Shown piece after piece: positions 1 to 36,138 of a stretch of DNA of 36,138 bases. Positions within the stretch are counted from its first letter, which is position 1. Each line of letters opens with the position of its first letter. The position numbers and the translations under genes were made by a program. The notes beneath the pieces are model-generated. The model worked only from the letters and a program-made list of their open reading frames with translations. It was not told where the DNA came from and made no database searches. Origin of the DNA: an uncultured Alistipes sp. (GTDB lineage: Bacteria > Bacteroidota > Bacteroidia > Bacteroidales > Rikenellaceae); NCBI GenBank assembly GCA_944321205.1, contig CALUKK010000056.1, positions 1 to 36,138 of the forward strand. The letters run 5' to 3'.

Positions 1-93
1 TCAGTCAGGTTGGTTGGGTACTTATGCATAACTTTAATGTCTTGATAACCATAAAGTTACAAAAAATATCCCAATTAACCTACTGATTTACAA
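1..93. other. AT-rich flank downstream of the PUL operon
   Basis: This short non-coding stretch follows the last gene of the minus-strand operon. It is much richer in A and T than the genes. The only structure I see is an 8-bp inverted repeat, TAACTTTA at 29-36 and TAAAGTTA at 52-59, separated by 15 bases. It could be an end-of-operon hairpin, but no U-rich tract follows it on the minus strand, so I do not call it a terminator. Confidence 0.4.
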
Positions 94-2046
94 CTAATTA
101 TAAATAAATTTAAACAGCTTCTTATAGGGGAATCCGCGCTCGACACCGATGAACGTCTCGGGATGGCTCGCGGCATGCGCATTGAGCGGATTGCGCCCGT
201 ACAGATTGTCGAAATGCGAATAGGCCAGCTCCACCATCCGCTCTTTCAACGGACCCGGCTCCAGGCACATGGCCAGACTCAGGGCACAGGCCGGGAATCC
301 CGCCACGTTGCCGCACTCGTTGAATCCCGGAATCGTCCAGTTCTCCTGAAGATCGAAACGGCGGAAATCCCACATGTTGTCCGACAGGGCCGCATAACGC
401 TCGGCCAAGGCCTCCAACTTCGCAGACAGCCCCTTCGGAGCCCGGTCTGCATAATTCAACTGGAAATGGGCCAGCCCCGTCACCAGCTTGTGCTCGCTCA
501 TGCGTTGTCCCTTGGTAAACTGGGGGTTGTTCCAGTCCGCATGTTCCAGGATCCACACCGTCTGGTCGTATGCCGCACGGAAAAAACGCTCGGGATCCGA
601 CACTCCCTCCCGCTTGGCCACCTCGTACATCAACAGATTGGGCATGATCGAATGTCCGGGACATTCTCGCCCCTTGCCCGATCCGACCCGTTCGATGACC
701 TGGAACAGCCCGGCCCGGGACCACCACCGTAACGTTGCCTGAAGAATCAAGTCGTAGAACTCCCGCGAAACATACTCCGACATGGCCGGATAGGCGTAAA
801 GAAAATAGGCAAACTGTTCGATGGTCTGTGCATGCATCCGCTCTCCGACCGGATCTCCGCTCGGATCGTAGGTGATCGGATCGAGCAGATACCACCCCGC
901 AGCAAAACGGATATCCTGAATCAGATCCGGGACATCCTCCCGCACAGGCTTCGGCAAAAGCGTATAATATCCCTCCAGCGTCGTGAGGGCATCCCGGTCA
1001 TTGGGATCCTTCGTCTTGCGGAAATCCGGGGACAACAGCCTGGCCCGATCCCGGGCCCAGCTCTGCGTCACCTCCATTCCGTCGAAATACCGCTTGTCGG
1101 ACAGATACAGCAGCACCATCGACGGCAGTTCGTAGGTATAGTAGGTGCCATCGCGCCACGGAGTGCCCCCATAGCACGAAGGGTGTGTCCCCACCAGACT
1201 CCGCACATCGTTCATGAAGAGGACCGCCGGCTCGTAGGAGGCTTGCTGAATGGCCCGCGGTGCAATCCGGAACGGATACGATCGTCCCTCTTCGAGGCCG
1301 TCGCCACGGACGACGATGCAGTATTCCACGCTGTCATCCTCCGGCCGGAAAGCCGAAAAATCGCCCTTCCCCCGGTGCAGACGTCCCGAGAAGCGACGTT
1401 TGCCGCTGGCCTGCTCCACAAGCTGGAAACGAAGATCGCTCTTCGCCGTCGGTACCGTAAAGAACTTCGGAGCGTCGCGATTGTAGGCCACCTGATTCAC
1501 ACAAACCCAATGCTGACGGGCCTCGTAGGGCGGCTCCTCCTGCAACGACACCCCGTAGGGCATCTGCGGAACATCGGAGCCCCAAAGCTGAATCTCCGCA
1601 ATGCCGAAAGCCTCGGAGTTCTTCGTCAAAAGCCGGATCCGGTCCGTGCTGACCGGCGTCGCGAATCGCTGTTCGACCCGCGAGTTGTAGTTCCGAACAA
1701 CCTGCGTTCCCGGAATATCACGCCACGTGCCCCGGTCCGAATACTGCAACGTCCAGTTGGCCAGCGGCATCATGTTCTCCATGTCAAAATAGATGTGCGC
1801 GGCATGGATCTCGAATTCCGCCGTCAGATCGATCTCCACCCACTGTTCAAGCCCCGCTTTCGGACATCGCCACTGCCGGTTCGGAATCTGACCGTCCGTA
1901 ATCTTGGAGGCATTCGCCTCTCCCAGTGACGTGGTAACGGGTTTGCCGAGGGCATAATTCAGAATCTCCTGGGCGGAAGTGACGCCGGACCACAAAAACA
2001 GACCCGGCACCGCCAGCATCGCGACTTTCCACAAACCTCTTCTCAT
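94..2046 (-). CDS. Discoidin-domain protein with CelD_N-like and GH9-like (alpha/alpha)6 region
   Basis: This 650-residue secreted protein begins with a type I signal peptide ending near TSA-QE. Residues about 27-155 look like an F5/8 type C (discoidin) sandwich. Residues about 180-265 (from WVCVNQVAYN) resemble the Ig-like CelD_N domain that precedes GH9 catalytic domains. The rest is a helical, aromatic-rich region compatible with an (alpha/alpha)6 barrel, ending in a GRNPLNAH motif like the GH9 C-terminal GRNP segment. I do not find the usual GH9 DAGD nucleophile motif or a clear catalytic acid after GRNP, so the activity is open: a divergent glycosidase, or a binding protein. Its ATG overlaps the stop of the upstream GH16 gene by four bases (ATGA), which indicates translational coupling. 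It is the last gene of the operon. Confidence 0.75.
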   Translation of the reverse strand: MRRGLWKVAMLAVPGLFLWSGVTSAQEILNYALGKPVTTSLGEANASKITDGQIPNRQWRCPKAGLEQWVEIDLTAEFEIHAAHIYFDMENMMPLANWTLQYSDRGTWRDIPGTQVVRNYNSRVEQRFATPVSTDRIRLLTKNSEAFGIAEIQLWGSDVPQMPYGVSLQEEPPYEARQHWVCVNQVAYNRDAPKFFTVPTAKSDLRFQLVEQASGKRRFSGRLHRGKGDFSAFRPEDDSVEYCIVVRGDGLEEGRSYPFRIAPRAIQQASYEPAVLFMNDVRSLVGTHPSCYGGTPWRDGTYYTYELPSMVLLYLSDKRYFDGMEVTQSWARDRARLLSPDFRKTKDPNDRDALTTLEGYYTLLPKPVREDVPDLIQDIRFAAGWYLLDPITYDPSGDPVGERMHAQTIEQFAYFLYAYPAMSEYVSREFYDLILQATLRWWSRAGLFQVIERVGSGKGRECPGHSIMPNLLMYEVAKREGVSDPERFFRAAYDQTVWILEHADWNNPQFTKGQRMSEHKLVTGLAHFQLNYADRAPKGLSAKLEALAERYAALSDNMWDFRRFDLQENWTIPGFNECGNVAGFPACALSLAMCLEPGPLKERMVELAYSHFDNLYGRNPLNAHAASHPETFIGVERGFPYKKLFKFIYN

Positions 2047-2897
2047 TTTCCCGCCTCTTTAAGCCGGTAGACCCGGACATAATCCACAAACGACGTATCG
2101 GGCAGTTGCCGGTTCTCCCGGATATCCCCGTCGGTCCATCCCCCCGCAAAGCAGCATCCCGAAAGAATCAGATGCTCCTTCACCCGGGGAATCAGGATCG
2201 AATCGGTCATCGTCCGAACCACCTTCCCGTTGAAATAGAACTTCAAACAGTCCGGAGCCCACTCGAAGGCATACACGTTCATGCCGTTGTCATGCAACCC
2301 CGGTGCCTTGACAACCTTGCCGTTCGACCGGTGACCCTTCGAGTAGCCGTCCCAGTGCAATCCGCAGGAGTAGTGATCCGAACGTCTCATCGTCTCCACG
2401 ATATCGACCTCGGCACCATCGTTCGCCGTACCGTCCAGCACGCGGCTCATGCCCGTACCGTCGTCCGGCATCATCCAAAAGGCCATTTGATGACCGTTCG
2501 TCTTCACCGACCGCATGCGGCATTCGAAATACCCGTACTGCGCCGAGTAAAGTCCATGTGTGGAGACCTTGCCCGAGGTATAGGTGCTGTCACCCTCGTA
2601 TCGGTAGATCACCTCCAGACATCCCCGGCTCTCCGAAATGTTGTCCGGCCGGAAATAGCGGTGTATGCCGTCCTTGAAACCCTTGTTCTGATCCACGATC
2701 TTCCACTTGGCGGTATCGACCCGGCCGTCCTCGAATTCGTCGGAGAATACCAGTTCCCAGACACGGTCCCGATCCCCCTCCAGAACATGGGGCCGGGCAT
2801 CAACCGGCGTCACGGGATCCACATACGGATTGGTCACGGAATGCGTGCAGGAGATCATGACGCACACGATACCACAAGCGACTGTCAGCTTCTTCAT
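2043..2897 (-). CDS. GH16 family glycoside hydrolase, lipoprotein
   Basis: This 284-residue protein has a lipoprotein signal with the lipidated cysteine at about residue 17 (VMISC), so it is probably membrane-anchored. The rest is a single GH16 jelly roll starting at WELVFSDEF. The catalytic signature EVDIVE is intact, with Glu163 as nucleophile, Asp165, and Glu168 as acid/base, in the beta-bulge form typical of laminarinase-like and beta-1,3-galactanase-like GH16 enzymes. The segment after the active site (GLHWDGY) differs from textbook laminarinases, so beta-1,3-glucan versus beta-1,3-galactan cannot be decided here. It sits 14 bases after the GH43 gene and overlaps the next gene by four bases. 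The likely role is endo-cleavage of the target glycan. Confidence 0.88.
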   Translation of the reverse strand: MKKLTVACGIVCVMISCTHSVTNPYVDPVTPVDARPHVLEGDRDRVWELVFSDEFEDGRVDTAKWKIVDQNKGFKDGIHRYFRPDNISESRGCLEVIYRYEGDSTYTSGKVSTHGLYSAQYGYFECRMRSVKTNGHQMAFWMMPDDGTGMSRVLDGTANDGAEVDIVETMRRSDHYSCGLHWDGYSKGHRSNGKVVKAPGLHDNGMNVYAFEWAPDCLKFYFNGKVVRTMTDSILIPRVKEHLILSGCCFAGGWTDGDIRENRQLPDTSFVDYVRVYRLKEAGK

Positions 2898-2911
2898 GAT
2901 TACTTGTTCTT

Positions 2912-3931
2912 TTATTTTTTGTCAAACATGTCGATATTCCACTCATCCTGCCACGCAATCTCGAACCGCCCGGACTCGAAACGCATCGGAAGCCAGATGT
3001 AGAGACTCTCGTAGGGATGTTCCGGTTTGTTGATGTCGAACATCGCCACGTAACGCCCCGCCTCACCCGGAAGGCCGAAGATGAAATGGGACTGCCCGCC
3101 GAAACTCAACTCGGGGCCCAAACCGTTATGGGGATTCCTCCCCTTCAGCGGATTGCCCAGATCCTGCCACGGTCCGGCAAGCGATGTCGAGGTGTAGGAG
3201 CGTGCCGCATTCGGGGCCCACCCCGTAGATCCCGACCCGAGCAGGTAATATCGCCCCTCGTGCCGGATCACGGCCGGAGCCTCCGTGGCCCGGGCCACGC
3301 CCTCACAGAACCGGTATTCGCCGGCCGGCATCAGGTAGTCGTCCGTCATCGGACAATAGACCAACCGTTTCGAGGGTTTCTGAACCGCAATGTGGTAGAG
3401 CACCCCGTCCGTATCCTTGAACATGGCAAAATCACCCGTACCGTTGGCGCTGTTACCGCCGAGGAACTTGTGGCTGTAACGGAACGGCCCCACGGGACTG
3501 CGCGACGTGGCTACACCCACATATCCCACATCGGAGCCCATTCCGCGCAGATAGAGCTTGAAAAACAGCACAAAGCAACGGGTCCGTTCGTTATAGACCA
3601 CCTTCGGACGGTCGGAGTTGCATTCGTGTGTCAGATCCTCGTCCTCGGGGCGGTTCAGCGGGAGCATCATCCCCTGATCGTACCACGTCACCAGGTCGTT
3701 CGAGGCATAGCAATGGACACCTCCGTCGGCATGCGTCGCCTCCGAAAGGCCCTCGATCTTATGCTCTCCGTACCAGTAGTAGACCCCGTCGTAAAAGAGG
3801 AGGTTGCCGCCGTGGGCATTCAACACCTTACCCCGTGCATCGTACCACGTCTCACCCGAACGGATCTGGGCACCAACCTCTCCGCAGGTCAGACCCAGAG
3901 CCACCAACAGGAAACAAATCGTTCTACACAT
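2912..3931 (-). CDS. GH43 family glycoside hydrolase (GH43_24/34-like)
   Basis: This 339-residue protein has an N-terminal signal peptide cleaved near VGA-QI and one five-bladed propeller. The N-terminal motif NAHGG...YYWYGE is typical of the GH43 subfamilies that include exo-beta-1,3-galactanases (GH43_24) and relatives such as GH43_34. In these the ordinary GH43 catalytic base aspartate is replaced by an AHGG segment. Downstream the pKa-modulating aspartate is visible in GDFAMFKD and the general acid glutamate in ATEAPAV, followed by the subfamily-like SGSTGW segment. I infer exo-action on a beta-1,3-galactose or related furanoside linkage in the periplasm. The gene is 14-16 bases from its neighbours, so it is co-transcribed with the GH16 and FAD genes. 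Confidence 0.85.
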   Translation of the reverse strand: MCRTICFLLVALGLTCGEVGAQIRSGETWYDARGKVLNAHGGNLLFYDGVYYWYGEHKIEGLSEATHADGGVHCYASNDLVTWYDQGMMLPLNRPEDEDLTHECNSDRPKVVYNERTRCFVLFFKLYLRGMGSDVGYVGVATSRSPVGPFRYSHKFLGGNSANGTGDFAMFKDTDGVLYHIAVQKPSKRLVYCPMTDDYLMPAGEYRFCEGVARATEAPAVIRHEGRYYLLGSGSTGWAPNAARSYTSTSLAGPWQDLGNPLKGRNPHNGLGPELSFGGQSHFIFGLPGEAGRYVAMFDINKPEHPYESLYIWLPMRFESGRFEIAWQDEWNIDMFDKK

Positions 3932-3947
3932 CTTTCCGTTCTGTTTT

Positions 3948-6236
3948 TCAATAGATTCCGATTCCCAGAACCGCCACGGGGATCTGCCGGTTCCAGCGTT
4001 TGAAACGAATCCGCAAGCGATCGGTCTCGACCGGCTCCGGGCAGGTCACGATCACCTGTCCCTGATGGTTCTCCTCGATACGGCGGATCAAGGTTCCACG
4101 ACCGTCCAGCAGCTCGAATGCCCGGACACACTGCGGCATGACATCGTCATAATGGCCATACTGCACCGTCTCCATCGCATGGTCGTAATCGACATCGAAG
4201 TTCAATACGACCTTCGAAATCCGTTGCGGGGCATCCCAGCGCGCCTCCACCCACGGATCCTCGTCCGCAAGATCGGCCGCCCAGGCATTGGTCCCGTTGA
4301 AGGGGCGATAGCAGGCCGTCCGCAGATGTTCGAGATCGTAGAGGTGCAACGCGTCACCGAAGGTCAGAGCCAGGTTTTTCGCCTCGGGACGCCGCTTCGG
4401 ACACCAGAATTCGAAGGATTCCACCCCGATCCCCTCCGGAGGATCCTGACGTCCGTAATTCGATACGGCGACATTCACCTGATTGTAGACCGTGGTGACA
4501 CCCGTCAGGATACAGTCGCTCTGCGCAATCCGCACGCGATCGTTGGCCAGGAAGGTGATAAAGAGATATTCCTCCTGCTCAAACCGGCTCTCAAAGGAGA
4601 CCGTCAGCTTCTGACGTCCTTCGTGCAGGGCGATTTGCCGGGTTTCAAGGATCCGGTCCGGCGTGTAATTGCCCCGTTTCGAACTCTTGCGCAACTGGAC
4701 CTCCAGCGTCGTGGCCGTGAGCGCCTCGACCTCCACCGAAACCGTCGGCAGCTTCCCCCGTACCGGAAGCAGCTGCGCAACCGAACAGCCGATCGTCTCA
4801 AAGTGTCCGTTGGGCTCGAAACGGATCGGTGCATAGGTCGAACTGGCCGCAAGCCGGGCCGTACGGAGCAGACTCGCCTCGTCGAGGACCTCCACATCCG
4901 GGATGAAATGACCCCGGAGAATCAACTCCCGCTGCAAGATCCCGATCCGTTCCGGATCCGCATAATCGACGGGACGCAGCGCATGCTTCACGCACAGGGC
5001 CATCGTCAGGCCGATGACCTGGCCGCTCAGGGCCGAGGTGCACATCACCCGCGTCGAGGCATTCGCCACATGGGTGGCGCTGATGATCCGCCCGCCGAAC
5101 ATGAGGTTCTCGAACCGCTCGTTCAGATAGCATCGGTACGGGATCTGGTAGATGCCCTTCGAGTGCCACTGGTTGCAGGCCCGGCCCGAAGCATAGACTC
5201 CGTCCGAAGGGTGCAGATCAACGGACCATCCGCCGAACGCCACGGCATCGTAGTGATGGCGCTGCTCGATGATGTCCCGCTGCGAAAGCATGTACATGCC
5301 CTCGAAACGCCGGCTCTCCCGCTTCCCGGGAATCAGTCCCACCCATTCGAGCGTATAGGTGGCCATCTCGGGGAACTTCCCCGAATTCTTGATATAGTTC
5401 CAGATGCCGTAAACAACCTTCCACAGTTCGTATTTGATCCGCTCCGTGTCATGAACGGTATCGAAACGTCCGCCGTACTCCAGCCACCAATACTTGCATC
5501 CGTGGTGATGGATGCTGAAATACTCGTTGTTGTCGATCTTCGAGATGTAACGCTCCACATCGTCCAGGGCAAACCCCGGTTTGACAAAGGTCACGGGATG
5601 ACCCGTATCCTTCATGTAGAAGAAGATGCTGTGACCCATCACCTCGCCGTACTCCTCCCGGTCGGGTGCGAAGCCCTCGGAGAACTCGCTCCCCTCCTCG
5701 GCCCCGACCCGATAAGGAACACCCGCCAGACAGGAGATCACGCCATCACCCGAACAGTCGGCAAAAAACTTCGCCTCCACGTCGTAGAAGGTCTCGGAGG
5801 CCGAATTGTAACCTTTCACCCGCTTCAGATGCGAGGCGTCGGACTTCTCCAGGGCAAAGACACTCGTATTCAGACAGAGCGTAATGCCCGGCTCGGCAAG
5901 AACCAGGTCGAGCAACACCGTATCGAACAAAACGGGATTGCCCTCGCGGTTCCGGTAGGTATTCTCCGTAAGGATCTCATTGATAAGGCCTCCCTCTCGG
6001 GACCAGCGGTTGTTGTTTCCCATGTGGGAGGTGGCTCCCAGGCTCCAGACGCGGATCTCGCTGGAGGCGTTCCCGCCCAATACGGGCCGATCCTGCAACA
6101 GAACGACGCGGATCCCCGCCCGGGCCGCCGTCACGGCACAGCATACTCCCGTCATACCGCCTCCCACGACGACAAGGTCCGTCTGAAGTTGGACGGTCCG
6201 CAGCGTCCGCTTGTCTGCCAATCCTTCGATAATCAT
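3948..6236 (-). CDS. FAD-dependent oxidoreductase (PF12831 type) with C-terminal discoidin-like domain
   Basis: This is a 762-residue protein with no signal peptide, so it is predicted to be cytoplasmic. A dinucleotide-binding fold opens at about residue 20 with the glycine-rich VVVGGGMTG motif, followed by the GGNASSEIR signature of PF12831-type FAD oxidoreductases found in many Bacteroidota polysaccharide loci. The FAD region covers roughly residues 20-460. Residues from about 590 to the end look like an F5/8-type C beta-sandwich (PWVEARWDAPQRISKVVL). The substrate of this family is not established to my knowledge. It lies 13 bases downstream of an SSS symporter gene, so it may oxidise a sugar or sugar derivative after import. 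The domain pairing and the cytoplasmic location are unusual for a polysaccharide locus. Confidence 0.82.
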   Translation of the reverse strand: MIIEGLADKRTLRTVQLQTDLVVVGGGMTGVCCAVTAARAGIRVVLLQDRPVLGGNASSEIRVWSLGATSHMGNNNRWSREGGLINEILTENTYRNREGNPVLFDTVLLDLVLAEPGITLCLNTSVFALEKSDASHLKRVKGYNSASETFYDVEAKFFADCSGDGVISCLAGVPYRVGAEEGSEFSEGFAPDREEYGEVMGHSIFFYMKDTGHPVTFVKPGFALDDVERYISKIDNNEYFSIHHHGCKYWWLEYGGRFDTVHDTERIKYELWKVVYGIWNYIKNSGKFPEMATYTLEWVGLIPGKRESRRFEGMYMLSQRDIIEQRHHYDAVAFGGWSVDLHPSDGVYASGRACNQWHSKGIYQIPYRCYLNERFENLMFGGRIISATHVANASTRVMCTSALSGQVIGLTMALCVKHALRPVDYADPERIGILQRELILRGHFIPDVEVLDEASLLRTARLAASSTYAPIRFEPNGHFETIGCSVAQLLPVRGKLPTVSVEVEALTATTLEVQLRKSSKRGNYTPDRILETRQIALHEGRQKLTVSFESRFEQEEYLFITFLANDRVRIAQSDCILTGVTTVYNQVNVAVSNYGRQDPPEGIGVESFEFWCPKRRPEAKNLALTFGDALHLYDLEHLRTACYRPFNGTNAWAADLADEDPWVEARWDAPQRISKVVLNFDVDYDHAMETVQYGHYDDVMPQCVRAFELLDGRGTLIRRIEENHQGQVIVTCPEPVETDRLRIRFKRWNRQIPVAVLGIGIY

Positions 6237-6249
6237 AATACTCGTATAC

Positions 6250-7911
6250 TTATTTTCTGTTTGACTTCCCGAAAATCAGCGCCCCCGCAACCAGGATCAA
6301 CACCCCGACGGTCAACGGCACGCCGACACTCTCCCCGGAACAAAGACCCAAGACGGAGATGATCAGACCCGACGCCGAGATACTCAACCCCAGCACCCGT
6401 TGGGTAAAGCGGTTGGTACGGCGTTGTTCGTCCGAAAGCGGGGCTTCGGCGCCCTCTTTCGCGGCCCGGCGGGTCGCAACATAGGACTGATACATCGGAT
6501 CGACCCGATTCTTCAGCCGCAGCCACCCTTCAAGCAACAGCAGCAAGGCTATCGGAACCAGCGTCCCGACCAGCATCTCGTCCTCCCGGTTGAGGGCAAA
6601 GGAGAACACATAGGGCGTCACAAACTTGAAGAAAAGATTCACCGCCAGGCTGAAAAAGGTGACAAACAGCACATGCGAAGCTCCGAGGCGTTTGGAAAAG
6701 AGGGTCCAGATCACCGGCAGATAGATCGGAACTCCCGTCAGGGCCCCGACGCTGATGACCACATTGACGATGCCGCCCATGCTCCGGACCAGCAGTGCAA
6801 CGACCACCGCCAACACGCCGAACAGCAACGTCGAGAGCCGGGCCACCCGCATCAGCGTGCGATCCGAAGATTCCGGACGCAGCCGTTTGAAGATGTCGTT
6901 CGTGAAGACCCCCGCCGAGATATTGAGCGTTGCGTTGAGCGAGCTGGCCGTGGCGAAGATCATTCCGCCCAGCATCAGCCCCAGGAATCCGTCGGGCAGC
7001 GCCTCCTTGCACATCAACAGATAGGCATCCTCGTTCTGGAATCCCGTAAGTCCCGGATTGAAGACCCGATACAGCATCGGCGGCAACATCCACAGGATCG
7101 GACTGACCAGATAGAGCGTTCCGAAAAGCCACCCCACCTTCCGTGAATCCGAGGCGCTCCTTACGCTCGTATAACGTTGCACATAGGCCCAGTTGCCCCC
7201 CAGAAAGAAGAGGTTGTAGATGCAGAAGGCAAAGATGAACCCGGGGGTGTACTCTCCTCTGAAGCACTCGAAGAAGCCATCCGGCACCCGTTCCAGAAAG
7301 GCACTCACGCCACCGACCCGGTCGAACGACAACGGCACGAGAATCACCACCGCGGCAAACAGGATCACGAATTGCAGCACATCCGTCACGACAACGCCCC
7401 GCAATCCTCCCAGCGCCACATAGATCATGCTGAAGGCTCCCAGGCAGAGAATCGCCGTCTCCAGCGGGATATTCATCGACACCTCCACGATTTTGGCCAC
7501 CGGATAGAGGAACGATCCGGTCGTAAAGACCGACACGGCCAGGAATATATAGGTGTAGATCTTCTGCACGCCCGCACCCAGACGTCCCGAGATGTATTCG
7601 GCGGCCGTCAGGCAATGGGTGCCGTGCCATTTCGGGGCGATCCACGTTCCGACGATGAAACCCGCGGCCGCCATCGTCAACTGGATGATGATCGAAACCA
7701 GCCCGTACGAATAGGCGATCGACCCCCAGACGACAAACGTCCCGGCCGAGAAAAAACCCATGAACAGCGACAGCCCGCTCATGCCCCAGGGCACATCTCC
7801 GCCTCCCGCAAAGAAACTCTTCATGTCCTTGCCGATCTTCGAGAAGGAGAGACCCGTCAACAGAACTCCCAGGGAGAAGACTCCGATCGAGATATAATCG
7901 AGTAGATTCAT
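6250..7911 (-). CDS. Sodium:solute symporter (SSS/SLC5 family)
   Basis: This 553-residue integral membrane protein has about 13-14 hydrophobic helices, from MNLLDYISIGVF at the N-terminus to a C-terminal hairpin near residues 510-545. The sequence around residues 30-70 (FFAGGGDVPWGMSGLSLF) and the VALGGLRGVVVTDVLQF segment match the sodium:solute symporter family, which imports sugars, sialic acids and other small solutes using the Na+ gradient. In this operon it probably carries a mono- or disaccharide released in the periplasm across the inner membrane. The gene lies between the acetylesterase (26 bases) and the FAD oxidoreductase (13 bases). The solute cannot be identified from sequence. 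Confidence 0.9.
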   Translation of the reverse strand: MNLLDYISIGVFSLGVLLTGLSFSKIGKDMKSFFAGGGDVPWGMSGLSLFMGFFSAGTFVVWGSIAYSYGLVSIIIQLTMAAAGFIVGTWIAPKWHGTHCLTAAEYISGRLGAGVQKIYTYIFLAVSVFTTGSFLYPVAKIVEVSMNIPLETAILCLGAFSMIYVALGGLRGVVVTDVLQFVILFAAVVILVPLSFDRVGGVSAFLERVPDGFFECFRGEYTPGFIFAFCIYNLFFLGGNWAYVQRYTSVRSASDSRKVGWLFGTLYLVSPILWMLPPMLYRVFNPGLTGFQNEDAYLLMCKEALPDGFLGLMLGGMIFATASSLNATLNISAGVFTNDIFKRLRPESSDRTLMRVARLSTLLFGVLAVVVALLVRSMGGIVNVVISVGALTGVPIYLPVIWTLFSKRLGASHVLFVTFFSLAVNLFFKFVTPYVFSFALNREDEMLVGTLVPIALLLLLEGWLRLKNRVDPMYQSYVATRRAAKEGAEAPLSDEQRRTNRFTQRVLGLSISASGLIISVLGLCSGESVGVPLTVGVLILVAGALIFGKSNRK

Positions 7912-7937
7912 GTATGGCTATGATGGTTGATGACGAA

Positions 7938-9353
7938 TTAGAAATCGGTGCGGAACGAGGATACCGGAAGTCCCGAGACACTGAACAGATCCCCCACCAC
8001 GAAATTCCGGAAGGCATATCGCACCGCCACGGGGTTGCGGACCTGCTCGGACCATACGACGACCTTTGTCTTCTGGACCTCGGCATGCGCCGGGTGGAAC
8101 ACGCGGTCGGCACCGGCGATCTCGAAGGTCGCGGGATCCTTCCCGAAAGAGGTCAGACCCGCACCCAACCGATCGAACTCCAGAATGATCCGATCCCCGT
8201 CGATCCGCTTCGAACGATAGACCGGAGGCTGCGCCGTCACGCCGCTCCGCCCATAGTCGTTGCGAAGGGCCAGATAGGCCAGACGCCGGCCGGCCAGCTC
8301 CTTGCGCGAGGGATGGATGCACATCTTCTCTCCACAGTCGGTCAACACCGCCATCCCCGAATGGGGAATCAAAGACTCACACTCGAGCTGCGCCTCACGC
8401 ATCAGAGCCACCGAAAGCGAATCACTGCCCCGATGCGGGGCGATCTGCGTATAGTAGAACGGCAACTCCGGCGTACGAAACAGCGCCCGGAGATACTTCA
8501 CGAACGACTGTTGCAGATCCACATACTGACGTGCCCGGCCGGCATTCGACTCTCCCTGGTACCAGATCACACCCTTCACCGTACAGTTGCGCAGCGGATA
8601 GAGCATGCCGTTATGGAGCAGACTCGCATCATATTGCGGGCGTTTGGACTTTTCACCCTCCTGCAGGTGGGTCAACCGGATGCCGGAGAACCGTTTCAAC
8701 GTATCGGCAGGCATCCACGCCTCGATCGTCGAACCGCCCCAGCTGGTATGGATCAGACCCACGGGAACATGCAACGAACGGTAGAGCTGCAAGCCGAAAT
8801 AGTAGGCCGTGGCACTGAACGACGCCACCGCATCGGAACTGTTCTGCAACCAGGAGCCCGATACCGTATCCACCGGTATCTTCGAGGCGTTCTTCCGGAC
8901 CGTGAACATCCGGATCGGAACGGCAGGATCCGCCTCGGCGATGATCTCGTTGGAGCCCCGGACCGGCTGCCCGGTATACCCCCGCATGGGCATCTCCATG
9001 TTGGACTGCCCCGAACAGAGCCAAACCTCCCCGATATAGACATTGCCGATACGCAGCGTCTCGCCGTCATCGAAGGTCAGCGTATGCGGCCCGCCGGCCG
9101 ATGGAGTTGTCACCTCCACCTGCCATGCGCCGTTCCCGTCACAATGTGCCACATACCGCTTCCGATCCCACGACACGCGGACCGTCACCCGGTCTTTCGC
9201 CGTGGAGTGGCCCCACAAAAGCACCTTCGCACGTTGTTGCAGGACCATGTTCTCTGCGAGCAGCGCCGGTAACGTAACCTTGGCCGCCGAGCTCCCCGCC
9301 GTGGCGAGGGCCGCCAGGCACAACGCCGCCTTTATCCATCTTTTTCCGTTCAT
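7938..9353 (-). CDS. SASA-family carbohydrate acetylesterase (sialate O-acetylesterase-like)
   Basis: This 471-residue exported protein has a signal peptide ending near SSA-AK. The SGNH-type hydrolase signature LCSGQSNMEMP places the nucleophile at about Ser117. A WYQGESNAG block follows, and a C-terminal IHPSRKELAGRRLA segment carries the expected catalytic histidine. This layout is that of PF03629 (SASA) proteins, often annotated sialate O-acetylesterase. In glycan loci many act on O-acetyl groups of plant or bacterial polysaccharides, so the name should not be read as evidence for sialic acid, and no sialidase or neuraminate lyase is present here. It lies between the GH128 and symporter genes. 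I infer removal of acetyl groups from oligosaccharides in the periplasm. Confidence 0.88.
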   Translation of the reverse strand: MNGKRWIKAALCLAALATAGSSAAKVTLPALLAENMVLQQRAKVLLWGHSTAKDRVTVRVSWDRKRYVAHCDGNGAWQVEVTTPSAGGPHTLTFDDGETLRIGNVYIGEVWLCSGQSNMEMPMRGYTGQPVRGSNEIIAEADPAVPIRMFTVRKNASKIPVDTVSGSWLQNSSDAVASFSATAYYFGLQLYRSLHVPVGLIHTSWGGSTIEAWMPADTLKRFSGIRLTHLQEGEKSKRPQYDASLLHNGMLYPLRNCTVKGVIWYQGESNAGRARQYVDLQQSFVKYLRALFRTPELPFYYTQIAPHRGSDSLSVALMREAQLECESLIPHSGMAVLTDCGEKMCIHPSRKELAGRRLAYLALRNDYGRSGVTAQPPVYRSKRIDGDRIILEFDRLGAGLTSFGKDPATFEIAGADRVFHPAHAEVQKTKVVVWSEQVRNPVAVRYAFRNFVVGDLFSVSGLPVSSFRTDF

Positions 9354-9390
9354 TCCTTCATGTATTCTTACAGTTCGCGTCCGGAATCCG

Positions 9391-10824
9391 TTACTCCTTC
9401 AACCGCAAATAGATATCATCGATATAGCCTACCGAATATTCGGCCCACACGCGGATCGACACACTCGCCGCACTGGCCGGAATCGTAACCTCTCCGCTCT
9501 GCGGCGTATTGTCCGAGGTGGTCCACTGGAGTCTCAAGGCCGATTTGCCGTCAACCATGACATCCAGGAAGAGCGTCTGTCCGGTATTCTCCGTTCCGGC
9601 CTCGCCGCCCGTGCGCTGGGCCCGGCCTATGGCGCCACATTCATACGTGCTGCCGGGAACCACATTGCTCAACGTCTGGGAGATCGACGACCATTTCGCA
9701 TTGTTCAACCGGAGCGTTCCGTTGCCGTTGATCACACCGACGGAGCCGTTCGCGATGCTGAGCCATGCGGCATTCGATTTACCGGTCCAGGAGGGCATGC
9801 CCGACACCTCGAAATCGCCGTCAACGACAAGACCTCCGTCGAAGGGTTCATCGTCACCGCCTTCGTCGCCGCCTTCCTCTCCTCCGTCACCGCCTTCATC
9901 ACCTCCGTCGCCACCCGGGACATTGTCCGGGAAGGCCGCATAATATTCACCCAGTTCGGTCAGTTCGTTATTCTCGTCATACAATGCCGAGATCCATCCC
10001 ACCTCCGAATCCGTCCCGAAGGGGAACCAGGCATATCCGTAGACGTACTCCTGCTCCTCCAGCCACGGAAGCACCTCCTTCATGAACGCCAACGCCTTGG
10101 CTGCGGTCAGTTTGTTATCTGCGGGAGACTTCGCATTCCAGTCCGCAATGGCAAACTCCGTGATCAGAATCGGCCGCTGGTACTTGTCGTAGATACTCTT
10201 GATGAGATTCTTGAAACTCTCGGCATTCCCGCCGCCGTAGTTGTGCACGCACATGTAATCCACGCGGTATCCGCGCTCCTCGACACCCTGCATGAACTGA
10301 TCGATCCAGGTCCCGCTATAACTCGCCGGTGCCGGGCTCCCGAGCGGAACGCCCAACGTCTGCAAGGCCGGCCACAGATTCAAGGCCTCGTCCACGGTCA
10401 GATTTCCCTGCTCGGCGGCCTCCGGTTCGTTGAAGCCCAGGACCCGTCTGATATGACCGGACTCGACAAACGGGGATACCGTAGCCAGGAAGCTGTCGGG
10501 ATCGATCTTTCCAAAGGCCATCGGAATAAACTCCACGTAGTCGGGCTGTCCCGATACGTAATTGGGTCCCCAACTGTAATTCCACTTGGGATTGAGGCCT
10601 TTCATCCGTTTCAGATTGGTCTCGTAGCTGGCATCTCCCTCCTTGAGCGTAAAGCAGGCGCCCTTCTTCCCCGGAAGGCGGAGCTGCTCCGCCGTAAAGG
10701 TCAGATCCTTGCCGTTGTCCACCTGGATGCCCGGAGTGTATGGAACCGTCTCGATCTCCGTACTGGCATTGCATGCCATGCCCAGCATGCCCGATACGAT
10801 CAATAAAACATTCGATATTTTCAT
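9391..10824 (-). CDS. GH128-like glycosyl hydrolase lipoprotein with C-terminal carbohydrate-binding-like domain
   Basis: This is a 477-residue protein when started at the ATG at 10824; a GTG further upstream would place extra residues before the lipoprotein signal. The lipobox ends at Cys18 (LGMAC). Residues about 45-300 form the glycosyl hydrolase catalytic core family (PF11790, GH128), known for endo-beta-1,3-glucanases. The motifs FNEPE (Glu133, acid/base) and ITEFA (Glu223, nucleophile) are both present. A very acidic Gly/Asp/Glu linker covers about residues 303-326, and residues 330-477 look like a CBM4/9-type beta-sandwich. It starts 35 bases after the second susD, in the place where these loci usually encode surface glycan-binding proteins. 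A cell-surface endo-acting enzyme is the best reading. Confidence 0.85.
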   Translation of the reverse strand: MKISNVLLIVSGMLGMACNASTEIETVPYTPGIQVDNGKDLTFTAEQLRLPGKKGACFTLKEGDASYETNLKRMKGLNPKWNYSWGPNYVSGQPDYVEFIPMAFGKIDPDSFLATVSPFVESGHIRRVLGFNEPEAAEQGNLTVDEALNLWPALQTLGVPLGSPAPASYSGTWIDQFMQGVEERGYRVDYMCVHNYGGGNAESFKNLIKSIYDKYQRPILITEFAIADWNAKSPADNKLTAAKALAFMKEVLPWLEEQEYVYGYAWFPFGTDSEVGWISALYDENNELTELGEYYAAFPDNVPGGDGGDEGGDGGEEGGDEGGDDEPFDGGLVVDGDFEVSGMPSWTGKSNAAWLSIANGSVGVINGNGTLRLNNAKWSSISQTLSNVVPGSTYECGAIGRAQRTGGEAGTENTGQTLFLDVMVDGKSALRLQWTTSDNTPQSGEVTIPASAASVSIRVWAEYSVGYIDDIYLRLKE

Positions 10825-10859
10825 GGATTCTTGATTTTTATGTATGACTCCCGTGCCGA

Positions 10860-12539
10860 TCAATACCACCCGGCATTCTGCGGATTCAGATTGCTGTTCT
10901 TGAACAACTCCGTCTGCGGAATCGGATAGAGGAACATCCGATCATCCCAAACCCGATTCTCGACAACGATGCGCGAATAGCTCTTGCCGCTCTCGGTCTG
11001 GAGAATCCGGACACCGTCCAAACTCGTGGCCGGAGCGGTCTTCCAACGCCGCAGATCCCAGAAACGTTGATTCTCAAAGGCAAACTCCACCCGGCGTTCC
11101 CGCTCCACGACCTTCTGGAAATCGGTCCGGTTCAATCCGGCGGCTATCGCCGGCATCCCCGCCCGGGTCCGGACCTGGTTGAGCGCCTCCGTCGCCGTGA
11201 GCGGCAACTCCGTATCCTTGTAGTCCGCACCGTAGGCGTTATTCATCGCCTCCGCGTAGTTGAGCACAATCTCCGCATAACGGAACAGCACCCAATAGTG
11301 AATCATCGCATTCTCCTTGGGCGAAAGATTCACATCCTCCATGACATATTTCTTCAGGTAGTAGCCCGTCTGCGAGGCTCCGACAACCGGTTGTCCCTCG
11401 GCTCCGCCCTCCTGGCAGGCCAGCGTCCGACCCTTGAACTGAGCCCCGTCATAGAGAACCGTCTTGTAGAATCGAGGATCCCGATTCGTGTAGGGTTCCG
11501 CCGGATCGAACTCCGGGTCGTCACTCTCCCAGCCCGTTTGCGTCAATACGACGTCATAACCGTTCCGCGTCTGAAAAGCATCGACCAGATTCTGCGAAGG
11601 ACACGTCCCCGTATTGCCCTTCTCGAAGCTGATCGGGAAGTTCAGCTTCTCGAAACTGCACGACGGCGCCGTACGGCGCTCCAGAATGAGCTCCCTGGAG
11701 AACAGATTGTTGACGCTCTCCTCGTCGACAAGCTGATATTGATTCAGGGCCATTACGTCATACGCGGCCCGTGCGGCATCGGCCCACCGCTCCGGATCAT
11801 CCTCATTGTGCAACGGACTGGCCAGGTAGAGCAACGCCCGCGAACGCAACGCCAGAGCCGCACCCTTCGTGATCCGGCCCGTCTGTTTGCCCTCGGCCGT
11901 CTCGTAGCTCAACGGCAACTGCTCGGCAACCTGCTGGCACTCCCGGGCAATGTAGTCGATCACCTCCGCAAAGGTACTTTTGCGCAACTCGTTCACATTC
12001 TCGATCGTGTAGATGTCCGTCGCCAGGGGAATATCGCCGTAGCGCCGCGCCAGCTCGAACAGAAACAGACTCCGCAGAAAACGGGCCTCATAGGGCCAAT
12101 ACTGGATTTTCGCCATCCACGACTCGTAATCGTCATTCCACTCGTAGACCGAATAGTCCACCTCGGAGAGCGCCTTGAGAAACTGATTGACCGCCCGGAT
12201 CCCCGTATAATAGTTGCTCCACTCCTCATCGATCGTATTGAGCGGACTCCAGCGTCCGTTCGTAAAGACATGGATCTGGCTGTCGCTCCACACGTAGTGC
12301 GCATCGTCGATCGCACAGTCCCGCATGGCGCCGTCCAGACTCCCGAAATCACTCTCAAGATAGGTGTACAACTGCGCCAGCGACTGCTCCGCACGCGAGA
12401 ATACCTCGTAGACATCCTCCTGACTCTCATAGCCTATCGACTGGTCGAAATCCAGAAAGTTGCAGGAGACGGCGCCCGTCATCATGGAAAGAATCGCAAA
12501 ACCCTTTCCGATCGATTTGCATATGTTGATGGTGTTCAT
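10860..12539 (-). CDS. SusD/RagB family outer-membrane glycan-binding lipoprotein (second pair)
   Basis: This 559-residue protein has a lipoprotein signal with the lipidated Cys in AVSCN, followed by the helical TPR-rich fold of SusD/RagB proteins. The C-terminal part contains the family-typical EIVLNYAEAMN...ALNQVRTRAGMP and RERRVEFAFENQRFWDLRRWKTA segments. SusD proteins cap the SusC transporter at the cell surface and hold the oligosaccharide for import. It follows the second susC by 29 bases and is its cognate partner. The short aromatic-rich C-terminus (NPQNAGWY) is normal for the family. Confidence 0.95.
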   Translation of the reverse strand: MNTINICKSIGKGFAILSMMTGAVSCNFLDFDQSIGYESQEDVYEVFSRAEQSLAQLYTYLESDFGSLDGAMRDCAIDDAHYVWSDSQIHVFTNGRWSPLNTIDEEWSNYYTGIRAVNQFLKALSEVDYSVYEWNDDYESWMAKIQYWPYEARFLRSLFLFELARRYGDIPLATDIYTIENVNELRKSTFAEVIDYIARECQQVAEQLPLSYETAEGKQTGRITKGAALALRSRALLYLASPLHNEDDPERWADAARAAYDVMALNQYQLVDEESVNNLFSRELILERRTAPSCSFEKLNFPISFEKGNTGTCPSQNLVDAFQTRNGYDVVLTQTGWESDDPEFDPAEPYTNRDPRFYKTVLYDGAQFKGRTLACQEGGAEGQPVVGASQTGYYLKKYVMEDVNLSPKENAMIHYWVLFRYAEIVLNYAEAMNNAYGADYKDTELPLTATEALNQVRTRAGMPAIAAGLNRTDFQKVVERERRVEFAFENQRFWDLRRWKTAPATSLDGVRILQTESGKSYSRIVVENRVWDDRMFLYPIPQTELFKNSNLNPQNAGWY

Positions 12540-12568
12540 ATCCTCTAAAACTGTTTTTCGTCGTTTAC

Positions 12569-15322
12569 TCAGAACTTCAATTCAAGACCGACCGTGTAAC
12601 TCCTCATCGAGGGGTAGGCCACCCCGAAATTCTCCGGATCGGAATACTTCAGGTCATCCCACGAAAAGAGATTCGTCCCCCGTACGAAGATCCGCATGTC
12701 GGCCCAACGGAGCGTCCGTTTGTCGAGCGTATAGGAGAGTTCCAGGTTCCGAAGCTTCAGGAAGCTTCCGTTTGCCATCCAGATGTCGTTCTTCTGGAAG
12801 TTGTTCGGGTTGTCCTCCGTGGTCAGACGGGGAAGATCCGCCGTGGCGGCCGTCTCGGGTGTCCATCGCGTATGTTCGTTCAGATACCACGTCGAGACGT
12901 TCGTGTTGTTCTTCAGCGGGAAGTAGACGCTCGACGTGTTCAGATAGATGTTCCGGTGCGCAACACCCTGGAAATGCGCATACAGGCTGAAACCCTTGTA
13001 ATCCAGTCCGACGTTGAAGCCGTAATAGATCTCCGGAAGCGTCGAATAACCCAGACGGACGATGTCGTTCTCGTTGATCACCCCGTCGTTGTTCTGATCC
13101 ACGTAACGGATGTCGCCCGGACGAAGCGTCCCGAAACTCTGCTGTACGGGCGAATTCTCGATCTCCTCGAACGAGGCGTAGAAGCCGTCCGACTGCAGAC
13201 CGTAGTATTGATTCAGACTGTGACCCTTCTTGTAGAGGTAATCTTCGGCCTTGAGACCTTCGTTGTTGTTGATGATCCGGTTCTTGGCATAGGTGAAGGT
13301 CCCGCCGAGGCTGTAGCCGAAATCCCCGATCCGGTCGGAGAGCTGCAGACTCAGCTCCACACCGTGATTGCGGACCTTGCCCTCGCAGAGCTGCGGAACG
13401 TCAATGCCGATGACTCCCGAAACGACCGTCGCGCCGCTGACCAGGATATTCGACCGGTATTCGTTGAAATACCCCGCCGAAAGATAGAGCCGGTTCCACA
13501 ACCCGAGATCGATGCCCGCATCGAACTTGCGGGACCGCTCCGCAACCAGACCCACGACAGGCAACGCCCCCTCCTTGAGTCCGGTAATTTCGGCATTGTT
13601 GCTGCCGAACCAGTAGCTGCTTCCGGTCACTCCGAAGGTCTGCAGATCGAGGTCGTGCGAGAACAGATCGCTGCCCGAGAGTCCGGCCGAAGCATGCGCC
13701 TTCAGATAGGTGACAACCCGGTTGTCCCGCAAAAAGGACTCGTTCGAAGCCACCCAGCCCACACCTACGGCCGGATAGACATTGAACCGGTCGCCCTCGG
13801 GAAGAACCGCCGTTCCCGAATAGTTCACGACGGCATCGACCGTATAGCGTCCCTTGTAGTCGTAATCGACCACGCCCAGAATCGACTGCCGCTTGCGCGT
13901 CGAGTTGCGGCCGTTGGGAATCAGCGAATTCTGCTCGTAAACCACGGCGGCTCCGACCCGATGGTCACCCCACTGCCGGTCGAATCCCACCGTACCTTTC
14001 ACCATGACGAACATCCGCTGGTTGTTCAGCGCCGAACTCCAACCCAGTTCGGTCTTGGTACCCATCGTCACGCGATTCGTCGACGAGATCATCCCGTTGT
14101 CGTCGAAAATCGGAGTCAGACTCTCATACTGATAGGTCCGTGTCCGCTGGTCCCGGTAGAAGGCCATGTTGTCGAAGGCCACCGTCGCCTCCGCATACAG
14201 ACCCGGTGTAATGAAGTCGAGACCCTGGCGCAGCGTCATGTCGGCCAGCAGACTGCGCTGGATGGCCTGGACCGTACCCGTATCGGAGATATCGGCGATC
14301 GGGTTGGTATTGTAGATGTTGTTGCCGCCCCACATGCCCGATCCCGTCTTCACGGGAAAGGCCGCCGCGGGAATGTCGTACAGACTGCCCACGATGCTCG
14401 AAATCGAGGATCCCGGACGGTTCGTCTCCTTCAGACGTCCCTGGAGATTCACCTTGAGGAAGGTCGTATTCGTCAACTGAAGATCGATGTTCGTACGAAG
14501 ATTCAGATAGATCAGACCCAACTGCGCATCGTACTGCGGGAAGAGATCGTTCTGACCCAACATGCCGGAGGTGTTCGAATAGGAGAGCGACGTAAAGTAA
14601 CGGAAACGGTCGGATCCCCCGTCAAAGGTCACATTGGCATTGTGGCTCATTCCGTAATTGCGGTAGGCCATCCGCTGCCAGTCCACATCGGGATAGAGCT
14701 CCCGGTTGTAGCCGTCACGGAACCACCCGATCTCCCGGTCGCTGTAACGGGGCGTGGTGATCCCGTCCAGCGCCAACGCCTCATTGAGCGCAAGGGCGTA
14801 GGTCGCCGCATCGGCAAACTCCGGCATCCGGTACGGCGTGTCGAACGTACACGAATAGTCGGCCGAAACCCGGAAGCCCGCCTTGCCCCGCCGCGTCGTA
14901 ATCAGAATGGCTCCATTGGCCCCCTGTACGCCGTAAAGCGCCGAGGCTACGGCATCCTTCAACACCTCGATACGGTCGATCTCGACCATGCTCAGATTGT
15001 CCAGATCCCGCTGCACGCCGTCGATGAGAACCAACGGCGTCGCGGTCCCGAAGGTGGCGATCCCCCGCAGATTGAACGACGCACTCACGTCGATGCCGTT
15101 GTATTCGTCGGTCGACTGCATGGTATAGAGGCCCTTCAGATATCCGAACACCGAGTTCGACGGATTCGGATGCGACGACTTGCGGAGTGTCTCGCCTCGA
15201 ACGGCCTCCCCGAAGGCGAATGCCAGAGAGTCCCGTTGCAGGGGCTGTGCGACAAGCCCGGCATGCACGAACAGCATCGCTGCAAGGCAGGCCATATTTC
15301 TTATTTTCTTAGATATGTTCAT
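12569..15322 (-). CDS. SusC/RagA family TonB-linked outer-membrane transporter, short N-terminus (second pair)
   Basis: The start is taken at the ATG at 15322 (917 residues), just before a signal peptide ending at VAQ. A TTG 33 bases upstream is less likely. The plug is recognisable (FNLRGIATFG, LVLIDGVQRDL, IEVLKDAVASALYGVQGANG), followed by the 22-strand barrel and the usual C-terminal aromatic end (LELKF). The carboxypeptidase-regulatory-like domain and the DEVVV-type TonB-box segment found in the first SusC of this operon are absent: only about 60 residues separate the signal peptide from the plug. It pairs with the SusD that follows. It is probably a glycan importer, but how it couples to TonB is unclear. 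Confidence 0.93.
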   Translation of the reverse strand: MNISKKIRNMACLAAMLFVHAGLVAQPLQRDSLAFAFGEAVRGETLRKSSHPNPSNSVFGYLKGLYTMQSTDEYNGIDVSASFNLRGIATFGTATPLVLIDGVQRDLDNLSMVEIDRIEVLKDAVASALYGVQGANGAILITTRRGKAGFRVSADYSCTFDTPYRMPEFADAATYALALNEALALDGITTPRYSDREIGWFRDGYNRELYPDVDWQRMAYRNYGMSHNANVTFDGGSDRFRYFTSLSYSNTSGMLGQNDLFPQYDAQLGLIYLNLRTNIDLQLTNTTFLKVNLQGRLKETNRPGSSISSIVGSLYDIPAAAFPVKTGSGMWGGNNIYNTNPIADISDTGTVQAIQRSLLADMTLRQGLDFITPGLYAEATVAFDNMAFYRDQRTRTYQYESLTPIFDDNGMISSTNRVTMGTKTELGWSSALNNQRMFVMVKGTVGFDRQWGDHRVGAAVVYEQNSLIPNGRNSTRKRQSILGVVDYDYKGRYTVDAVVNYSGTAVLPEGDRFNVYPAVGVGWVASNESFLRDNRVVTYLKAHASAGLSGSDLFSHDLDLQTFGVTGSSYWFGSNNAEITGLKEGALPVVGLVAERSRKFDAGIDLGLWNRLYLSAGYFNEYRSNILVSGATVVSGVIGIDVPQLCEGKVRNHGVELSLQLSDRIGDFGYSLGGTFTYAKNRIINNNEGLKAEDYLYKKGHSLNQYYGLQSDGFYASFEEIENSPVQQSFGTLRPGDIRYVDQNNDGVINENDIVRLGYSTLPEIYYGFNVGLDYKGFSLYAHFQGVAHRNIYLNTSSVYFPLKNNTNVSTWYLNEHTRWTPETAATADLPRLTTEDNPNNFQKNDIWMANGSFLKLRNLELSYTLDKRTLRWADMRIFVRGTNLFSWDDLKYSDPENFGVAYPSMRSYTVGLELKF

Positions 15323-15397
15323 ACCGCTTGTATCTTTAATCAAATCGAGAAACAATCAATTCTTGCCATAACGACGATCCGATCCTCTCCGACCGCG

Positions 15398-17182
15398 TCA
15401 CTCCCACCCCGGATTCTGCACCAATCCGTAGTTCTTGTAGATCTCATCCGCCGGAATGGCGCTCAGATACCATTTGGGACTCCACTGATCCTTCCAGACC
15501 CGGTTGGGTTTGATGTCGAAGATCGCGTAGCGGAACTTCGTGGGGGTGCTGTTGTCCTGATACATGTTCACGCCCTGGATGTCGGCCCGAAGCGCCGCTT
15601 CGTTCTTCCACCGCACGATGTCGAACCAGTGGACGTTCTCGTAACCGAATTCACAGGCCCGTTCGCGAAGCACGGCCTCCCGGAACGCCGTCTGATCGAG
15701 ACCTTCGGGCAGATTGCCTAGACCCACCCGGTTGCGGACGCGGTTCACCAGGTCGTAGGCCGTATCGTTCGGGCCTCCGTTGGCCTCGTTGATCGCCTCG
15801 GCGTAGCTCAGATAAACCTCCGGAAGACGAATCGCCGGCCAGGAATCAACGGCCCCGAGCGATGTCGCCGTCGTGTAGTCCTGCGAGAATTTGTACATCA
15901 GCAGTCCCGTACCGTCGGTGTTCTCGTCCTTGCGGTCGACTCCGCCCACATAAAGCTGACATTTGCGACCCTGATAATCGCGGCCGTTCGTCAGAATCGT
16001 CTCGTAAAAACGGGGATCCCGGTTCGCACAGGGATCCACGGCCCCCGATTCCCAGTCGAAATCCTCCGGAAATGCACTTCCGTCACTCATCGGAAAGAGT
16101 CTCATGAAGGCCAGCGTCGGGCACTGATTCTTGGCATAGTTGTTCGTCGCTCCGCAGAAGACCGAAGCGTAGTTGTTGTGGTAATTCATCCGCACGGAAA
16201 GAAGCACCTCGCTGCTCGTCCGGGTGAAATAGGCATCGTGATAGGCCTTGCGATAGCCCGCCTCGTCCTGCGTGGCCGGCTGCACCAGATCGTAGACTCC
16301 CGAAGCGGCCAGCTCCTCCATGAAGGCCCGACCGGCACTCTCGGCATCCCGCCAACGCTGTACGTCGTAATTCCCGTACCAGGTCAAGTGCCTGTCGCTC
16401 GCCTCGCCGGCCAGATAGGGCTCCGCGGAATTGAACAACGGACTGGCCGCAAACAGCAGAACCCGCAGCTTGAGCGCCATGGCATAGGCCTTGGTCATAC
16501 GACCGTTGTCGTTCTCGTCGGACTCCTTCCACTCCAGATGGGGAAGGGCCTCATCGATCAGCGTCACGATCCGCGAAACGGTCTCCGCAACGGTCAGACG
16601 CTCGTAGTGGAACGCTTCGTTGACGCCCGTGGCATGGTCCAGATAGGGAACACCTCCGAAATGTCGGAACAGTTCCGAATAGTGTGTGGCGATGATCACC
16701 TTGGCTTCCGCCTTGGCGCGGTTCTTCTCCAGGGAGGTCATGTCCGGAACCCGGTCCACGTTCTCGATCATCAGCCACGAATAGCGGATTCCCGACCAGA
16801 TCTTGCTGTTGGTGAAGAAATACTTCGAAAGAGTGCTCTCGTTGGACGCACTGTAGGCCCCCACGTAATAGACCTTCCGGGCTCCGCCGTAGGTCAGCGT
16901 CGAATAGCTCAACTCCGTCAACGCATCCAAAAGATCTCCGCCCAGATTGGGCGACGCATCATACGGTATCCCGTACGGCAGCGTCGTGTAGGCCTTCGTC
17001 AGAACCTGCATGGCATAATATTTCTTCGAGAAAACGGTGTCGAGATTGATCCCCACCTGTTCGGGCTGCTGGTCGAGGAAGCGATTCCCGAAATTCAACT
17101 CCGAACAACCGTTGAACGACATCGCCGCAAACAACAAGCCCAGGGGAAGCAGCAATATCCTATTTTTGAAACTTCTGTTCAT
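15398..17182 (-). CDS. SusD/RagB family outer-membrane glycan-binding lipoprotein (first pair)
   Basis: This 594-residue lipoprotein has its signal ending in SFNGC. The body is the SusD/RagB helical fold, with the N-terminal SusD-like region at about residues 25-220 and the C-terminal RagB region from about residue 330. Family-typical blocks near the C-terminus include EVYLSYAEAINEAN, LVNRVRNRVGL and RERACEFGYENVHWFDIVRWK. It starts 21 bases after the first susC stop and is its partner. A 75-base gap separates it from the second susC; I saw no TAnnTTTG promoter there, so all genes are probably transcribed from the promoter ahead of the first susC. Confidence 0.95.
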   Translation of the reverse strand: MNRSFKNRILLLPLGLLFAAMSFNGCSELNFGNRFLDQQPEQVGINLDTVFSKKYYAMQVLTKAYTTLPYGIPYDASPNLGGDLLDALTELSYSTLTYGGARKVYYVGAYSASNESTLSKYFFTNSKIWSGIRYSWLMIENVDRVPDMTSLEKNRAKAEAKVIIATHYSELFRHFGGVPYLDHATGVNEAFHYERLTVAETVSRIVTLIDEALPHLEWKESDENDNGRMTKAYAMALKLRVLLFAASPLFNSAEPYLAGEASDRHLTWYGNYDVQRWRDAESAGRAFMEELAASGVYDLVQPATQDEAGYRKAYHDAYFTRTSSEVLLSVRMNYHNNYASVFCGATNNYAKNQCPTLAFMRLFPMSDGSAFPEDFDWESGAVDPCANRDPRFYETILTNGRDYQGRKCQLYVGGVDRKDENTDGTGLLMYKFSQDYTTATSLGAVDSWPAIRLPEVYLSYAEAINEANGGPNDTAYDLVNRVRNRVGLGNLPEGLDQTAFREAVLRERACEFGYENVHWFDIVRWKNEAALRADIQGVNMYQDNSTPTKFRYAIFDIKPNRVWKDQWSPKWYLSAIPADEIYKNYGLVQNPGWE

Positions 17183-17203
17183 CTGAATGGTCGTATTTTT
17201 GGG

Positions 17204-20200
17204 TTAGAAATTCAACTTGAGGCCGAACGTGACCATCTTGGCGATGGGATACTGGTTATCGGCGCCGCCATAGGTCTTCGCTTCGGGGTCTATGAACTTG
17301 ATATAGTCGAACGTCAGCAGGTTGTAGCCGCTCAGATAGAGGTTCAGACTCGACATGCCGATCTTCCGCAACCAGGCCTTGCCACTGAACGTATAGCCGA
17401 TCTGGATGGTCTTCAGCCGCAGATAGGAGGCGTCCCGGAGCCACAACGACGAATTGACATCGTAGTTGAGCGATTTGCTCGAATCCGAAAAACGGGGCAT
17501 TGTGGCCGTGGCGGCCGTTTCGGGCGTCCACCGCTCGTCGGCCATGTACTGGAACAGCGCGCGTTTGCCTCCCGCGGAATAGGGATAACGATAGTCGTTG
17601 GTGATGTTGCGCGTTACGTTCGTGGCCCCGGTCCACCGCATCGAGAAGCTCCAGCCCTTCCAGTCCAGACCCATGTTCAGACCGAAAACGTACTCCGGAC
17701 GCAACGTCGAATAGCCCATGTAGGTCTGGTCGTCGGCATCGATGTCCCCATCGCCGTCCAGATCCACATACTTGCAGTCTCCCGGATGCGGAACCCCGAA
17801 GGTCGGAGTCGGAAGATCATCCCGCAGAATGCCCTTCTCGGGATCCTCGAAATCCTCCACCGCGTAGAACCGATCGAATCGGTAACCGTAGGTCAGACCC
17901 GTCGAACGACCCGTCTGGTAATTGAAATCGTTCTTGTGCTTGACCTCGTCCATGAAGATGATCTTGTTCCTGGCATACGAAACGTTGGCCTGGATCCAGT
18001 AATTGAAGTCCTTCATGCGGTCCATCCACTTCAGGCTGATCTCGTAACCGTGGTTGAAGACCTCGCCGCGATTGAGCTTGGGGAACTGCATGGTCAGGAT
18101 CCCCGGCGTCGTGTTGCTCGTGATCAGAATGTTGGAGCGCGTCTCCCGGAAATAGTCGACATTGAGCGTCAGCCGGTCATTCAACACCGAAAGATCCAGA
18201 CCGTAGTTCTGCTTGGCCGAGGTCTCCCACGTAATTTCGGGATTGCCCAGCTGACCCTCGGCGGCGGCATTCTCCTTGGTCGAAGAGTTCACGCCGAAGT
18301 TGTAGCCTGCATTGTTGACGCTCCACACGCCATCCATGTAGAGGAAGCGGTCGACGCCGATACGGTCGTTACCCACGATACCGTACGAGGCCCGGAGCTT
18401 GAGGAACGAGATGAACTCCTGATTCTTCATGAACTGCTCCTCGGAGATGACCCATCCCACGGATCCCGACGGGAAAACGCCGAAACGCGTCTTCCCCGGC
18501 GCAAAGTTCTCCGATCCGTTGTAGCCGATGTTGAAGTCGAACAGATAGCGGTTGTCGTATCCGTAGCTCAAGCGTCCGACCAGTCCGCAATAGCTGCGCG
18601 GAATGTACTGATAGTCCATCGCATTGCCCTCGGAATCCTTCGGATAGTAGACCCGGTTCTGGTTGTAGAGCAGCAGCGCCGAAACCTTGTGCACTTTGCC
18701 GAAGGTCCGGTCGTAGTTCAGTCCGGCCTCGAGATACCAGTTCCGATCCCGCGTAAAGCTCTCCGCATAGGACAACGGCTTGTCCTCGAGTCGGACCTGC
18801 GTAACCACGTTGCGATTGAAATCCGGATCTTCGATCGCCAGCCCCGGCTGCGTGAGACTGCCCTCGAAGAAGGTGTAGTAACGCTTGACGTTGCCCGAGC
18901 GTTTGACCGTCATCGTATAATAGGTGTTGTACGACCCCTTGACATGGAATTTGAGCCCCTTGGTGATGCAATCGAGACTCTGCTCCAGGGCCAGGTCGAT
19001 ATTCAGATCATTCTTCGTGCGATTCACGTATCCCAGGCCATAGAATCCCAACAGGGCATTCACGCCCACGGTCGGAATGTATCCTTCTCCCACAATGACC
19101 GGATAACCGTCCGGGCTCAGACCCGGTCCCGAATAGGGTACGGCCCAGTTGACCATGCGCCAGATACCGTTGCTGTGGCCGACCGGCTCGTGAACGGCCC
19201 CGACACGTCCGCCCAGATTCACTTTGAGCAAAGTAGATTTTGTTACATCGATGTCCAGATTTACCCGATAATTGAAACGATTGTATGAATAGGTGTTGTC
19301 ATAGTCCAGCGTGTTGAACTGCTTCATCATGCCATCCTGGTAGAGATAGCCCAGCGAGGTGAAGTAACGGACCCGGTCCGTACCGCCCGAAATATTGATG
19401 TTGTGTTGCGTCTGGAGATAATAATCCTTGAAGATCAACTCCTTCCAGTCCGTATTCGGATAGATCAACGGGTACTCTCCGCTCTGATAGGCCTGCAGGG
19501 CGAAATCACTGAACCGCTGTCCCGTACTTCTGTCGTTGTCGAGTTTCTCGTTGTACAGAAGCGCCGTCTGGTAGCTGTCGCACATCTCCACGTCTCGCGT
19601 CGGCGTCTGGACGCTGACGTTGCTCGAGACCGAAATCCGGGCCTTGCCCTTGCTGCCGCGACGTGTCGTGACCAGAATCACACCGTTGGCTCCCCGGACT
19701 CCGAAAACCGCCGTCGCCGAAGCATCCTTCAAAACGGTAATATCGGCCACCTCGTTGGGGTCGATCTGCGAGAAGGGACGCTCGATACCGTCGACCAGCA
19801 CCAGCGGTTGATCGCTGCCGTCGCTGCTCAGGGTCGAACTGCCGCGAACATACAGCGTGGCGTCTTCGTTTCCCGGCTGTCCGATGTTCTGAACGGAGGT
19901 GACACCCGTCATGGCACCCGCCAATGCATTGGTGATGCTGGCACTGGGGACCTTCAGAAGCTCCTCCGTGCGGATACTCGACATCGAACCCGTCACCGAG
20001 ACTTTGGACTGCGTACCGTAGGCGATGATCTGGACCTCGTCGAGCATCTCGCTGTCTTCCGACAGTTCGATCCGCGTCGACGTATCGGCCATAACCCGGA
20101 CCTCCTTGTCGGCATATCCTATATAGGTGATCAGCAGGGTGGCCGATTTCGCGGCATAACCGAGGTTGAAGTTGCCGTTGATGTCCGTTGTCGTACCCAC

Positions 20201-20419
20201 CGTGAGATCCTCCTTGATCGATACGCTGGCTCCGACAAGCGGACGCCCCTGCGCATCGACGACCACGCCCCGGAATTGCGACTTCTGAGGTTGTGCCGTC
20301 GAGACGACCGGCCGCTCGGAAGCCGCGATGTCCCAAGGTGCAAAAAAGAACACGAGAAACAAAGCTGCCAACAGAACGGAGCTTAGCGGGTTAGTAGTTA
20401 AAGGTTTTTTTGCAATCAT
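17204..20419 (-). CDS. SusC/RagA family TonB-linked outer-membrane transporter (first pair)
   Basis: The start is set at the ATG at 20419, giving 1071 residues; the reading frame also opens at a TTG nine bases upstream. A hydrophobic signal segment ends around residue 35. Residues about 50-125 are a carboxypeptidase-regulatory-like domain (FRGVVVDAQGRPLVGASV...TDINGNF). A TonB-box-like DEVQIIAYGTQ segment follows, then the plug (YVRGSSTL, LVLVDGIERP, ITVLKDASATAVFGVRGANG) and the barrel, ending in FGLKLNF. Length and layout are normal for SusC. It is the first gene of the operon, facing the divergent regulator, and its product imports oligosaccharides in a TonB-dependent way together with the next gene's SusD. 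Confidence 0.96.
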   Translation of the reverse strand: MIAKKPLTTNPLSSVLLAALFLVFFFAPWDIAASERPVVSTAQPQKSQFRGVVVDAQGRPLVGASVSIKEDLTVGTTTDINGNFNLGYAAKSATLLITYIGYADKEVRVMADTSTRIELSEDSEMLDEVQIIAYGTQSKVSVTGSMSSIRTEELLKVPSASITNALAGAMTGVTSVQNIGQPGNEDATLYVRGSSTLSSDGSDQPLVLVDGIERPFSQIDPNEVADITVLKDASATAVFGVRGANGVILVTTRRGSKGKARISVSSNVSVQTPTRDVEMCDSYQTALLYNEKLDNDRSTGQRFSDFALQAYQSGEYPLIYPNTDWKELIFKDYYLQTQHNINISGGTDRVRYFTSLGYLYQDGMMKQFNTLDYDNTYSYNRFNYRVNLDIDVTKSTLLKVNLGGRVGAVHEPVGHSNGIWRMVNWAVPYSGPGLSPDGYPVIVGEGYIPTVGVNALLGFYGLGYVNRTKNDLNIDLALEQSLDCITKGLKFHVKGSYNTYYTMTVKRSGNVKRYYTFFEGSLTQPGLAIEDPDFNRNVVTQVRLEDKPLSYAESFTRDRNWYLEAGLNYDRTFGKVHKVSALLLYNQNRVYYPKDSEGNAMDYQYIPRSYCGLVGRLSYGYDNRYLFDFNIGYNGSENFAPGKTRFGVFPSGSVGWVISEEQFMKNQEFISFLKLRASYGIVGNDRIGVDRFLYMDGVWSVNNAGYNFGVNSSTKENAAAEGQLGNPEITWETSAKQNYGLDLSVLNDRLTLNVDYFRETRSNILITSNTTPGILTMQFPKLNRGEVFNHGYEISLKWMDRMKDFNYWIQANVSYARNKIIFMDEVKHKNDFNYQTGRSTGLTYGYRFDRFYAVEDFEDPEKGILRDDLPTPTFGVPHPGDCKYVDLDGDGDIDADDQTYMGYSTLRPEYVFGLNMGLDWKGWSFSMRWTGATNVTRNITNDYRYPYSAGGKRALFQYMADERWTPETAATATMPRFSDSSKSLNYDVNSSLWLRDASYLRLKTIQIGYTFSGKAWLRKIGMSSLNLYLSGYNLLTFDYIKFIDPEAKTYGGADNQYPIAKMVTFGLKLNF

Positions 20420-20627
20420 GGCAAACAATTATTAAATTTTCGCAATTCTAAGGTAGAGATTGCTCACGCCTTTCAGGGCCAAAATTGTGGCAAAGACCTC
20501 GATTCCCGTTTCACGGGGCGAACGTGATGCGATTTTCCCTCTATTTTGACGCGTTTGTCAACCTGCCGGCAAACAACATACGCCCGGATCGAAGAGCCGT
20601 GACGTCTTTTTCGACCCTTTTTTCCAC

Positions 20628-20657
20628 CAAAAATACAACAAAACCGAACGAATCAAA
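20628..20657 (-). promoter_or_regulatory. Candidate promoter of the susC-led operon
   Basis: On the minus strand there is TATTTTTG (20635-20628), fitting the Bacteroidota -7 box TAnnTTTG, with TTTG at 20657-20654 as the -33 box. The spacing is 18 bases, one short of the usual 19-21. Transcription would start near 20622, about 200 bases ahead of susC. Confidence 0.45.
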
Positions 20658-20770
20658 CCCGGTTCTTTCCGTTTCCGGAGAGATTCGCACGTCGCACTCA
20701 ACGCGGCACTCCCTCCACGGACTTTTTTTCATTCTTGTAAAAAAAGAGCCGGCGACACAAAAAAATTCAT

Positions 20771-20778
20771 TATCTTTG
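20771..20778 (+). promoter_or_regulatory. Candidate -7 box of the hybrid two-component regulator gene
   Basis: TATCTTTG matches TAnnTTTG exactly. No good -33 TTTG lies at the normal distance, so this may be a weak or activator-dependent promoter. Transcription would start near 20784. That would leave almost no leader before the ATG at 20787 but about 60 bases before the ATG at 20844, which supports the later start. Confidence 0.5.
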
Positions 20779-20843
20779 TTTGAAACATGAAGTCCGCACG
20801 CCCGGCATCCCGGAGCATCCCGGGACCAAACTCCGTCAACAGC

Positions 20844-23800
20844 ATGAAACGTCATTCGGTTCTCCTTCTTCTGCTACTTTTGTCACTGCCCGGCCTCCTC
20901 CGGACCCGGACGGCACATGCCCAAATCCCCGAACCGCAATTCGAGACGATCAACAATCTGAAGAATCTCCCCTACAAGGATATCCTGTGTCTCTATCAGG
21001 ATCCCCAGGGTTACATCTGGATCGGAACCGGAAACGGTCTCTACCGCTTCAACGGCTACAACACCGAAGAGTTCCGCTCGAACATGAGTCACCCCGATAT
21101 CCTGGCCGGAAACCGGATCACCTGCATGACCGAAGACCGGGAGCAGCACCTCTACATCGGAACCTCGCAGGGTCTCAGCATCATCGACAAGAAAACCGGC
21201 AGAATCCGCCGGAGCCTCAACAAGGAGATCAACAAAAGCATTGCAAGCCTGCTCTGCACCTCGGACAACAAGATCCTCATCGGAACCAACAAGGGGCTCT
21301 ACCGATACGACATCCGGACCGACTCGTGTACGAACATTTTCGACAAAACCATCAAGGGGCTTCTCGAAGACAGCCGCGGCGACATCTGGATCGGAACCTG
21401 GTCGGACGGACTCTTCCGATATCAGACCGCAAGGGGAGGGGAATTCATCAGATATCCGAAGATGAACCGATACAACTCGGCCCACGTCATCTTCGAAGAT
21501 TCGAGAAACCGGATCTGGGTCGGCAGCTACGGCAACGGAATCACCCTGCTCCACAACCCCTACGACCTCGACCACTTCTCCTGGACGACGTACGACACCT
21601 CCACGCCCGACAATGCCCTCAGCGACGACTATGTCTATACGATCCAGGAGAATCGCGAAACTGGCATGCTGTGGGTCGGAACCCGGAACGGAATCAGCAT
21701 CGCCTCCACCGAACAGGAGAGCGTCGTGTGGAAAAACATCTTTGCAAGCTATGATCCCCACCGTCTGAAAAGCTGCGAAATCAACACCATCATCAACGAT
21801 CTGGACGGAAACATCTGGATCGGAACCAGCGGCAGCGGCGTCTACTATGTCAAGACCCAGAATTACAAGTTCAGAAACAACGAATTGAGCCCGATTCTGA
21901 ACCAATGGCACTCCAGCATGGTCCGGGCGCTGCTCGTCGACGGGGATTATCTGTGGCTCGGAATCGGCAACAACGGTCTCTACAAACTGGATCGAAACGG
22001 CGGAATCCTCGAACATTACAACAACTTCAAGGATACCTGGGCCCAAAGATCCATCACGCGCATCAATACGATCGGGCGCTTCGACGACGGAAAACGCCTG
22101 CTGGTCGGCACCTTGAGCGGCCTGTACATCTACCGGAACCGGCACATCGAGGAGTACAAGGGGAAAGAGCTCGCCCGGAAAAGCATCAACCAGATCATCC
22201 AGGCGGACGGAAAGTTCTACATCGCGGCGAAATACCTCGTCTGCGGACTCGATCAACACTCGCTCGCATGCACGCCGCTGCTCGACCGCAAGATCATCTT
22301 CACCACCATCGCAAAGAGTGGCGACACGCTGTGGGTGGGGAGCGAATCCGACGGCATCTTCCGGATTCCGCTCCAGGCCGACACCTGCGATACCGCACGG
22401 ATCAAACACTACAGCCAGGCCGACGGCCTCACTCCGACCAACGACATCCTCCACCTGGCGGTCGACAGCAAAGGGCGGATCTGGGCCGGAACGAACGGTG
22501 CCGGACTGTGTCTCTACGACGAGCGGTCCGACTCCTTCCTCTCGATCAACTCCAGAATCGATTTCCCGACAGACTATATCGCCAGCATCGGGGAGGACGA
22601 CAGCGGCGCTTTCTGGCTCGGGAGCAACAACGGTCTGATCAAATTCGACTTCAACGACTCGATCCGCCTCTCCCGGACCCAGGTCTTCAACAAGAACAAC
22701 GGTCTGGCTGACGATTACTTCACGCTGCGTGCCGTGGCCCGGGGCCCCCGGGGCGAGATGATCTTCGGAACACACCAGGGATATGTCGCATTCCGGCCCC
22801 GGGAGATCAAGACATCCCGCGAATACAGCCGGGCAACCATCACCGACATCAAGCTCAACAACATTTCGCTCAACGCCCTGCCTCCGGCCGAGCGCGACAG
22901 AATCAGCACCCTGCTTCCGGGATATACCTCGCGAATCACCATCCCGGACAAATACAACAGCTTCACCATCGAGTTCGTACCCATGACCTACACCAATCCC
23001 GAAAAGGTGAGGTATGCCTATCGGCTCGACGGATACGACAACGCATGGATATATACCTCCAACGACATGCGGTTCGCCCACTACACGAACCTTCCGGCCG
23101 GAAACTATCGCTTCTATCTGAAGGCCACCAATAAATACGGGGTCTGGGACGAACGAAACCTCCGGACACTGGAGGTCCGGATCCTGCCCCCGCCCTGGAA
23201 AAGCGGGTGGGCCTGTCTGCTCTATGCGCTGATCGTGATTCTGCTGATCACCTACATCTTCAAAACCACCCGACAGAAGATCAAACTCCGAACCGAGATC
23301 AAGATCCGACAGATCGAAAAGGACAAGGACGATGAACTGACCCAGACCAAACTCCGCTTCTTCACCAACATCACGCACGAACTCTTTACGCCCATCACCA
23401 TCATCGCGGCAGCCCTGGAAGAGGTGCGGGAGCTGATTCCGCGGGTCAAATACGAGATCATAGCCAGCAATACCAACCGGCTCATCCGTCTGATACAGCA
23501 GATCCTGGAGTTCCGCAAGGCCGAAACGGGCAATCTCAGACTCCAGGTGCACAGGCAGGATCTGTCGAGGTTCATCGCCAAGCACATCGAGAGCTTCATC
23601 CCGCTGATGAAGAAAAAGAACATCGCCATCTCGTTCAACCACGACTCCACAGAGCACGCCGAGATCTATTTCGATCCGGACAAGATCGACAAGATCCTCT
23701 ACAACCTGCTCTCCAACGCCCTCAAATACAACAAGGAGGGCAACCGGGTCGAGGTCGGGCTGCAATACGACGACCAAAAGCACACGGCCTGCATTTCCGT

Positions 23801-24923
23801 TGCGGACAACGGGTCGGGACTCTCGGAAAAGGTCATGAAGAATCTCTTCAAGCGATTCTACGACGGCGACTTCCGGGCGTATCACACCGTGGGAACCGGC
23901 ATCGGACTGTCGCTGGTCCACGATCTGGTTCTTCTGCACAAAGGATCGATCGACGTGGTCAACACCCCCGGAAAAGGGGTGCGCTTCAACATCACGATTC
24001 CGGTCGGTATCGAGGCCTACACCCCGGAAGAGTGTTATGAACGCAAGCAGCAAAACGACATTCTGGAGTATGAGGGCGGCGGGCAATCCACGGACGACAA
24101 TCCGGAGGATCGGCGTTCCACCATCCTCGTCGTCGAGGACAACCCCGATCTGCTGCTGCTCATACACGGCATGCTCGCCAGAAAATACAACGTCTTCGAT
24201 GCCGAAGACGGCAAGGCCGCGCTGGCCCTGCTGGAGAAGGAGAACATCGATCTGGTCGTCTCGGACATCATGATGCCCGAGATGGACGGGTATGAACTCT
24301 GCCGATCCATCAAGCAGAACATCAACTACAACCACATTCCCGTCGTGCTGCTTACGGCAAAGGCCGAGGATGAAGCGGCCGTCGAGGCCTACGAATCGGG
24401 CGCGGACGGATTCATCACCAAACCCTTCTCGATCAACCGACTCATGGCCCGCATCAACAACCTGCTCAGCATCCGGGCTCAAAACATCTCGCAATTCAAG
24501 AAACAGGCGATCTTCAACACCGACAACATCGAGTTCACAACCCGCGACGAAGAGTTCATCAAGGCGGTGCTTGCGTGTGTGAACAGCCACTATTCCGAGC
24601 CGGATTTCGACCAGAGCCGACTGGCGGAGATGATGTCGCTGAGCAAATCCACGCTCCATCGGAAGCTCACCTCGCTGATCGGAATGACCGCCGCCACGCT
24701 CATCAAGAACATCCGATTGAAGATCGCCCGCGAGATGTTGAAAAAGAAAGGGGGCAGCAGAGTCTCCGAAATCGCCTATGCCGTCGGGTTCAACGACCCC
24801 AAGTATTTCAGCATCTGCTTCAAAAAGGAGTACGGGACCCTTCCGAGCAACTACGAAGAGCAGGAAACGACTCCCGACGGAACCGGCACTCCGGACGAAA
24901 CCCCTTCCGGCTCCGAAGCATAA
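20844..24923 (+). CDS. Hybrid two-component system (HTCS) sensor-regulator of the PUL
   Basis: This 1359-residue protein is counted from the ATG at 20844, which starts directly on a signal sequence (MKRHSVLLLL...AHA); an in-frame ATG at 20787 adds 19 non-hydrophobic residues. Residues about 35-690 hold repeated Reg_prop blades with WIGTxxGLxR-type motifs, forming a two-propeller periplasmic sensor. A Y_Y_Y domain follows at about 700-770, and one membrane helix at about 789-807. The cytoplasmic part has a HisKA domain (phosphoacceptor His845 in NITHELFTP), a HATPase (NLLSNALKYN, DNGSGLS, GTGIGLSL), a receiver (phosphoacceptor Asp1141, KPFS lysine) and an AraC-type DNA-binding domain at about 1250-1340. 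It is divergent from the operon, the usual position for a regulator that senses an oligosaccharide in the periplasm and activates the locus. Confidence 0.95.
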   Translation: MKRHSVLLLLLLLSLPGLLRTRTAHAQIPEPQFETINNLKNLPYKDILCLYQDPQGYIWIGTGNGLYRFNGYNTEEFRSNMSHPDILAGNRITCMTEDREQHLYIGTSQGLSIIDKKTGRIRRSLNKEINKSIASLLCTSDNKILIGTNKGLYRYDIRTDSCTNIFDKTIKGLLEDSRGDIWIGTWSDGLFRYQTARGGEFIRYPKMNRYNSAHVIFEDSRNRIWVGSYGNGITLLHNPYDLDHFSWTTYDTSTPDNALSDDYVYTIQENRETGMLWVGTRNGISIASTEQESVVWKNIFASYDPHRLKSCEINTIINDLDGNIWIGTSGSGVYYVKTQNYKFRNNELSPILNQWHSSMVRALLVDGDYLWLGIGNNGLYKLDRNGGILEHYNNFKDTWAQRSITRINTIGRFDDGKRLLVGTLSGLYIYRNRHIEEYKGKELARKSINQIIQADGKFYIAAKYLVCGLDQHSLACTPLLDRKIIFTTIAKSGDTLWVGSESDGIFRIPLQADTCDTARIKHYSQADGLTPTNDILHLAVDSKGRIWAGTNGAGLCLYDERSDSFLSINSRIDFPTDYIASIGEDDSGAFWLGSNNGLIKFDFNDSIRLSRTQVFNKNNGLADDYFTLRAVARGPRGEMIFGTHQGYVAFRPREIKTSREYSRATITDIKLNNISLNALPPAERDRISTLLPGYTSRITIPDKYNSFTIEFVPMTYTNPEKVRYAYRLDGYDNAWIYTSNDMRFAHYTNLPAGNYRFYLKATNKYGVWDERNLRTLEVRILPPPWKSGWACLLYALIVILLITYIFKTTRQKIKLRTEIKIRQIEKDKDDELTQTKLRFFTNITHELFTPITIIAAALEEVRELIPRVKYEIIASNTNRLIRLIQQILEFRKAETGNLRLQVHRQDLSRFIAKHIESFIPLMKKKNIAISFNHDSTEHAEIYFDPDKIDKILYNLLSNALKYNKEGNRVEVGLQYDDQKHTACISVADNGSGLSEKVMKNLFKRFYDGDFRAYHTVGTGIGLSLVHDLVLLHKGSIDVVNTPGKGVRFNITIPVGIEAYTPEECYERKQQNDILEYEGGGQSTDDNPEDRRSTILVVEDNPDLLLLIHGMLARKYNVFDAEDGKAALALLEKENIDLVVSDIMMPEMDGYELCRSIKQNINYNHIPVVLLTAKAEDEAAVEAYESGADGFITKPFSINRLMARINNLLSIRAQNISQFKKQAIFNTDNIEFTTRDEEFIKAVLACVNSHYSEPDFDQSRLAEMMSLSKSTLHRKLTSLIGMTAATLIKNIRLKIAREMLKKKGGSRVSEIAYAVGFNDPKYFSICFKKEYGTLPSNYEEQETTPDGTGTPDETPSGSEA

Positions 24924-24927
24924 CAAA

Positions 24928-24968
24928 AAAGGGTGTCGGGCGATCTTGTGGATCGCCCGACACCCTTT
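24928..24968 (-). terminator. Terminator between thrC and the convergent HTCS gene
   Basis: A perfect 18-bp inverted repeat (24928-24945 with 24951-24968) encloses the loop TTGTG. Read on the minus strand it is followed by TTTTTTGTTA, a good U-tract, so it ends the thrB-thrC transcript. On the plus strand only TTTCGG follows, so it works less clearly for the HTCS gene, whose stop codon it touches. Confidence 0.9.
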
Positions 24969-25025
24969 CGGAACAGGAGCCGCACCCGGCAAGAGTCCTT
25001 GTACGTATCGACAGACACGCCCCCT

Positions 25026-26318
25026 TCAGACCCGGGCCACGTACTCCTCCAGAGCCGCAAGATCCACGGGCAACGGATCGGAATGCTGCGGACGTCGGGT
25101 CAGGACGGCCAGGCGTTCCGGCAGCGTGACCGTACGTCCGGTCACGGCAGAGATCACCTCGCCGAACTTCGCGGGATGTGCCGTCGAAAGGTAAAAGCCC
25201 GGCTTGCCGACAGCCACCGAAGCGGCATATCCGATGGCGCTGTGGGGATCCGAAAGATATCCGCAACGTTCATACAGCGCATCGATCGTTCGGCGAATCT
25301 GCGCATTGTCGCACCGGTATCCGACCAGTTCCGCACGCAACGCCTCGGGATCCTCGCCACAAAGCCACAGCATCCGTTCGAAATTGCTCGGAGCACCCAC
25401 GTCCATGGCGCTGGCCGGCGTCTGGACCGACGGGCGCGGACGATAGACGCCCGTCTGCAAAAACTCCGGAACCACATCGTTGAGATTCGATGCCGCCACG
25501 AATCCCCCCACGGGAAGACCCATCCTCCGGGCCAACATGCCGGCAGCCAGATTGCCGTAGTTGCCGCTCGGAACCACAATCACCGGAAGATCGCCTCCGG
25601 TCTCCTGCCGCCAGCGGAAATAACCGTACACGTAGTAGAAGGCCTGCGGCACCCAACGCAGCAGATTGATCGAATTGGCCGACGTCACGCAGCGCCGGCG
25701 ACGGAACGCCTCGTCGGCAAAAAGAGCCTTGACAAGCCGCTGACAGTCGTCAAACGTCCCGGAGACCCGCAACGGATGGATATTGCCGCCGAGCGCCGTC
25801 ATCTGACACTCCTGCAAACGACTGATCTTCCCTTCGGGATAGAGCACCACCACGTCGACACCCGGAACGTTGTAAAAACCGTGGGCCACGGCACTGCCCG
25901 TATCGCCGGACGTGGCCGTCAGAATGACCAGCCGCTCCTCGGGACGCCCCAGCAGCCCGACCATCCGGCCCATGAATCCCGCACCGAAATCCTTGAAGGC
26001 ACAGGTCGGGCCGTGGAAGAGTTCGAGCGTGTAACGACCCCGCCCCACCCGACGCATCGGAACCGGAAAATCATACAACGCGTCCAATTCGCGACGCACC
26101 GCCTGCGCGTCGAAATCCCCGTCGAAAAAGAGACCCGCCAGATAACTCGCCAGCGAGGCATAAGACTCTCCGGCCCGACGTTCCGCCTCGGACAGATCGA
26201 TCTGCGGAATCCGCTCCGGGACAAAAAGCCCGCCATCGGGAGCCAGCCCCATCATGGCAGCCTCCCGCAGCGTATATCCGTTTTTCCGTTCCCGATCTCT
26301 GGTACTGAACCAATTCAT
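25026..26318 (-). CDS. thrC: Threonine synthase
   Basis: ThrC is a PLP enzyme that converts O-phosphohomoserine to threonine in the cytoplasm. At 430 residues it is close to E. coli ThrC (428). The start is the ATG at 26318, giving MNWFSTRDRE; the longer frame has no family similarity. The N-terminal domain has the usual NGYTLREA...APDGGLFVPE opening. The PLP lysine is Lys109 in the FKDFGAGF motif, and the cofactor phosphate loop appears as TSGDTGSA. The gene follows thrB by 14 bases, so the two form one unit, and it is followed by a strong terminator. Expression is likely under the threonine-rich leader upstream of thrB. Confidence 0.97.
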   Translation of the reverse strand: MNWFSTRDRERKNGYTLREAAMMGLAPDGGLFVPERIPQIDLSEAERRAGESYASLASYLAGLFFDGDFDAQAVRRELDALYDFPVPMRRVGRGRYTLELFHGPTCAFKDFGAGFMGRMVGLLGRPEERLVILTATSGDTGSAVAHGFYNVPGVDVVVLYPEGKISRLQECQMTALGGNIHPLRVSGTFDDCQRLVKALFADEAFRRRRCVTSANSINLLRWVPQAFYYVYGYFRWRQETGGDLPVIVVPSGNYGNLAAGMLARRMGLPVGGFVAASNLNDVVPEFLQTGVYRPRPSVQTPASAMDVGAPSNFERMLWLCGEDPEALRAELVGYRCDNAQIRRTIDALYERCGYLSDPHSAIGYAASVAVGKPGFYLSTAHPAKFGEVISAVTGRTVTLPERLAVLTRRPQHSDPLPVDLAALEEYVARV

Positions 26319-26332
26319 GACTTCATTTTTTA

Positions 26333-27259
26333 TTATTCGACAATCCGTGCACCCGCATTCGAGACCCGACCCGCATAGGTCCTGCATTCAATGCCGCGCA
26401 TCGCAAAGTGCTCCTTCATCCGATCGGCAATCCGGCAAGCCACGGCATAATCCGACGCCAGGGCAAAGACCGAAGGTCCCGATCCGGCAATGTTCAGAGC
26501 CAGGGCCCCCTCATCGAGAGCCGTCTGCTTCAACACATCATAATCGGGGATAAAGCCCTTGCGATAGGGTTCGATGACGGCATCGTGCATCGACCGGCCG
26601 ATCAGCGCCACGTCGCGCAGGGCAAAGCCTGCCACCAGTCCCCCGACATTTCCCCACTGCGTCACGGCCTTCGAGAGGGGAATCTCGCGGGGAAGAACCT
26701 CCCGGGCCATTTTCGTACTGACGACGATGGCCGGATGGACTACGGCATAGAAAAAGTTGTCGGGAACGGGCAGACGCACAATGTCGAACGGTTCGTAACC
26801 GCGGATCAACACCACGCCGCCCAACAGGGCCGGACCCACATTGTCGGCATGAGCCGTACCTCCCAGCAACGCCTCGCCCTGCATGGCGAACTCCACGAGC
26901 TGCTTGCCCGAGAAGGGCCGGCCCAACAATTCGTTGATCCCGTAGACGGCCGCAGCCGACGAGGCGGCACTCGATCCGATCCCGCTTCCGGGCACGATCT
27001 TTTCGAGCAGGCGGATCTCGATCCGCACCGAGCGTCCATAAGCCTCAAGCAACGCCCGTACGGCCGGCGTGATGACATTTTCCTCGAGCGATTCGGGGAG
27101 TGAAACCCCGCTGTCGTTGTGGATCGAGAGCCCTTCGGCGTCCATCTCGACCCCCACCTCCATCAAATCACCCACTCCATCGAGCGTCAGGCCCATCACA
27201 TCGAACCCACAGCCCAGATTCGCCACCGTCCCCGGGGCAAAGACTTTGATATGTTTCAT
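26333..27259 (-). CDS. thrB: Homoserine kinase
   Basis: ThrB phosphorylates L-homoserine with ATP, giving the substrate of ThrC. The protein has 308 residues from the ATG at 27259 (MKHIKVFAPGTVANLGCGFD), matching the GHMP-kinase family start. The ATP-binding motif VPGSGIGSSAASSAAA lies near residues 90-105, and the C-terminal GHMP segment with NIAGSGPSVFAL is intact. No thrA (aspartokinase/homoserine dehydrogenase) gene is next to it; that step must be encoded elsewhere. About 400 bases of transcribed leader precede it, containing a Thr-rich reading frame and several hairpins. Confidence 0.97.
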   Translation of the reverse strand: MKHIKVFAPGTVANLGCGFDVMGLTLDGVGDLMEVGVEMDAEGLSIHNDSGVSLPESLEENVITPAVRALLEAYGRSVRIEIRLLEKIVPGSGIGSSAASSAAAVYGINELLGRPFSGKQLVEFAMQGEALLGGTAHADNVGPALLGGVVLIRGYEPFDIVRLPVPDNFFYAVVHPAIVVSTKMAREVLPREIPLSKAVTQWGNVGGLVAGFALRDVALIGRSMHDAVIEPYRKGFIPDYDVLKQTALDEGALALNIAGSGPSVFALASDYAVACRIADRMKEHFAMRGIECRTYAGRVSNAGARIVE

Positions 27260-27487
27260 TTCGATTCTGCGTTTTAAGATAAAACCACCTTGTTCGGATG
27301 CTCCGAAGAGACTCCCCGGCGGGGAGAGATATTCCGGAATCGGATCGGATGAATCCGGCACATGCGTCGTGCATGTCCTCAAAGCGGAATTCCGGATATT
27401 GTTCGGAGATGTTTGCGATACCTTTTTTCCGCTCCGGCAGCCTGGGCCGGAAGATGCAGGCTACGAAGCCGTGCGACGGAATATTGA
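27260..27487 (-). promoter_or_regulatory. Structured thr leader RNA between leader peptide and thrB
   Basis: This 228-base untranslated stretch is rich in inverted repeats: TTCGGA/TCCGAA (27293-27298 with 27302-27307), CTCCCC/GGGGAG (27312-27317 with 27321-27326), and ACATGC/GCATGT (27360-27365 with 27371-27376). Two mutually exclusive stems also overlap around 27435-27470. The CTCCCC/GGGGAG stem is followed on the minus strand by TCTCTTC and is the best candidate for an attenuator terminator, though its U-tract is poor. A second copy of CTCCGAA near 27400 could compete for the TTCGGAG arm. I infer a regulatory role from the Thr-rich peptide upstream; the exact switch is not resolved. Confidence 0.5.
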
Positions 27488-27667
27488 CTATTCGACCCCC
27501 ACAGGGGTACCGGTACCGGTAGTGACGGTAGTGATCGTGATGGTAAACGTCGTGGAGAGGTGAGCCGCGAAATGACGCGTCCAACCGCAAAGTGTCCGGG
27601 TCGCGAAAAATCCGCAGCCCTGACCGAGTCCCCGACTCTTCAACGTATGGTGCCTTTGAAGATCCAT
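27488..27667 (-). CDS. Threonine-rich leader peptide of the thrBC operon
   Basis: This short frame ends in a striking tract: in the 16 codons from ACG at about 27550 to 27503 there are ten threonine and two isoleucine codons, followed by PVGVE and TAG. E. coli thrL has the same kind of Thr/Ile composition. The role would be to sense charged tRNA-Thr (and tRNA-Ile) by ribosome stalling, not to make a functional protein. The only ATG in frame downstream of the promoter is at 27667, giving 59 residues, almost exactly at the predicted transcription start, so translation may be leaderless. A TTG at 27643 is an alternative start. The frame itself is clear; the start codon is uncertain. Confidence 0.72.
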   Translation of the reverse strand: MDLQRHHTLKSRGLGQGCGFFATRTLCGWTRHFAAHLSTTFTITITTVTTGTGTPVGVE

Positions 27668-27673
27668 CGAGGG

Positions 27674-27705
27674 CAAATATAAAACAAATATTTTAATAAT
27701 CCAAA
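27674..27705 (-). promoter_or_regulatory. Promoter of the thr leader-thrB-thrC operon
   Basis: On the minus strand TTTG (27705-27702) and TATATTTG (27681-27674) are separated by 20 bases, an exact fit to the Bacteroidota consensus TTTG-N19-21-TAnnTTTG. Transcription should start near 27668. Confidence 0.82.
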
Positions 27706-27984
27706 TCCGGTAACGATCCGTAACCATTTTTTATCAAAAACCAATACCATACCTTATATATAAGTGTATAACAGGCTATTCCAGGACGGGAAATCACAAA
27801 AAACCGAAAGCCGGCAATGAATTTTCCCTCCCAAACAAGACCCAAACCCCGGAATGAGTATTTTCTCGCCCAAAACAGGATTACAAATCGTAAGTACAGA
27901 CCCTTAAATTTTTACGATCCATAAATCAAATCCAAAAAGATTCGTTTCGGATCGTCACATTATTAAATTTTTTTAGGAAATTTC
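27706..27984. other. AT-rich intergenic region between divergent thr and ilv promoters
   Basis: These 279 bases lie between two outward consensus promoters and carry no gene that I can support. The composition is much richer in A and T than the flanks. Short ACGATCC/GGATCGT sequences occur at about 27709, 27916 and 27948, which could be regulator sites, but three short matches are weak evidence. Confidence 0.5.
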
Positions 27985-28015
27985 TTGCTCATTCCGTTTA
28001 AGTTCCCTATCTTTG
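27985..28015 (+). promoter_or_regulatory. Promoter of the ilv leader-ilvDBNC-asnB operon
   Basis: TTG at 27985-27987 (preceded by C) and TATCTTTG at 28008-28015 are 20 bases apart, fitting the Bacteroidota -33/-7 pattern. Transcription should start near 28020, giving a 5' leader of about 20 bases before the leader-peptide ATG and about 205 bases before ilvD. Confidence 0.82.
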
Positions 28016-28041
28016 CTTCACAACCAAAAGGAACGGAAGGC

Positions 28042-28128
28042 ATGATCGCCCTGAATCTTTCGAATAACGTCGTCATTAACATTAACGTGTTGCTCGTGGT
28101 CAATAAAAGGATAACGGGAGGAAGGTGA
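28042..28128 (+). CDS. Branched-chain/asparagine-rich leader peptide of the ilv-asnB operon
   Basis: A 28-codon frame runs from ATG at 28042 to TGA at 28126-28128. It has 13 Ile/Leu/Val codons (positions 2, 4, 6, 10, 11, 12, 14, 16-20 and 24) and six Asn codons (5, 8, 9, 13, 15 and 21): 19 of 28 residues are amino acids made by, or tied to, the operon it precedes. A purine-rich AAAAGGAA lies eight bases before the ATG. The composition resembles the E. coli ilv leader peptides, but the high Asn content does not. Ribosome stalling at these codons would control the antiterminator and terminator that follow. It is too short for ordinary gene callers. Confidence 0.88.
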
Positions 28129-28164
28129 CGTACCTGTTCGATCATACCAAGAACCTTTCTCCCG
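28115..28164 (+). promoter_or_regulatory. Antiterminator pairing of the ilv attenuator
   Basis: CGGGAGGAAGGT (28115-28126) can pair with ACCTTTCTCCCG (28153-28164) over 12 base pairs with one G-U. The second segment is the left arm of the terminator, so the two structures exclude each other. The first segment covers the last leader codons and the first base of its stop codon: a ribosome that finishes the leader masks it and favours the terminator, while one stalled at codons 5-21 leaves it free. Confidence 0.82.
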
Positions 28165-28182
28165 ACCCGGAGAAAGGTTCTT
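28149..28182 (+). terminator. Attenuator terminator upstream of ilvD
   Basis: A perfect 14-bp stem (28149-28162 with 28169-28182) closes a CGACCC loop and is followed by TCGTTTC. The U-tract is interrupted, which may make it a moderate terminator. It lies 20 bases after the leader stop codon and 44 bases before ilvD, the position expected of an attenuator. Confidence 0.83.
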
Positions 28183-28226
28183 TCGTTTCAGAGACCGTGT
28201 CAAAGCGCAAAATGGAACCTCTAAAG

Positions 28227-30050
28227 ATGAAAAACACCCTCAGAAGCGCCACTACCCTCTCGGGTCGGCGCATGGCCGGAGCCCGAAGCCTCTGGCGGGC
28301 AAACGGCATGCGCGAAGAACACTTCGGACGCCCCGTTATCGGAATCGCCAACTCCTTCACACAGTTCGTCCCCGGACACGTGCACCTGCACGACGTCGGA
28401 CAACTCGTCAAACAACGCATCGAAAGCCTCGGATGCTTCGCCGCCGAATTCGACACCATCGCCATCGACGACGGAATCGCCATGGGACACGACGGCATGC
28501 TCTATTCGCTGCCGTCGCGCGAAATCATCGCCGACAGCGTCGAGTACATGGCCAACGCCCACAAGATCGACGCCCTGGTCTGCATCTCCAACTGCGACAA
28601 GATCACACCCGGGATGCTGATGGCCACGATGCGGCTCAACATCCCGACGATCTTCGTGTCGGGCGGTCCGATGGAGGCCGGACGTCTGGGTGAGCGTTCG
28701 CTCGATCTGATCGATGCCATGGTGATGTCGGCCGATGCGAAGTGTTCCGACGAACAGATCGCCCAGGTGGAGCGCGTGGCCTGCCCCGGATGCGGATCCT
28801 GTTCGGGAATGTTCACCGCCACCTCGATGAACTGTCTGACCGAAGCCCTCGGACTTGCACTCCCCGGCAACGGTACGATCGTCGCCACGCACGTCAACCG
28901 CCGCCAGCTCTTCGAAGATGCCGCCGCACTGATCGTCCGCAACGCCGAGCGCTACTACTTCGAGGGCGATGAACGCGTCCTGCCCCGCTCGATCGCCTCG
29001 AAAGCCGCCTTCGAGAATGCCATGTCGCTCGACATCGCCATGGGCGGTTCGACCAACACGGTGCTGCACCTGCTGGCCGTGGCACACGAGGCCGGCGTGG
29101 ACTTCACGATGCAGGACATCGACCGGCTTTCACGGCGCGTTCCGGTGCTCTGCAAGGTGGCACCCAACTCCCACTATCACATTCAGGATGTCAACCGTGC
29201 CGGAGGGATCTTTTCCATTCTCGGAGAACTCGACCGCGGCGGACTGCTCGACACGTCGGTCTGGCGCGTTGACGGCCGCACGCTGGGCGACGCCATCGCC
29301 GCCTGCGACATCCTCAGCCCCACGGCCTCGGATGCCGCCCGTCGTCGGGCGCTGAGTGCTCCGGCTGGTCATTACAGCCGCGAAATGGCCTCGCAACAAA
29401 ACTACTACGAGGCACTCGACACGGATCGTTCCCAGGGGTGTATCCGCGACATTGCACACGCCTACTTCCAGGACGGCGGACTGGCCGTGCTGACGGGCAA
29501 CATCGCCCGTTCGGGATGCGTGGTGAAGACGGCCGGCGTGGACGAGCGTCTCTTCGTCTTCCGGGGACGTGCCCGGGTCTACGAGTCGCAGGAGCAGGCC
29601 ATGCACGGCATCCTGAACGACGAAGTCCATCCGGGCGATGTGGTCGTCATCCGCTATGAGGGTCCGAAAGGCGGCCCGGGCATGCAGGAGATGCTCTACC
29701 CGACGTCATACCTCAAGTCGAAACACCTGGACAAGGTCTGCGCCCTGATCACCGACGGCCGCTTCTCGGGCGGCACCTCGGGACTCTCGATCGGGCACGT
29801 CTCGCCCGAAGCGGCCTCCGGAGGTGAAATCGCCATCGTCCGCACGGGCGACGAGATCGAAATCGATATTCCGAACCGTTCGATCCGCCTGCTGGTCGAC
29901 GACGCACAGATCGCATCCCGCATGGCGGCACAACAGCACTTCCGCCCGGAGGCCCGCGACCGACAGGTTCCCAAGTCGCTCCGCGCCTACGCCCAACTGG
30001 TCAGTTCGGCAGACCGCGGGGCCGTGCGGATCCTCGATGACGAGGAGTGA
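28227..30050 (+). CDS. ilvD: Dihydroxy-acid dehydratase
   Basis: IlvD dehydrates 2,3-dihydroxy-isovalerate and -methylvalerate to the keto acids for valine and isoleucine. The protein has 607 residues from the ATG at 28227 ([20 protein letters not shown]), which aligns with the known family start. The frame is open further upstream through the terminator hairpin, but that part is leader RNA. The iron-sulfur cysteines are visible in SNCDKITPG and [13 protein letters not shown]. This is a full-length E. coli-type enzyme and the first structural gene behind the attenuator, 23 bases before ilvB. Confidence 0.97.
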
Positions 30051-30073
30051 CAACCCGATAGCGAACCCGAAAA

Positions 30074-31813
30074 ATGAATCGAAACATGAACTCTTCATCC
30101 GACGAAACACAACAAACGGTCGACGGCCCCCGCATGACAGGCTCGCAGGCCCTGCTCGAATCCTTCCTGATCGAAGGCGTCGACACGCTGTTCGGCTACC
30201 CCGGAGGTGCCATCATCCCGGTCTACGACGCCTTGTATGACTATCGCGACCGGCTGCGCCACATTCTGGTCCGACACGAACAGGGGGCTGTACACGCCGC
30301 ACAGGGCTATGCCCGGGTCAGCGGCCGCGTGGGGGTCTGTCTGGTGACTTCGGGACCCGGAGCCACGAACACCGTAACGGGGCTGGCCGACGCCCTGATG
30401 GACTCCACTCCGCTGGTGCTCGTCACCGGACAGGTCGGCTCGTCGCTGCTCGGAACCGATGCCTTCCAGGAGACCAACTTTGTCGGCATCACGCAGGCCG
30501 TCACCAAGTGGAACTGCCAGGTCAAACGCGCCGAGGAGATCCCCGCAGCCATGGCCAAGGCCTTCTACGTGGCTCGCTCCGGACGCCCGGGCCCCGTGGT
30601 CGTCGACATCACGAAAGACGCACAGTGCGGTTCGGCACCCTTTCACTACGAGAAAATCACCTCGATCCGCAGTTACGTACCCGTTCCGGAGCCCGATCCC
30701 GCACGACTGGACGAGGCGGCCCGGTTGATCGACGAGGCCCGGCGTCCGCTGGCCATGGTGGGCCAGGGTGTCATTCTCGGGAATGCCGAAGCCGAATTGA
30801 AGGCCTTTCTCGAGAAAAGCGGTGTACCCGTCGCCTCGACACTCCTGGGATTGTCGGCCGTACCGACCGACGCCCCGCAATACGTCGGCATGCTCGGCAT
30901 GCACGGCAACTACGGCCCCAACATCCGCAACCGGGATTGCGACCTGCTGATCGCCATCGGAATGCGTTTCGACGACCGCGTGACGGGATCGCCGGCACAC
31001 TTCGGCGAAAACGCCCGGATCATCCACCTGGAGATCGACCCCGCGGAGATCGGCAAGATCATCCACGCCGACGTTCCCGTGACGGGAGACGTGCGGCAAA
31101 CCCTGCCGCAACTGACCGAACGGATCCACAAGCGTCGTCACGACGCGTGGATCGCCGGATTCCGCGACTGCGACCGCATCGAACAGGAACGGGTGATCCG
31201 TCCGGCCCTGCACCCCTCCGGACCGAGGATCCACATGGGCGAGGCCGTCGACACCGTCGCCCGGGCCTATGCCAACGATGCCGTGGTCGTGACCGACGTC
31301 GGACAGCAGCAGATGTTTGCCGCCCGTTACTTCGGATTCCGCAGGACCCGCAGCCTTGTCACCTCGGGAGGCCTCGGAACGATGGGGTTCGGACTCCCGG
31401 CCGCCATCGGTGCCAAACTCGGGGCGCCGGATCGTGACGTGGTGCTCTTCGTCGGCGACGGCGGGCTGCAGATGACCATTCAGGAGCTGGGGACGATCTT
31501 TCAGTCGAAGATTCCCGTCAAGATCGTTCTGCTGAACAACTCGTTCCTCGGCATGGTCCGCCAATGGCAGGAGCTCTTCTACGATTCGCGCTACTCCTTC
31601 ACCGAACTGGTGAATCCCGATTTCGGGATGATCGCCCGCGCAAACGGTCTCGCCTACCGCTGTGTCGAACATCGCGAAGAGCTGTCCGACGCCGTAGCCG
31701 AAATGAAAGCCGCAAAAGGCGCCTATCTCCTGGAGGTCCGCGTCGACAGACAGGAGAATGTCTTCCCGATGGTACCCGCCGGAGCCCCCGTGGCAGAGAT
31801 CCGGCTCGAATAA
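30074..31813 (+). CDS. ilvB: Acetolactate synthase large subunit
   Basis: This 579-residue ThDP enzyme condenses pyruvate with pyruvate or 2-oxobutyrate, the first committed step to valine, leucine and isoleucine. The catalytic glutamate lies in VRHEQGAVHAAQGYAR. The ThDP/Mg motif starts at GDGGLQMTIQEL and ends with LNNSFLGMVRQWQ. The three-domain layout and length are normal for the acetohydroxyacid synthase catalytic subunit. An alternative ATG 12 bases downstream is possible. The regulatory subunit gene follows after 13 bases. Confidence 0.96.
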   Translation: MNRNMNSSSDETQQTVDGPRMTGSQALLESFLIEGVDTLFGYPGGAIIPVYDALYDYRDRLRHILVRHEQGAVHAAQGYARVSGRVGVCLVTSGPGATNTVTGLADALMDSTPLVLVTGQVGSSLLGTDAFQETNFVGITQAVTKWNCQVKRAEEIPAAMAKAFYVARSGRPGPVVVDITKDAQCGSAPFHYEKITSIRSYVPVPEPDPARLDEAARLIDEARRPLAMVGQGVILGNAEAELKAFLEKSGVPVASTLLGLSAVPTDAPQYVGMLGMHGNYGPNIRNRDCDLLIAIGMRFDDRVTGSPAHFGENARIIHLEIDPAEIGKIIHADVPVTGDVRQTLPQLTERIHKRRHDAWIAGFRDCDRIEQERVIRPALHPSGPRIHMGEAVDTVARAYANDAVVVTDVGQQQMFAARYFGFRRTRSLVTSGGLGTMGFGLPAAIGAKLGAPDRDVVLFVGDGGLQMTIQELGTIFQSKIPVKIVLLNNSFLGMVRQWQELFYDSRYSFTELVNPDFGMIARANGLAYRCVEHREELSDAVAEMKAAKGAYLLEVRVDRQENVFPMVPAGAPVAEIRLE

Positions 31814-31826
31814 ACCCCTTTGGATC

Positions 31827-32390
31827 ATGGAAACGGAACAGGAATACATCATCACCGTATTTTCGGAAAACAAGGTCGGACTGCTGAGCCAGATCACCAC
31901 GGTCTTCACCTGCCGGAACGTCAACATCGAAAGTCTGACCACCTCGGAATCGGCCCTGCAAGGCATCCACAAGTTCACGATCGTCGTGCGGACCACACCC
32001 GAAACCGTACAAAAGGTCGTACGACAGATCGAGAAGAAGATCGACGTGCTGAAGACCTTCGTCTATACCCCCGAGGAGGTCGTCCAGCAGGAGATCGCCC
32101 TCTACAAGGTGACACGCAGCAACAGCGTCGAACAGCTCGTCCGCCGGCACAACGTCCGCATCCTGGAGATCGACACCGACTATATCGTCGTCGAAAAAAC
32201 CGGACACAAGGAGGAGACCCAGCAACTCTTCCGGCTGCTGCAACCCTATGGCGTACAACAGTTCGTACGCAGCGGCACGGTAGCCGTCATCAAATCACGG
32301 CGCGAACTGCTCAACGAATACCTCGAAGAGCTGGAAAAGTTGCGCCGCGAGAGCGAGGCCGCGGCCTCCGAAACAGAAAAATCCAATTGA
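31827..32390 (+). CDS. ilvN: Acetolactate synthase small (regulatory) subunit
   Basis: This 187-residue protein starts at the ATG at 31827 (METEQEYIITVFSENKVGLL), with an N-terminal ACT domain at about residues 6-80 and a second regulatory domain after it. It is nearer to the longer IlvH type than to E. coli IlvN. It binds the large subunit, raises its activity and normally gives feedback inhibition by valine. The C-terminus is charged and rich in Glu/Arg/Ala. It sits between ilvB and ilvC with short gaps, as expected for one operon. Confidence 0.94.
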   Translation: METEQEYIITVFSENKVGLLSQITTVFTCRNVNIESLTTSESALQGIHKFTIVVRTTPETVQKVVRQIEKKIDVLKTFVYTPEEVVQQEIALYKVTRSNSVEQLVRRHNVRILEIDTDYIVVEKTGHKEETQQLFRLLQPYGVQQFVRSGTVAVIKSRRELLNEYLEELEKLRRESEAAASETEKSN

Positions 32391-32424
32391 ACATATTCAA
32401 CAAACCAATAAAACCAATAAAGCT

Positions 32425-33471
32425 ATGGCAAAGATCAATTTCGGCGGCGTGGAAGAGAACGTCGTAACCCGCGAAGAGTTTCCTCTGAAAAAAGCGCTCG
32501 AAACCCTCAAGGACGAGACCATCGCCGTCATCGGATACGGCGTGCAGGGCCCCGGACAGTCGCTCAACCTGCGTGACAACGGGTTCCGCGTCATCGTCGG
32601 TCAGCGCAAGGGTACCAAGAGCTGGGACAAGGCTGTCGCCGACGGCTGGGTCCCGGGCGAGACGCTCTTCGAGATCGAGGAGGCCGCCCAGCGCGGTACG
32701 ATCATCCAGTATCTGCTTTCGGATGCCGGACAGATCGCCGTATGGCCCACGATCAAAAAGCACCTCACTCCGGGCAAGGCCCTCTACTTCTCGCACGGCT
32801 TCGGGATCACCTACAAGGATCGTACGGGAATCGTTCCCCCGGCCGATGTCGACGTCATTCTGATCGCCCCGAAGGGCTCGGGAACCTCGCTGCGGCGGAT
32901 GTTCCTCCAGGGCCGCGGTCTGAACTCCAGCTACGCCGTCTTCCAGGATGCCACGGGACACGCCATGGAGCGCGTCATCGCCCTCGGAATCGGCGTCGGA
33001 TCGGGCTACCTCTTCGAGACCGACTTCCAGCGCGAGGTCTACTCCGACCTGACCGGTGAGCGCGGTACGCTGATGGGTGCCATCCAGGGCATCTTCGCCG
33101 CCCAGTACGACACGCTGCGCGCACACGGACACACCCCCTCGGAGGCCTTCAACGAAACCGTCGAGGAGCTCACGCAGTCGCTCATGCCGCTGGTGGCCGA
33201 AAACGGCATGGACTGGATGTATGCCAACTGCTCGACCACGGCACAGCGCGGTGCCCTGGATTGGTGGAAGCGCTTCCGCGACGCCACGAAGCCCGTCTTC
33301 GAGGAGCTCTACGAGAGTGTCCGCAGCGGCAACGAGGCCCAGATCTCGATCGACGCCAACAGCAAGCCCGACTACCGCGTAAAACTCAACGAGGAGCTGC
33401 GCGAGATGCGCGAAAGCGAAATGTGGCAGGCCGGCGCCGTCGTCCGCAAACTCCGCCCCGAAAACAACTGA
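32425..33471 (+). CDS. ilvC: Ketol-acid reductoisomerase
   Basis: This 348-residue enzyme isomerises and reduces acetolactate or acetohydroxybutyrate with NAD(P)H and Mg2+. The N-terminal Rossmann motif reads GYGVQGPGQSLNLRDNG, followed by GQRKGTKSWDKA, whose basic residues suggest NADPH. Length places it with the short (class I) enzymes. The C-terminal helical domain has the expected acidic metal ligands in the SDLTGERGTLMGA and ETVEELTQSLMPL blocks. It completes the ilvDBNC set, and asnB follows after 21 bases. Confidence 0.96.
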   Translation: MAKINFGGVEENVVTREEFPLKKALETLKDETIAVIGYGVQGPGQSLNLRDNGFRVIVGQRKGTKSWDKAVADGWVPGETLFEIEEAAQRGTIIQYLLSDAGQIAVWPTIKKHLTPGKALYFSHGFGITYKDRTGIVPPADVDVILIAPKGSGTSLRRMFLQGRGLNSSYAVFQDATGHAMERVIALGIGVGSGYLFETDFQREVYSDLTGERGTLMGAIQGIFAAQYDTLRAHGHTPSEAFNETVEELTQSLMPLVAENGMDWMYANCSTTAQRGALDWWKRFRDATKPVFEELYESVRSGNEAQISIDANSKPDYRVKLNEELREMRESEMWQAGAVVRKLRPENN

Positions 33472-33492
33472 AAACCTTAATTCCGAAACATC

Positions 33493-35169
33493 ATGTGTGG
33501 ATTCGTAGGATTGTTCGACATCCGGCAACCGTCGGATGCGCTGCGCACCCAGGTGCTGAAAATGTCGAAGCAGATTCGCCACCGCGGTCCCGACTGGTCG
33601 GGAATCTACTGCGGCCCCAGGGCGATTCTTTCGCACGAACGGCTCTCGATCGTCGACCCGCAATCGGGTCGGCAACCCCTTTACAGCCGTGACGGAAAGC
33701 TCGTTCTGGCCGTCAACGGCGAAATCTACAACCACCGCGAAATCCGCGCCGAACTCGCCTCGGAGTATGACTTCATGACCGGATCCGATTGCGAAGTCAT
33801 CCTGCCCCTCTACCAAAAGATGGGAATCGGTCTGCTGGAGAAGATCAGCGGTATCTTTGCCTTCGCACTCTACGACATCGAACACGACGAATACCTCATC
33901 GCCCGTGACCCGATCGGAGTCATTCCGCTCTACATCGGCTGGGACCGTGACGAACAGTTCTACGTCGCTTCGGAGCTGAAGGCCCTCGAAGGTGTCTGCA
34001 CGACGATCCAGCCCTTCCTGCCCGGACACTACTGGTCCTCGAAAGAGGGCAAAATGGTCCGCTGGTACAAGCGCGACTGGTTCGATTACGACGCCGTAAA
34101 GGAGAATCCGGCCGACATCGATGAACTCCGCAAAGCCCTCGAAGCCGCCGTCAAACGGCAGTTGATGTCCGACGTCCCCTACGGGGTTCTGTTGTCGGGA
34201 GGGCTCGACTCGTCGATCATCTCGGCCGTTGCGAAAAAGTTCGCCGACCGTCGTGTCGAAAGCGGCGGGCGTGAAGAGGCCTGGTGGCCCCAGCTGCACT
34301 CCTTCGCCGTAGGACTGGAAGGATCCCCCGACCTGGCCGCGGCCCGCAAGGTCGCCGACCACATCGGGACGGTCCACCACGAAATCCACTACACGATCCA
34401 GGAGGGTCTCGACGCCATCCGCGACGTGATCTACTACATCGAAACCTACGACGTAACCACGGTCCGCGCCTCAACGCCGATGTATCTGCTGGCCCGCGTC
34501 ATCAAGTCGATGGGTATCAAGATGGTCCTCTCGGGAGAGGGTGCCGACGAGATCTTCGGCGGATATCTCTACTTCCACAAGGCTCCCGATGCCCGGGCCT
34601 TCCACGAGGAGACCGTACGCAAGATCGGACGTCTGCACCTTTACGACTGTCTGCGTGCCAACAAATCCCTCGCGGCATGGGGCGTCGAAGGTCGTGTGCC
34701 GTTCCTGGACAAGGAGTTTCTCGACGTGGCCATGCGCCTGAATCCTTCGGTCAAGATGGCCGGGAAGGGACGTATCGAAAAGTGGGTGCTCCGCAAGGCC
34801 TTCGAGGATCTGCTGCCCGCAGAGATCGTCTGGCGCCAGAAGGAGCAGTTCTCCGACGGCGTGGGATACGGATGGATCGACACGCTGAAGCGAATCACCT
34901 CCGAGGCGGTGTCGGACCGCGAAATGGAGCATGCCGCCGAACGGTTCCCCATCAACCCGCCGCAGAACAAGGAGGAATACTACTACCGTACGATCTTCGA
35001 GGAGCACTTCCCCTCGCAAACGGCGGCAGCCTGCGTACCTTCGGTTCCGTCGGTGGCTTGCAGCACGGCCGAGGCCCTGGCCTGGGACCGTTCGTTTGCC
35101 AACTGCAACGACCCCTCGGGCCGTGCCGTACTCGGGGTGCACAACACCGACCTTACGCACAAGATCTGA
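33493..35169 (+). CDS. asnB: Asparagine synthase B (glutamine-hydrolysing)
   Basis: This 558-residue enzyme makes asparagine from aspartate, glutamine and ATP. The N-terminal glutaminase domain starts with MCGFVGLF, whose Cys2 becomes the N-terminal nucleophile, and contains the RGPDWSG segment. The synthetase domain has the pyrophosphate motif LSGGLDSS and the SGEGADEIFGGY block. Length equals E. coli AsnB. It lies 21 bases after ilvC with no promoter seen in between and is followed by a strong terminator, so it is the last gene of the ilv operon. Its place there is unusual and fits the Asn codons in the operon's leader peptide. Confidence 0.96.
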   Translation: MCGFVGLFDIRQPSDALRTQVLKMSKQIRHRGPDWSGIYCGPRAILSHERLSIVDPQSGRQPLYSRDGKLVLAVNGEIYNHREIRAELASEYDFMTGSDCEVILPLYQKMGIGLLEKISGIFAFALYDIEHDEYLIARDPIGVIPLYIGWDRDEQFYVASELKALEGVCTTIQPFLPGHYWSSKEGKMVRWYKRDWFDYDAVKENPADIDELRKALEAAVKRQLMSDVPYGVLLSGGLDSSIISAVAKKFADRRVESGGREEAWWPQLHSFAVGLEGSPDLAAARKVADHIGTVHHEIHYTIQEGLDAIRDVIYYIETYDVTTVRASTPMYLLARVIKSMGIKMVLSGEGADEIFGGYLYFHKAPDARAFHEETVRKIGRLHLYDCLRANKSLAAWGVEGRVPFLDKEFLDVAMRLNPSVKMAGKGRIEKWVLRKAFEDLLPAEIVWRQKEQFSDGVGYGWIDTLKRITSEAVSDREMEHAAERFPINPPQNKEEYYYRTIFEEHFPSQTAAACVPSVPSVACSTAEALAWDRSFANCNDPSGRAVLGVHNTDLTHKI

Positions 35170-35190
35170 CCTCGGGACGTTCCTTCCCGG

Positions 35191-35230
35191 AAAAAAGAGC
35201 CTCCGGTTCCGGAACCGGAGGCTCTTTTTT
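35191..35230 (+). terminator. Terminator after asnB
   Basis: A 40-base perfect palindrome: AAAAAAGAGCCTCCGGTTCC at 35191-35210 followed by its reverse complement. The GC-rich 14-bp stem ends in six T residues on the plus strand. It starts 21 bases after the asnB stop codon and would also work on the minus strand. Confidence 0.92.
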
Positions 35231-35282
35231 CGTCGACTCTTCGCCAAGGCCCGTTTTTTCGACGCATCACCTCCCTCCGGAC

Positions 35283-35313
35283 TTGATGTTGCGGGCAAAT
35301 TTTCCTACCTTTG
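35283..35313 (+). promoter_or_regulatory. Promoter of the ROK kinase gene
   Basis: TTG at 35283-35285 and TACCTTTG at 35306-35313 are 20 bases apart, fitting the Bacteroidota promoter pattern. Transcription should start near 35319, about 30 bases before the ATG at 35350, and the asnB terminator lies just upstream. Confidence 0.75.
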
Positions 35314-35349
35314 TCGGACAAAGTCGATATGATCTAACCACAACCTGAT

Positions 35350-36138
35350 ATGTACAGTCACGACAACCGGGTGGTCATCACCCTCGACGCCGGCGGCACG
35401 AATTTCGTTTTCGGTGCCATGCAGGCCAACAAGTTCATCGTCGAACCCATCACCATGCCCTCACATGCCGACAATCTGGACCAGTGTCTGGCCACGATGG
35501 TCGACGGGTTCCGTCGGATCATCGACCGACTCCCGGAGAAACCCGTAGCCATCAGTTTCGCATTCCCCGGTCCGGCCGACTATCCGAACGGCATCATCGG
35601 AGGTTTCCTGCCCAACTTCCCGTCGTTCCGTGACGGGGTGGCGCTGGGGCCGTTTCTCGAAGCGACGTTCGGCATTCCGGTTTTCATCAACAATGACGGA
35701 GACCTGTTCGCCTATGGCGAGGCCCTGGGCGGCGCCCTGCCCGAGGTCAATGCGCGTCTCGAAGCCCTCAACAGCCCCAAACGTTACAAAAACCTCCTCG
35801 GCTACACCTTTGGAACCGGATTCGGCATCGGGATCGTCGTCGACAACCGCCTCAACCGTGGCGACAACTCCTGCGTCGGGAGCTTCTGTCTGCGACACAA
35901 GAAGTTCCCCGATATCATCGTGGAGGACGGCGTATCCGTACGTGCCATCAAACGCGTCTACGGTGAACTGACGGGCAATCCCGACCACGGACTCGAGCCC
36001 AAGGATATCTGCGAAATCGCCGACGGAAAACGTCCCGGAGATGCCGAAGCCGCCCAAAAGGCCTTTGCGGAATTCGGAGAGGTCGCCGGCGACGCCATGG
36101 CCACGGCCGTCACGCTCATCGACGGTCTGATCGTCATC
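35350..36138 (+). CDS. ROK family sugar kinase, N-terminal part (runs off the window)
   Basis: The frame is open from the ATG at 35350 to the window end, giving 263 residues without a stop. The phosphate-1 motif LDAGGTN (about residues 12-18), the AFPGPAD segment and the NNDGDLFAYGEA block with the expected catalytic aspartate identify a ROK/actin-fold sugar kinase. GYTFGTGFGIGIV is the phosphate-2 region. The zinc-binding Cys/His cluster of classical ROK kinases (CxCGxxGC) is not seen in the expected place; SFCLRHKKF stands near it. A glucose, mannose or N-acetylhexosamine kinase is likely. It has its own promoter, so it is separate from the ilv operon. Confidence 0.85.
   Translation, partial: MYSHDNRVVITLDAGGTNFVFGAMQANKFIVEPITMPSHADNLDQCLATMVDGFRRIIDRLPEKPVAISFAFPGPADYPNGIIGGFLPNFPSFRDGVALGPFLEATFGIPVFINNDGDLFAYGEALGGALPEVNARLEALNSPKRYKNLLGYTFGTGFGIGIVVDNRLNRGDNSCVGSFCLRHKKFPDIIVEDGVSVRAIKRVYGELTGNPDHGLEPKDICEIADGKRPGDAEAAQKAFAEFGEVAGDAMATAVTLIDGLIVI

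Follow-up and report, generated by a model that had tools for sequence, protein, structure and literature searches.

The window analyzed here, the whole 36,138-nucleotide stretch of contig CALUKK010000056.1 from an uncultured Alistipes sp. (GenBank assembly GCA_944321205.1), carries the operon ilvD-ilvB-ilvN-ilvC, which is followed by asnB. Upstream of ilvD, a promoter, a leader frame, an antiterminator arm, and a terminator stem are arranged in that order on the plus strand between positions 27985 and 28188. The promoter and the reading frames are as follows.

27985 to 28015, plus strand: promoter, TTG (-33 region) and TATCTTTG (-7)
28042 to 28128, plus strand: leader open reading frame of 28 codons, 13 of them for Ile, Leu, or Val; ATG at 28042, stop codon TGA at 28126-28128
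28227 to 30050, plus strand: ilvD, dihydroxy-acid dehydratase, with a putative start codon (NCBIfam PRK12448, 1030 bits; TIGR00110, 778 bits)
30074 to 31813, plus strand: ilvB, acetolactate synthase large subunit (TIGR00118, 695 bits)
31758 to 32390, plus strand: ilvN/ilvH, acetolactate synthase small subunit, the true start lying inside the open reading frame (TIGR00119, 93 bits)
32425 to 33471, plus strand: ilvC, ketol-acid reductoisomerase (TIGR00465, 318 bits)

The promoter elements are the TTG at 27985-27987 and TATCTTTG at 28008-28015, which are of the Bacteroidota type. Transcription would start near 28020-28024. A first-pass annotation of this DNA had already placed a promoter upstream of a 28-codon leader with 13 Ile/Leu/Val codons. 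Both features were borne out, and its coordinates for the ilvD leader region hold. The pattern TAnnTTTG with a TTG 14-26 nt before it is found at all 24 ilvD loci identified in the genus. A 211-nt fold of the source locus shows a modest excess of stability over chance (z = -1.9, with 4 of 200 shuffles equally stable), but all parts of the device recur at the 24 genus loci, which confirms that it exceeds chance. The leader codons expected of this class of attenuator are present at the source locus (13 of 28), at 24/24 genus loci and, at p ≤ 0.05, in 50 of 69 regions from the order. The genes that follow serve the same amino acids at the source, order, and motif-scan loci.

Alternative pairings of the leader RNA

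The segments of the leader RNA, numbered 1 to 4, and the helices that surround them are listed below.

28060 to 28066, plus strand: outer protector helix, 5' strand (UCGAAUA), paired with 28135-28141; covaries in the genus
28069 to 28076, plus strand: middle protector helix, 5' strand, paired with 28125-28133 according to folding
28093 to 28101, plus strand: segment 1 (CUCGUGGUC; codons Leu-Val-Val), paired with 28110-28112 and 28114-28118; invariant across the 24 loci at all but one of its nine bases
28115 to 28126, plus strand: segment 2, the antiterminator arm CGGGAGGAAGGU, paired with 28153-28164
28135 to 28141, plus strand: outer protector helix, 3' strand, paired with 28060-28066
28149 to 28164, plus strand: segment 3, of which 28153-28164 pairs with segment 2 and 28149-28162 forms the terminator 5' arm
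28169 to 28188, plus strand: segment 4, the terminator 3' arm (28169-28182) followed by a broken U-tract

The terminator stem, formed by 28149-28162 and 28169-28182, contains 14 pairs without a mismatch and has a calculated energy of -21.7 kcal/mol. It ends 44 bases before ilvD. An intrinsic terminator is thus positioned between the leader and the first gene of the source locus, although its U-tract, TTCTTTCGTTTC, is broken by C's. Segment 3 can pair instead with segment 2 (28115-28126 with 28153-28164), giving a mutually exclusive antiterminator of 12 bp, one of which is G-U, whose 5' arm would be covered by a ribosome at the stop codon. The perfect 14-bp stem and the 12-bp pairing had both been recognized at first pass. 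A third structure, the protector, which is built from the leader frame and the stretch just behind it and also sequesters segment 2, had been overlooked. Its inner helix, 28093-28101 with 28110-28118, takes in the first bases of segment 2. In this protector or pause hairpin (1:2), the outer helix covaries and the inner helix is nearly invariant.

Conservation and covariation within the genus

An IlvD match was found in 24 of 101 sampled genomes of the genus, the source genome included; many of the genomes are incomplete. In all 24, the arm CGGGAG[AG][AG]AGGT lies 85-173 nt before the IlvD match, accompanied by a leader that measures 18-28 codons when the nearest ATG is taken as its start, the TAnnTTTG element with its preceding TTG, and a terminator. 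As judged with a short motif list, a Shine-Dalgarno-like site is absent from 21 of the 24 leaders, that of the source being among the three with one. The leader frame and both pairings are thus kept at every genus locus, and they are recognizable at 47 of 69 loci from the order; the lack of conservation in relatives that the first-pass annotation had named as grounds for rejection was not observed.

The 77 genomes without an IlvD match include 30 of the 38 with at least 90% completeness and at most 5% contamination. Branched-chain amino acid synthesis by the IlvD route seems to be often absent in the genus.

An RNA model, R1, was built from the 24 genus ilvD loci. In the 101 genomes it yields exactly 24 matches of at least 92 bits, one at the ilvD locus of each of the 24 ilvD-bearing genomes. 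No secondary match in this set scores above 36 bits. Among the 77 genomes lacking ilvD, 11 give weak matches (E ≤ 1), of which the strongest scores 33 bits (E = 9e-4). The 24 loci match the model because they served as its training set; the score gap to the other 77 genomes is not given by construction.

Pairing was counted over the 24 sequences for structures that had been named by hand, and for that reason the counts lean towards the attenuator reading; RNAalifold, applied to the first genus alignment, found only the 2:3 and inner helices. The covariation score of the structure as a whole was attained by 0 of 500 shuffles, and a shift of the partners by 1-3 columns lowered the paired cells from 93% to 40-59%. 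The outer protector helix displays two-sided changes in 6 of its 7 pairs, with 85.7% of cells paired. The inner helix, by comparison, is paired in 99.5% of cells with no two-sided change, and gives no covariation because it hardly varies. Within the nine bases CTCGTNGTC, only the unpaired base differs among the loci (G in 17, C in 5, A in 2). The Leu codon of segment 1 is CTC in 24/24 loci whereas the other leader Leu codons are CTC in only 3 of 79, a difference favored by the use of CTCGT as the search string that located the segment.

The 2:3 helix is paired in 99.6% of cells. The first-pass annotation had proposed looking for compensatory changes in both stems. The terminator does covary, as does the additional outer protector helix, but the antiterminator shows no two-sided change among the 24 loci. 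Where strand 3 of the terminator has to fit strand 2 as well, U-A has become U-G through strand 4 in 29 cells, and one cell is changed on strand 3 (L020); some rows misaligned by MAFFT at the terminator 3' arm were counted as unpaired. A near-fixed strand 3 facing a drifting strand 4 fits a strand 3 that would be held by two partners.

The position of the stop codon relative to segment 2 takes two forms. At 19 of the 24 loci the leader terminates ahead of segment 2, its stop codon starting 3 nt upstream of the arm in 18 of them and 6 nt upstream in L006. At the source locus and four near relatives (L001-L005 in all), the frame is shifted relative to this stop and extends across segment 2, so that its own stop codon shares only the last base of the arm. 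The overlap between the stop codon and the antiterminator arm proposed at first pass is thus present at the source locus, by one base only, and in just 5 of 24 genus loci; as a conserved geometry it was dropped, the frame ending before the arm in the other 19. With either stop position, a ribosome terminating on the leader would still cover segment 2.

Computed effect of ribosome position on the pairing of segment 3

A ribosome of ~31 nt was set on the leader codon by codon, the transcript was cut before segment 4, and the upstream pairing of segment 3 was scored. Partial transcripts were adopted after folding of the finished transcript had given no switch: at equilibrium the terminator dominates (0.91-0.92) at every ribosome position. 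Given that the terminator wins on the finished transcript regardless of the ribosome, the switch must be kinetic.

For the source locus, the upstream pairing of segment 3 is 0.91-0.99 with the ribosome at codons 1-21 and 0.16-0.43 from codon 22 to the stop. This agrees with the original proposal that a stalled ribosome frees the arm and one at the stop covers it, except that the range is codons 1-21 rather than 5-21. Across the 24 genus loci, the locus means are 0.90-1.00 on Ile/Leu/Val codons versus 0.01-0.61 at the stop, with overall means of 0.98 and 0.32, respectively, and a difference greater than 0.3 in every locus. For 47 loci from the order, the corresponding values are 0.69 and 0.28; the difference has the right sign in 44 and is larger than 0.3 in 32.

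When the ribosome is omitted, the upstream pairing of segment 3 in the partial transcript is 0.99 at the source and 0.25-1.00 in the genus. Since the ribosome-free transcript often favors the upstream pairing, default termination is unsupported by the energies and rests on folding order. Note that the same calculation applied to E. coli ilvL gave 0.26-0.78 over the codons and 0.62 at the stop, without a clean switch, and given this noise on a known attenuator the calculation is a weak tool.

Distribution in the order and beyond

R1 was run without reference to gene content on 393 genomes of the order, 174 of which gave matches at E ≤ 0.1, and the best 30 loci were examined. One was the source; the 29 new loci comprised 22 before ilvD, four before leuA, and three elsewhere. 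These last three (L044, L045, and L048) are unrelated hairpins, which appear among the R1 matches already at E values of 1.7e-5 to 3.6e-5.

The four leuA genes (2-isopropylmalate synthase; L034, L040, L046, and L049), from other families of the order, are preceded by a similar Ile/Leu-rich leader and a terminator.

A separate search for IlvD detected it in 168 of the 393 genomes. From the 167 outside the source, 69 upstream regions were taken, namely those of the 29 best IlvD matches and 40 chosen across families; some genomes occur in both the IlvD and the R1 routes, and some regions are closely related, so that the 69 are not independent counts. Each region was asked for a terminator-like hairpin, a leader denser in Ile/Leu/Val than 95% of dinucleotide shuffles, and an arm matching the 5' side of the hairpin better than 95%. 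The hairpin was found in 57 regions under a relaxed rule, the leader in 50, the arm in 50, and all three in 47; with a stricter U-tract rule the last figure is 43. By contrast, all three were found in 0 of 69 reverse strands and in 1 of 58 and 0 of 58 flanking ends. The arm of a given locus pairs with its own hairpin at a mean of -15.2 kcal/mol versus -10.9 kcal/mol with those of other loci, and falls in the best 10% for 34 of 57 loci and in the best 5% for 19.

Of the 22 ilvD upstream regions that fail, several have a leader and hairpin by eye (L071, L073, L107, and L117, for example), and in eight no leader was seen by eye (L057, L085, L090, L102, L111, L113, L121, and L124). The attenuator is not universal, given that L085, which belongs to the source's own family, is without it.

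When 84,980 species genomes were scanned for the exact motif, 44 stretches were returned, 37 before ilvD and seven before ilvB. The records concerned are all labelled Alistipes, Rikenellaceae, or Bacteroidaceae; as its pattern was derived from the genus, the scan is silent on wider spread. In the 37, the ilvD start lies 34-127 nt 3' of the motif.

In the remaining seven stretches, all on public metagenome-assembled contigs (L134, L141, L145, L158, L159, L164, and L168), ilvB takes the place of ilvD after the attenuator. Six of the seven were identified by tblastn. The L159 frame is short, without an NCBIfam match, and was recognized by its first residues only.

At the class level, this type of IlvD was found in 9 of 295 genomes at E ≤ 1e-100, a threshold that excludes more distant types, and all nine belong to the source's order. 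R1 run over 291 class genomes gave three matches at E ≤ 1e-4: the source locus, a second within its order, and L175, from outside that order, where no open reading frame of 100 amino acids starts within 700 nt downstream of the hairpin on the same strand.

Alternative explanations

One alternative is an unregulated terminator that simply ends transcription early, or else the 3' end of a small RNA, preceded by an Ile/Leu/Val-rich frame through chance. The hairpin is strong (-21.7 kcal/mol) and wins at equilibrium, but the leader and a matching arm accompany it in 24/24 genus and 47/69 order loci, compared with 1 of the 185 control regions, and strand 3 hardly changes, the drift through G-U pairs being on strand 4. 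We consider this explanation very improbable.

An equally slim chance is given to a leader acting mainly on translation or mRNA stability, either through reinitiation at ilvD or through Rho, with the hairpin secondary. Reinitiation has been proposed for leader genes near a main gene, the distances in Bacteroidetes peaking at 11-14 bp (PMC4833913). Here, however, the leader stop lies ~98 nt before ilvD with the terminator in between, and within the genus the stop, segment 2, and the hairpin remain in register. Direct sensing of the amino acid or its tRNA by a metabolite riboswitch or a T-box is scarcely credible: although the outer protector helix covaries, as in an aptamer, the window contains no Rfam family at gathering score, part of the covarying structure falls within a coding frame, and the Ile/Leu/Val content of that frame is kept in the genus and in much of the order.

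Comparison with known systems

The search of the whole window against Rfam 15 returned 0 families at the gathering score, and for the leader region at E up to 5 only three weak matches, all to eukaryotic families. The closest known systems include those of E. coli ilvL, leuL, and thrL. In the E. coli ilvXGMEDA operon, ilvL has a competing antiterminator and a protector. As in Alistipes, an Ile/Leu/Val-rich leader precedes a branched-chain amino acid operon with a strong terminator hairpin behind it, as seen when ilvL was folded. The likeness to classical enterobacterial attenuation noted in the first-pass annotation is therefore supported, and the Alistipes device would work as enterobacterial branched-chain amino acid attenuators do. 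The two differ in leader length (18-28 codons in Alistipes versus 32 in ilvL), in the sequences of leader and hairpin, which by reading alone are plainly other, and in that the Alistipes operon starts with ilvD and most of its leaders, the source's excepted, are without a Shine-Dalgarno-like site.

Among the matches listed in the literature search, which lay mostly outside subscription papers, no branched-chain amino acid leader-peptide attenuator of Bacteroidota was described. Vitreschak et al., in FEMS Microbiol Lett 234:357 of 2004, reportedly mention Bacteroidetes candidates. In a transcriptome study of Flavobacterium psychrophilum, a member of the same phylum, "strong clues" are given for leader-peptide attenuation before amino acid operons; the 5' elements of pheA and hisG are among those named in the section concerned, which has no ilv example (PMC9723704). 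Small open reading frames reminiscent of leader peptides were reported in Bacteroides thetaiotaomicron, the term "ilv" being absent from the main text (PMC7366714). The Bacteroid-trp RNA, RF01692, is a predicted cis-regulatory RNA of Bacteroidetes that is included in Rfam (PMC2864571). It shares this description with the ilvD leader, but the ilvD leader is unmatched by its model: RF01692 has no match in the window and none in the source genome at E ≤ 0.001, and it exceeded the cut-off in 1 of 31 genomes. The Corynebacterium ilvBNC attenuator, also with a leader peptide and hairpins before a branched-chain amino acid operon, belongs to another phylum and another operon (PMC11857589, PMC10272879). 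The first-pass remark that Bacteroidota examples are little described is fair, provided that it is not taken to mean undescribed, as PMC9723704 and the Bacteroid-trp report (RF01692; PMC2864571) attest. The kind of attenuator is known and the phylum is not virgin ground; what seems to be absent from the Rfam catalogue is this family, with the protector, distribution, and host operons described here. The predicted attenuator recurs widely in an order where such a mechanism is hardly described.

Proposed mechanism

We conclude that the region upstream of ilvD is, with high probability, a ribosome-mediated transcription attenuator of the ilvD operon, predicted from its sequence to sense the charging of Ile, Leu, and Val tRNAs. 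Its anatomy, conservation, and position, the covariation of the outer protector helix and of the terminator, and the computed switch in segment 3 pairing support this reading. The transcription start, the actual termination, the amino acid response, and the default state that we infer would be as follows. RNA polymerase would start near 28020, with a ribosome following on the leader. When branched-chain amino acids are plentiful, the ribosome would reach the stop codon and cover segment 2, leaving segments 3 and 4 to pair and transcription to end near 28190. When one of them is scarce, a stall on the Ile/Leu/Val codons would melt the protector and free segment 2, such that 2:3 could form before segment 4 exists and the operon would be transcribed. 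If no ribosome is present, the protector, with its outer, middle, and inner helices, probably holds segment 2, making termination the putative default.

We also considered a broader proposal, for which we see roughly even chances: one homologous attenuator, as old as the order, would form a branched-chain amino acid regulon (ilvD, ilvB, and leuA) in Bacteroidota, and a ribosome started without a Shine-Dalgarno-like site would trail the polymerase closely enough to decide termination within ~150 nt. Bacteroidota largely do without Shine-Dalgarno pairing. As the leaders mostly lack such a site (21/24 in the genus), a ribosome that dispenses with it would have to keep close to the polymerase. Attenuation of this type requires that ribosome and polymerase move together, and the ilvD leader provides a direct test of their coupling in Bacteroidota. 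The phylum gains a well-defined, widespread attenuator family with a searchable model and named segments 1-4, one that bears on the choice of these bacteria between making and scavenging branched-chain amino acids.

Other features of the window

Divergent from the ilvD operon lies thrB, which has a threonine-rich leader frame of its own at 27488-27667 on the minus strand, ending ...TTFTITITTVTTGTGTPVGVE*. Ten loci have a divergent thrB. The frame ends in PVGV plus one residue in all ten and is dense in Thr in nine (L003 is weaker). After the stop of the thrB leader, at 27429-27450, is a conserved hairpin, CCGGCCNAGGCTGCCGGAGCGG, without a U-tract; nine of the 101 genus genomes carry a single exact copy of CCGGCCNAGGCTGCCGGAGCGG. 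In only two of the ten loci (L001 and L005) was the thrB leader found to be followed by a hairpin with a T-rich tail, and this leader may attenuate via Rho or at translation. Finally, positions 94-20428 of the window, on the minus strand, are occupied by a polysaccharide-utilization-like cluster with two SusD proteins, two TonB-dependent receptors, a GH16 enzyme, a sialic-acid-type acetylesterase, an SSF symporter, and an FAD-dependent oxidoreductase.
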